Positions 1-64,000 of a stretch of 64,000 nucleotides of DNA are shown here, piece after piece. This stretch comes from Escallonia rubra (lineage: Eukaryota > Streptophyta > Magnoliopsida > Escalloniales > Escalloniaceae), in NCBI GenBank assembly GCA_033065855.1, contig JAVXUO010002949.1, positions 496,001 through 560,000 of the forward strand, written 5' to 3'. Position numbers and translations under genes: made by a program. The notes under the pieces were generated by a model, which was not told the DNA's origin, made no database searches, and was given only the letters and a program-made list of their open reading frames with translations. Each line of letters starts with the position of its first letter. Within the stretch, counting starts at the first letter, position 1.

Positions 1-169
1 CAGTCAACTTTGAACGCTTCCAACCGGTCAAAACGTGCGCGACGTCTCCGCGACGTCCACCGTCGCCCGCGGTCACGCGCCATCTCCGCGATGCATGTCG
101 CTCGCGCCCATGCGTTGTTCATGCGTCACATGCCCCTGGCACGACGCCCGTCTCCGCAAAAGCGGTCGC

Positions 170-365
170 CCTCTCCCATGCGCCCCACTCATGTCTCGTG
201 CCGTTGGCACCGCGCCCATGCGCCACTTTCATGATATGTGCCCCTGGCACCATGTATTATCCCGCGACAGACGTCGCCGAGCCCATGCGCCACTCTCATG
301 TCTCGTGCTGTGGGCACCGCGCCCGTGCGCCACTCTCATGTCTCGTGCCCCCGGGCACCGCATCT
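170..365. repeat. GC-rich short tandem repeat
   Basis: About four copies of a ~40-bp unit built around CCATGCGCCACTCTCATG and CTCGTGCCGTTGGCACCGC lie head to tail, and the second copy carries extra sequence. The stretch is far richer in GC than the rest of the window. The apparent open frames across it are low-complexity translations of the repeat and are not genes. It leads straight into the 238-bp duplication and a TATA box, which suggests that it belongs to an LTR or its leader. Confidence 0.6.
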
Positions 366-374
366 ATTAACCAC

Positions 375-830
375 AACATGCACCCCTGCCATGGACCTGG
401 AACATGCTTCGAGCCACTCTTCAGAGTGTGCAGCATTCCGAGGGGCTCCGCTTGCAGTGCTCTGGCATGAGGACCCTTCGCAGCGGGATAGGCTCGCTAC
501 CACATATGTCATTTCTGCCTTGGGTGATTTGCATGACACTGGACATGCCTGAGCTGTGACCACATCGCACTCACGTTACTGGTGATCGTATGCACCCACA
601 CCTGTTCACCACACCATGCGCTCCCGATGTGGACGTGGAACATGCTTCGACCCACTCTCCGGAGTGTGCAACATTCCGAGGGGCTCCGTTTGTAGTGCTC
701 CGGCATGAGGACCCTTCGCAGCGGGATAGGCTCGCTACCATAGAAGCTATCTCCGCCTGGGGCGACTTGCATGATGCTAGGCACGCGTGAGCTATGACAA
801 CGTCGCACTCACGTTACCGGTGATCGTCGG
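375..830. repeat. 238-bp tandem duplication
   Basis: Two diverged copies stand head to tail. The landmark GAACATGCTTCGA occurs at 400 and again at 638. Both copies keep the blocks ATTCCGAGGGGCTCCG, GAGGACCCTTCGCAGCGGGA and the ending TCGCACTCACGTTAC. Open frames in the two copies give similar peptides on the plus strand, but I see no known domain and no start or splice context. The most likely explanation is an internal duplication in a long terminal repeat. Confidence 0.65.
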
Positions 831-1194
831 CGCCCTCAGGATGATAACCCTCGGGTCACTCCGAGACGGAAGCAGATCTTTGGAGGGCATTGCGCCTAGT
901 CCGCCTGGCAGTTGGGCATAGGGACCCTCCCTCACCGCTGTCAGGTTCTCTCCGCATCTCTCGACACACCCCTGTGGGATTCAGTAAGGGCCTGGACTGG
1001 TGACTAGGGCAAGGGCTTACTTTGATCATGCCGACGCTGTGTCGTCAGTCTTTTCAAACATGTAGGGCGACACTGTGTGTGGCTCGCAACGCGAATATGG
1101 GAACCGACAGTCCAACGGATCACCGGTATTTGTGGACCCCTGGTGATGTGTCACTCCTAGGGGATGACATGTGGCAATTGATGACACATGCGTA

Positions 1195-1212
1195 CTTTTG
1201 CCTATAAATAGT
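1195..1212 (+). promoter_or_regulatory. TATA box of LTR-like promoter
   Basis: CCTATAAATAG follows a GC-rich block and precedes a stretch with direct CTCTAGAATTC / TTCTAGAGAG motifs and repeated ACATTGGAC words. This order (GC-rich repeats, TATA, short leader) is usual for the U3/R part of a plant LTR. I could not find a paired copy or target duplication, so the parent element is unresolved. Confidence 0.4.
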
Positions 1213-1925
1213 GGACTTTGGAATACATTTTGAACAGAATTCTCTCATTTGATACAAAGCACTTTCTCACTCTAGAATTCAATGCTCTTAAATTCTAGAG
1301 AGAGAAACATAATTGGACCGTGACATTGGACATAACATCAACCGAGACATTGGACCTTGATGTGGACCTTAGCTTGAACTGTCGGCCATGTTCGTCTCAG
1401 CCTTATCTGCACAACATTGCCACTCCTCACGGCCTATCTAGGAAACCTTGCTCTCTGCCCTTACTACACCCTCGTTGTGTCATACTTTGTACATCTGGCA
1501 ACTGATTCGGACTGTATGTTTTTTGACACCTCCACGTAACTACGAACCCAATTTTCTTGGCATCTTACTGTCTGCGTGCAAAGAGATATCTGAGAAGAAA
1601 AGAAAGAGATTTCCTCCTCTTCAAAAAGTTGCTTTTACATTTGTGTGGCCTATAAGCATTTAAATTTCTTTTGGCCGTTCACTTCCACATCTTAAACTTT
1701 AAGAATGTCATTAATGAGAAAAATCTTAAACATAAAACAAAGCTGAGCGATTATCCGAAAAAGAGAAATGGACAAGACACATAGACGACATTACGCGTAC
1801 AACTACAAACACTCGAGAAACATTCCCCATCAACTCAAAGACTGGATTAAACGAGTCCAACGTAAGTGTGAACTTGTGTGACAGCTCTTCCTATTTTATT
1901 TGCCTCCAAGAGTGTAGCCTGGGGG
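1213..1925. other. No recognisable gene
   Basis: This is the AT-rich continuation of the LTR-like segment. It holds only short random frames, and I recognise no RNA gene or terminal repeat. Confidence 0.4.
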
Positions 1926-2761
1926 GTATGTCTGAGCCTGAAGGAGGATGGTATTGGGAATCAGATAGGCTTGGTGATGATGCCTGTCTTATGTCGTTAT
2001 TCCAACAAGCTGAGTGAAAAGAGAATGGTTATCTTGGACATATTTCTTGTCTAATCTTGCAAATCTTGCATGCTCCGATATCAGCTCGCCTGGATTCTGC
2101 AAGGTCGTTAGATTATTATTATGTATTTTACACTGCGTTCCCCCAGCCTAGACAATGTTTTGCAGTATGAGCCTCCACAGGTGGGAACATGTTTAGTCTT
2201 GAGGAGTACATACGGCTTAGTGCTGCTATATCTCCTGTAAACAAACTGAATCCCCAAAAGCATCTGGGGATGTCTGATATTTAGCGTCTTTTTTCTGTTT
2301 CAGGTTTTTGTTGTCTTAGTTACTGAAGCTGTTGCTTTTTATAGGAGAATTTGCTGCTGTCCGACGTGAATAACATTTTCCCCGAGGAATCAAGGAGTAG
2401 TTGCATGTTTGAAGAGGATCAGGTTCAAGGAATCTGCCTTTCCGATTTTGTGTTCCTCTGCCTTCTGGTTGATCTTACCTTGGCGGAAAACTTTGCGATC
2501 TTAAACTACATCATAAACTGTTCAAATATGTACGTTCTGTCATTGAGAAACCACAATAGACTTTCTTTTCTTTCTTTTTCTTAATAATTTCTGTTTGTCT
2601 TCTGCTACCCGATTTATTTTTCAATATTCAGCATGTTATTTTCCCCTCGAATGACTGGAAATAGGATAAAAACTGTAGCCGTGCTTCATAAGCCCCAGCC
2701 TCCGGTCTTTTCCCCGAGGAGAGTTGAAGTAGGGGGATACAGTGAAGAGAATTTCTCTAGG
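1926..2761 (+). other. Possible exon fragments of an unidentified gene
   Basis: Three short open segments have protein-like composition and plausible splice signals. One starts at the ATG at 1928 (MSEPEGGWYWESDR..., ending in a stop after about 29 codons). One lies around 2190-2280 (SLEEYIRLSAAISPVNKL). One lies at about 2667-2761 (KTVAVLHKPQPPVFSPRR), preceded by AG and followed by a good donor, AGG|GTAAGT. No domain is recognisable. It could be a gene remnant, exons captured by a transposon, or chance. A protein search with these three peptides would decide. Confidence 0.25.
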
Positions 2762-5264
2762 GTAAGTTCAAGCATTAACAATAGAAGGTGTAACAATGGC
2801 TGATAATTAAAAACTAAAAAACATGTAAGAACTCCCACTTTCACCTCCAAGGAGAATTTTACATGGTCTTGGATCATTCTGTCTAGATGATTTACAACCG
2901 TTGGTCAAGGACGACTGATTTTATGGTAGGACGCGGCTATATTCAACTGTCTAAGTCGGTCAACCATTGATCCCGAACTATCAAATATATTTCATTTATC
3001 ATTTTTATTTTTTATTTTTTATTTTGTGTTTTTACTTTCGTCATTTTCGTATCTAGATAGAAAATATGCTTGCGTACTGTTATCAATTTCACCACTTTTT
3101 TTCTATCTACTCTTTTCGTGGGTTTATGTCTTGTACCATTTTTATGCCCATTTTGAGTTCACCTTTTTTGGCAAAATCATGTATGTAGTTTACCAATTTC
3201 ACCCCACCTCTTAAAATTTTTCTGGTTCTCTCTCTTCTTTTCAACAACCGTACCACCAGAATCAGCTCTGCCAAGCTACTCTGTCTGACTACGTCCATTT
3301 CATTCACCATAGCCCACCATGTCAAATTGCAACCTAACTAAACCTACTGTCACCACCAGAACTGTAATCAACCATTGAAAATCAAAAGAGATCTAGATAT
3401 GAAAATAAAAGCCCTTACTGAGCATGGTGATGGAGGTGACGCGATAGATCGAGATCGACAATGACCATTGGCATACTCGAGATCGAGATCGAGATCGACG
3501 TGGTAGACTGTCAGCATACTCGTCAAGACCGTCAATTACAACCATATCTAACCCCCCAGCATTTGCCTTTGAGATACCACCTCCACTCATCAGAAATACC
3601 AACGATTTTCACTTGTCCCTACAAGATATGTAGATCTACTTATAGGTAGTGCGGTGGTGTGTGTGTGTGTGAGAGAGAGAGAGGAACTGTGATCGTGAGC
3701 AGAGGTGGGAAGAAAAAGGTGAACAATGGAAGAATGATTGTCTTATCTAATAGAGTGTGAAAGTCTGTGGAGAAAAGCTGAAAACACCTTTAATGTGTTT
3801 TCGGGAGTTTTTGTCACTTTTTGATTGAATTTGTCCAAAACAAAAACTAAAAATGGTAAAATCACACTTCAAATTTTTTTATTTAATCATCGTTGCAAAA
3901 ATGAAAAATAGAAATGGTAAACGTCCCGTACCTCTATTTCCATATATTATGATGTTTTTTCACACCCCGTGTGTTAAAGACAAATTAGCAACCTTTCTAG
4001 CTCCACCTCTCCGCCTTAACCCCAGGTTGAAGATAAGATGGAAGCTCTAAATTGGCGACGTAAATATGCTGACAAATTAGGCAGCAACACACTACCTAAT
4101 TGCCATTTTGGCTATTTCGGTCCCCTCACCCTTCTCTTCTCTCCTATATTAAAACCCTAGAGAAGTTTGTCAAACAAAGTACTAGACTCGTTTTTCGTGG
4201 TGGTTATTGACTGGTTTTTTTGGTTTGATGTAAGGATGGTTTTATATATTTTTTGTTGTGGTGGGTACCTTGAGGACATGGTGTCCTTGTCTACAATTAG
4301 TGTCTTGGTTCAAGTAAGAGCGCGCTATCCTCTATGTAGGCAGCCTTTGTTAGGGGTTATTTGGCGTTAAAACTGATTATTTTTGCCACCCTCGCATATA
4401 TAAGGAGACTTGTTTGTGCCAGTCATTGCCTGAGTTTACGCTGTGGGCAGTGAAGTATCACGTGTTTTTTCTTCAGTTTTTAATGTACTCTATCTTGTAC
4501 TACATGCTTATATTATTTGTAAAATTTTTTGTCCAAAGCCAAAATGAAAAAAAAAAAAAAAAGAGTCCAAGATTTGAGGATGATGGTGGTGATGGAAGAT
4601 GATGGCAGGGGGCGGATAAGCAAAGGTGGCAGAGTGGTGGGGAGAGGGTGTTCGACGAAGGAGAAAGAAGGTGGTGGTGTTGGCAGTGGTAGGCTGGGGT
4701 AGGGGGGTGTGCGGGGGTCTTGGACGATGGTGGAAGAGAGAGAGAGAGATGAACCGATTTCCAAATAAGGTAGGCCTTGATGATATGATTGTCTTATCTG
4801 AATAATATAAAAGTGCCTCTGGCTCTATTTTGATGACAAATAAATGTCGTTAAAAGTTTTAGCAATAGTGACATAACACTTTTATTGACAATAAAATCAT
4901 CTCTATGATGGTATTTGAGAGTGATTCTGTAATGAGAAAACTTGATTAATACCAGATTAAATTAGTTATGAAGTGTTTAGTAAAAAAAAAAAGATAAACT
5001 GATTAAATCTATTTGGTTCGACATTGGCTTCCAAAGTCTTAGCCCTGCAGAAGACTTTAATTTCACCAACATTTCTTGGTTGATTTACTTGTATTTTTAC
5101 CGGTTCCCATCCGTGTTGATTATTTCCCAATGTACTCTTTTGGGACCCAATATGCTTTATGGATTGGACACCTCTTGGTAGTCCAGTCATCGCTTGGCGG
5201 CATACCTGAGCGGACAAGAAACATCCTCGTGGGTCATTCTGGCGAGGTCCAAAGGTTCTGACTG
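2762..5264. other. AT-rich intergenic DNA, no gene supported
   Basis: Only short chance frames are present. Local features are a GAGATC-type short repeat near 3480, a (GT)n(GA)n run at about 3657-3682, a TATATTAAAACCCTAG promoter-like string near 4145, and an A-rich tract near 4548. No splice-linked coding potential was seen on either strand. Confidence 0.5.
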
Positions 5265-5339
5265 GATGTGGCCTTAGCTTATGCCCTAGTGGCTTTACTG
5301 CGTCGGGCGCCTTTGCCTCATATGCTATGGGACGCGGAC

Positions 5340-5905
5340 CCTAAAGCCTATGCTTCACAGGATAATGCCCATCGGGAAATTGAGGCTGTGGCCTATTTTT
5401 CACAAGCGATGGGCCCCTGGAAACTCGAGGCCGTAGCCTATGTTCCAAAAGGGATGACCCCTGGGGAAACTGTGGCCGTAGCCCATGTTCCACAGGCAAG
5501 AAGCCCTTAGGATCTTGTGGCCTTGGCCTTTGTTCCTTAAAGGCTGGCCCCTTGGAGACTTGTGGTCGTAGCATGTGTCCCAAGGGATATAAGTTTGTGG
5601 GTGGCCTATGTTTTGCAGGCAGGTGGCCTATAAGAACTCATGGCTTTGACCTTTGTTCCATAGATGACATGCCCCTAGGAACTCGTGGCCTTGACCCTTT
5701 TTATGTAGATGACATGCCCCTAGGAACTCATGGCCTTGACCCTTGTTCTGTAGATGACATGCCCCTAGGAACATGTGACCTTGACCTTTGTTCCGTAGAG
5801 GGCAGGCCACTAGGAACCTGTGGCCTTAACCTTTGTTCCATAAGGGCTGACCCTTTGGGGACTTGTGGCCTTGACCTTTGTACCAAGGGGTATGATCTCA
5901 TAGGT
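5340..5905. repeat. 45-bp minisatellite, about 12 copies
   Basis: A 45-bp unit is repeated head to tail with growing divergence to the left. A typical unit contains ATGCCCCTAGGAACTC, TGGCCTTGACC and TTGTTC. Because 45 is a multiple of three, frames stay open on both strands across the array (for example plus 5552-5914 and minus 5628-5810). These encode only monotonous repeats such as LGACHL and DDMPLGT. No start context, domain or flanking exon supports a gene. Such arrays are common in leaders and LTRs of plant Ty3/gypsy elements, but the parent here is not identified. Confidence 0.75.
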
Positions 5906-5914
5906 TCGGGCTAG

Positions 5915-6520
5915 TGATTACAATGTTACATGATAGTAATGCATCCTTAAATGTCATCACTTCTTTCTTTCAAATCACAAGCGTGGATTTTGATCTTATG
6001 ATAGTGATTTCATTCCAAACACTCAAAAGTATAAGTTAGTGCTTGAAAGAAATGAATAAATAGATATATATTGCATTTTATTTTATTTTTGAAAGAAACT
6101 TTTTTTGCATATATTTTTTTCTTTTCAAAACACCAGTCTTAATAATAAGAATATATGGCAAAAAGAACAAAGATTGAAAAATGAAAATATATTTCAACCA
6201 CGTATGGGCCAATCAAGTAAACAATTTACTTGATTTGGCCCACAACATTGCAGTCCATTTTATGTTTATGTTTCTCTTTGTGAACCAGAAGATGCGTCGA
6301 GACCCGCTGGTAAGGCAGGTTCACTAACCAGTAACCACCATGAGGTCCAGGGGTCAGTATCCTTTTCTGCTCTAGCAATTTTATTTCTTTTGCAACAGTA
6401 ATCAACCAAAGCAAGTATGGTTGACCCAGAAAAATGAACAACAAATAAAGAAGCAGAAAATGCTTCTTCTTTGTTCCCAAATATATATATATATGCATTT
6501 CTAAAGATGGGAGGAGAAAC
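5915..6520. other. No recognisable gene
   Basis: AT-rich sequence between the minisatellite and an LTR-like block. It ends in a short (AT)n run near 6482-6494. No coding or RNA gene signal was seen. Confidence 0.45.
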
Positions 6521-6522
6521 AT

Positions 6523-7440
6523 GTCCCACCGGGCGTGCCAAAATTTGATGACACATTTTTCGCGCTATTGATTATCGTCGAATCTTGTGTCACTAAATTC
6601 CGTCGTACGCATATAACGACGTTTATTATTTTATATAGTGAATTTCTATTTCCGGATGGCTAAAAAGTTAACCGTTAATTACGTCCACGACGACCTCCGA
6701 TTAAAGAAACATAAATAACAAATTCTACACAAATAACAAGCAAAAATATACTTACGAAAAGTTTCATTTCTTTGCGAATCCTAATTCATCATGAAAGAGA
6801 TTAAAATTTACATGAAGTAATAGAAAAGTAAGAAATGAAAAGCCATGGGCTGATTCAACTTGACCCCATTTTTTCCTTTGGGCTGATTTCTTCTCTTTCT
6901 ATCTTTCCTTCTCTCTCCTTTTTTTTTTTTTTTTCTCCTGATTCCTTTCTGCCGCAAGAGCAGCCCCTCTCTTTTTTTTTTGTTTCTTCCTTGCTTTGCT
7001 GAGTCTCTCTCTTTTGTTGCTGAATTTCTCTTCCCTCTTTCTCCTCCTGTCCTTTCTCTCTTTTGTTTCTCTCCTCTTTTCCTTCCTTTCTCTTTCTTTT
7101 TCTCCTTCCCTTGAATGGCATTTCACTTCAAGTTAATCCCATACGTTGATAAAATTAAGTTTATCTTTATTAGTTACTATTTTTTATGCAATTTTTTTTA
7201 GAGAATCTCACTTCATCCATAGATATGCCCACATTTATCCCAATTGGGCCATAACCAGTCCAATTCAATATTTATTGGACTTTTATTTGATGAAATCAAA
7301 ATTTGGACTTTATTTTAACAATCTCCTTTGTCAAAATTTTGGTGCCAACAGTGCCCCATCACACATCAATCAGGAAACAAGAAAAAAGCTGACATTTGAC
7401 TCGGTGCTCACCGCATGTAAGTGAAGTCGAAGTTGTTTGA
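6523..7440 (-). mobile_element. Putative LTR with leader junction (Ty3/gypsy-like)
   Basis: Read on the minus strand, the segment ends ...TGTGTCATCA and is followed by TTTGGCACGCCCGGTGGGAC (6543 to 6524). That is the kind of junction seen between plant gypsy LTRs and their leader. Near the other end, TTTTGGTGCCAACAGTGCCC (about 7337-7358) is a motif I associate with such LTRs. A long pyrimidine-rich tract on the plus strand (6890-7105) lies inside. No second copy, target duplication or protein domain was found, so the boundaries are uncertain. It is an old, isolated LTR fossil if the call is right. Confidence 0.4.
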
Positions 7441-7885
7441 TGGATAGAGGCATCCATCGATGATGTAATGCCGCGAATCTAAAATACACAAGAACAAGTA
7501 AAGGAAGAATCCAGCAACTAAAGCCACCGACGATAGAGCTACTTTCCCAGAATATTTAGATCAAGCAAGCTTTTCCATGGTTTATTTTATTTCTTTTTGC
7601 CATATAAAACTCTAGCAAGTGGATTGTGCTTAATACCGACCATGAGAAACATTAAAAAGGACGTCCAGAAGCTGAGAATGATATGAAAAGATTCAAAACT
7701 GAAATCCACCCATTAATATCTGCAATCTTATAACCCCCCACCCCAATCAATATCTGAGCAAAACTTCCTAATCTTCAACTAAAACCATGGACTTTCATTG
7801 CCGAAAGAGAAGTAAGTTATACTAAATTAGACTCAAGGATTGCAAAGGTAACGCTTTCACTAATATAGGCCAGAATCGCGATCCC
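7441..7885. other. 3' flank of the P2 gene
   Basis: AT-rich DNA downstream of the minus-strand P2 stop codon. It presumably includes the 3' untranslated region and poly(A) region. No other gene seen. Confidence 0.4.
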
Positions 7886-9273
7886 TCAGTCATCGAAGAG
7901 ACTGAAGCCCATCTCCTGAAAAATAATTTGAGAACGAGTCAGGCAATATAACTAAGATGTTCACTTGTAGTAAAAGGGTGGAATAAAGTAGAAGGTTCAG
8001 TTTCATGAAGAAAAAAAAAAGCTTACTTCATCATCAGAGTCCTCTTTCTCTACCACTTTCTCCTCCTTCTTTGCCTCGGCAGCAGCAGGTGCAGCGGCAG
8101 CAGCACCCCCTCCAGTAGCAGCAGCAGCAGCAGCAACTGCAAAACCGCCACCACCCGAAGGAAGTGAAGCCAGCATCTCCCTTCCAGCAGCAATAACTTC
8201 AGCGATATCCTTTCCCTTTGCTAGGGACAAGAGCAACTCAATCCGATCATCATCAGCGTCAGCACCAACTGTGACCCATCAAAATTGACCTTGTTAGACA
8301 TAGCGCACAAAAATTCTAGATCACGAACAAACCTTGCAGTTTCAACTGCACTAAGGCAAGCAAATTGGACAACTAGACTCGATCGCAGCACTAGAAAAAT
8401 CTTATTTGACTCTTAATGGCATTGTCAAGCCCAAACGAGGAAAACAGACAATCTACCAGCCTGCCGATCAGATTCAATTGGCCTCGCATTACTTTGTAAG
8501 GTGACCTCCAACTCTCCTATATAAGGACGAGAAGGCCATGAGGATGGGCTCTCTTTGTACAATATCAAGGAAGGACCAGACTGGTGGACAATTGGACCAA
8601 ATGTAAGCTACATTCAACGTCAAAAACAAGAAAAAATCGTACAGTATGAAATTACTTTTACCACCATTTCTGAAAACTACCATATACATTTTTTCCATAA
8701 TCCATTTCACCAACATTTTTTTTTTTTTTTTTTTTTTGGCGGGGAGGGTGGGGGGGAGGTTGAAGTAAAACCAACTCGCTGAGATTATTACAGTGGTATC
8801 TCAACACAAAGTGGTTTTATACATACTTTTGAAAGATGGTATGAACAAGATTTCGCTCTTCGTCAGAGAGATAACGGCCTTAGGATAACCGGCAGAATCC
8901 CCTCAACAAGTTACAATCCCGTACCAACCCACACAAAAGGTACCCAAAAAACACATGCATCTCGCTACAGGCTAAAAACAGTAAGTGAAAAGAACAAGGA
9001 CCGTGACAATCTATGACACCCAGCTTCGATCAGATCCCAAGCACATCAAATCGAGAACTAGGTGTCAATATTGGCCAATTAAAATCGTTTACGTCCAAAA
9101 TCTCACATACTGTAACATTTACCAAAAAAAACAACGCCAGAAAAAGTCTAATACAATAAACTGAATAATGGGTATAGATATTAACCTGAATTTAGAATGC
9201 CCTTCAAATCATCAGCGGATGGATTATTATTACCGCCCAACAGAGCCAACAAGTAAGTAGCCACCACCTTCAT
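7886..9273 (-). CDS. RPP2: 60S acidic ribosomal protein P2
   Basis: P2 forms dimers with P1 on the lateral stalk of the large ribosomal subunit, where it recruits translation factors. The gene reads join(7886..7915, 8027..8268, 9186..9273) on the minus strand, giving 119 residues against the usual ~112-115. Exon 1 encodes MKVVATYLLALLGGNNNPSA, the dimerisation start typical of plant P2. Exon 2 begins VGADADDDRIELLL and holds KGKDIAEVIAAGREMLASLP, then the Ala/Gly-rich hinge and the Lys/Glu-rich segment. Exon 3 supplies the conserved acidic tail ending EEMGFSLFDD. All introns are GT-AG and phases match (1, then 0). A 5' UTR intron (9275-9379) ends one base before the ATG. No break is seen, and this is the only clear host housekeeping gene in the window. 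Paralogues P1 and P3 differ in the N-terminal motif, so P2 is secure. Confidence 0.95.
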
Positions 9274-9436
9274 TCTGCTCAAATTGCACACAAACGACAA
9301 CAATCAAAATCGCATTCCACGCAGACCAATGTACACACACACAAACACAGATTTGGAGAGAGAGACGTAGGAAATGTACCTTAAGATTAACTTGTTTAAC
9401 GATGGATGTTGGAGAGTACAGGAGAGGCTGTTTGCT

Positions 9437-9650
9437 TCTAGGGTTAAAACGGAGAGGGATTGGTGAGATTTTATAAAGGGGGTCGGGGGTTCATTTATAT
9501 AATAGCTAGGGTAGGGTTTTCTTTTGCGGATTTGGACTTTTTCAAGTTCCCAGTATTGGACTATTGGCCCTGTCCTTGTTGGCACGCCATCAGTTGTTTA
9601 GCGAATCATGGCGGCAACTTGGGCTGGTCATCTCAGGCCGGGCCCACTCC
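9437..9650 (-). promoter_or_regulatory. P2 promoter: TATA, telo-box, site II motifs
   Basis: Minus-strand reading shows CTTTATAAAAT at 9469-9478 and a second TATATAA at about 9494-9503. A telo-box-like AAAACCCTACCCTAG lies at about 9506-9520, with another AACCCTAG just inside the transcript (9438-9445). Upstream TGGGCC/AGCCCA-type site II motifs lie at about 9617-9648. Telo-box plus site II is the known promoter signature of plant ribosomal-protein genes that are expressed in dividing cells. That use here is inferred from the motifs. Confidence 0.6.
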
Positions 9651-9659
9651 AGTACACTT

Positions 9660-10978
9660 TTAACGGCACGACAAATTTTTATGTCGCTAACTTTATTAGT
9701 AATTGTAAAAATCACTGAAAAATCCTATCAATAAATTCTTTGCAAAAAAACAAACATTTACCGGGAATACTAAATCTTGCCCTCACAACGTTCACATAGC
9801 CTCATATTTATCCGTTTCGTAGAGTAAGCACAAATCCCCTGCCATATAGACTAAGCCGGTTCTCATAATATTAGGAATAGGTTTCATTTGAACCCTCTAA
9901 CTATGATTGTTTGTTTCAAAATCTTGACCTTTTTTTTGCAAAGGACTTCGGGATCGTAAATAAACTGAGATGGTGACAAACAAGTTTGCAGAAACCGTGC
10001 CATTCATGTTACTCCATTTTACTAGACAAGTCGATCTTGATCTAAAATAAATGAGTTGGCTTCAAAAATGACCTAGCCATTCACGATAAATCACGTGTGA
10101 ACGGGATTGTTTAACTTGTCTTATACTGTTGTTTTATTTTGTGATGTTTTAATTAAGTGAAGTAGTCAAGCGTGAATTTGTGCGAAAGCAAAAGTACTAA
10201 GTTAAGCAGGCTGAAGCTCACTCGTGAAACATGCTCAAGCTCTCGAGTGTTGCAAAACTTAGACGATCATGAATAGTTGCCCTACTTTTAACTAATACAA
10301 GCTTGAACGCAATTTGCTAGCTCCAAACGAACACTAATCAAAAAGCACGATTACAAGCATAGAGCACCAAGACGAGGCCATAATAATAACTAAACGAGCC
10401 AAAATCTCATCTCGTGTATAGCCTTACTCGTTGCCTCAAAATCTGTTTGAGCACGTCAGGTGGCAGCTGATTCACAACATGTATAAGTGGCTTTCTTACT
10501 TCATCTTCTTACTATGTTTGTATATCGAGGAGGCGCTCTCAGTAAGTTTTTGACTGCTATCTTTAATTGGAACTTGTTTGTTTGATGCATGTTGTACCTG
10601 TCACCAAATCTTCCAGCTTCATGGATAGAAGCACGATTTACTGGGTTTAGATTTGTTGTGTCTTTTGAAGGTTGGAGGATGCGGCATGTCAATGTTTCTC
10701 ACATCCAGTTGTATTTTGGGCGTGGGTTATCATGTGTTTCTATTAGTTAGGCTAGTTTGTGTAGGCAATGAGTGAGGTGTGATCTGGGTGGTTAATTCAT
10801 GGCTTTGTTTAACTTGTCATATCTTTGTTTCACGTGATCTAGCTTTGATCTTCAGGTTGTATATTCATCCTTTTTTGCGTCAGTTGCTAAGACTGGGTTG
10901 AGGGATTTTGTTATTTTGGCTTGCCTCGCACTTTTACTTACAGTCTGTGCATTTGAATTGAACTGGCATTCTACACAC
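9660..10978. other. No recognisable gene
   Basis: AT-rich DNA between the P2 promoter and an LTR. It holds short frames only, without splice support or domain similarity. Confidence 0.45.
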
Positions 10979-12236
10979 TGTTGACTTTAAAAGTCTAGAT
11001 TGATTATTTTGATGATTCCAAGATTACTGTTCTAATATTAATCTAACAATGTTATTAAGTATGATTTTAGGACCAATCATAACATGGAATATTCTCTGGT
11101 CAAAGACTCTAGACTTAGTTTATATATCACTTTCTTTGTAATTAATCTAAAGTTAAGCCGTCTTAAAGATCTTCCAGAAAGCTAGAAAAGGACAAACCAA
11201 GAAGTGTTCATCTAGAAAAGATTTTCATTCGGAAGGAAAATGTTTTCGTCGTAGATTGTCTATATTTCAAACTTGGTTTTCATTCGACCAAAAAGTCTTT
11301 CATTCGACTGAATCCTTCAGCCCTCACTTATCTGGACTTAAGATCTCTTTCATTCGAAGTAAAGGTTTTCATTCGAAGCAAAAGTTTTCATTTGAAGGAA
11401 AAGTCTTTCATTCGACTGAATCCTTCCGTCCTCATTTGTCTGAACTCAAAATTGTTTCATTCGAAGCAATGATTTTCATTCGAAGCAAAAGGTTTTCATT
11501 CGACTGAAACTTTCAGAAGCACCAAGATATCTCTGCTTTTCAAATCGATTCGAATGAATCTTGGATTCATTCGACCGAATTCTTCATAGATGTTTTAACA
11601 ACAACTTCCTTCGAATGATTTTATTCATTCATTCGAATGAATCTCTGTGTTATCTCTTTATCTATTTTTCAACGGTTATATTCCTTCTAAGTATAAAAGG
11701 GACTCTTAGATAATTTATTACTAACTTTTTCATCTATGAAAAATCTCTCTTACTCTTCTTAAAAAGACTCTCTCATTTTATTCATACATCTCTATACTAT
11801 TCCTTGAGTGAGTTCCTTGTTTGAGATCTTGAATAACAAGCTTCTTTGTTAAGTTCTTTTAGGTTCCAGATCTTCCCATCTAAGAAAACTTAGTTCATTT
11901 GTTTTTCATTTTAATATCTACTCATTGAGGAGTGTGGATTATATTTCAATTGTATTCTTCATTTCACTTGTAATCGTTGGAAACCTTGAAGAGGTTTCAG
12001 ATCTGTACTGTGGTTTGAGCTAGCACCCGAAGCTAGCTGATTAGTGAAAGGCTCGAGTAGGTCTCTTTTGTGTGGAGTGCTCGGGGACTGGATGTAGGCA
12101 GGTGGGGCCGAACCAATATAAATCTTTGTGTCGATATGTAATTGTTGTTATCTTGTTAGCTTAATTTTTAAATTTCTGATTAGAGCTATAAACAATGATT
12201 CACCCCCCCCCCCCCCAGTGTGTTTAGGGACCTACA
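10979..12236 (+). mobile_element. LTR, family A/B, copy A
   Basis: Starts TGTTGACTTT and ends GGGACCTACA, the same ends as copy B at 42261-43555. Shared blocks include TTTGATGATTCCAA, a TATA string (GTATAAAAGGG near 11691), GAGCTAGCACCCGAAGCTAGCT, GGGGCCGAACCA and a poly(C) run (about 12202-12216) just before the end. In the middle is a variable region of repeated TTTTCATTCGAAGCAAAAG-like words. The flanking five bases (CACAC and AAGAC) do not match, so this copy has probably been rearranged at one end or is one LTR of a decayed element. Clearly diverged from copy B, so old. Confidence 0.75.
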
Positions 12237-14233
12237 AAGACTCTTAAGACATGGAACGACAGGTAAGTGCATTTGTATTAAGGATAAGCTTATCTCTTTA
12301 ATTTGGTACATTAAGTTTGACAAGTTTTTAACTTGATCTTTAATCCGAAGTACTCTCTTGGTATCATCGTCTTTCCATATCCATCCACATTTGGTATGTT
12401 TCATATTTATAGTTCTTGTTGAGGCTGTTAAATGCAATACGTGTTTTATGTCTTAATTAACAACCTGGTGCATCTTTTAAGTTGTTTTACATCATTGACT
12501 TACTTTCAAGATAGCTTCAATTTTTTAGCTATATGATATCAGACAACAATTTCTACTGTCTACAGTTCTCAATCTCGTAATGGTAACGATATATGGGATT
12601 TTATCATCTACACTACTTATGCATGCTATATTATCTTCTAACACATATGACGTTATATTGTCATAGCATAATCACATACAAGTGTTAAGTGATAGAAACC
12701 CTAGTGCAGTTTTTGGAGGTAGCCCTTGCTTTTCTACGTGTCGCGCTCTGATCACATGCGATTGGTAGCAGCACCATCTGAGGTTGAGTTATCATCATCT
12801 CTCTTTCCATTCTAGGCCTTTTCTCTTTGAAGGTCGTTCAAGTATTGAGTTCTATACCCGATATTTCTGCACCAAAGAATCCATAGATGTTCGTTGGTCA
12901 CTCATGGACCTATTCAGTGGACTCCCTGGTACCATTGTGACTGCCTCATAGAACTGTGTTCCTCGCCTTTCTACTTTACTTGTCGGATCCTTAGACAGTC
13001 TAGTTACGAGCAAATATCTCAGAATCTTATAACAATTTCTTCACAGTGCGAAGACTCACGCTTTATCTGATTCAGACTATTTCTTAAGGTTAGGAGACCA
13101 GTCCATATCGTCATCTTTCCATTGATGTTGGGGTATATGTTAATGGTGTAACTTGAGCCTCCGCTACTGTTCTTATATCAATTGCAATTGGTTGTGGCCT
13201 TGCATCCGGAAGACTGCTTTGGCTAATGAGAACAGATTACGAGCTGAGTTGGACTAGGATTTTCCAAACAGCCAGGAAATCAAGTTTCTCAAAGAGGCTA
13301 AAGAAGAAGCTCGTTCCCAAAAAGGTTTAGGGATCGACTTCAGGACTCTCGCAAATCATCACTAAGCACAGTTCAGGAGTTCCATTGACCTCAGATGAAA
13401 TAGGAGACCAGAATCAATTGGATCCAGTGATCTTGGATCGGTTCCCAAATGTTTGAAGAGAAATTTGATGCGGACAAAAATGCTATACGGGATTACACTC
13501 CGACAGACCTCAGATTAGACGGTCTTTACTAGTTACGGAAGATAATCACCAAAGAAATTGGGTGACTGCCAAGGCTATTTTGATTTTCAAAGATGGTGTA
13601 GATGTTTATGTTAAGGGAAGTTTGATCGAAGGTGTGGATATGGGGTGAGGATTGAAAAGCTGGAAAGCGTGTTAGTGACTGAGGCAGGAAATCAAGAGAG
13701 AGGGTTCCCGCACTGGAGAGGCTAACTTTCGGAAGGAAAGATAAGCGGAAATTCGGCTCAACAATTTTTCTAGATGGGGATAATCATCCTTCTTTGGGAA
13801 AGAAAATAGGAGTGTGACAACATAATGATAAACATATCACTATTTGGTTGCTGATAAGACTTAGAAGTATCTTTCTTTCTTTTGCCCTAACTTTTGCCTA
13901 GGCCGCCATTTGCAAGGTTTTTAACCTAGCGGACCTTTCTTCTTATTTTATTTTTTATTTCTTTTTTTTTTTTTTGCTTTGCCCTAACTTTGCCTAGGCC
14001 GTTCTTCATAGGGTTTTCAACCTACCGAGCTAGTTTGTTTTTCTTTTACCGAGAATACACTCAAAATCATAGCCAGCGGAATAAAGGTCTTCTATTAAAA
14101 TTTGACCGGACCCGCGGCATTTTTAGGGGTTGTCTATGTACCTCCATATGAAGTGTTACATCAAAATGTGTGTGTTGAGTACTGTTCTTAAAGGAGGGTC
14201 AGGTCATTTGTAGTTCATTTACAAATCACATGT
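12237..14233 (-). other. Decayed DNA beyond the Tat integrase, with a duplicated motif
   Basis: No gene is supported. The motif TTTGCCTAGGCCG flanked by GCCCTAAC and AACCTA.CG occurs twice (about 13885-13925 and 13977-14030). I know this kind of motif from the 3' parts of Tat-type Ty3/gypsy elements. I could not find a paired 3' LTR matching the 39601-40665 sequence. Confidence 0.35.
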
Positions 14234-14880
14234 TCATGCATGATATTTCTTTAGTTGATCTAAGTTGACTAGTTGTGATAGTTTGATCCCATCTAAGCTA
14301 ACTAATTGAGTTGCGCCTACCGTCATAATTTGCTTGATCAGATAGGGCCCCAACCAATTAGGCTTAAATATCCCTTGTGGCTTACAGATTTGTCCGATAT
14401 TCTCTTTTAAGACCAAATCTCTTTCTTTCAAGCCAAGTCCTTTTACCTGCTTGTTGAATGCTCGGGCAATTCGTTTCTGATAATCCTGGATATGATAAAG
14501 GGCTTTTAATCTCTTCTCATCTGCCAATGCTAATCCTTCTAAACCATGTCGTACCCAATCTTCCTCGGCTATCTGATTTTCAATAGGTACTTGAAAGAAA
14601 CTACCTCTAATTCTACTAGGAGGACTACTTCCATATCATTCCACCAAATCCGTAACCTCTCCTTCAAAATGCAATCCATTGATAGAAATCAACTCATGAG
14701 GAACACCATATCGGCAGATAATGTTGGTCCAATTGAACTGAGCTACCTTTTTGGCATTCAACACGGCATACACTACGTCTTCTACCCACTTCGTAAAGTA
14801 ATCTATGGCCACCAGTATAAACTCATGTCTATTGGAAGCTTTAGGACTGATCTTTCCTATCACATATATTCCTCATACTG
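14234..14880 (-). pseudogene. Tat integrase remnant
   Basis: Two minus-strand segments match the plant Ty3/gypsy integrase. The core part has VAIDYFTKWVED and a following YGVPHELISINGLHF block. The C-terminal part has RDLVLKE and FKPNWLGPYLIK, the usual post-core motif, then LDQLKKYHA. Integrase joins the cDNA to host DNA in living relatives. This copy is a broken fossil. Confidence 0.8.
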
Positions 14881-15374
14881 AGAAGGACCAAGGAGATGTC
14901 ATGTTATACAACTCCCGATGAGGAAGGTGTTGCAAGTCGGCGTACACCTGGCACTTGTGGCATTTTCTCACGTGCTCGATACAGTCTCGTTCCATGGTAC
15001 TCTAATAATATCCTTGTCTGAGCACCTTCTTGGCCAACATTTTTCTTTTCATGTGGGGTTCACCCTCGCCTGAGTGTATGTCTTCCATGATCTGATTACC
15101 TTCTATATCTAACACATAGCAATTGTTCCCCTTCATAATGTCTCTTGTATAGGTTTCGGTTGCACATGATGAATCACGATGCCCATCTTTTCAGTGACAC
15201 TCGGTCTTTTGCGGAAGCTCCTTGAAATACTTACCATCTCCGATCAATTTTGTATACAAGTGCACCATGGTTCTTTAGTCTTGGTTTTCTCTATAGATCC
15301 AATCATTAAATAATAGGTTGTTCGATCACTTTTCCTTATCGCAAATGGCTCTACTTCTTGTTCTTTGGGTATCT

Positions 15375-16010
15375 TTACCACCGATGCGAGGGCGCTAAAT
15401 CAGCAGCGTAATTATTCTTGAGTCGAGGTAGGTAGTGGAATTCTATACCTTCGAATTTGTCTACAGCCTTTTCTAAATGGGCATGGTATGCTTGTAGACG
15501 TTCATCAGTAATTCTCCACATCCCATGTATCTGATGGATGATTAGGGCTGAATCCATGTACATTGTAACTTTTCTCACTCGTAGACTTAAGGCTATTTCC
15601 AACCCGATGATGCATGCTTTCTATTTGGCGGTATTGTTAGTACCGTCGAAGGTCAACTTAATGGCTATGGGAGTATGGGCCCCATCCAATAAGATTAACA
15701 ATACCCCTAGCGAAAATCATTTATTGTTTGCGGCTCAATGAAAATATAATTGTCACCTGGTCTAAGATTCTATGACACAAACATCTTCATCTGGAAACCT
15801 CACCTCATAATCACTAGTATCTTCTGGTGGATAATTGCTAACATGTATGCCACAGCATTTCCTTTTATGGACTTCTGGGTGACATATGTGATGTCAAACT
15901 CAGAACATAGCAAGAGCCACTTCACCGTTCGGCTGGATAAGACCAACTTATGAAACAAATACTTCATTGGGTCCATTCTGGCCAACAACCTAATGGGGTA
16001 AGCCAACAAA
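15375..16010 (-). pseudogene. Tat RNase H remnant
   Basis: Minus-strand segments include DPMKYLFHKLVLSSRTVKWL and a segment with YMDSALIIHQIHG followed by LEKAVDKFEGIEFHYLPRL, as in the RNase H regions of Tat elements. The order between reverse transcriptase and integrase is as expected. Broken fossil. Confidence 0.75.
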
Positions 16011-16289
16011 TAATGTTGTAATCATTATGTTACCAGACTAGTGACACACATCTATTCTCTAAAGCTGGGTTAACTTTTTACTGACATAGTAGATAGGTCG
16101 CTCTACCCATTCTCTAGATGTTGAACCAACATCGTTTCGGCTGCTATATTAGTCACGGTTAATTAGAGCAATAAAGGATTACCATGTACATGAGGGCTAA
16201 GGACTGGGGGGTTATTCAGTTACTGCTTAATCTTGTCAGATGCTTCATGGCAGAGCGGATTCCACTCCTTGGTTAATTCTTTCTTCAAC

Positions 16290-17330
16290 AACTTAAAGAT
16301 TGGCTCGCAGATCATGGTCAACTAGGACATGAATTGACTGAAGTATTGGATCCTACCTAGGAACCATTGGATGTCTTTCTCACTCCTTGGAGGCATCTCC
16401 ACTATGGCCTTAATTTTAGCTGGGTCGACTTCTATTTTACTAACCATAAATCCTAGTAGTTTATCGGTTGTCACTCTAAAAATGCACTTTCGTAGAATGA
16501 GTCGTACGCTTACTGCCTTAACCTCTCAAAATATTCCTCAAAACTGTACAATGATCCTCCGTTTGTTTAACTTAATAATCATATCGTCTTTGTATACCTC
16601 TCTACTTCCTTATGGACCGTGTCATGGAAAACGGTAGTAGCGGCTCATTGATATGTAGCCTTAGCATTTTTTAATCCGAAAGGCATCAGTGTGTAGTAAA
16701 ATGTGCACCATGGAGTAGTAAAGGCTGATTTCTGCTGATCTTTAGGATCAATATTTGTCTGATTATATCCCTACGAAGAAATCCACAAACAAAACCAACT
16801 CGTGCTCTGTTGTGTTATCTATGATCATATCAATGGTTTTAAGGAGGAAGTCATCCTTGGGGGAGGTTCGGTTAGGTCTTGATAATCAACGCACATTCTG
16901 ACTTGGCCGGTCAATTTAGGGACAGGTATATGTGGCTAGCTAGGTAGGGTACTCCGTGACCCTCATAAACCCTATGTGGAGGAGTTTCATGACTTTCTCC
17001 TTGACCTTTCATTGACCTTGAGAGACGACTCACGTCTCAACTTGTAGAGTTTCTGTTTGATGGGTTTAACCTCTTGTAGAGTGGGTTGGTGATGCTCAAC
17101 GTTTGACGGGTCAATACCGAACATGTCACTATAGGACCAAGTAAATATGTCGATGAAATATTTTAGGAGTGTAGTAAGTCTCTCTCTTTCTTCTTTATCT
17201 GCGTTAGTCCCTACTTTTATTTCTTTTACATTTTCGGGTGTGCCTATGTTGACTTTGACTGTTTCTTCTGCCACCGGCTTGACTCGATCTGACTCCCCAT
17301 TTTCTTTTTCTTTCATCATTTCTTTCAAGT
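16290..17330 (-). pseudogene. Tat reverse transcriptase remnant
   Basis: The minus-strand segment FTWSYSDMFGIDPSNVEHH lies upstream of the polymerase domain, followed by the KPIKQKLYKLRRE-type entry motif. Further on, words such as VSKIEVDPAKIKAI and QWFLGRIQYF match the thumb/connection part of gypsy reverse transcriptases. Broken fossil with several breaks. Confidence 0.75.
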
Positions 17331-18568
17331 GTTTTTTCTCTTCTTCGTCTATTCGTTATGATTCATTTTTAACCATGTGGATTGATTCATTTTAACTTAT
17401 ATCAGCAACGAAAGAGTAATCGAAATCGACCATCGCATTATCAATCAGAAAGTCAGGGAGAACATAATACACAAGCAAATTTAAATTATCTAAAGAGACA
17501 TAAGCATCTAGGTCCTCTGGTCCAAGAATGTTCTTGGCATCAAGACGGTCCTCGATGATCTCCCCCACTGCTATTTGTCCGCACTCGATCTTTTAATTCT
17601 GCATGTCGCCCTGCGCTGAGGTGATCAGGCTTGTCGCGTCGAGAGTTTGGTCGTCCATCTCATAGAAAAGTATAAGGATGTGCATATTGTTGAAGCAAGT
17701 TGTCATTCGTTCCGGCTCCATAAAATTCATCCAATCAAAGGCATTATCTTTACCCGGCTCCATTAAGCTTGGCAATTCTCCGTCTTCCACCCAGTCACAG
17801 TCGTAAAAAAGTTTCCATCACTCATTAGCTTTCAGTTCTTCGTGCTATAGACTGGCTCAGGGAATACGTAGTAAGCTCATTTCTCTCCTTCCTTGACAAA
17901 ATATCCATTCAGCGTGGGGAATTTAGACATGGCACAAAAATCTGCAAGTCGTCCTTCCTTTGGGCTTTCTTGGCCTAGGCCATCCTCCTAAGGGTTTCTT
18001 TCCTTTCTTTCTTGGTGGGCTTGTATCCCAGTCAGAATTGATCTTTCTTGTTTTCAAGAACAAGGAAGCTAGGAAGTCGCTGGCAATTGCGGCCTAAACC
18101 CTTTCCGGGGAAGTAATGAAGTTTTCTCATCATAAGGAGCACTGTGGTGTTACTGTGAGGTGTGTAATTGAGAAATTTTTCAACGAGACTTCCTCGAACT
18201 CCAAACATTGTACCAGGCTGTCAATTTTAAACATGCTAAGAAGCAAGTCTAGCAAGTCATACGGAATTACAACATTGTCCTTGTCATTTTCCACCTGTCT
18301 TATCTGGGGTAGCTGAGAATCTCCCATGATAATAAAAATAGCTTTGTCAAGTACGAACTTGACTTCTGATGCAGCATAAAAGGGATCGCTCCGACTGAAT
18401 ATATCAATGGCTTTCCAGCAAGAGATTGAATGCGGCGTGAATATCTAACACTTGAAACTCCAGTTCGAAATTGGCTATCGCGACTGTCATAAGGAGTTTA
18501 ACTATGCGAATGACCTCTAACCGGGTGTTGTCATAGACTCTTATTGCTTGACTAGAAGGAGTAAATTC

Positions 18569-18900
18569 TTAGGAATCGATACCAAAGGCTTGAATGGTAC
18601 GCAGGGGACAAACATTGAGGGCAGAACCATTGTCGATAAAGATTAAAGGAACCCTCTTATCAAGGGTCCGAATGGTGATGTGGAGTATGTCGCTATGGCT
18701 TGGTCCTGATTCGGCAAATTGAATTCGAAAAATGGAAGAACACTTACGTAATGAATAGCTCTGAGCACATAGGATAGCTCCTCTGGCTGAGTCTGTATGG
18801 GTACCTGGATAGGCCTTGCTGAGCAACTTGATCAAGGCCTATCTGTGGGAATAAAAAGTAGATAGCAATCTCGAAATAAAGATGTTGATTTTGGTCTTCC
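18569..18900 (-). pseudogene. Tat aspartic protease remnant
   Basis: The minus-strand segment contains LIFIDNGSALNVCPLRTI, the Tat-lineage version of the retropepsin active-site region. LTR1 separates it from the gag part. Fossil. Confidence 0.75.
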
Positions 18901-19345
18901 TTAGTTGTCACGACCCGAACCCATAGGTGAGCCCATGAGCTAGGCACGTGACCGGCCGCAGGCTCATTCGAACACCCACCAGGGCTCTGTCAGGCCTTAC
19001 TACAATCATGTGACTCGAGATTAAATCCAACTTATAGACTTCCAATAATCCAAATAAAAATCCTCATTACATGTCTTTGAAATTTACGAATGAAACTCGA
19101 GGAAACCTAAGCGCCTCACATTAGTTCAAGCATAACGTTAATTAACATAGAACTAAAATTCTCCCCCATGTTGCTCATACGGCTCCGCTTCCCTTAAGTC
19201 ATCACCTGAAAAATAAGGAATGAGCGAAAGCCCAGCAAATACACCAACCATGTTCCTAAAATAAGTTTGAAGTTCCAAAACATGCCATGGATTCTCTTTT
19301 AACAAATCAGTAATTCGATATTGTCATCCTTAAAACATTTTCGAA

Positions 19346-19348
<3 letters not shown>

Positions 19349-19424
<76 letters not shown>
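19349..19424. repeat. (AC)n(TA)n microsatellite
   Basis: About 20 AC units are followed by about 18 TA units inside LTR1. The (TA) run is similar in kind to the one in LTR3 that hosts the MULE, though I did not show that they are at the same LTR position. Confidence 0.9.
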
Positions 19425-19428
<4 letters not shown>

Positions 19429-21372
19429 GATTCAAAAGGGTTTCCAAATCATAGTACAATCATCGATAATTCCATTCGCATCAAACACAAATATTTCTTT
19501 TCTTAGGTATGTTGCGATCAGAGTACGAGCCCCCCTGACTAGGGCCTGAAATCCCTCCTACACCTGGGATAAAATTTTGTGGACGCAAGGGCAAACCACC
19601 AACAACAGTACTGTACATCAACGTACAAGCCCCGTTGACCAGGGACCGAAATCCAACATTCCCCCGTTGGATATGGGGCACATCAACCAAGTCGAGTCTC
19701 ATTGTTCATTCAACATGTACACAGTAAAATTCTATGATTTCACATAACATTCCATGGCATTCTTTTAAACTAAATTTCTCATCAAATACTTTAGAAATAA
19801 AACATATGCAGAACAAAACTTTAAACTTTAATTTGATCAAATCATATGTACGTATATAAGTTTTGCAAATAAGTATATGGAGGAACATGGCAGGAGTACT
19901 TACCTCGCTCAGTAATTGGTTCTTGAGCTCGTTCAAAAGCCGTTCCTATCTCTTGACTATCGAAACCTAAATAACAAACCACAAGGATGTCATTCATTGT
20001 CGCTCGAGCACGCCTAAGTATTAAGTTTCTCTTAAGTGAGTGAAGTTTACCAAACCGCCCCTCGACTTTTGTAAAATTACCTATTCACCCCCGATGCCTA
20101 ACGTACCATTATCCACCTAGATATACCTAAAATAATCTTTTTAAACCATTGGTGGGTTTTTCAGACAAGAATGGTCATTCTGGGGATTTTTCGATTGGAA
20201 CCCTAAACTGCTCATTAAATTGAGCGCTAATGTTCATGTTCCAAAAATATGTCAAACGGCACCGGAATGCCATGAAATTTCAGAAAATCAAGCGTCATAG
20301 TAATTTTTTATCGCTATAAAATTTTAGGCTAAAAATAATTTTGTTTACTATATTAATTAATTCAAAAACATGTTTTAAAAATAAATTTGTTCGGGATATT
20401 TCCCATGCCCAGAAAATTCCACGTCGAAGATTTCATAAAAATAAGAGAATTTTTAGTTTTGTACTATTTCTAAATCTACTCAGAAGAGGTTCTTAAAAAT
20501 AGTTTAACAAACTATTGTAATAGTGAAGCGTTACGCGATAGGCGATCGAGCGCTACGCCGCTAACAGTGCTAAAAATGGCAAACGACTTTAAAAACTTTA
20601 AAAACTACCTTATATTAGCTATATAAGATTATTGTAGAAGTTTCAGAATTTAATAACTTAATTTACTATTCTAAAATACACCGAAATCCCTCGTTCGGAT
20701 AAAATTAGTTAGCACGCTTCCCAAGTACAGAAAAATCTAAACTTTTTCCTGTGTGTATATATTGTAAAAATAATATATGTTACTATTTTGAGTTTTGTCC
20801 AAATAAATTTCTAGATATATTTAAAAATTTTGGAAAGAAACTGCTAGAATAGGATACCTTTTTAGCGACACTTTCGAGTTTAAAGTTTAAAACCAAGCTT
20901 TCTCCCTCTCTTTGCGCAGCATCTCCTTCCTCATACAACCCAACAGTGTTCTTTCCTAAAACCACTTCACACACAATACTCACACATACAAATTCACACA
21001 ACGCACCTATATATCTATACACCATGCCCACACATGTATATAATAACACAATCCATTTCTTTCTCACACTACACTCCATAACCCACATCTATATACCTGA
21101 AACAAGTCTCACAAATTCATTCAAAGCACACAGGTACTCACAGGGACTGCCTTAACGGCAGTCCTTCCTCTCCTCCCTTTCGTGTTCACAAAACCCACTC
21201 AAAAAAAAAAAAAACACCCACAATGCCCTCGTCTCACGGCTGCTATGCAGCCTCCTTCTTCCTTCATTTCACCTACAAACACACATAAACACACAACACA
21301 CACCTGAGCACATGCACTCATAGCTGCTGTCTTGGCACCTTCACCACTTACACAGCACACATGCTCACAACT

Positions 21373-22375
21373 AGACCTGGCAAAATACCACCCGGACCCG
21401 CGGGTCTACCCGTACCCGGTCAAAAAACACGGGTACAGGTACATATATTGCATACCCGCCGAAATTAGATCCGTACCCGAACCAATCCGCAAATTCCGGT
21501 TAAATGCGGGTCGGTTACGGTTTACCCGGGCTACCCGAACGTTTTACTATATAATGCACTAGGGTTTTTCGTTTGGCAGTCATTCACTCATTCTCATCTT
21601 TCTCTCTCTCACATGCCGCTCTCCATTCCTTCCCCTCTGAAGTCCCTCTGTCTCTGTCTCTCAACCGCGCTCTATCCGTCTCTCTCACTCACCAGTCTTC
21701 TCCGGCGACGACACTACACCCTACTCCACATCGACGGCACCCCACCAACATCCTCTCACGTCCACTCGCATATCCGCCGCAGCCGACCACAGATCCGCTG
21801 CAACCGGCTACACTCTACTCCATATCGACGGCGCCCCAACGTCCTCTCACCTCCATTCGCAGATCTACCGCAGCCGAGCGCAGATCTGTCGCAGATCTGC
21901 CAGAGCCTGCCGCCAGTCTTCCGTGGGAAGTCTCAACTTACTGTTGAAGGTTGAGGCCTTGGTTTCCGATCGACTATGAACTTTGAGAGTGATAACTCAA
22001 ACCGGAACAGTGGAGCTAGGAAGATTATTTTGGTTTTTAACAAGATATTTTTGTAAAAAGTTTGGTTAGCTTGTATTATTTTTGTTAATTTTGTGTATGA
22101 ATTTTACTACTTTAGAATAGGAATTAATTTTTAGGTAATTTTTTTCGATTTGGAAGATATATATTTGTTTGTTGTGAATTGTGATGGATCTGAGAGAGTG
22201 AGAGTTAAGAAGAGAGTGGAGATAATTGCGACGAAAATGAAATTAGTGAAGTGATAATTGTAAGAATTTTAGTTAGAAAATGGTGGTTGTTCTTGTAATA
22301 ATAAATGAAGGGAGAAAAATGTCCAAAAAATAATTTTTAAAAAATAAGAATTTTAATTATTTACCCGCGGGGTAC
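21373..22375. mobile_element. hAT-like fragment
   Basis: Begins TAGACCTGGCAAAATACC and continues with repeated ACCCG/CGGGT words (CCCGCGGGTCTACCCGTACC). This is the terminal and subterminal style of plant hAT (Ac/Tip100-like) elements. The right side ends near TTACCCGCGGGGTACGG without a recognisable matching terminal repeat. The pyrimidine-rich frames inside (21573-21954) are open by chance and show no transposase domain. The stretch is absent from the matching place in the other LTR copies as far as I can align by eye. The right border is uncertain. Confidence 0.45.
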
Positions 22376-22838
22376 GGTTCCCAGAAACTGATAAACAGAA
22401 ACCACTTCTCATAAACACAAACTGATCTAGCTTTCCCTTTCTCTTTTCTCTTTTCTCTCTCCCTTTCTCCTTCTCTCTGTAACCGACAGAGCAAGTTTGG
22501 TCTTCTCCTTTGGTAATGGAATATTAATCCCTTCCTTCTATGTGACTTTCTGTAACCGAAAAAAAGAAACCAAAACCCCAAAATTTCTCCCTCTCTTTCT
22601 TTCTCTCTTATTCTGATATTCTTCTTTTGCTTGGCTGTAACCGAAAATGGGTTATGGAAATGTTTAATTTCTCCCTCAATTCATCCTTGGTTCTCGCTCT
22701 TTCCAAGATTATAGTTGACTTTATTTTTCAATAAATTGGATTTCGATTTTGATTTTATGTATTTATTTATTTACTAACCCGTTTCGCTAATTGTCGCTAA
22801 AAGTTTTCAAAAATGTCACTCACGCTAATCAATACTAA

Positions 22839-23656
22839 GAGGGTGTTTGGGATTGATTAAATCTTGGTCAAACCTGATTTAATCTAGATTAAATCAGGTT
22901 TGTGGGTGTTTGGCAAAAGAGATTAACAGATTTAATCCATCTCCAAAAGCTAAAAACTGATTTAATCCATAATCCTCAAAAGTGAGGATTATGAAATAAT
23001 CACTTTTTCCATAATCAGGTTTGACCATGTAATTTACTATCCTATCCCTATATTTTTTACAAAAAAGACCTCTCGTACCCCTTAATTAATTAGATAATTG
23101 CTAGAATTTATCTCTTCTCTGCTAACCTCTTCTCCTACGGCTATACACAGAAGGATACAGCCGTCCTCTTCCTCCATACTATTTCTGTCAGTTCTTTTCT
23201 CTTCTCATCTTCTAATCTTTTCTTCTACTTTATTGCAAATTGTACTGTAATTGTCATGCTCAAGATAAACTTTATTTGTAATTTGGGGATGTTATCGTAC
23301 TATAAGCAATAACGTGAGATTATTTATGTTTTTCATTTAAAATAAAAAGTAACAACTTTTGTAAGACGTGAAATAGTTATTTTCATAATTTATTTGGGCA
23401 TTATAATTATTTACGAATAAAAGTTATGTTAACGTTGTTTGGATATTATAAAAATTGTTTATTAAGTGCCCTCAATGGTCATTTTGTCATAGTGAAACCG
23501 ATTTAAGTACTTTTTATCTAAACACTTTTTATAAATTTAATCTAATTTACAACTACTTTTGCCAAACAGCAAACTGATTCTGATTAAATCAGATTTTGAA
23601 AGCTGATTAAGATTTAAGCAGAATCTGTTTTTTTTTAATCAATCACAAACAGGCTC
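22839..23656. mobile_element. Tourist-like MITE (PIF/Harbinger)
   Basis: Terminal inverted repeats GAGGGTGTTTGGGATTGATT and GAGCCTGTTTGTGATTGATT (right end read on the minus strand) are flanked by a 3-bp target repeat TAA (22836-22838 and 23657-23659). Length is about 818 bp with no coding capacity. TAA/TTA targets and G-rich short termini are the signature of PIF/Harbinger-derived MITEs. Removing it restores a continuous LTR1 sequence. Confidence 0.65.
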
Positions 23657-23943
23657 TAAAGGCTCCAATTAATATCACTTATAAGAGCTATCATTAATTT
23701 TTAACTTATGGTTCATAAAATTTATCGCTAAAGATACACCTCGATGCTAACTATTAAAAAAAACATAGTTCACGCTAATTGTCACTGTGTATCTCGATCG
23801 GTATCACTAATCGAGAAATCATGACTTATAATTTCTAAAATTTGTCGTTAAGGATAACCGATAAAAATTCGATCACGCTAATCGCTAATTTTTTTTTTAA
23901 AAATAAACTAATCCGTTAAAATATGTCGGGGTATTACATTAGT

Positions 23944-25627
23944 TGTCTCAATACTTAATCATCTATCAGGTCTTAGGAGAATAGTGGGTCAGACATAGCT
24001 AGCTGGGGGTTGTCTGGTAGGCTCGACCAGACCTTGTCAAATGCGAGACAACAGTATTGGGTCTAAACAAAAAACATGTGTCCTCATCGTAATCCTCTTC
24101 TTGTACAGAAAAGGCTTCAACTTCCATCAACTCCTCCTACGAAATTACATCACAAAACTCTGGTAAAGCATTAACCTTCTGAGTTGATTAACTGGAGTTA
24201 TGAGTGTAGAAGGATCTAGCACTCGTAGAACATCATCGATAGCATTAACCCTCTGAGTTGGCAAGGGTCCTTTTCTTACGTTGAGCTTGGCAGGAAAAGA
24301 GATTTCACCCTTGTCGATAAGCTCTTGAATAGCATGTCGAAGGGTGATAAAACTCTCCATGGGATGCCCTTTTCCCTGGTGGTATGCGCAGAAAGCGTGG
24401 ACATCATACGCCTCAGGTACCATTGCCAGTTTAGGTTAGGGGATAATTTGGAGATCACACCCCTCCAGAAGAACTGCCCAAACACCTTGGGCAATAGAGC
24501 ATTCAGTGGGGTGAACTTCCTTCTAGGTTCAGTATTGGCTTCCCAGGACACTACTTGTTGTGCTCGGACGTTGTTGACATCATTGGCACTGGCAGACTTA
24601 GGTTGGGCATTGGAATTCCTTGTGGCAGCTCAGTAGACTCCAGGCTTTGTTTCTCAAGTGATAGTCCCATTGTTGATGGCATCTTCAATCTGCACAAGGG
24701 ATCCCATCAAGGACTTCAACAACGTATGGTAGTGTCCGAAGATGTATTCATGGTATATCGACAACAGATTGTTCCTCAGTATGTTGACTTGCTCTTCTTT
24801 TGTAGGGCAATTTACCATCTGAACAGCCTTGTTTATCCATCTTCTTATAAAAGCAGACACTGACTCCATTGGCTTTCGTTTGGTGGTCTCTAAATATCTC
24901 TAGGTGATGTCCAAATCTACGTTGTACTAATACTGATTCACAAATTCTCGTACTACATCCTCCCACGTTCGGACTCGAGCTTCCTCTAGGGTAAGGAACC
25001 ATTGAGAGGCGAATCCTGTCAGGGTGTAGTGAAAACGCTGGATTAATTGGTTATGGTTCACTCCATGGGGGGCAAACGCATGCATGTAACATGGATTTTG
25101 GAGTCAGTGGTTCCATCAAACTGGTCCATATCATGCATCTTAAACTTGGGTGACAGTCGGTCTTCCGGGTTCAGGGTGAGTACGCTGAGGTCTAGCAGAT
25201 CATTTGCCCTTCTCATCAGGCCAATTTGGGACTCGAGTGTGGCCAACTTATCCTTCCATTTGGGGGGGGGGGAGATTTTCCTTCCTCATCTTCTAACTCA
25301 TACTGTCATTCAAACTCAGCCTTCTTCTTATCAGCTTTCTTCTTTACCTTAGACTTATCTTCCTGCTCTCTTTTACCCTTCTTCATACGGTTTTCAATAT
25401 CCTCGGAAGTTCGTGCCTCCTTATCAGTCAGGGCTGCAAAATCGGCCTGAAAATCCTTCTGTAGTTCGCCAACGATGCAGACCAAATCTGCCAGCTGCGA
25501 GTATTCTTCAGCCATTGATGTTCATGTCAGTTTCCCAGATGAATCTCTCTTCCAACCTCTTTTTGCCTTAATTGTATAGAGAATTTTAAAATTTCAAGCA
25601 CATAGGTCACACACATAGAACTGGTAG
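23944..25627 (-). pseudogene. Tat gag remnant and 5' leader end
   Basis: The minus-strand gag begins near 25515 with MAEEYSQLADL and a charged Lys/Glu-rich stretch. It continues with capsid-like words (DQFDGTTDSKIHV, SVSAFIRRWINKAVQMV) and ends with FCAYHQGKGHPMESFITLRH, the typical Tat gag tail. It is a structural-protein fossil with many breaks. LTR3 is inserted just upstream of the start, and LTR1 downstream. Confidence 0.75.
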
Positions 25628-26072
25628 TGTAACACCCCGAACCATGGTAATGCTAGCCGGTTAGTTTTATTATTTAGGTGACGACTTTTAAACGCAAGAT
25701 TTAGTGTCGATTTCCATTAGTGAAATTTATCGGCAACCTTTAGCGACAAAATTTTGAGGAAATCATAAGTTATAATTTAAAGATACAAATTATAAGTGAT
25801 ATTGATGGACTTACTTAGTACAATTAGCGTAAATGATAATTCAAAAATTTTAACGATGAAAATGTTTAGTTAGCACCGATAGTTTAAGTAGCGACTTTTA
25901 GCGACAAAATAGTGAAGCAGGGTTAGGAATGACCTGTTAAAATTTCCTAGTGCATTATTTCGTCATAGATAACTATTCTGGAGTATTTCGTGATAATAAA
26001 AAAAGGTTGTGGGTACATTATTTTAATAACTAACGAAACTTTAAGGGGTTTTTAGTAATTATGCTTTTAGAG

Positions 26073-26074
26073 TT

Positions 26075-26112
<38 letters not shown>
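26073..26112. repeat. (TA)n microsatellite, left flank of MULE
   Basis: About 20 TA units directly abut the left MULE terminus. A matching (TA)n(CA)n run abuts the right terminus at 35265-35334. Any 8-11-bp target duplication would be hidden inside this repeat. Confidence 0.9.
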
Positions 26113-26114
<2 letters not shown>

Positions 26115-26365
26115 TGATCCCTTGACAGCGCTGGCCAAATATGATAACTTGCCAGAGCGATCTGGCCGTCCATCCCGAAGGGATGGACGGCCCAGATCAT
26201 TTTTTTTTGCGGCGCTGTCAGTCGTCCGCTAGACTGTCTAGCGGACGGACCTTTTTACCATCTTGCCCTCGCGAACCCGTCCGCTACACAGTGTAGCGGA
26301 CGACATAGCAGGGGCCCACATCTTCCGACAAAAAGTCGTCCGCTATACTGTCTAGCGGACGACTG
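26113..26365 (+). repeat. Left terminal inverted repeat of MULE
   Basis: It matches the reverse complement of 35009-35260. It contains a near-perfect hairpin with a 13-bp stem (GGCCGTCCATCCC-GAA-GGGATGGACGGCC, 26164-26192) and three of the 23-bp inverted repeats (26225, 26279 and 26338). Confidence 0.93.
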
Positions 26366-26455
26366 TCATTCTGCCACAATTCTGACAATTCTGACTTGTG
26401 TGTACTTTTATTACTGAACTGTCGGCAATGAGGTCCGCTACACAGTATAGCGGAC
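26223..26455. repeat. Four 23-bp inverted repeats, left terminus
   Basis: Sites of the form GTCCGCTA-N7-TAGCGGAC start at about 26225, 26279, 26338 and 26433. The first three are inside the terminal inverted repeat, and the fourth is just beyond it, ahead of the transposase promoter. Arms are conserved while the seven central bases vary. They are candidate protein-binding sites. Confidence 0.9.
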
Positions 26456-26488
26456 AGTATTTCAACCTACTCAATTTTCTTCAGCACA

Positions 26489-26600
26489 ATTTTCTTCTCC
26501 TTCGGACATACTTCCATTTTCAGCTGCCTTCAAGCTTCGAGTAAATTTTCTTCTCCTTCGGACATACTTCCATTTTCAGCTGCCTTCAAGCTTCGAGTAA
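26489..26600 (+). repeat. 56-bp direct duplication upstream of transposase
   Basis: Two near-identical 56-bp units (starting ATTTTCTTCTCCTTCGGACA) lie head to tail, just upstream of the 5' splice donor at 26629. They are probably in the promoter or 5' untranslated exon of the transposase gene. Confidence 0.8.
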
Positions 26601-26978
26601 CACTTGCTTCAAGCTTCGCTCAAGCAAGGTAAGTTTGCTTCAAGAAATTTGTCACTGTATTCATCAATTTGTGATTTTATACTCTAGATTTTTTGTGATA
26701 TTCTAGACATGATGTTCATCAAAAAGGTATAATTTGTTAACTTTATATTTAATTCATTATAGTTTAATGCGATTTTTGGGCATGATGAAATTCGTCTATT
26801 TATCTTACTAATTTAAATTTGTTATGTTCATTTGGAGACACTTTTGAGATTATGCATACGGTATGTTTGTCATCCTAAATTGGTCTATTCGCCAAGGTAA
26901 TTTTTAGGTAATATTTTCAGTTAGAAATGCCATTTGATTGTTAAGCGTAGTCTATTTCTACACAGCTCTTGTTTCACA

Positions 26979-29273
26979 ATGTCTGATTTCGTGTCAAGCT
27001 CCAACGGCCCCGTAGATGCTAGTGATCCGTATCTAGGACGAACATTTGCTACGTTGGAAGAAGCTGAAGAATGTTTTCGAACGTATTCATTGAGGGTTGG
27101 TTTTGGCATTAGAATAAAGACTTCAAGAACGAGCACCATAACGAGAAAGATATGCTCTCGCTTATACGAGTGCCATAGGAGCAGAAACCCAGTGCAAAAT
27201 GAGACACGCGTAGGCAATGATGACAGTGATGACGAAATAGGATATCCGCGTAGAAGACGGGACTGCTTTGAGCGCACAAATTGCCAGGTCAAGATGTTCG
27301 TAAGCTACAAACCCAAACAAGACCATTGGCTTATTACCAGCCTGGAACTGGCACACAATCACCCGTTAGTAACCCCTTCTAAGGTGAGTGAGATGCATCA
27401 ACACAAGAAGATGGGTAAGGTCGCAAGGAGCCTGATTCAGACAATGAGCAATGCGCGACTAGGACCTACCGACATGATTAATGTTCTTGCTGAACAGGCT
27501 GGGGGAATTCAAAATTTGACCTTTAACACGACAGACGTTCGTAACGCGGTCCGAACCCATAGACGAGCCGCGTATGACCTCAATGATGCTCAAGCCACAA
27601 TGAGCCTATTGAAACGGATGCAGATGGAGGACCCGCAGTTGACCTTCGATTATAAACTTGACGACGAGCATCGAGTGAGCACAATTTTTTGGGTCGACGG
27701 TCGTTCGAGGCTTGCTTATAAGCATTTTGGGGATGTCGTGACGTTCGACACCACATACCGTACCAACAAGTACTCGATGCCGTTCGCCCCTTTCACGGGG
27801 GTCAATCATCATTATCACTCCATCCTGTTCGGGTTCGCCTTGTTAAGGGACGAGACCGAGAGTTCTTTTGAATGGTTGTTTAGGACGTGGCTGGAAGCAA
27901 TGAACTTCAAAGCACCCAAAGTGATCATCACCGATCAAGATTTGGCAATGAAGAATGCTATTGCGACCGTCTTCCCAGACACTCGGCACAACTTGTGCAC
28001 CTGGCACATAAGCAACAAATACCCGGAACGGCTGCATCACGTGTACGCAAAGTATACAGACTTTAAACAGGATTTTGACATGTGCGTCCTCAAGTCGTTA
28101 ACGATTGAGGAATTCGAGGAGAGGTGGGAAAAGCTTGTTCGGGATTACTCATTGCAAGACAACGAGTGGCTCCATCACTTGTACGAGCGCAAAGAGCAAT
28201 GGATTGGTGTTTACACGAGGAGGTATTTTTCAGCGGGCATGAAAACGACGGGCAGGAGTGAATCCATGAATGCCACGTTCGATAGTTATGTGGGTACAGC
28301 TACCAATTTGAAGACTTTCGTTGCATCCGCACAAAAAGCGGTAGCTTCGTTGTTCGTAAAAGAAAGGGCTGCCGACTTTGCAACAACGTACAAACAAAGG
28401 AGAAGGTTGCTCGAGACCCCGCTGGAGCTGAACGGTGCCAAAGTCTATACGAAGGAGATCTTCTTGCTATACCAAGTAGAGCTGCGAAAATCCGGACGAT
28501 ACAGTATAAACAAGGTGGCAGAAATGTCTACGCGTGAGTACAAGGTTTATTCGCTCGTGAATGACCTCGTCCCTAAGAAGCTGCGCAGAATGTATACGGT
28601 GAGCCACGACACATTGACGGACTCGGTGACATGTGTTTGCAAGAAGTTTGAGTTCCATGGCATCCTGTGTAGACACGTTCTGCGGTTTTTCACCCAGAAG
28701 AATATCAGGACAATCCCCGATAAATACGTCTTGCCACGGTGGACGAAAGGTGCAAACAGGTTGCACGGTACCATTTCCTTTCCGGAGCACGCGTATACTG
28801 ACTTTGAAGAATCAGAGACGTTGCGGTATAATCATCTGGTGACGATGTTCACCCGTTTGTCCGTAAAGGGTGCTGCTACAATGGTCGGTTATAAACATCT
28901 CCTCGAGGTAGCTCAGCAACAAGAGCCCATCGTGGACCAGTTCGAAGCAGCTTCAGTCACCAACGCGGTTGACACCGAGCCAACGACGGGATCAGAAGAC
29001 GACGAGCCGGGGGAGGAAGACGACAATGATATCCGGCCGTTGGATCCAATTATATCGCAAACGAAAGGCCGCAAGAGATCTACGCGGATGAAAAGCTCAA
29101 TTGAGACGGCAACTCAATCTAAAAAGCTGCGAAGGTGTGCATTGTGCAACAAAATGACTGACCACGACAAGCGGAACCATTACAAGGCACTGGGGATAAG
29201 TCCAGGGGGTTTGCAAGACGGGGAAGAATATGACGCCGAAGATGAGGACGGACAAGCTGCAGTGGACCTTTAA
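26979..29273 (+). CDS. MULE transposase, FAR1/FHY3-like
   Basis: The enzyme would cut and join the element's ends. The frame of 764 codons starts at the ATG at 26979 (MSDFVSSSNG). An in-frame ATG at 26934 probably lies in a 5' UTR intron (donor CAAG|GTAAGT at 26629, acceptor ACACAG at 26965). Residues 33-130 form a FAR1-type zinc finger (Cys near 65, 96 and 102; His-x-His at 126-128). The MULE catalytic core gives Asp257 (VVTFDTTY), Asp319 (IITDQD), CTWH at 340-343 and Glu428 (GRSESMN). A SWIM finger, C-x-C...C-x-H, occupies 552-566. An acidic tail follows, then a basic KGRKRSTRMK and a small Cys/His cluster (720-734). All key residues are present and there is no stop, so it looks active. FAR1/FHY3 host regulators descend from such transposases, but the flanking inverted repeats mark this one as transposon-borne. 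Confidence 0.95.
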   Translation: MSDFVSSSNGPVDASDPYLGRTFATLEEAEECFRTYSLRVGFGIRIKTSRTSTITRKICSRLYECHRSRNPVQNETRVGNDDSDDEIGYPRRRRDCFERTNCQVKMFVSYKPKQDHWLITSLELAHNHPLVTPSKVSEMHQHKKMGKVARSLIQTMSNARLGPTDMINVLAEQAGGIQNLTFNTTDVRNAVRTHRRAAYDLNDAQATMSLLKRMQMEDPQLTFDYKLDDEHRVSTIFWVDGRSRLAYKHFGDVVTFDTTYRTNKYSMPFAPFTGVNHHYHSILFGFALLRDETESSFEWLFRTWLEAMNFKAPKVIITDQDLAMKNAIATVFPDTRHNLCTWHISNKYPERLHHVYAKYTDFKQDFDMCVLKSLTIEEFEERWEKLVRDYSLQDNEWLHHLYERKEQWIGVYTRRYFSAGMKTTGRSESMNATFDSYVGTATNLKTFVASAQKAVASLFVKERAADFATTYKQRRRLLETPLELNGAKVYTKEIFLLYQVELRKSGRYSINKVAEMSTREYKVYSLVNDLVPKKLRRMYTVSHDTLTDSVTCVCKKFEFHGILCRHVLRFFTQKNIRTIPDKYVLPRWTKGANRLHGTISFPEHAYTDFEESETLRYNHLVTMFTRLSVKGAATMVGYKHLLEVAQQQEPIVDQFEAASVTNAVDTEPTTGSEDDEPGEEDDNDIRPLDPIISQTKGRKRSTRMKSSIETATQSKKLRRCALCNKMTDHDKRNHYKALGISPGGLQDGEEYDAEDEDGQAAVDL

Positions 29274-29281
29274 TTTTTTGT

Positions 29282-29405
29282 ATAAGTTTGACATTTGTAA
29301 TAATTTTTATGGCAGGATAGACATTTGTATAAGTTTGACATTTGTAATAATTTATATGGCAAGATAGACATTTGTATAAGTTTGACATTTGTAATAATTT
29401 TTATG
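29282..29405 (+). repeat. 47-bp tandem repeat after transposase
   Basis: About 2.7 copies of a 47-bp unit beginning GTATAAGTTTGACATTTGTA directly follow the transposase stop. It probably lies in the 3' untranslated or poly(A) region. Confidence 0.85.
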
Positions 29406-29505
29406 GAATACTGGAATGTTTTTACCATCTGATGGATGGATATGCAGGGACCTAAATTTTTGGGGTTTTTTTAATTTTACTTTTTTGGGGTTTTTTTAAT
29501 TTTAC

Positions 29506-29888
29506 GTCCGCTATACAATATAGTGGACGGCAGAGCAGAAACTTTTGGTTTTCATTTATGTCCGCGCTACTATATAGCGGACGGAACAGCTTTGGTCTTC
29601 ATTTTACGTCCGCCATACAATATAGCGGACGGCAGAGCAGAAACTTCATTTATGTCCGCGCTACTATATAGCGGACGGAACAGCAGAAAGCCACACTTAC
29701 GTCCGCCAGACAATGTAGCGGACGGCAGAGCAGAAACTTTTGGTCTTCATTTTACGTCCGCGATACAATGTAGCGGACGGAAGAGCAGAAACTTTTGGTC
29801 TTCATTTACGTCCGCTATATAATATAGCGGACGGCATAGCAGAAAAACTTTTGGTTTTCTTTTACGTCCGCTATACAATGTGGCGGAT
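29506..29888. repeat. Array of eight 23-bp inverted repeats
   Basis: Sites start at 29506, 29560, 29608, 29654, 29701, 29756, 29810 and 29866, that is every 46-56 bp. They are separated by similar spacers (GGCAGAGCAGAAACTTTTGG...TTTTAC). The outer bases GTCCGC and GCGGAC are the most constant. Some arms are imperfect (for example GTCCGCGCTA on the left, TAGTGGAC on the right). It lies between the transposase 3' end and the B3 promoter. An open frame across it (29523-29822) is a by-product of the repeat. Confidence 0.92.
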
Positions 29889-30049
29889 AAGTCTATATGA
29901 TATATATTAATCATATCGGGCAATCGGCTGTTATCAGTCCTATCTGGAGGGCACTCTCTCTGTCTCGAACATCTAGCCTAGGCCACTACTCCATCTCCGG
30001 CGACCCACAACTCCGGCGATAAACCGTCCCCCCCTCAACGCCGACCTCG

Positions 30050-30520
30050 ATGGCTTCTGGATTGGAGACCACCTACGATTTTATTGGCAACTTGCACCTG
30101 GCAGGCAAACACTTTTTCAAAGTCATGATGCCGGGGTTTGAGAATGAACTTGTATGCCATCCCTCTATCTCTGTACTTTCGTGTGTTAAAGGTTTGATCT
30201 TTTGGTTAAAAACTAACCTATTTTTTGTGTATTGTGTTTGTTAGGACATACCGGAAGCCTTGACCAATCAATTTACAACAATTCATGACAGTGCAAGATT
30301 ATATAGCCGCAAGGGGGCATGGCAGGTTGAAATCAAGCTGAAGCCCGGCCGACCCCAAAAAAAGCAATTCGCAGAGGGTTGGAACGTCTTCGTGCGCCAG
30401 CATGGCCTCGAACTCGGGGACTTTGTAGTGTTTGAACACCTTGGGTGGTGGGATTTTCAAGTTGTAATCTTTGATCGGAGCACTTGTGAAAAAATTTCTT
30501 TCCCCCAATGTGAACCCTAA
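30050..30520 (+). CDS. B3 DNA-binding domain protein
   Basis: B3 domains are plant-specific and bind DNA in the major groove. The model is join(30050..30151, 30245..30520), 125 residues. Exon 1 ends CTT|GTATGC after KHFFKVMMPGFENEL, exon 2 begins after TTGTTAG with DIPEALTNQF, and the phases agree. The protein is one B3 domain (about residues 20-118) of the REM type. It has FFKVMMPGF at strand 1, WQVEIKL, then WNVFVRQHGLELGDFVVFEH (the Gly-Asp-Phe-Val signature) and FQVVIFD. No other domain is present. A TATA-like TATATATTAA lies near 29901. It sits between two arrays of inverted repeats. It is uninterrupted, so probably functional. Its target and role are unknown. I infer that it may bind the element's own inverted repeats. 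Confidence 0.88.
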
Positions 30521-30621
30521 TTTATTATTAATAAAATAATTTGTGTTCTTGTTGATTGTGTTTCGAATTAAAAGAAAATAATTTGTGTTCTTGTTGACTT
30601 TAATTGTGTCGTACATTTTAC

Positions 30622-31059
30622 GTCCGCTAGACAATGTAGCGGACGGCGCAGCAGAAACTCCACCCATCAACACTTAGAAAAATTCCCTACCTACATTCGT
30701 CCGCTACATTGTATCGCGGACGGAGAAGGAGAAAAATTTGGTCTTCATTTTACGTCCGCTAGACAATATAGCAGACGGTGCAGCAGAAACTCATCAACAC
30801 TTAGAAAAATTCCCTACCTACATTCGTCCGCTACATTGTATCGCGGACGGAGAAGGAGAAAAATTTGGTCTTCATTTTACGTCCGCTAGACAATATAGCG
30901 GACGGCAGAGCAGAAACTCCACCCATCAACACTTAAAAAAATTTGGTCTTCATTTTACGTCCGCTAGACAATGTAGCGGACGGCGCAGCAGAAACTCCAC
31001 CCATCAACACTTAGAAAAATTTGGTCTTCATTTTACGTCCGCTATACAATGTAGCGGAC
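30622..31059. repeat. Array of seven 23-bp inverted repeats
   Basis: Sites start at 30622, 30699, 30754, 30826, 30881, 30959 and 31037. Spacings alternate between ~55 and ~72-78 bp. Longer spacers contain CCACCCATCAACACTTAGAAAAA. Two sites (30699 and 30826) have GTCCGCTACATTGTATCGCGGAC-like arms, that is, the opposite loop orientation. It lies between the B3 stop and the stop of the convergent PMD-ULP1 gene. Confidence 0.92.
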
Positions 31060-31256
31060 GGTGCAGCAGAAATACTAAACTTCACTACTTAGAAAATTTT
31101 TGCACCATTTCGTTTTCCACATTTCAATCATTCCCAATGAGGCCAAAAAACCAACAACTTAAATCAATGAATCAGACATCGACAACAGAAATCAACACAA
31201 ATCAAATCACACCAATGAATCACGGTTTATGTAAAAATTACTGTTATGATACAATT

Positions 31257-34200
31257 TCAACTGGGGTCCGCATGTTGGGGCGGATTCTCGTCATTAGCCG
31301 GATTTTCTATAAACCTAACTGCTCTAGGCCGGCCTTTCATAATTTGCCAAGCTATTCTATATCTATAGGCGTCAACTTCTGCTTGGCTCCAGACGGCCGC
31401 CTTGAGGCTCTCAGAGCGACAAATGAAATCCATGTACATGCAAAGGAAGACGCCGCAGTCCGAAGTGTTACGTTGCTTGGGCCTCCTCTTCTTCAATCGC
31501 CTATCGAGATTTGGCCGCGCCGGTACGGGGACGTTGCGGACACGATTGACCATTGCACAAAAAATATTCTGCGAGAAACAGAAAATGGCGTAAGACACGA
31601 GTTAAAATTTATGGCAAGATAGAATCAGAGCATTATACAGCGATCGTAATATTACCAATGAGTCCAACTGGGCTTTGTACATCCGCAGCACAGGCATGTC
31701 ATGAGTATCGTCGTGGAGACTGTCGATCAACGATACGACTTTACTTGTTGGGCTGTAGCAAACCAAGTACCAGTGGCTGTGCCCTAGAAATGGGATTAGA
31801 AACACATCGGCAACACTTGCGCTCACCGGACTATCCCTATTAATATACGCTCCTAAGTTAACGGACGGTCTCCAGTGGGCCAACTTTTTCTTCCCCCTAT
31901 GTTCGACCCACTCCTGCCATTCAGACACTAGCATCTGATGAAAAAAGGCATCGAACAAAAAAACGGCCGGATAGGTCGGCTGCTGCCGACACCTTTCCTT
32001 CAGAATTTCCACGTAGGTGGAGACGACACCGTTGTCTAACCAACTCCCCGGAGCCAGGGAGGCCAGTTCTCCCCACGAGCAACTGTAATCCATGCCCTCC
32101 GGATGATCCACACTATACGACGCTTTGTCATGCCGGTAGCCGCTAAAATAACGCTCTCTGATTATCTGGCATTTATGCGGCTTTAGGGGCTTCAACGGAT
32201 GCCCTTTGCGATATTGCCCTCGGGGGTCGACGGGGGGATATTGCACTCCTTCGGGGGGGGGTCGACGGGGGGATATTGCACTCCTTCCGGGGGGTCGACC
32301 GGGGGATATTGCACTCCTTCGGGGGGGTCCACGGGGGGGTATTGCCCGCCTTCGACAATAGATGGTCCTGCCCACGGGACAATGGGCAGACTGATGTTTC
32401 CGAACATCCAGTCTTGCGTGACTTGACTCTGAGAGAGTGGTTGGGGTTCCGAATCCAATCGTAAAGAGAAGGAGGGCGCACTGTAATAATCCCACTGCGC
32501 TTGAGCCTGGCCCATGGTGCTTGGCGGTCCCCAATCACCACCCATCTCCGGTACAGAGGGAAAACCATATCCCTGGCTCACTCCCGAAGTTTGTCCCGAG
32601 GGATCGGTGCATCCCTCGGGAATAAACGGCCGCTGCCACCCCGGATAACCCATTCCCGGGTTTGGCTGTCCCGATGCTTGCTGCAAAAAATTCCCGCAGC
32701 CAAGCGCCAACGCTTCAGCCTGTTGGCGAAGCTCCTCGCCCATGGCATCCACCAAATCCTTCCGCTCGCTCAACTTCTGGAAGAAGGCGAACGAGGCATT
32801 AACCTACATCCAGAGAGATAATATGTAAGTAACTTCGTACACACTTAGAATGGTCAAGTTCAATTAGAAGCACTGGTTGGGCAACTTACCAGATTGTATG
32901 CCATGTGCTCATCGATCTGACCCCTAGGGTGGTACTTCTCCCCGCGTTCAAACCTTACTGGAGCTACTCTCCTCCGGGTGATGCGAAAGTACCACTCATT
33001 GTACTGTTCGATGCTGATGACGGGGTCAGGCTCCGACACAATGGCCGCCAGCGTGTCCTGCCAGGAATTCCAGACCTCAATTTCACGCGCGCACAAGTCG
33101 TGCGCATTCGCCCTGCCAAACAGTCCGACACCCGGTGGGTTCCTGTTAAGCCTCATATCTGGCGCCGGCTGGCAACCCCTGCAGGCAGTCAAAATGGCGC
33201 ATAGCGCGATCTGGCAGCTGCCACTCTGCGACCTCGAAGTGGATCAGGGGTGTGCGTTGCAACCCGGAGAGCGTGAAGACAAACGACTCTCCCACCCGTC
33301 GCGCCAAACGTTTGTACGGTGCCCATCGCATCTGGCCAGGAGAGCACGAGTCGAGCTCCCCCCGATAGTATGAAATGTTGTGATGGGGATCGTCTCTCCT
33401 CTCGTAGTGGGTTTCCTTACGGCTGTACTCCCAGGCGCACAACCGAGGCCACACATTATCTGTTCCGTCCCTACGCCTGGGTGCGCCGGTAGCAAGGTGT
33501 TCATAAGACCACACATGAGAGCAAAGACATTAAAAAAAGTATCGTCAACATTTATTGTCCATTCAACAAAAAAAAACAACAAAGAGCACGTAATGAAGAA
33601 TTGTATGATATACCTGCAATAGCGAGAGACATGCACATATCGCTTTGGAGTCGGGCCTCGTTGCCTTGTGCAACGCTCGGTACAGGTATGCAAGAGTTGC
33701 TGCACCCCAGGCATAATCCCCAACCTCAGCCAGGTTACGCAAAAACGGTAAATATTTGACGCTGATCGTGTTCTTCGACGTCGTTGGGAATAATATTGCC
33801 CCCATCACCCACCAGAGGAAGGCTTGTGTGTACAGCACAAGGTCATGGCCCGTATAGTTTTCCGGCAAAACCCCGTAGGTATTTACCAACCACTTCAACT
33901 TGATACCACCACTGCTAAATCCATCATGGGGTATCGAAGTAAAGAAGTCCCTAGCGGTCCTCTTATTCGTTGCTTCGGACGGATGAGCTATTACCGGCCG
34001 CCCCGTCACCGGTAACCCTAAGATGAACCCTACATCTTCTAGGGTAATTGTCATCTCTCCGAGAGGGAAGTGAAACGTATTCGTTTCACTTCTCCACCTT
34101 TCAACAAGGGCACCTATTAAGTGCCGGTCAAGTTGTTGAAAGATCTGCCCATGCGTGAAAATCCCAAACCCAATCCCACGCAGTAATCTTTTCTGGGTTC

Positions 34201-34451
34201 TGTTCAATTTCCAGGCGTTGAAATTATCGCTTACTTCTACCGTGTTGACAAGTGCTCTTTCCTACGAATTAATAAATATTATTTAAGCAAAATAAACGAT
34301 ATACAACGTTCGCAACTGAAATACGTAAGCAAAATAAACGATATAAACGATAAAATAAGTATCTTACTCCACCATCCCATATGAGCGTACTGATATGGTT
34401 TGCTTGGTCGTATAATACGGACGGATCTTCTGGTCCAGGGTTGAAATCCAT
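31257..34451 (-). pseudogene. Plant mobile domain-ULP1 (C48) protease fusion, apparently damaged
   Basis: Five minus-strand exons are inferred: 34368..34451, 33614..34261, 32890..~33514, 31656..32803 and 31257..31568. Exons 1-3 encode a PMD (MDFNPGPEDPSVLY, then TFHFPLGEMTITLEDVGFIL, AALAYLYRALH, VAEWQLPDRAMRHF). Exon 4 adds a Gln/Gly/Pro-rich linker. Exons 4-5 give a ULP1-type cysteine protease with His and Asp in SHWYLV and LIDSL and Gln and Cys in PKQRNTSDCGVF, so the catalytic set is present. ULP1 enzymes remove SUMO. PMDs occur in MAIN/MAIL silencing factors and in transposons. Oddities: the acceptor expected before VWSYEH reads AT instead of AG, a GGGG run near 33178 shifts the frame, and C runs in the linker repeat shift it again. 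Splicing or hypervariable repeats could explain some of these. The three exon joins whose two ends I checked (exon 1-2, 3-4 and 4-5) keep phase 0. Confidence 0.82.
32205..32355 (-). repeat. 33-bp coding repeat in PMD-ULP1 linker
   Basis: About four copies of a unit encoding VQYPPVDPPEG carry C runs of six to eight bases. Run-length differences between copies change the reading frame, so different copies are open in different frames. It joins the PMD part to the protease part. Confidence 0.8.
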
Positions 34452-34820
34452 TTTTTACAACTGAAATAATGGAAAGAGGGCAAGGTTGGAAGCGTAAACA
34501 TTCCCAAACATACAACGCTAGCATATTCAGCGCTAGCATGTGATCAGATAATACGCAATACACATATATAATATATATGTAATACATTGACAAACGCTAG
34601 CATAGTGCCGATCTACTTGCCAACGCCGCAAGATGAACTCTAGATTATGAACAAAGAAAGGATTGGTTTGTGAACTTACGTGATTGATGAGACGATTAAA
34701 GGATTTCTTGCAAAGAAATTGCGCCGATCTACTTGCCAACGCCGCTGGTTTGACTGTGAGAAGAAGGAATAGTTTGATTGTGAGAAGAAGGAATGAATAG
34801 AAGTTTAGGGTTACGAAGTG

Positions 34821-35150
34821 GTCCGCTACAATGTGTTGCGGACAACAACCGTCGTCCGCTAGACAGTGTAGCGGACGACAGGGCACGATAAAGTAGTCCG
34901 CTACACTGTCTAGCGGACGGCATAGCAGGGGCAAGATAACGACAAAGTAACAGTCGTGCATCGACTGATGTGCGGACTGTCAGGGGGAAGTGGCTGATTT
35001 GACGGAATCAGTCGTCCGCTAGACAGTATAGCGGACGACTTTTTGTCGGAAGATGTGGGCCCCTTCTATGTCGTCCGCTACACTGTGTAGCGGACGGGTT
35101 CGCGAGGGCAAGATGGTAAAAAGGTCCGTCCGCTAGACAGTCTAGCGGAC
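34821..35150. repeat. Six 23-bp inverted repeats, right terminus
   Basis: Sites start at 34821, 34854, 34896, 35014, 35073 and 35128. The last three lie in the right terminal inverted repeat and mirror those on the left. The first three lie upstream of the PMD-ULP1 gene, the counterpart of the site upstream of the transposase. Confidence 0.9.
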
Positions 35151-35260
35151 GACTGACAGCGCCGCAAAAAAAATGATCTGGGCCGTCCCTCCCTTCGGGA
35201 TGGACGGCCAGATCGCGCTGGCAAGATATCCTATTTGGCCAGCGCTGTCAAGGGATCAGC
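35009..35260 (-). repeat. Right terminal inverted repeat of MULE
   Basis: Reverse complement of the left terminus, with about five mismatches and one length difference in a T tract. The internal hairpin is imperfect here (GGCCGTCCCTCCC opposite GGGATGGACGGCC). It is followed by TCCC and then the (TA)n run. Confidence 0.93.
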
Positions 35261-35262
35261 TC

Positions 35263-35334
<72 letters not shown>

Positions 35335-38300
35335 TAAGAGGCAGCCGTCAAACTCTTTTTCCTTCTTCTGGTTTACGATAAAAGAGAGAGAGAGACTGGA
35401 GAGAGGGAGTGAAGGAGGGATTCCGGCGAAACCTGAGGTAAGGTCTCTACTTTTTCTATGAATCAAAGTATCTTTGGGATTGGGTATGTGGGTTACGGCA
35501 GTGTGTGTTGGGCGTAATGGGTGTGGGTTATAAACGAGAGAATAAATTTCCGTAGACGTTTGAGTGCGGGAGTGAATGTTTGTGTGAATTTGTATGACCT
35601 GTGCATGAGTTCGGTGTATGCATCATTGCTCATATTTCATAAACAGCACTTTTTCTAGCCTCAAACTTAATTATCTTCGTACCCCATCCTGTTTCCCACC
35701 AAGAAAGGTCTTGGCAAGTCAAGTATTGTCAAGTGTTTGGGAACATAGGTTAAGTCTTTATTGTAGTTAGGAGACAAAGGATCAAGGATCTTGGGTTCAG
35801 TAATGATGCAACAATACTGCATGGATTAATGGTTATGGAGGTATGCGAGAGAGGCAGCGTTGTGGCGGACAATTGTGGATGGCAGGTTTTTAATGTAGGT
35901 CATAGTAGCTGGTTGAGCCTACTTCAGGGGTTGAATTTCCTCGTTGAAAGTAGTAATGTTTAGAGTGGTAGAAGGACGTAATATTTGGTCCTTTGAAGAG
36001 TGATAAAGGCTAAATGTCAAATGTTTGGTTTGTTATTGGGTTTAGGGCTTTTGAAGCAACTTCATGTTTTCATAACATGAGAAGATGCTTCCTCAATGAT
36101 CCTTTTCTTCTTCGTTGTTGGTTGTTAGAGTGGTGTCTTTGTATATAATTAATGTTGATGTGGACTTCTTGAGAAGTTGAGAAATCTTTTGAACAGAAGG
36201 TCAGGGATGTGCTTTGGTGCTTATTGTGCTCTTTGTGGACTAAAAATATCTTGACAATCTTTGACTACACTATGATCTCGAAACTCCTTTTCATTCTAGC
36301 TTTAATGGAGGTTGGGCAGTTGTGTTATGGTTGTGTGAGTATTGGAGGGGTAAGTGGTAAGTGTGTGTGTGTTATATATAGGTGGGAGAGTGTGATGAAA
36401 AGCAAGGGGAGAGGGAGAGAAACCCACTGCCGTGAGGCAGTGGGTGTGAGAGCAAGGTGATGAGTAGCTGGGTGTGTGTGTGTGTTTATGAGTGTTGTGC
36501 ACTGAGTGTGTGATTTTGCTGGGTGCATGAGAGTGTGTGAGTGTGTGTTTGGGTGGGTAATATTGTGTAATTAGTGTGTGTTTTGTATATGGGTGTAGGT
36601 GTGGCAACTGTGAGTATGTGAGGTTCGTGGGGCTGTAAGTGTACTAGAGTCTGTGAGTGCAAAGAACAAGGAAGAAGAAGAAGAAGTGGGTCACTGATGC
36701 GTAGTGATACCTGTGCAAGCACGAGTGTACCCTGGATTAGCGTTGACACGACGCGAGCATTGAATAATATACAGTGATCATTATCATATGAAATTTAACA
36801 ATATAATATGTTAGGCTATATTAGGATTTGTAGCAAAATTTTATAATTTTCTGAGATGGTATGAATTTTTAGTATTTTCTGTAATTTTAGATTCGTAAAA
36901 TTCTTTTGGAGCCTTTAAACCCTGAAAATGTTCTGGGAAAAATTAAAGTAATGTCTTTATGGTATAAATAAGACTCAGTTTGAATTTGATGATTTTTGGA
37001 GTTGATTTTCTATGGTTTCCGTATCGCATTGGTTTCAGCAAAATGAATAATTTCAAAATAGTTTTAATGCCTTTTAATTTCTGATTTAAATTTTTATAAT
37101 TTTTATACATGTTTTAAAGCTGTTACAAAAATTATGGGACTTTATTTTCAGCTAGAAGAAATTTTGGCAATTTATGGGTTTTATTGCATTTAAAGAAATT
37201 ACTTTAATTCAAAAATATTCAAAAAATTCATATTTTAACTTTTTGTAATGTTTTAAGCTATAACAGTGTTTTAATGTAATTTATAATTAATTTAAAATAT
37301 TGTTGCGCATTAAAAAGTGTACGGGTTTTTTCGGGTAGGTTGGCCCGAGGCGCGCTTTGAGTTAAGCGATTCCGGAGTTAGAAGTGAGCATCGTTTGGGT
37401 AGTTGATATTAGGTTTATAGTATTGTAGTATAGATTGTGTTCTAACATATGGAATGCCAATCTAGGTTTATGCAAAGAATTTTGGATCGAGGAAATGTGT
37501 CAGCGACAGGTAAGTGACCATTTGATTCAACTAGTGTTTTTATATACAACGTATATGTTTATCTACTGTTAAAAATGTGGTGTTTATTAGCATTGACTGA
37601 TTTAAGTACGTTTAGCTACTCTGGCCTAATTTGTCAAAAAAAAAAAACTTCTAGTGATTTATTTCTCGTTAAAAACGGACCAGCGTGTAACTGATATTTT
37701 GCTTAGAAAATGCAATGAAACTCATATTTGAAATGTTTTGGCATTTGACGTATTTGTGAATATTGAACAATTTGAAAGTTATCGAAAGGGGTGTGTGGAT
37801 AGTTTGATGAGTGGTTGTGCTTACGATGAACCAAAATGTAGTTTTTGTTTATTCGATTGTTGTGCCCCATATCCACAGGGGAAAGTTGGATTTCGGGCCC
37901 TGGTCAACGGCGCTTGTACTTTGATACACAGTACTGTTTCTCGTGGTTCGCCCTTGCATCCACAGAATTATTTATCCCGGATGTAGGAGAGATTTCAGGC
38001 CATAGTCAGTGGGGCCTGAACGATGACCGCGGCATATCGTTTGAATAGATGTTGGGATGAAAATGTTTATCGTGAGGTTTTGTGCTAATGATTTTATACC
38101 TCAGTTTTGTTTCATGTACTATATTTCATTTACCTGATGATTACTTTATGATTTTAGATTCAAATGTTGCTATGATTTAAAGTGAATTATTTTCTGGCAT
38201 GTCATGGTCCACCTGGTTGAATCATTGGTTACTTACTGAGCACGTGGAAGCTCATCCCTTACTTATCATTTCAGGTTGAAAGTAAGGTGATGGTGAGGAG

Positions 38301-38604
38301 CATAAGAAGAGACAATTTGATGCGGAGCTTCAGGGACTGCATGGAAGGAGTCGCTAAATATTTAGATTGTCGGTTTAGCTTTAGTTGTTGACAATCGGAG
38401 TTATGAAAAGTTTTAGTATAAGTGATGTATTCAAATGAAAATATGAAAATGTAATTAAATTTTTGTAGAAGTTTTAATTTCCGCTGCAGCTTATATTGGT
38501 GTTTAGCGAGTAAGGCCTGGCAGAGCCCTTAATTGGAGTCTATTGGGTCTGCGGTCGGTCACGTGCCTAGCTCACGGGCCTACCCGTGGGTTCGGGTCGT
38601 GACA
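35261..38604 (+). other. Right part of LTR3
   Basis: It holds the downstream half of LTR3 after the MULE: (TA)n(CA)n, a GA-rich leader with a donor-like GAGGTAAGG near 35437, long GTGTGT-rich stretches (36360-36640), and the shared block near 37880-37985. No protein gene is supported. The open frames here lie in GT/CA-rich simple sequence. Confidence 0.6.
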
Positions 38605-38639
38605 GGTAGGTTTATACCCCATGGGGAAAGGGGAATGAT

Positions 38640-39000
38640 TAATTTTAGGGTTTTGACTTACTGTCCGGTAACTTGGTGGGTTAACCAGTCGATTGGTCTA
38701 TGAAGTTTTCTAAGATTTTTTAAAAATTCTAAGGCTGACAAGGTGCTGACTAACCGTTTGGTAACTTTGTGGGTAAACCGACCAATTGGTCAATGGGTTT
38801 GGAGGTTTGGAATTCTGGAGACTTTGGAGGGTTAAGGTTCTGACTAACCGTCCGGTAACATGCTGGGTTGACTGGCTGGTCGGTCAGCGGGTTTAAATTT
38901 TTGGACTTGAAATTTTTTTGGCAAGGTCAGGCTCTTGACTAACCGCCCGGTTACCCAGTGGGTTAACTTGCTGGTTGGTCAGTGCGTTGGAGGGCCTAGT
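38640..39000. repeat. ~90-bp repeats in the Tat leader
   Basis: Four degenerate units contain GACTAACCGTCCGGTAAC followed by TGGGTTAAC, GGTTGGTCAGTG and similar words. They lie between the Tat primer-binding site and gag. Similar words recur at 53430-53690. Confidence 0.6.
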
Positions 39001-39581
39001 GTATAAACCGGCCAGTTCGAATTTGTAAGGATAGCATTTACTAACTGAAAGATCTATTGCTAGATCAAAAAATCAGCTGGTTAATCGAAGTCTTCCCTTT
39101 TTGTGAAACTCTAGCTAGCTTATAGAATATTGGCTGGTTTTCCTGCCAACATGCCATAGGCCAGAACATGTGTTCATGCAAAAATGGTAGAACTTTGAAA
39201 TGGTATGGGTGTGTGGTTTCTTTCTCAATGCCAATGTAAGGTCATTCTGTTTCCCTGACTTGTACAATATACCTCACACTCGTAACTTAGGTAGTGATCA
39301 TAGGTACATGTACATAGGTTATTTCATATCCCAAGAAACCAGGGGGCCCTTTGGTACTAGGCCTTGGAGGTGAAAGTACAGTCGAATTCGCCCGGACAGC
39401 TAGGAAGCCCGAAGGTTTCAACCGTTGCCCTCGAGTAGGTGGGTTAGGAACTATCTTGCGCCTATGTGACACAGGAAGTAAGAGAGAAATTACCACAGTT
39501 ATAGCACATTGTACATAACACAAAGAAAATACAAAAGGTCAAAGAGCAATAAAAAAATTTAAGTCTAGTCCTCTTTTTTTT

Positions 39582-39600
39582 GTCCCAAGCAGAGTCGCCA
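39582..39600 (-). other. Tat primer-binding site
   Basis: The minus strand reads TGGCGACTCTGCTTGGGAC immediately after the LTR-like sequence. This matches the tRNA-Arg-type primer site known from Tat/Ogre elements. It fixes the LTR/leader border and the element's orientation. Confidence 0.65.
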
Positions 39601-40665
39601 CAGTATTGAGCGGAAAAATCCTTAGATATCGTCTAAAATTTTTTGGACTCGCCATCTTATTTTATTAAACTAAAGGAAAATAAGAAAAACTGAAAAAATG
39701 ACTCTGAAATGTCCAAAGGCTAGTTAGTCTGTCAAAAATATAAAAATGGGTTCAAAGACTAAGTTATATATATATTACAGGAAGGTGTTAGGCACCTGCC
39801 GTACTTTAGTCTTAACTTTATATCATTGGTTTAAATTCAACAGCATGAGAAGAATGGCCTACGTATCTGGTCGAACAAACATAATCAAAAGCATCGTAGT
39901 TTGACTAGGCCCTACGGGAGGCGACCAACATTTCGGTCTTAGACTCGAACTATTAAATGAAATGACTCTTTTTTATAGCTAATGTGTATGGGAAATGTAT
40001 CTCGGGAAGGGAAAACACTCAAGACCATTATATTCAACTAGCCTAGAAAGCGAGAAATATACCTCATGAGTGCGCTTGCCTAGAAGACTCGGGAACACTT
40101 TTATGAAAGTGACTTAAAGATATAGAAATGAATATGAAATGCTAAATCCTCTTTATGAAATGCTAAATCCTCTTAAGAAATGATCTACCACTTCTATAAG
40201 AGAAATAGTATAAAAGCTCTAGGGAGAAACAACTAATCTCCTTGAAATGTCGCCCAAAGGTCTTATTTATAGAGGTCTTCCGCCAGAAATGGTGAAGATG
40301 ATTATCTCAATCTGTGATCAGGAGATAAAATTAAATATTTGACAATAATCGCAAACTGAGAAAAGTCAACTAACCGTCCAGTTTGTCGAAAAATCGGTCC
40401 GTTCATCCCATAATTTTTTTAATAATTTTTTCAAATTTCGGGACATTTTTATTTAATAATTCAGTAAGCATCTCTGATTTAATCATATGGGATGTACCAG
40501 ATTTGGGAATTATGTTTATATCTCATATAAATCAAGAATTAGCCATTTGCATCAACAATAAATCACAAAATAATCTGGAATCTCCTAATGAAATCACTCT
40601 TGACACATGCACTGGACTCACCAAGATGGATTGCACTGAGCCCAATTAATTGACTGGTGTAGACA
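39601..40665 (-). mobile_element. Tat 5' LTR (partial; interrupted by LTR2)
   Basis: The sequence to the right of the primer-binding site contains GGAAGGTGTTAGGCACCTGC, a motif usual in Tat/Ogre LTRs. It is cut by the LTR2 insertion at 40666, and I could not identify its outer end beyond 51167. Confidence 0.55.
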
Positions 40666-42260
40666 TGTCACGACCCGACCCAACGGTGAGCCCATGAGTT
40701 AGGCATGTGACCTACCGCAGGCCCATTCGGGCACCTACAAGGGCACTGCCAGGCCTTACTATGACCTGTAATTTGAGATTTGAGTCCAACTCACAGACTA
40801 CCAATAATCCTAAATAAAACCGTTATTACATGTCCTTGAAATTTTACGAAGAACTCGAAGAGACTTAAGCTCCCTACATTAGTTGATCAAACAATAATTA
40901 TGGAACTAACATTCTCGAACAATATACACTTTTATGATTCTACGGTTCTCCTCGGGCATTTCTCCCTCGTGTTGCTCATTCGGGTCTGCTTCCCTTAGGT
41001 GCTCACCTAAAAATAAGGAATGAGCGAAAGTCCTACAAGTACACAAACCACGTTCCTAAAATAGGATTGAAGATTTCAAAACATGCCATGGATTTCTCTT
41101 TTAACAAATTTAGTAATTCAGGGTTACCATCCTTAAAAAACATTCTTCAATACATATACACATATATGAAAGTTCAGAAAAGGTTTTCAAATCAGAGTAA
41201 AATCATCGGGAATTTCCTTCGCATCAATCACGTGTATTTCATTACTTAGGTGTGCTGCGGTCAGCGTACGAGCCCCCCTGAAATCCCTCCTACACCCGGG
41301 ATAATAATTTTGTGGACGCAAAGGCGAACCACCAGCAACAGTATTGTGCATCAACGTACAAGCCCCATTGACCAGGGCCCGAAATCCAACATTCCTTCGT
41401 TGGATATGGGGCACAGCAACCAAGTCGAGTTTGATAGCTCATTCAACATGTACTCAGTGTAAATATACGATTCACATAGCATTCCATGGCATTCCTTTAA
41501 ACTAAATTTCTCGTCAAATGATTTAGCAATAAAAACATGTGCAGAACAAGAATTTAAACCTTCATTTGATCAAATCATTTATACATTTACAGGCTTTGCA
41601 AGTAAAGTATACGGAGGAACATGACAGGAGTACTTACCTCGCTCAATAACTGGTTCTGGTACTTGTTCAAAAGCCGGTCCTAGCTCTTGTCTATCGAAAC
41701 CTAAATAATAATTTACACTGATGTTATTCAATGCCGTTTGAGCATGCCTAAGTATTAAATTTCTCTCAAGTGAGCAAAATTACCAAACCGCCCCTAGACT
41801 TCTGTAATTTTACTTATTTACCCCAGACGCCTAACGTACCCTTTCATACCCAAAAATATCCTACAGGAATCTTTTTAAATAACTAGGTGAGTTTTTCGGA
41901 CAAGAATAACCTTTCTGGGAATTCTCCATTCGGAACTATAAACCGCTCCTTAAATTGAACGTTAATGTTCATGTTTCGAAAATATATCAAACGGTACCGG
42001 AATACCACAAAATTTCAGAAATTCAAGCATCGTAGTAATTTTAGATCACTGTAAAATTCTAGGCTAAAAATAATTTTGTTTACTATACCAAGTAATTCAA
42101 AAAACCTGCTTTCAAAATAAAATTATTTGAGAACCTTCTCATGGCCAGAAAAATCCCAGAAAATTTCACATCGAAGGTCCACCAAAATAGAGGAAGTTTT
42201 AGTTTTTTACTTTGCCTAAATTTGTTCAGAAGATGCCTTAAAAAATAGTTTAGTAAGCTG

Positions 42261-43555
42261 TGTTGACTTGTTGATTTTGATGATTCCAAACTTATTATCT
42301 CTAACATTTATCTGACAAACTTTATTAAGATAAACATTTCAGGATTTATCTTAATCAAACAAAGACAAGATCTTGACTTGGACAAAGCTTGAACTTGGAC
42401 TTGGACTCGGGACTCAAAGACTTGGACTACATTGAAGATGCAAGAACATGATGTCTATTTTTTTCTTGTTAGCATTTCTAAGTCTTTCTTAAAAGATCTC
42501 ACAGAAATTCAAATAAAGAACCAAAATTGTTTGTTTAAGTCGAAGGCAAACAGGTTGCAGTCGACTAAATTGGGCAGTTCCTTCTTTCCAACACTTTTAG
42601 TCGAAGCCAAAACTTTTAGTCAAAGCCAAAAGTTTTTAGTCGAAGCCCAAAATTTTTAGTCGAAGCCAACACTTTTAGTCGAAGCCAAAAGTTTTTAGTC
42701 GAAACCAAAAAGTTTTTAGTCGAAACAAAACTTTTAGTCGAAGCCAACACCTTTTAGTCGAAGTCAAAAGTTTTTAGTCGAAGCAAAAATTTTAGGTGAA
42801 GCCAAAAACTTTTAGTCGAATGAAAAAGTGTTTTTAGTCGACTCTATCCTTCAGTGTTTTTAACCTTCTTTCTTTACTAAGTTTTTAGTCGACCGTTTTC
42901 TCTTTATAGTACTTTTAGTCGAATCAAAATTTTGTTTTAGTCGAATCCATTTTTGGGCTTTCCCTTCCTAACGGTTCTCTTTCTTTACCAGTATAAAAAG
43001 GGGTCCTTGAGAGCATTTAATACTGACTCGCGAATCTTTTTCAATACTCTCTCTAACTCATCTCAAAATACTCTCTCATCTTGTTCTCCAATTCTCATCT
43101 ATTCTCTGTTGAGTGAGTTCATCTTTGAGATAGTTCATTGTAAGGTTCTTGGTTTGGTTCTTGAAAGAATATAGATCTTCTCACCTAAGAAGGCTTAGTC
43201 TTAGTTTATTCATTGTAACATCTGTTCAAGAAGGAGCTTGTTTGTTGTATTCAAATTATAAATCTCTTTTCATTTGTAAACTTTTAGAAACCTTGGAAGG
43301 GTTTCGGAAATTGTACTGCGGTTTGAGCTAGCACCCGAAGCTAGCTGGTTAGTGAAAGGCTCGAGTAGGTCTCCTTCTGTGGAGTGCTCGGGGACTGGAC
43401 GTAGGTTGGTGGGGCCGAACCAGTATAAATCTCTGTGTTGAATTTATTATTGTTATATCTGTCATTACTTTGTAATCTCATTTTTTAATTTATACTCAAA
43501 GTTGTAAAACACCTATCCCCCCCCCCCCCCCTCTAGGTGTATTTAGGGACCTACA
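42261..43555 (+). mobile_element. Solo LTR, family A/B, copy B
   Basis: 1295 bp, TGTTGACTTG...GGGACCTACA, flanked by AGCTG on both sides (42256-42260 and 43556-43560). LTR1 preserves the empty site near 20505-20520, so the borders are certain. It has a TATA (GTATAAAAAGGGG near 42991), a poly(C) run (about 43517-43531), and a middle region of repeated TTTTAGTCGAAGCCAAAA words. A single LTR with intact target repeats implies internal recombination after insertion. Younger than LTR2. Confidence 0.9.
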
Positions 43556-44207
43556 AGCTGTTGTAATAGTGAAACGTTACGCGATATCCGATCGAGCGCT
43601 ATTCGACTAACAACGCTAAAAATCACAAACGAATTTCAAAGCTTTTGAAACTTTGGAATATATGCTATCTTAGCTACATAAGACTATTATAACAGTATCA
43701 AAATTTAATACCTTAATTTACTATTTTAAAATACACCGAAATCCCTTGTTCGGATAAAATTAGTTAGCACGCTTCCCAAGCTCAGAAAAATCTAAACATT
43801 TTACAGTGTGTAGATCTTGTAAAAATAATATAAGTTACTCTTTTGAACTTCATCCAAATAAGTTTCTAGATATATCTTAAAATTTAGGAAAGAAACTGTT
43901 TAAAAGGGGTTCCCTTTAGCGACACTTTTTAGTTAAATTTTTAAAACAATGGTTTTTCCACTTCTCACACCCACTGCCGTGAGGCAGTGGGTCATTCACT
44001 TCTCTCTCAAATTTTTTCTTTCTTCTTCTACAACAGTCTCACCCACTTCATTAATATGTATACACACACAATACCCATTACTTTGCCTTCACCCTCACCC
44101 ATCTACATAGTACCTATAATAAAACTCCCACAAAGTCCCTTCAAAGCTACTGCCCACGGTAGTAGCTTCATCTCTTGCCCATTCCATTCATGGGCACACA
44201 AACACAC

Positions 44208-44238
<31 letters not shown>

Positions 44239-46001
44239 TATATATTTGAACCCATATATAAGTTTCACACCCACTGTATCCCTTACCTTACCTCTATACC
44301 CCAAAAACTCACATAAACCCATTACAATAACTCCTCACCTCTATTACAGCTATTGCCGCTACTGCCTCACGGCAGTAGCTTGTCTTCCCCATCCCAATTT
44401 CATTTTCACAACCCACTTCTCATACAATTGTGGGGTTTTCTTCTCGCCCAAGCCACTTTCTCTCTCTCTATCACCCACCGTACTCCATACCGCCATTACA
44501 AGAAAACAGGTTTTTAGTAACAGAATTTGGCTCCGTCACTAAAATTCCGTCACCTAAAAGGCTTTTAGTGATGGAATTTGCTCCGTCACTAAAATTCCGT
44601 CACATAAACTAACCAATGTTAAGAAAACAGATTTTTAGTGACGGAATTTGGCTCCGTCACTAAAATTCCGTCACCTTAAACTAATAATTATAATTATAAT
44701 TTTGATTATTATTATTTTTTTTTTTTAGTTTCGGAGAAAACCCCCAAATGTATAATTTATGGCTTTTTTTTCTTTTCATTTCCCTACATCTCTTTGAGCT
44801 CCCGCCGCCTCTCTTTCTCCCTAAATTCTCACCGTCGCCCCCTCCCTTTCTCCCCATTCTGTCACCGCCGGCCAAGGGAGCCACGACAGTCGACAGCCAG
44901 GAAGTCCGAAGCCACGACGAGATGGTGAGCGGTGAGCCAGGCGAACGGCGAGTGGCGAGCGACGAGCAGCTGGGTCTGAGCGATTCGCGAGTCGCGACAG
45001 CTCGTTGGGATCTAGATCAGTAGATCTACGGCCGATGGACGGCCACCTCTGTTGACGGACGGCCACCTCTGCTGCTACGGACGGCCACCTCTGCTGACGC
45101 TGGCCGCCGCTACTGCTACACGCCGACGGACGGCCACCTCTACTGCATCTTGTTTGTTCTGAAGAAGAAGACCTCCCTGGCTCTGTCCTCCGGTCACTCC
45201 ACTCCACCGGACCACCGGCGCTAACGGCTCTGAGGCTCTGAGCTCCCAGTTTTCTTCGGTCTTCACCACCGGTGGGCGAATCGGCGACAAAGGTATGTTC
45301 TGAATTCCGATTACTTTATTTTTTCTACTGTTCGCCACTGATCTTGCCAATTACCGTGATGCATCTCTACAACTCTGCAACTCATTACTGTAATGAACTA
45401 ATCATTGCGGTCTAAACCTTCAACACCTACAAATCCGAAATAGAAATTCAATAATTTAAGGTTTGAATCTTTTAGAGCTGAAAGACCAAAATAAAGTGGA
45501 TATTGATTATTGATTATCTGAGTTCCGAATTGATTGAAGATTCATGATTATTGAGATTATTGATTATTGATTATGATTATTGATTATCTGAGTTCTGAAT
45601 TATGATTATTGATTGAGATTGTTGACGGAGGATGGGACCCAATTGGATTTAACGTGTGATTATTGAGATTGTTGACGGAGGATGTGACCAATTGGATTGA
45701 ATGTGCGATTTAGTTGAATGCTAGTTGATTGGTCGGTTGAATGATAGTTGAATGGTCGGTTGAATATGCAATTTAGTTAAATGGTCGGTTGAATGTGCGA
45801 TTTTGTTATTGATTATCTGAGTTCCGAATTATAATTTGGTAATTCGTATCAGAGCTATATCGTGTTATTCATTGTAGGGATTGAACTAGCAGAGATATTG
45901 GAATTTTTTATCTACGTTTATGGGTATTGTGAGCATTACTATGTTGTGGATATTATTACGAGTTATCATGTTGGTTGTAGGTTATTTCCATACAAGTGAT
46001 C

Positions 46002-46734
46002 ATGTCAGTTGATAGAAGCTGGATGTCAAGAAGAATTGATAGGGGTTTACTAAGTGAGGATTTTAGACAGGGAGTGATAGAATTCCTCAACTTTGCCTAT
46101 AGCCACCTTGATTTTGTGGACAACGGTAGGATTAGATATCCGTACCACACCCTGTTCTCGAGCATAGGAAGCGTTTACAACATCCAACGATGACTAAAGC
46201 ACAAGCCAAGCTGGTAGTTTACGAGGACACCCACCGTCTAAAGAATAAGCAAAGCAAGCCATATGTGACCGAGAAAGCGGAGAAAATCAGGGTAAGATCC
46301 AAACCGTTTCACTTTATATATTAGTTAATGCCTAAGATCATTTATGCCCTCTTCACCTATCTAACATTCAAAGTGATATTTTTAATTGTATAATTGTCTC
46401 AACACATGTATTGCATTGTCTGTAGGATGCCTTTAAGTCTAAGGTAGAAGGTGCTCAACCAATGAACTCTGAGAATGACGTTGAGGAACTGTGGCTCGCT
46501 GTACCTGAGGTCCTTGACAAGAAGGGACGTGCAGTTGGTCTTGGAACACGCAGACCACCACGACGGTCGAGATTGAGCAGCATGGGAGGATCATCTAGAC
46601 GGGTCACAGCCACACAAAATGTGACTGAGGATATGCCCGATCACTGGAAGCCACAACTGCGTATCTTGTTTGAAGAATTTATGCAAAAACATAAGGAACC
46701 AGAGGCATGTCATGTGGAGGGACATCAGACTGAG
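46002..46734 (+). pseudogene. CACTA transposase-associated protein fragment
   Basis: The first segment (MSVDRSWMSRRIDRG...LSEDFRQGVIEFLNFA) resembles the N-terminal transposase-associated domain of TNP2 proteins. A stop follows NIQR near 46191. Next come AQAKLVVYEDTHRLKNKQ and KPYVTEKAEKIR with a donor at 46292. The exon from 46426 to 46734 encodes WLAVPEVLDKKGRAVGLGTR, the hallmark of the plant En/Spm Transposase_24 family. Two element genes seem fused or their middle lost, and the DDE catalytic part of TNP2 is missing. It is likely inactive. Confidence 0.65.
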
Positions 46735-46848
46735 GTACGTATTCATGTATGTGTGTGTATGTGTGCGTGGAAGGACCCCGCTGCTACTCTCTCTTCTTCT
46801 CTTTTGCACACCGCCACATCAACACCGCACATCCATGCAACCCATCAG

Positions 46849-47118
46849 CCGCACATCCATGCAACCCATCAGCCACACCTCCATCCACTTCCATTCCACG
46901 GCAGCCATGGTTGCACGAGCCCATCAAGGCGCCATGGCTGTCGCCGCAATCCTACAATCCAACATATATATATATACACACACACACACATGCAACCCAT
47001 CAGCCGCACCTCCATCCACTTCCATTCCACGACAGCCATGGTTGCACGAGCCCATCAAGGCGCCATGGCTGTCGCCACAATCCCACAATCCAACATATAT
47101 ATATATATATATATATAT
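46849..47118. repeat. ~130-bp tandem duplication with (TA)n ends
   Basis: Two copies of a stretch containing ATGCAACCCATCAGCC and TGGTTGCACGAGCCCATCAA each end in a TA/CA microsatellite. They sit at the right edge of the CACTA fragment. Open frames through them are chance. Confidence 0.7.
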
Positions 47119-47594
47119 ACCCCTAGATATTACATCCGATATATATATACTCACAGCTATTACATACAAAGGGAGACCCATTTACATCTATCCATAACAT
47201 CTATTCATATTAAACTTAACATCCAAAGCAAACTTACCGGAAACATTCTTCGATTGCCAGAGATCTCCATCACTCCCTCTCTGCGCTCCGCCGTTTTCAG
47301 ATGGTTTGGAAATTTTAGGGTTGGCTGACCCCATAAGGTCATATCTATATATAAGGGAAAAAAAAACTAGCTTGAAGAACTTCATAAAAGTTCCCTAATT
47401 TTCGTTAGTTAATTGAATTTTTGCCCCAGCTTTCTATTATTGCCAAAAGAAAAGACCGAAATAACTACTTACAATATTTTACGTGTTAGAAAAATTATTA
47501 ACAAGTTGTTACGACACTCGCTTCACCAATTTGTCGCTAAAGGTCTCCAAAAATATCATTACACTACTTATTACTAAAGATCTCAATCAATAAC

Positions 47595-50500
47595 TGTTAC
47601 AAAATCGCCCTAGATAAATATGTATAGAACACGATATCCAAACAAGAGAGCACAAGAAAACTGTGAGAACTCAAATATACTTTGCACAAGTCAAATTTAC
47701 AACACTCACTCACGTGTATCTCTCAATTGTTTTTCTAATTAAAGAAGGACTCTTCTCTCGTAATTGTTTTCCTACTCAAAGAAGTACTCTTCTCTCTTGC
47801 CCTTAAACACAATACAAGACACCTTACTTCTACTTGGAGAAAGTAGTGATCTTCTCTATCCAAGCAATATGGGACAAGATGTCTTATATACTAAGGGCCA
47901 AGTTGCAACCTTCTTTGAGTAACCGATGTGGGACATAAATACAAGACATATATCAACAATCTCCACCTTGGCTTGTATTAACAAACCACTCCATGAGAAA
48001 AGTGTAATATGCCTTCAGTACCTTCTTCAAGTACTCCACCTTGTATCCCCTTTAAAGGTAGGGATACACTCCACCTTGAACTCATCAAGAAAGAAGATGA
48101 ATCAAGCTCAAGCAATGCTTGAACTTAACTGTCGTGACTGTCTTCGTGAGCATATCAGTTGCATTGTCATCGGCCTCATCTTTCGCTCACCGAAGCATAT
48201 CATTGATCCATCGTCCAGCTGTAACACTGTAATCCCCTTACATGCGTCAGCCCCATCCTTGGACATCCACTCCGCCACCATCATCACCCCACAATATGGA
48301 TTGAGCGTAGCGCTTGACTTCTCCATGAAGTCCATCCCAAGCACCACCCTAAGCTCATCCATGTCGATGATGTTGAAGTCAGCCTTCTCTGTCCATCCGC
48401 CAATCCTCAAATCGATGTTCTTGCCGACTCCTTTCAACGGTCGCTCCTCGGCATTCACAGTCGTGAACCAACTCCCATCCTTAGTTGGTTTTAGTCGAAG
48501 CCACTCAGCAACCCTTGGACTCATGAAGTTGTGTGTAGCCTCGATATCCACAAGTGCTTCTTGATTCTTCTCGGCAACGTCCACCGTTGCGTAGAGCAAG
48601 CCCCGTCTCTTCTTGCTCTTATTTCCCTTGGCAGCTTCTTCCTTTGACTTCTGCACAAATACATTGACCATCTGCAATGCCCCAATGCATGCCTCCCCGG
48701 CATTGCTGGAAGAATCCCCCTTGCTGCCTTTGTGTTTCTCGAGGAAAGTAATCATTTTTCCTTTGTGCGAGCAATCTTTCCCATAATGCGGACCTGCACA
48801 GTAGAAGCATCCTCTTCTAGGCCCTACATGAGCCTTGTGGTCACTAGAGTCACCCCGCTTACGACTTCCCCCGTGCTTCTTCTCCCCCTTATGATGGCGG
48901 TGACGTATCTCATCCCGACTCCGCTCATCATCGGTTGCCTTGGGCGAACCACTCTTCGACCTCCCGTCTCCCCCATCTTTAGCACGCTCGTGCCTTGGAG
49001 ATCTTGGCCTCTCACCTTGCTTGAAGTCTTCCAACCTCTCAACAATCACCATGGCGGAAGCCAAGTCGTGAGGTTCCCTACGCCACAATTCTGTGGCAAC
49101 CCACTGTTGTAACCCGTCAACGAAGAAGCATAGTCGCTGCCTCTCGAACATCTCCAGTATTTTAAGCATCAAAGCCGAGTACTCCTTCACATACTCACGG
49201 ATGCTTCCCTTCTGCCTCAGCCGTCGAAGATTGATCATCGTCATATCTTCGGTGCTCTCTGGATAGAACTGCCTTTGTAGTTCACGCTTGAACTTCTCCC
49301 ACGTTTTGACGTCGCACCCATCCGTATAGCGACGCCTCCACCATGAGGCAGATGTATCTGTAACATACATGACCGTCGTATGTACCTTATCCTCCTCATC
49401 GTCGATGTCAAGGGCTTCAAAGTACTGCTCTAAGTGCCAAACTAAGTTATCCACCTGCCTCACCTCTCTCGTTCCATCGTACGATCTCGGCTCTGGCATT
49501 TTCTTTACCTTGGCTGCACCGCGATACACCCCTACCCCGTACCTCTTGTAACCTCTTTCTTTTAAGCAGCTAGTTCTTCTTGGAGCTTCGTGACTTGTCC
49601 CTTGAGATCCTTGTGTCGTTGTACCTCCCACTTGGTGAAATGGGCGACCCTCTCCTCGATCAAGTCATCTAGCTCCTCTGCGAACACATCAAATTTCCGT
49701 TCCAGCACAGTTAATCGATTGTCTACCTCCAAGTCATCTAATCTATTGAAGATTAGCTCCACCTGACTTACGACAGTCCGCTGCACCTTCTCCTCCTCGT
49801 CGATGTCGAGGGTTTCAAAGTACCGCTCCAAGTGCCAAAAGAAGTTATCCACCTGCCTTGCCTCTCCCGTTCCATCATACGATCTCGGCTCCGGCATTTT
49901 CTTTTACCTTGGCTGCACCGCGATACACCCCTTCCTCATAGCTCTTATAAGCTCCCTCTTACAAGCAGCTAGTTCTTCTTAGAGCTCCGCGACTTGCCCC
50001 TTGAGGTCCTTGCGCCGTTGCACCTCTCACTTTGTGAAATAGGCGACCCTCTCCTCGATCAAGTCATGTAGCTCCTCCACGAACACATCGACTTTCCGCT
50101 CAAGCACAGTTAATCGACTGTCTACCTCCAAGTCATCTAATCTATTGAAGATTAGCTCCACCTGACTTGCGACAGTCGGCTGCAAGTGCTTTCCAAATGC
50201 CTCAAGCTCGCTCATCATGCGTGCTTCGACATCCCCTATCGCGCCACTCTAATCCTTCACCGTGCTCTGCCATATGCCAAAATTCATCTTCCCATCGAAT
50301 TTTCACATGCATACTTCATGGTCATGTTGTCTACATATTTCTCCTCTGAAATCGATTTCAATTTTGCCCAAAAATAGAACCTGGAATGCTCTTGATACCA
50401 CTTGTTACAAAATCGCTCTAGATAAATATGTATAGAACACAATATCCAAACAAGAGAGCACAAGAAAACTGAGAGAACTCAAATCTACTTTGCACAAGTC

Positions 50501-50799
50501 AAATTTACAACACTCACTCACGTGTATCTCTCAATTGTTTTACTATTTAAAGAAGGACTCTTTTCTCTTGCTTTCCTACTCAAAGAAGGACTCTTCTCTC
50601 TTAATTTTTTTCCTACTCAAAGAAGTACTCTTCTCTCTTACCCTTAAACACAATACAAGACACCTTACTTATACTTGGAGAAAGTAGTGATCTTCTCTAT
50701 CCAAGCAATGTGGGACAAGATGTCTTATATACTAAGGGTCAAGTTGCGACCTTCTTTGAGTAACCGATTTGGGACATAAATACAAGACATATATCAACA
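47595..50799 (-). mobile_element. Gag-only LTR retrotransposon (TR-GAG type)
   Basis: LTRs at 47595-47958 and 50403-50799 begin TGTTACAAAATCG and end ATATATCAACA. The target repeat is ATAAC on both sides. On the minus strand the primer-binding site TGGTATCAAGAGC follows the right-hand LTR, as for initiator-tRNA-Met priming. A purine-rich AAGGTGGAG precedes the left-hand one. The interior holds gag and a protease-like region but no reverse transcriptase or integrase, as in the terminal-repeat-with-GAG class. It must use enzymes from other elements. The two LTRs are close in sequence, so it is fairly young, and its structure looks whole for its class. It is inserted in LTR2. Confidence 0.85.
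48108..49631 (-). CDS. Gag-protease ORF of the TR-GAG element
   Basis: One long minus-strand frame. Early part: a Ty3/gypsy retrotransposon gag (WWRRRYTDGCDVKTWEKFK, then LRRLRQKGSIREYVKEYSAL). Middle: a charged Arg/Lys/Asp-rich stretch and a zinc knuckle (CFYCAGPHYGKDC). End: a retropepsin-like region (YATVDVAEKNQEALVDIE, then VVLGMDFM). It would package the element's RNA. A partial copy of the early gag region (PEPRSYDGTGEARQVDN) and coiled-coil-like Glu/Leu stretches lie upstream at 49562-50218, indicating an internal duplication. Confidence 0.75.
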   Translation of the reverse strand: MGGTTTQGSQGTSHEAPRRTSCLKERGYKRYGVGVYRGAAKVKKMPEPRSYDGTREVRQVDNLVWHLEQYFEALDIDDEEDKVHTTVMYVTDTSASWWRRRYTDGCDVKTWEKFKRELQRQFYPESTEDMTMINLRRLRQKGSIREYVKEYSALMLKILEMFERQRLCFFVDGLQQWVATELWRREPHDLASAMVIVERLEDFKQGERPRSPRHERAKDGGDGRSKSGSPKATDDERSRDEIRHRHHKGEKKHGGSRKRGDSSDHKAHVGPRRGCFYCAGPHYGKDCSHKGKMITFLEKHKGSKGDSSSNAGEACIGALQMVNVFVQKSKEEAAKGNKSKKRRGLLYATVDVAEKNQEALVDIEATHNFMSPRVAEWLRLKPTKDGSWFTTVNAEERPLKGVGKNIDLRIGGWTEKADFNIIDMDELRVVLGMDFMEKSSATLNPYCGVMMVAEWMSKDGADACKGITVLQLDDGSMICFGERKMRPMTMQLICSRRQSRQLSSSIA

Positions 50800-51167
50800 A
50801 TAACGCCTATCGGTAAATTTACAACTTACGGTTCCTAAAAATTTAGTCGCTAAAGGTTCTCGGCAAAATATCGTCTATGCAAATCGATTTACATATTGCG
50901 TATGAAAATCGTTACAAAAAGAACTCAAATAATTATTTATAAACTTGTCGCTAAAAAAACAAACCTGCTATAGTCACCCTACAACAAGCTTCATTTATTG
51001 CAACTTATAATCATTTCAAAAAAGAATGTCGCTAAACATCCTAAATGGTGTCGCTCACCACAACCGTCGCAAAAGATTATCTAGTATCACTTACAAAAAT
51101 TGTCATCTCAGAAATTAATAACCAGCTAAATTTATTTTAAGCCCAACCTTAGGTTTGGGGTATTACA

Positions 51168-52640
51168 TGACAACTAGACTGGACAAACTAATGGACTGGA
51201 TTAAATCAATTAAGTTTGAAATATTATTAGCTACTTTCTTCTACCACAGATTACACGATATTTCGTTTACCATCATCATAAGTTCAAACCAAGCAATACA
51301 CAAGCACTCATATTCAGATATGCTCACACTCACTTAGAGTTGTGTCCATGAACTCATGCATACGCACATAAACAAAATTAGATCTTCAAATTTAGGACAA
51401 TGGGCGTTTTATTCCTCAGGAAGATAAGATTTTTCGGGTGAGGTGATGGTGAAAGGAGGGAGTTGTCAATGGTGGAGATGTGAATGGATGATAGACATAT
51501 TGAATTATACGAATTTTGGTTTCACTCTATTGTATTTAGATGGTGGCGGTGAATGCAAGTGGAGCGGCAATAATGGAAGAAGTTTAACTGACTTTGGTTT
51601 TTAAGTTTAGCCAATTAGCCCTACTTTCTCAAATCTCTTACTACTTATACCCAACATTGCATATCATACTGTAACCTTTTGTTTTTTTCCAATATAACCC
51701 CCTGGATGTAATAATGATCTGACAAAATACCCTTAGACTTAAGACCATCTTTTTACCTTTACCTTTCCAACATATTAAGGTAAGAATTTATTTTTTTAAA
51801 TCACTAACCAACCAATGCCTCTTTAAGTTAAACTCCACACGATTCTCCATACTTGTGAATCATTCTTATAAAACTCTACCACGTATTCCATGAAATTACC
51901 CAAGAACAACTCAAGTGTATACTGCACTGCAGTCAACGTACATAGCCCAACTGACTTGGATATAGAATTACACCTCGGGATAATCATCATAGTGGAAGCA
52001 GGGGCGATCACATGCAATAGTGATATGCATTACGTCAACGCACATAACCCCGTTGACAAGGGCCAAAAATATATTTTTCCCCTTTAGGTATGTGTACAAA
52101 TGTGCGCGTGTGTGTAGCAATAGGATCGGTATGTGTATGTGTGAGCTATTGGTAGATGTAAACACATGTGGTTAGTGTACGGTTGCATGTCTATGATGAC
52201 TGTGCATTAAGTATTAGGTGGCTTGGAGGATTTTGGAAGCGACGGTTGTTTGGGTGCAAATGGATTGGTGAAGGTGAGTTGTGTGGCTATGTGGTATGGT
52301 GTGTATGTGTATGTTGTTGTTTGGCACAATAGGGTGGTAAGTATGTGTATAATTACTATTTGTCAGCCCGTTTGTGTGTACGTGTAGGGGCACTCACGCG
52401 CGCCCGCGGGATAGGTTTGCAAAGCTAAGAATGAGAATAAAAGAGCTTGTGGTATAAGAAAGGATTTGTGTTAAGTAGATTTTTTAAAGAAGTGGAGATG
52501 AGCACATAGAGAATTGGCTCGTAAAAGAGGAGCTTAGAATGGCATTCACGTTTTCTCTAATCAGATCTAGCAGCGTGATCACCGCGCCGGATTTTCATTG
52601 AGGAAATGCGTAGTGCTATTGTAAGTGACCCCTGATCCAT
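51168..52640 (-). other. Decayed LTR-family sequence, no gene
   Basis: Words such as CAACGCACATAACCCCGTTGACAA (in parts) near 52036-52062, and GTGTGT-rich stretches after 52090, recall the giant LTR family. I take this to be an older, strongly diverged copy or the rest of the Tat LTR. No protein gene was seen. Confidence 0.3.
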
Positions 52641-53315
52641 CTAGTGTTTATATATCGTATAGTTTATGAATTGATTTCCTAGAGAAAGCATTGTCAACCT
52701 GAAATGAACTACTTTTAGTGACGTTATATGTTTTCCTAGAAGAAAGAATTGTTTACCAAAGTGCTTTAATCGACACTTATTTCTCGTTATATTCAGATTG
52801 GCACTGTGTTTGGCCACCAAACACAGTGCAAGAGCAGCTACCAGGCCACATGCATACCGCTCATCTCGACCCTCAGGTTTAACAGAAAAATGTTCTATCA
52901 CGGGAGAAAGCAGAATACCTTCACCTCGGATGAAAGACATACAGGCTCTTTCTTGACCTTCAACAAAGTCTTGAGGGCTTTAGCATAACCATCTTATATG
53001 ACAGGAGCAGAAAATTGGTAGATTAACCAGGATGTTTATCGGAGCATAAAATTCTTCGTAAATGGGACAGAGTCCATCTAATCCAAAACAGAAGACGTGA
53101 TCATCAACATTCCAAAAATTGCATGCAGCACAGAGAATATCCTCATGAACCACCACATTCTTTAGACTCGTGACATATTTAAGGTTGAATCGTCCGTCGA
53201 GATAGATCAGTACGATCTTGTAGAAAGAATCAGCAAAGGCACGGACTTGGAGCTCTAAGATCGTGGGATCGTCCTCGAGAGGCATTAGGAGTCCTTTGAA
53301 GGGAATAAGAGTCAA
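52641..53315 (-). pseudogene. PMD/DUF7745-like protein fragment
   Basis: Two adjacent minus-strand segments read as one decayed protein. The first has LKNVVVHEDILCAACNFW, then FCFGLDGLCPIYEEFYAPIN, which fits the conserved box of plant transposon-linked DUF7745/PMD-like proteins. The second has LLSPVIEHFSVKPEGRDE followed by ACGLVAALALCL. A stop after IRWLC and a frame change separate them. Function unknown. Such proteins are common in plant repeats. Confidence 0.5.
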
Positions 53316-53429
53316 TGTTGTTTTGAAGGGATGAGTCCTGAATATATAGTGGGAGAGCCTTAATTTGTATAGAGTTATGAGTCAAAAAAATTTAAAAATA
53401 AAAAAAAAATCTAAAAAACTGAACGGTTT

Positions 53430-53690
53430 TTGAATATATCGGCCATTTTTCCTTGTTGATTTAAAAAATTGTCTCTCCATCTCTCTGACCAACCGTCTGG
53501 TTCTCTCAGAAAAATTTGACTTTTTCTGACCAACTGGCTAGTTTTACCATAATAATTGATTTTGCCTCTGATCAATCGTCCGGTTTTACCATGAAAGTGG
53601 AGTTGGGCTCTGACCAACCGGTCGAGTTTCCTCGAGAAACTATTTTTCCCACTGACTACCCGGCCGGTAAGTCAGTTTTGGCAAAAAATT
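53430..53690. repeat. Degenerate CTGACCAACCG repeats
   Basis: About five units with CTGACCAACCGTCTGGTT-like words lie 45-60 bp apart. They resemble the repeats of the Tat leader at 38640-39000, so a second related element fragment may lie here. Confidence 0.45.
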
Positions 53691-53899
53691 GACAGAGTTT
53701 GCCTGTATTCGGGCTAAACCCTGTACATGTCAACAACCCAACGTCCAATTTATTTTTCAACCAGCTTTATCCATCCTCCTTCCTCTTATGTGCATGTGTC
53801 TGAGCATATAAGTAGGTTACACATTAACTAGAGTTTCTAAATAAGAACACAAAAAATAAATTATTTTGGTACATCAAAGAGTGAAATTAAGTCCATATA

Positions 53900-56800
53900 G
53901 GAATCTATGGCCTACTCTAAGATCTAAGCTAAACACGATCATCTTCATGGCTTCCTGGGGCTGGGCTCATTCTTGCTGGACTCCGAAGCTCCCTCGGCTT
54001 CCGGGCCTCCTCACTTGGCTCTGTAGCCTCTTCCACAGCTTCCTCGATCTCCGTCTCTTCACCCTCTGATGCTCTTCTTCCGAGGCAACATGAGAAGTCT
54101 AGCACTTCTGCTTCAATAGAGGGGCTGAAGCCTTCTTTTTGCTCTTAGTGGCCATTTCCTTACCCTTAGAGGGTACCAGTTCCAGTTTAATCACTTTCTT
54201 CAAAAAAGTTCAGGTTAAAATGCTCTAATCTTCACTCGAGTTCCCTTTCTTAGCACAGGAGTCCCCATATGAGTCATAGTAGCAGTAGTAACAGGGGTTG
54301 ATGGCTCCGTGGAGCTCGGTCGACCACTCAATCCACCTCCCGAAGGTGGCACCGAGGGAGTGGGATTACGCATCTCTGTAGCCTCATCCGAGGGTCCGTA
54401 CACTGATAGCAGATCCAGATAGCTGGACACCATGCTCTTGAGACCATGGATCATCTGATAAGCATCTCTGAGCACTGAACATGGGACCTATATTGAGAAA
54501 AGACACAAAATTAATATCAAGCAAGGAAGATAATAATGCAAAATAGTTGATTCAAGCCTAAAATTTACCATGTGTATCCTAGCCAACTCCTTGAGCCTGT
54601 ATAACTTAGAGTCCTTCTTCAGCCAGGGGATCAACTCATGCTCCTTGGTCTTCCCCTTCAAAAGACTAGCATTGTCCATGAAGGGAAGGAGATGCCCTAA
54701 GCCGACTCTGCCTCTTTTTTGCCCTTCTCTTTTTTCTCCCGAGCTACCCTCTCTTTCTGTAACTTTTTCAGCCACTTCGGGGTCAGAAGAAGGGCCAAGT
54801 CTTCTCTCACAAAGGCCTCGTAGGTATGAAGATTGTTCAGCCACCTAAGGGAGGAAACTGTGATCCTCATAAGCATACTCAGGCTCAGATTCCTATCCAA
54901 CTCTGATGTCTGGTACATCTCCTCTAGAGGGGCAACAAGAACCCGGACCTCGATGTCCTGATGGTGCTAACAGAGCACCCTGTCTCCCAAGTAAAACTCA
55001 GCGGCATCGGGTACGGGCCAACTTGTAATACCCTAATTTAATCTAACCGAGAATTAGATTAATCGAGGACATTATTTTTATCGATATTATTATTTTTATT
55101 GATAATCGAGTAATTAGAATAAAATGGGAGGTTAGTTTGGCTTTGGGGCCAAAATGTAATTTTATAAAAGTTTGTGGGGCCAAAGTGTAATTTTGAAAAC
55201 TTTGGGGGCTAAAGTACAATTTTGAAAAGAGTGCACTTAGGTGTCAAAATTTAAGAGAAAGTGGTCATAGGCCACCTCCAGCTAGGGTTCGGATGACTAA
55301 TTCCATTAAATATAAACTAATGGAGTGGATTAGTTAGAAAAAAAAGAGAGGGAAATCTGGGGGGAGGAAAATGGAAATAAGGAAAAGTCAAAAGACGAGG
55401 AATAGTACCGAAGAACAAGAAAGGAGGGAAAACAGAGAGAGGGAAACAAAAAAAATGCGGGAAAGAGAAGAGAAATTTGAACGGAGAAACTAGAGAAAAT
55501 AGAGGAATTGGGAAGGAAATCCCGAGGTTAATTTCATATCTTTTTAATGTAATTCTTGTCTTGAATTTAGTAGGAGAATTCCATGTATGTATGTGTCGAT
55601 GTGTGTGTAAATATGTTCGGGGGGTAGGTGTAATGGTGAATTATGGTGAGTTCATGTGGTATTTCGTGTATATATGAGCTTCGGAAGAAAAAAGGGAGAG
55701 AAATTGGATGGGGTTGTGAGTGTTCTTGGTGTGTCCGAGGGTTTATGTGTGTGTTCTAGTGTGAAATAGTGGGTGTGGGTGTATGTTCTTCGTGTGTGGA
55801 TGGTGTGTGTGTGTGTGTGTGATTGTGTGTATAGGTGTGTTAGTGTGTGAGTTGTGAGGGTAGAAGGATGTTTTAAGTGCTTGTGTGTGTGTTTAATGGT
55901 GCATTAGGGTGTGTAGAAGTGGGTATTTATGTGCTTCGGCAGTTGGAAGTTGAGGATGAGTGTGTGTATGTGAAGGTGAATTAGTGTGTGAAGTGATTTG
56001 AAAAGTGACTGTTTTTGTCACTAAAAGTAGGAAATTAAATGAACAGTTTGGATTCAAAATTTTAAAAACTAGTTAGGGTCTGATTTAGCCAAAGTGCAAA
56101 AAAAAAAAGACCCTAGTTATTTTTAGAAGACCAACATTGTGAAAAACTTTCTGATTTTTCCGAGGTTGGAAAGGGGGTTAACGGATGCAGTGATTTTGGA
56201 ATTTTACGGTAAAATTTAAAATATCAAACTCATGCGGTTTTGTGCGAAAATTTTATAAGGATCCTAGGATACTGAGAAGTTCTATTCTCCAAAATTTCTA
56301 GTCATTTCGAAGTCAAGAGCTATTTTTTGCCGAATGGACTTTTAAGCACTCGGTTCGGATACCGGTTTGAAATTTTCGAGCGAAAATTTTTTAAAATATT
56401 TTTTAGCTCAAAAATGACTTCGGCACGCTTAAAGTAGCATTTTAAAGTGGTTTTGGAAATTTTCTGGTACCAGGAACTCCCATGGGGCATTTTGATAATT
56501 TGTCGCCCAGATGGGGTATTTTGATAAAATTTTCCTATACAATTTTTTGAAAGACTTTTCGGTGCAGGAAGGGGTGTAAGACATCTGAAAAGTTATTTTA
56601 AAGTCGTTTTGAGAGGTTTTGGGGTAATGGCCGCTAGTGGGTGTTTTGGTAATTTTACATAAGTTTGGGGGTGTTTTAATAATTTTCCCCTTTGAAATTT
56701 TCTGAGGGACTATTTGGTCTATAAATGATGTAGTACATTTAAAAAGTAGTTTTAAAGCGGCTTTGAGGTGTTGGTGATGTAGCGGCCATCAGGGGGTATT

Positions 56801-58877
56801 TTGGTAATTTGCCATGTTGGGGCTAATATTTTTGGAACGCGCGTTACTATGCGTTTAGAGTGGTGGGAAGTGAGGAATGGTGTTAATACATTTAAATAAT
56901 GGGAGTGGTTATTGTGGAGGCGTCGATAAGGCTAGGTTAAGGATCCGGTTATCAAATCGGATTAACGAGTTGTCGTAAGACGCTATGAACGGTTAAATGG
57001 GAAGGGGTAGAATAAGGAGTGCGTATATGTTGAATGATGTCTAATGAGTAGAATATTATTTGACTAGGTGATGCAGCTCATTGCGATCAGAGGTTGCGAG
57101 TTGCTTCGGCTATAAGACAATGAGGTAAGGACAATGCGGTGCTAATATGCTAATTAATTGTTTCGGTTAGCATGACATGTTGATGACGTTTATGTTAAAC
57201 TCTTGTTGTTATGATTGGACACTGGTAGTCATTGTGACCGGTATTCGTTTAATTGAATTTTGCTGTTGAGGACTTAAGGTAGAATAAATTTCCTTAGTCC
57301 GGCCCATTGATGAAATTTAGTAAGGATAATGCGTGTCGTAGTATGCTATGACTTGATTCGAGTAGCATACCTGACGTTGGGGGTGATATTGTGTAGGGGT
57401 TGTTGTGCGGTTGTTGTGAGATGTCGGCAATTATTGATAGTCGATATCTCTCCTATTTGAGAACACCATTGAGGATGTCGGCAATTATTGATAGCGGATA
57501 TCTCTCTTGTTTGAGAACACTATTGAGGACTTGTGGTTAAACATTTCCCAAGTCCGCCCCATCGTTGATGGTGATGATGTTGAGATTGTTACGTTGTTGT
57601 TATGAAATGTCAGAACTTATTGATGATCAACATTTCTCTTATGCAAGAACGTTGTTGAGGACTTGTGGCAAACTTCTCCCGAGTCCGCCCTGTTGATGAT
57701 GTTACGTTGAATTCCTGTTGTTAGGTTTGAACACCGGTTGATCTTCTGATCCGGTATTCCTTGTTGAATTGTGTTGTTGAGGACATGAGGTGGAATAATT
57801 TCCCTTAGTCTACCCCGTTGATGAAGCCATGTTGCTTAGCTGTAATGCGGTTAGGGATAAGCACTCAAGATGAGTTCCCTGCTTATTGACAGTGTCTCTT
57901 CTAATTACTTGAGATTGAGATGAACATCCCATAAAATGGGACATCAATATTAGGAGGATGGCCTATGAACTATGATAACTGGCCAAAGAGGATGTATGGG
58001 GCTCGAGCCGAGTCTGGTCAAGTCCAATCCGTCGTGCCCGAGTTACATTGCATTTAATTTCTTTTGATGTTAACGATTTTAATGACTTGTATTTTGTTGA
58101 TGTTTATTTCTTTAGATTTCCTGTTTTAGTGTTCACTTGCATAGTCGGTCAATCAGTCAGTCTTGTCTATGAGGAGGTGGCAGTAATGTTGTTTTGTTGG
58201 GCCTTGAAGCCACTCAGTCTAATGAAAGAAAAATTATAGTTGACAAATTATGTTGATGCTGAAATTTATTGTATACTCTTGATTCATTGCTATCGTTGAG
58301 ATGATTATTATTCCTCCGAGTCTCTCGAATCATTTGTACACGATACTCCTCGTGAAACCTTTACTGGGCGATTTGCGCTCATTCCTTATGTTGTGTTGTG
58401 CAGGCTATAAGGTTGATCAAGGATAACCCTCTAAAAAGGGAAAAGAAATAAGCTTGAAAAGTTGAGCAAGGGGATCACTTGTGTGAGGTAAGACAAGCTA
58501 GAATTGGTGAGATAAAGATTGAGTTGCGAGATAAGTTGATAAGAGTCACACGACTACAGTCGTATATTAGGCTGTAATTCATGTTGTTTAGAGACCTGAA
58601 ATTCTTCCGCTGCAGTACGATGTACGTTTATAAGAAAAAAATTGTAAGGATGCATTTTAGAGCATCTACTAATGATGTATGAGTACGAGGATGTAGTTGC
58701 TCTATATTCAGCACAGGATTTTAAATGTGATTATGATCGATAACTCAGTCAGGTGATGTCACCAGGGTTGAGGGTGTCGCACAACTCCTCGGGATACTTC
58801 TCAACTGCCTTCCACCACCGAAACATGGTAACTTGAAACACAAGAGATAAGTGGTAAGAATTCAATAAGCACGCATA

Positions 58878-58908
<31 letters not shown>

Positions 58909-59715
58909 TTTGTTATTGAGAATTACTTATTGGACACTCGTCAGGTCATTGAAGGGATGGTACACCATCTCCGAGACCCCTACCCTCTCATCCCTGAAAT
59001 TCCACCAGTGTATAGCCGGTGAAGTCTCGTCAGTGTGCCCTTCCCCCAGTCGAGGAGCACGAGAACCAAGGACCTCGAAGGCCCAATTCTGTGAGCATAC
59101 ACCACATTTTAAGCAATATGTCTAGAGCATACATGGGAATAATTGGAAATTGGAAAATAAGTTTAGAAGCGGGACATACCTCCCAAATATCACGGTATCC
59201 CATGAAGCTGAGGGACTGCCCCCGGGACACTGCACCCATAGACCGATATAGATATGCCAAAGCGGGAATACCTAGTCGTACTCCCCAACCACCTCTATAT
59301 TCTCCAAAGCCTACTGGCACAAAAAATGAATAGAATCATTTTGATTGCTAAAAAGGGTCTCCCCCGGAGCGTAAAACAAAAATCCCCATATAAACTAGTC
59401 AATCATCGTGTCCTCCACCCCTTCCAAATTCATATTCTCATAGTGTGCACAGAGGGCACCCAACAGGATTGAACTGCCCTTTTTGTAGGACGGCTTGCAA
59501 TCGAGCAACTGGACCACGAGGTCCTGATCTTTGTCGAGATCATGGGGCCACATAATAGGTCTCCCTTGAGCACGAACAACGATGATGTTCATGAAGTCGA
59601 ATAGGGTTATCGTTGCCTCCCCCAATGGCATGTGGAATGTGTTGGTGGGAATGCTACCAAAGCTTGGCAAGACACAAAAGATGTCTTCTGCTGCGGGTTG
59701 AGATGTGTAACCCAT
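53900..59715 (-). pseudogene. Plant mobile domain gene, split by LTR4
   Basis: Read on the minus strand from 59715: NTFHMPLGEATITLFDFMNI, then ALCAHYENMNLEGVED. After stops, ALENIEVVGEYDLGIPALAY (in part) and YLYRSMGAVSRGQ follow, ending IWE with a donor-like site. Then come HWWNFRDERVGVSEMVYH and MFRWWKAVEKYPEEL. LTR4 interrupts at this point. Across it the gene resumes with VPDAAEFYLGDRV and VLVAPLEEMYQTSELD, then a Lys/Glu-rich and a Ser/Pro-rich tail. This is a PMD protein of the long plant type, with at least two stops or frame changes besides the insertion. PMDs act in silencing of transposons (MAIN, MAIL1) or are carried by transposons. Which applies here cannot be told. Confidence 0.7.
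55024..58781 (+). mobile_element. Giant solo LTR, copy 4 (LTR4)
   Basis: 3758 bp, TGTAATACCCTAAT...GGGTGTCGCA, with the target repeat CAACT on both sides (55019-55023 and 58782-58786). It starts like LTR1-3 but the body differs, so it is a related subfamily. It has a GA-rich leader, long GTGTGT tracts (55590-55990), and two copies of a block around GGATGTCGGCAATTATTG (57419-57500). No internal domains or second LTR. Confidence 0.8.
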
Positions 59716-60399
59716 TGAGGAAGAGATTAAAACCAGTTACCATAACCCTATTCTTAACGAGTACAGGGATTTTTACTCATCATTCTCTGACGAGATTTCA
59801 AGGAGCCTTACAGCGCAAGTTTGTAGGGAGGGGCTACAAAATCAAAAAACAGGGAGAAATCCTAAGCAACCGTCTAATTCACATATGAATTGCATAATAG
59901 TTTGCTCCCATGAATGAAGTGTGTTTGTATTGTGGTGTTTGTCTCTGATGTTTATATAAGGTTTTGGCAACGTGTTTATGGCAGCTGTTGGAAGTGCTTT
60001 CGTGCAGGATGTTGTGTGCGTGTGTGCAAGCTATTTGGTTTACTACCCTGTGTACAAACACATCAAATATCTAGAATGATAGACAACAACTTGATCCAAT
60101 ATCAGATTTGATTCCAATAGTCAAATACAACAGCCAGTCAAACACCATACACCATAAATTAGTCCACTCTGCCAAAAAAGCATTATGCTTTCACTGCACA
60201 ATACACCATAAAGTACTCCCTACCCATCACATAAAGTATTCTTTCTAGATATTACACTGCACAACTTCACATAATCAAAAAGAGTTGTGCTTCCAACTTC
60301 ACACTAATCTGCCAAGAAGAGTTATGCTTCCACTGCACAACTTCACACAATCAAATATTCTATTACAAAAACTAAAGTTAGCCCTAGGTCGTCTTTGCA
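59716..60399. other. No gene supported
   Basis: Spacer between the PMD pseudogene and the MuDR-like pseudogene. Repeated CTTCACA/TGCACAACTTCACA words lie at 60180-60350. The left terminus of the MuDR-like element was not found here. Confidence 0.4.
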
Positions 60400-63300
60400 G
60401 CTCAAGTCTTCTTCTTCTTTGCAGCTTCAGCAGTTTCCTTTCTTCTTAAAGCAGCTTCAAGCATGATCTTCTCTCTTGATGTTTCGACAGAACCCAACCT
60501 TGTTGCTTCATTCTCATCAGATCAACCTCTAGAACTGGCTGCAGCTCCAGGTATCAATACATGAGGTAGCTTTTTGGCTACACTAGCAGCAGCAACAAAC
60601 CTTGCTGTACTTGCAACATCTTCACTCACAGGGCAGCTGGTTCTTCAGTAGAAGCATGTGCAGCAGCAGCAATAATAGGTGTAACTGTATCAGCAACTTC
60701 TTCTTCTTACAATCTTGGATTTCCGTTCTTCTTAGCAAAAAAATGCCACATAAGACTCCAATATGTTTCTTCACAGCTGGTTTTTTATTCTTGTCCTGCA
60801 TTGACAAAGAAAAGTGAATCATCAAGCTCAAGCCAAATGTAGATATGTAGCCTAATTAAATTGAAGTAAATTAAATTTAAACTTATTGATAAAGGCTGAT
60901 TATGTTGTGTATCTCCCACTGAGGCTGCATCATTAATATTAGCTTTTACACCCTCATCTACTCCACTGCTATTCACTCCTTTACCTCTAGCATGTACTCT
61001 TACACTCTGCACAAGCAACCCTATTAGCAGCAACTACATGCAGACAATAACATAGTACTGATATAGTAAACTTGATGACTTACCCCACCTGTGTCCAGTC
61101 TCCCTAATGGTTGTTGACTTGAGGTCCCAGTAGCAGTAGTGCCTCCATGATGTGTCTTGCCTATCCTTGAGTTAGGGTACGTTGGACCTTTACAGCTCCT
61201 CGGGTTGTGCCCAATTTCCAAGCATCTAGCACAATTCATCACCCTGCCCTTTTTTGAAACACTGGTTTCTCCTCCAACCTCATTAGCAGACTTCCTCCTT
61301 AATTTCTTTGGCCTACCAATTGGTTTCCTATAGAATGGTGGTGCTAATGGTTCAATGTCAGCCCTCCCCCAGTCAGTCTCACCAAGGACTGGATGCATCA
61401 TGCTACTGAATACTGCCAGGTATGTCTTCTTCTTGTAATATGGATGTATATAGTTCTCTGGCTTTTCCCTATTCAAATTAATAGAGGCTACAACATGCTT
61501 GCATGGGATGCCTGTCAGTTGCCACATCCTATAGTTGCAAGTCATTTGCCTCAAGTCAACAACCCTTGTCTTCCCATAGGCTTCATCCACAAACTCTAAG
61601 TCCCCACACTAAGATGCAAAACATTTCTTTGATGTTACTTTTATCTTTTCTAACTTCTCCAAAATGTTTGGACAGATGATGCCATCATACCTCTCCATAC
61701 CCATCTTCTTCACTTGTATTCTTGCCATGACATGCTTCCTTGTCCACTCTACCATGCCCACAATTGGCATATCTCTAGCTTCAAGAATGTAGCTATTAAA
61801 ACACTCACTGAGGTTGTTGACAAGGATGTCACACTTTGAAGTTGTACCAAAGTGTGACCTAGTCCATGTGGCAGGATCCAAACCACTCAACCATTTAAAA
61901 ACTTCTTTATCTTTGTCGATCTTCCTTAGCTGGTTAATGCAGTCCTTAAAGTCATTTTGGTTGCTAGCCCTAGCTGCATTCTAAAGGTAATCCTTAAACT
62001 CCTTCCTCTTAAACTTCTCTTTAAAATTAGCACATAGATGCCTCATGCAAAATTTGTGCTCAGCTGTTGGCAACAGCTCCCTAAATGTCTTTACCAAGCC
62101 CTTCTATTTATCAGAAATAAACACCACCCCCTTCTCTGCCACTTCAGCAATTTCTCCTAGCAGTTGCCCCAGAAACCAAATCCAAGAACTCTTGGTTTCT
62201 ACTCAACTATAGCAATGGCAATAGGGAACATGTTATCATTCATGTCCCTTCCAACTGCACTAAGTAATTGACTCCCACAAATAATTTTCAAAAAGCACCA
62301 TCTAGATCAATTATTGGCCTACAACCCTTAATAAAACCTGTCTTCTGAACTTCAAAACTAATAAATAGCCTCTGAAAAACTGATGTTGTTTGAGTGGAAG
62401 GTCTATCTGTTGTAACCAAAAAGTATGTTCCTGGGTTATATTTCATCAAAGTCTTCCCATCATCCCAAATCTTAGCATACTACATCCGAACATCTCCCTC
62501 AATCAACTCCTTAGCCCTTCTCTTAGCTCTATACTACTGATGCCTGCTCAAATTTGCAATCAAGTCCTTTTTTATCACATTCTTCATTGATTTCAGGTCC
62601 CATGTGGGATCATCCCTAATTTTCTCTAGATGGTGATATGCTATATACATAGAGTTCACCAAATGATTATCAAAGTCCCTACCACATGTGTGTGTCTGGA
62701 AGAAAGTCTTAATCTGAAAGGTTTTTGTTTTTGTTTTGAGAAGCATGGATTCTCCACTGACATTCTCCATGTTCTTTATGCCAGGGATCCTTTTATTTTC
62801 ATTCTTCTTATACACAAAATCATATCATCTCCTAACATAATGTAGCTTCAAAGCCTGCCTAAACACCTGTGGGTTGGGAAACTTCATCCCAACAAACAGG
62901 CCAGGACCTGTTTCTCCCTCCCAACCTATTTAGTCATTGAATCATGAGTATCTAGGTGCCAAATCTTTACCAGATTCAGACCCTGCCAGACTTTTAAACC
63001 AAGCAGAGTCCTCCCTATTAGAGTATCGTTACTCACTCTTGTTCTCCATATTAACATCCCATCTATCCCCATTTTCTGGCCCCCTTAAATATGTCATCAT
63101 ATTCATGCCCCGTCTCTACCCTTTCATGAAGCTTAGGTGGGTCAGGGCCTTCATCTTCAAAAGTACAAGTGTTCCCACCACTAGTTGTTCCCAATTCTTC
63201 AACAACCACATCCTCATCATCTAAAACATTTTGATTTACACCCTCATTTTCATGACTTACCCCTTCATTTACGCCTTCAGTTACACCTTTAGTTGCCCCT

Positions 63301-63961
63301 TCATTTATATTAGAATCATCAAATGCATTTCCCCATTCATGTACATTAGTACTTTACCATATCCAACACCGTCTTCATTTACACCTTCATCCACACCTTC
63401 ATTGCCAACCTCTTCACTTAAACCTTCATTAACTCTTTCATTTATAGTAGCTTCATCATTTACTCCTTCACTTGCACCTTCATTAACCCTTTCATTTACA
63501 ATAGCTTCATCATTTATAAGTGGCTCAGTCTGGGTAACATCTCCATCACCAACAGCCATGCCATCATCCACATCACAATTATCATACTCAATCCTTAATA
63601 TATCTCCAACTATAACTTGACCATCCATGCCAACTACTTGTAGGGGATCTACCCTTTCTACATGAAAAGGTAAACAACCACAGTCACTATAGTACCTAAT
63701 CATGTCAGCCACACTCCTGTCATCTATAATAGACCTTAATCCATGGTCAAAGTTAACCCCATGTATGACATAGTACAACACACTAGAACTAGGTAACTTT
63801 AGATCATCTTGTAACAACCCTATTAACTCCTAATAAGATACCAAGTCTAAGTCATAATTATCAAAGCATGCTACTGTCCCACCTTGGTATGTCCTATTTG
63901 GTTCACTAGTAAACAACCCCCCATAATGAAACTTAAGGGTTACACTCTCAAACACAACCAT
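60400..63961 (-). pseudogene. MuDR-type transposase pseudogene
   Basis: The start MVVFESVTLKFHYGGLF at 63961 (after a CAG acceptor) is the PB1-like N-terminus usual for plant MuDR transposases. An in-frame TAG (63830-63832) follows VSY. Next is an acidic region with repeated VNERVNEG words, then FQIKTFFQTHTCGRDFDNH (the zinc-finger region). The core has GCRPIIDLDGAFLK (Asp), VFISDK (Asp) and NNLSECFNSYI (Glu), with further stops between. A SWIM finger (MTCNYRMWQLTGIPCKH) and a zinc knuckle (CARCLEIGHNPRSCKG) close it. A donor at 61083 leads to downstream exons (SVRVHARGKGVN and a Lys-rich tail near 60420). All three acidic residues survive, but several stops make it inactive. Element ends were not seen, and the right part leaves the window. 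Confidence 0.85.
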
Positions 63962-64000
63962 TTTCTGCAATAACATAATACAAAATTTATTATTAACCAA

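What the first reader, a model, noticed from the sequence alone, without database searches (positions are those of the whole stretch)
26223..35150. Twenty-five dispersed 23-bp inverted repeats throughout the MULE's noncoding DNA
Seen: sites GTCCGCTA-N7-TAGCGGAC occur 4 times at the left end, 8 times after the transposase, 7 times between the B3 and PMD-ULP1 3' ends, and 6 times at the right end. None lies in a coding exon. Arms are conserved and the centre varies, as expected for a dimer-binding site. Inference: recognition sites of an element-encoded protein (B3 protein or transposase). Known parallel: the VANC proteins of VANDAL elements bind short motifs repeated in their own noncoding DNA and relieve silencing.
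Basis: partly seen in the sequence, partly recalled or inferred. Interest (0 to 1): 0.88.

Follow-up and report, generated by a model that had tools for sequence, protein, structure and literature searches.

The report
Repeated palindromic sites in a MULE
A plant jumping gene carries 25 copies of the same rigid mirror-image DNA site in its non-coding parts; the site recurs over eleven thousand times in this genome, in every sampled case within this family of jumping genes, and looks like a docking site for a protein that the element makes for itself.

Summary
Confirmed: 25 sites GTCCGCTA-N7-TAGCGGAC in four non-coding blocks, none in the coding stretches found (shuffles expect 0.05). The genome, inferred to be Escallonia rubra, holds 11,428 exact sites (reversed control 0). 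Each of the 11 loci fetched for holding sites belongs to one TIR-MULE family. Spacing is rigid: 11,428 of 11,509 pairs have 7 bases between arms. Arms differ 3-4 times less than centre or near flanks, though in close copies not less than other non-coding DNA. Arm changes are not compensated, so these look like DNA half-sites, not hairpins. The centre is not free: YAYWRTR.

Best reading: dimer-binding sites of an element-encoded protein, working like VANC (anti-silencing) or TnpA. The binder is unresolved. The standalone B3 protein is favoured: most sites lie mid-element and B3 evolves fast. Against it, arms stay fixed while B3 diverges about 20-24% and the transposase 5-10%, and a 136-bp derivative keeps two sites. 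A homologous B3 gene sits in a CACTA element with a similar half-site. New variant of a known kind; no binding tested.

The parts
26113..26365 (+). Left terminal inverted repeat of the MULE; its outer 110 nt are a foldback; holds sites at 26224, 26279 and 26338
   Evidence: 97% identical to right TIR; one of 17 family termini aligned; foldback z = -6.84 as single-stranded DNA
35009..35264 (-). Right terminal inverted repeat, ending GGATCAGCTCCC beside (TA)n; holds sites at 35014, 35073 and 35128
26224..26455 (.). Block 1: 4 palindromic sites (left TIR and subterminal, upstream of the transposase)
   Evidence: all 4 exact in the arms
26979..29273 (+). MULE transposase, 764 aa, one open frame, with FAR1, MULE and SWIM domains
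   Evidence: PF10551 1.5e-33, PF03101 3.9e-13, PF04434 5.3e-5
29506..29888 (.). Block 2: 8 palindromic sites, 46-56 bp apart, between transposase stop and B3 start
30050..30521 (+). Standalone B3-domain gene, 125 aa; exons 30050-30151 and 30245-30521 (GT-AG intron, predicted by eye)
   Evidence: PF02362 1.9e-9
30622..31059 (.). Block 3: 7 palindromic sites, 55-78 bp apart, between the 3' ends of the B3 and ULP1 genes
31257..34450 (-). PMD plus ULP1-like protease coding stretches (exon limits approximate)
   Evidence: PMD 4.6e-50 and 2.8e-16; Peptidase_C48 2.2e-6, and 4.4e-4 just under its curated cut-off
34821..35150 (.). Block 4: 6 palindromic sites (subterminal and right TIR)

Best explanation
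The 23-bp repeats are cis-acting binding sites for a dimeric protein that the element itself encodes. Each site is two inverted half-sites, read outward from the axis as R-T-R-TAGCGGAC-g, at fixed distance. The element multiplied them, largely by tandem duplication, in its non-coding blocks and keeps them in small mobile derivatives. The most likely reader is the standalone B3 protein, acting as TnpA of Spm or VANC of VANDAL does: it coats the element's own non-coding DNA, marks it as self, and counters silencing and/or assists assembly of the ends. SHOWN by computation: family restriction as far as sampled, rigid spacing, arms more conserved than centre and near flanks, no compensated arm changes, four-block placement, retention in the derivatives seen, a B3 gene that changes fast with the frame open in several copies. 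INFERRED: that a protein binds, that it is the B3 protein, and that the result is loss of silencing.
For: Genome counts: 11,428 exact sites, control 0; 34,427 at up to 2 mismatches, control 42. With 0-14 bases allowed between arms there are 11,509 pairs, so 99.3% have exactly 7. Against the window copy, arms differ 229/3650, centre 304/1607, near flanks 1075/4463 (39 of 41 loci then held; L006 and L007 gave no alignment); in four TIR-dominated loci picked from that table, arms 7/223, flanks 90/244. Over 559 sites (280 distinct), at positions 4-10 from the axis, 274 site-position cells have one arm changed and 4 have both, about 6.7 expected if the arms are independent. Sites stand in all four non-coding blocks in the 3 elements held with both termini, transposase and B3 (window, L009, L060): 15/25, 21/29 and 18/25 in the two internal blocks. 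B3: 240 exon-level matches from 150 scored of 1,976 candidates; clade A (window) v clade B dN/dS 0.87-0.98, against 0.24-0.34 for the transposase. A lone B3 domain, with no other Pfam match, has DNA binding as its obvious role (general knowledge).
Against: B3 exon 2 differs by about 20-24% of bases between the window and clade B, including nearly the whole C-arm loop that reads bases in known B3 domains (loop role recalled; alignments), yet the site arms do not change; the transposase differs by only 5-10% outside the close pair W-L009. The clade shift at outward position 3 (A 77% v G 73%) does not track B3 cleanly: L001 has a clade-B B3 with A 19/30, and the window itself is mixed, A 20/50, G 17/50, C 13/50. 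In the 30 close loci L012-L041 arms differ as much as other non-coding DNA, 161/2568 v 642/10549. Of 605 left arms (up to 1 mismatch) 110 lack a right arm at 7 bases. A 136-bp derivative with its own 9-bp duplication keeps two sites, which points to a transposition role. No binding, expression or methylation data exist here. Identical B3 proteins in L012-L041 were selected by the search ranking and say nothing of constraint.
Confidence: 0.47

Rival explanations
1. The transposase binds the sites through its FAR1 domain, as MURA binds Mu TIRs; the internal blocks are autoregulatory or by-products of tandem duplication, and the B3 protein does something else.
For: Arms are constant across elements whose transposases differ by 5-10% while B3 differs by about 20-24% between clades and ULP1 by 22-25% between the window and L001, L004, L005, L060. 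The FAR1 domain is 86-98% identical in the 5 of 7 loci with a full-length match; L005 matches in two pieces (70-79%) and L002 over 22 residues only. The 136-bp derivative keeps two sites. MURA itself causes hypomethylation of TIRs (Burgess et al. 2020 as cited in PMC10398659, passage seen).
Against: 60-72% of sites lie in the two internal blocks in the 3 elements counted; the outer 110 bp of the TIR has none.
Confidence: 0.33
2. The sites serve a host transcription factor hijacked for element expression.
For: Three blocks lie upstream of the three genes.
Against: Block 3 lies between two 3' ends; none of the 50 exact places listed lies in a locus without the family; 99.3% fixed spacing.
Confidence: 0.07
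3. The palindromes act as hairpins (RNA processing, small-RNA source or DNA cruciform).
For: Each is an inverted repeat with 8-bp arms; blocks 2 and 3 may be transcribed in 3' ends. Just outside the arms, at position 12, both sides are changed together in 111 sites, 66 expected, about half of them complementary.
Against: Within the arms, at positions 4-10, double changes are no commoner than expected (4 v 6.7) and 1 of 4 is complementary; inner pair 11-13 fails to pair in 85 of 159 sites.
Confidence: 0.05
4. No function: a minisatellite-like unit that spread by tandem duplication and hitch-hiked in an amplifying MULE.
For: Blocks 2 and 3 hold sites in longer shared units; array sizes differ, 7, 16 and 14 sites in block 3 of the window, L009 and L060. 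In close copies arms are not more conserved than other non-coding DNA (161/2568 v 642/10549).
Against: Arms are more conserved than flanks beside them and, in L001-L011, than other non-coding DNA (68/1082 v 853/6665). Inner CpG kept in 96% of half-sites and outer CpG in 54% in clade A, 93% v 36% in non-autonomous copies, but only 83% v 67% in clade B; this test is partly ascertained, since the inner CpG lies within the search pattern.
Confidence: 0.08

Closest known systems
VANDAL MULEs and VANC proteins (Arabidopsis)
   Same: Element-encoded extra gene; short motifs repeated in tandem in the element's own non-coding DNA; array sizes turn over; fast-changing protein (PMC5735166 and PMC10398659, passages seen).
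   Different: VANC21 motif is 9 bp (YAGTATTAY), arrayed in one orientation; VANC is a DUF1985-type protein (recalled), here B3; VANDALs lack long TIRs (recalled), here TIRs of about 255 bp.
Spm/En (CACTA) TnpA
   Same: Accessory DNA-binding protein for repeated subterminal motifs, with roles in transposition and in demethylation of the element (PMC2613891 and PMC10398659, passages seen).
   Different: CACTA, not MULE; motifs described as subterminal; that TnpA is not a B3 protein is recalled.
MuTAnT (Medicago truncatula) TA-microsatellite MULEs
   Same: MULE with foldback TIRs inserted in (TA)n, with small non-autonomous derivatives (PMC4486113, part 1 of 4 read).
   Different: AutoMuTAnT has a single transposase ORF; no B3 gene or dispersed palindromic sites mentioned in the part read.
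MuDR/MURA
   Same: MURA hypomethylates TIRs of non-autonomous copies (cited in PMC10398659, passage seen).
   Different: That MURA binds within TIRs is recalled; here most sites are internal and the transposase is of FAR1 type.
Plant B3/REM proteins (VRN1, At1g16640)
   Same: B3 domain; weak sequence matches to VRN1 4i1k (E 0.029) and 1yel (0.12).
   Different: Standalone 125-aa protein in a transposon, with 240 exon-level matches among 150 scored candidates in the genome.

Membership tests
Mutator-like element (MULE) | MULE transposase domain | tested here: met
   PF10551 E 1.5e-33
Mutator-like element (MULE) | Long TIRs | tested here: met
   about 255 bp, 97% identical
Mutator-like element (MULE) | Target duplication of about 9 bp | tested here: met
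   L009 ATTAAACAA and L006 ATATATCTT on both sides; cannot be read in the window copy because of the (TA)n flanks
VANDAL/VANC system | Tandem short motifs in the element's non-coding DNA | tested here: met
VANDAL/VANC system | VANC-type (DUF1985) protein | tested here: not met
   B3 protein hits only PF02362; the PMD stretch reaches DUF1985 at 13.7 bits against a cut-off of 35.1
VANDAL/VANC system | No long TIRs | tested here: not met
   TIRs present; that VANDALs lack them is recalled
VANDAL/VANC system | Protein binds the motif and removes methylation | not testable with these tools
   no binding or methylation data
TnpA-like accessory protein | Element-encoded protein binds repeated sites at both ends | not testable with these tools
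   sites at both ends seen; binding not tested
B3 domain protein | B3 domain above curated cut-off | tested here: met
   37.8 bits, cut-off 30.1
MuTAnT-like (TA)n-targeting MULE | Termini flanked by TA repeats | tested here: met
   14 of the 17 termini listed abut or lie near (TA)n; the exceptions are both ends of L009 and the right end of L060

The most novel reading that the evidence does not exclude
A small host B3 DNA-binding domain has become a portable self-recognition module of transposons. It serves a MULE through palindromes of TAGCGGACgg and, as a homologue 57% identical, a CACTA element through subterminal TAGCGACGG units. Two unrelated superfamilies would then share one kind of protein and nearly one half-site, each holding off silencing with its own version.
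Probability: 0.15. Interest if true: 0.85.

Novelty: new variant of a known kind. Interest (0 to 1): 0.62.

Why it matters
Sequence-specific anti-silencing by a plant transposon has been worked out in depth for VANC. A second system, with a different protein domain, a palindromic dimer site and a very large natural set of sites (11,428 exact), would show that this strategy arises repeatedly and by capture of host DNA-binding domains. The site is rigid and long enough to serve as a probe, so binding and methylation tests are direct. The appearance of a homologous B3 gene in a CACTA element lets one ask whether such modules pass between transposon superfamilies.

Tried and rejected
Rejected: hairpin function (no excess of compensated arm changes); simple chance; VANDAL membership. 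Considered, not settled: co-evolution of B3 clade with site position 3, spoilt by L001 and by the mixed window copy. The half-site likeness TAGCGGACGG / TAGCGACGG may be chance or may reflect a CACTA motif older than the B3 gene: CACTA-type paired units number 9,297 exact places, control 1; how many stand in B3-bearing copies is unknown, because only 40 of 4,623 candidates for the B3-bearing unit were scored.

Led nowhere: viral-contig scan (no relative); literature search for the CACTA motif letters (the 15 papers listed of 390 look unrelated by title); structure prediction of a B3 alignment (queue full, never run).

Not-in-print statement rests on searches only: their listings (25, 15, 15, 8 and 4 papers shown) showed no title or abstract start about a MULE encoding a B3 protein with cognate sites; most subscription papers are not held.

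Full report
OBSERVATION. The sites are real. One search lists 25 matches to GTCCGCTA-N7-TAGCGGAC (up to 3 mismatches; 14 exact) at 26224-35150 and one 3-mismatch match at 57477; 100 shuffles average 0.05. They fall in blocks of 4 (26224-26455), 8 (29506-29888), 7 (30622-31059) and 6 (34821-35150), outside the coding stretches found.

ELEMENT. TIRs of about 255 bp, 97% identical, bound it at 26113-26365 and 35009-35264. It encodes a FAR1/MULE/SWIM transposase in one open frame, a 125-aa standalone B3 protein with one predicted intron, and PMD and ULP1-like stretches on the minus strand. Family termini mostly read GGGAGCTGATCC; the window's left end lacks GGGA. Of 17 termini listed, 14 lie at or near (TA)n; L009 and L006 show clear 9-bp duplications, ATTAAACAA and ATATATCTT. 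So it is a TIR-MULE that prefers TA microsatellites, like MuTAnT (PMC4486113, part 1 of 4 read).

HOST. The genome has 566,129,122 bases in 3,222 contigs. The Escallonia rubra draft is given as 566 Mb in 3,233 contigs (PMC10759652, part 1 of 2 read), and the one protein found close to the B3 is from E. herrerae. E. rubra is therefore an inference, not a label.

GENOME-WIDE. Exact sites: 11,428 forward, reversed-pattern control 0. Up to 2 mismatches: 34,427, control 42. With any gap of 0-14 between the arms: 11,509, control 46, so 99.3% have a gap of exactly 7. In the fetched loci, with up to 1 mismatch per arm, 495 of the 523 head-to-head pairs within 40 bases are at 7, and 110 of 605 left arms have no such partner. 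I fetched 11 regions from the top of the listing: each holds family termini, transposase or B3, and they contain the 50 exact places listed. L001 and L004 show transposase and B3 but their termini are not in the fetched stretch. The sample follows contig order and is not random.

SITE MODEL. From 159 sites in 12 loci: A10 in 157, T14 in 159, positions 9, 11, 13 and 15 mostly Y, Y, R, R, position 12 A or T about equally.

CONSERVATION. Relatives aligned to the window element (39 of the 41 loci then held; L006 and L007 gave no alignment at that threshold) differ at 229/3650 arm bases, 304/1607 centre bases, 1075/4463 near-flank bases, 1495/17214 other non-coding and 3290/53210 coding bases. Against the reading: in the 30 close loci L012-L041 arms (161/2568) differ as much as other non-coding DNA (642/10549); in L001-L011 they differ half as much (68/1082 v 853/6665). 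Misaligned units in tandem blocks inflate flank and centre values. In L002, L003, L008 and L011, picked after the table because the TIR dominates there, arms are 7/223 and flanks 90/244. The relatives' bases were not chosen by the motif, but the places in the window were. Over 559 sites, at positions 4-10 from the axis, 274 site-position cells have one arm changed; 4 have both, about 6.7 expected if independent, and 1 of the 4 is complementary. At position 12, outside the arms, joint changes are in excess (111 v 66, about half complementary). Arms thus evolve as two independent half-sites, which argues for protein binding to DNA and against hairpins.

PLACEMENT. In the three elements held with both termini, transposase and B3 (window, L009, L060), sites stand in all four non-coding blocks, with 15/25, 21/29 and 18/25 in the two internal blocks. 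L060 gave no PMD match. Block 3 holds 7, 16 and 14 sites. Non-autonomous members keep sites: two of about 1.4 kb (L008, L011) and one of 136 bp (L006) made of termini plus two sites.

B3 GENE. The search gave 240 matches, counted exon by exon, from 150 scored of 1,976 first-look candidates. Twelve loci gave a spliced model by my pattern, 4 of them broken (L001, L004, L054, L056). Between the window (clade A) and clade B copies L005, L045, L046, L048 and L052, dN/dS is 0.87-0.98 with dS 0.29-0.37 (L005 has lost its usual start codon); against clade C (L057, L059) it is 0.62-0.64; within clade B it runs from 0.37 to 1.74 on few changes; for the transposase against five loci it is 0.24-0.34. This is fast change with frames kept open in several copies. 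Identical proteins in L012-L041 reflect the way the search ranks hits.

WHICH PROTEIN BINDS. For B3: it is a lone DNA-binding domain, its gene lies between two site blocks, most sites are internal, and it changes fast. For the transposase: arms are constant while B3 differs by about 20-24% between the window and clade B, ULP1 by 22-25% between the window and L001, L004, L005 and L060, and the transposase by 5-10% outside the close pair W-L009; and the smallest derivative seen keeps sites. A clade difference at outward position 3 (A 77% v G 73%) could mark B3 co-evolution, but L001 breaks it and the window and L009 are mixed. I put B3 at 0.47 and the transposase at 0.33.

A SECOND TRANSPOSON WITH THE SAME KIND OF GENE. 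Clade C B3 genes (57% identical to the window B3) lie in L057-L059, which have no MULE site. In L058 and L059 they sit inside a CACTA element: ends CACTA.../...TTGTAGTG, TAGCGACGG/CCGTCGCTA subterminal units, 3-bp duplication ATG in L059, not clean in L058 (TGA v TAA); L057 is cut at its right side. Forty copies of the unit were scored, a cap, of 4,623 candidates. The half-site differs from the MULE's TAGCGGACGG by one base deletion. That is a lead, not a proof: paired CACTA units number 9,297 and vary in spacing, and how many have a B3 is unknown. More distant B3 relatives are named from Bertholletia, Cuscuta and Cryptomeria; whether those are in transposons is unknown.

COMPARISON. It works like VANC/VANDAL (PMC5735166, PMC10398659, passages) or TnpA/Spm (PMC2613891, passages), but fails VANDAL membership (TIRs; no DUF1985-type protein above cut-off). 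Closest overall: a TIR-MULE with a B3 gene in the VANC or TnpA role. The listings of searches showed no such element. VERDICT: real, family-restricted, dimer-type sites with conserved arms; new variant of a known kind; binder and effect untested.

Noticed in passing
L058 and L059 (clade C B3; L059 reverse complement about 1956-5570): A CACTA element of about 3.6-4.2 kb carries an open B3 gene homologous to the MULE's (open frame read in L057 and L059), with TAGCGACGG/CCGTCGCTA subterminal units; L059 has a 3-bp ATG target duplication.
   Followed up: partly
window 26080-26112 and 35265-35320; termini in L002, L003, L005, L008, L011, L027, L060: The MULE family inserts preferentially into (TA)n microsatellites: 14 of 17 termini, as MuTAnT does in Medicago.
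   Followed up: yes
window 26114-26223: The outer 110 nt of the left TIR is itself a long foldback (DNA fold z = -6.84) with a near-perfect inner inverted repeat around GATCTGGCCGTCCATCCC.
   Followed up: partly
window 31257-34450 against L001, L004, L005, L060: The ULP1 stretch differs by 22-25% from the window's while the transposase differs by 7%; L004 pairs an A-type B3 with a ULP1 nearer those of clade-B elements, so modules may recombine.
   Followed up: partly
L006 4596-4731: A 136-bp member made only of short termini and two sites, with a 9-bp duplication: perhaps close to a minimal mobile unit.
   Followed up: yes
L003 about 3724-5405: A non-autonomous copy of about 1.7 kb holds GC-rich coding-like sequence between the site clusters, possibly a captured gene fragment.
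   Followed up: no
window about 32220-32340: Short GC-rich tandem repeat inside the ULP1 coding stretch, seen by eye.
   Followed up: no
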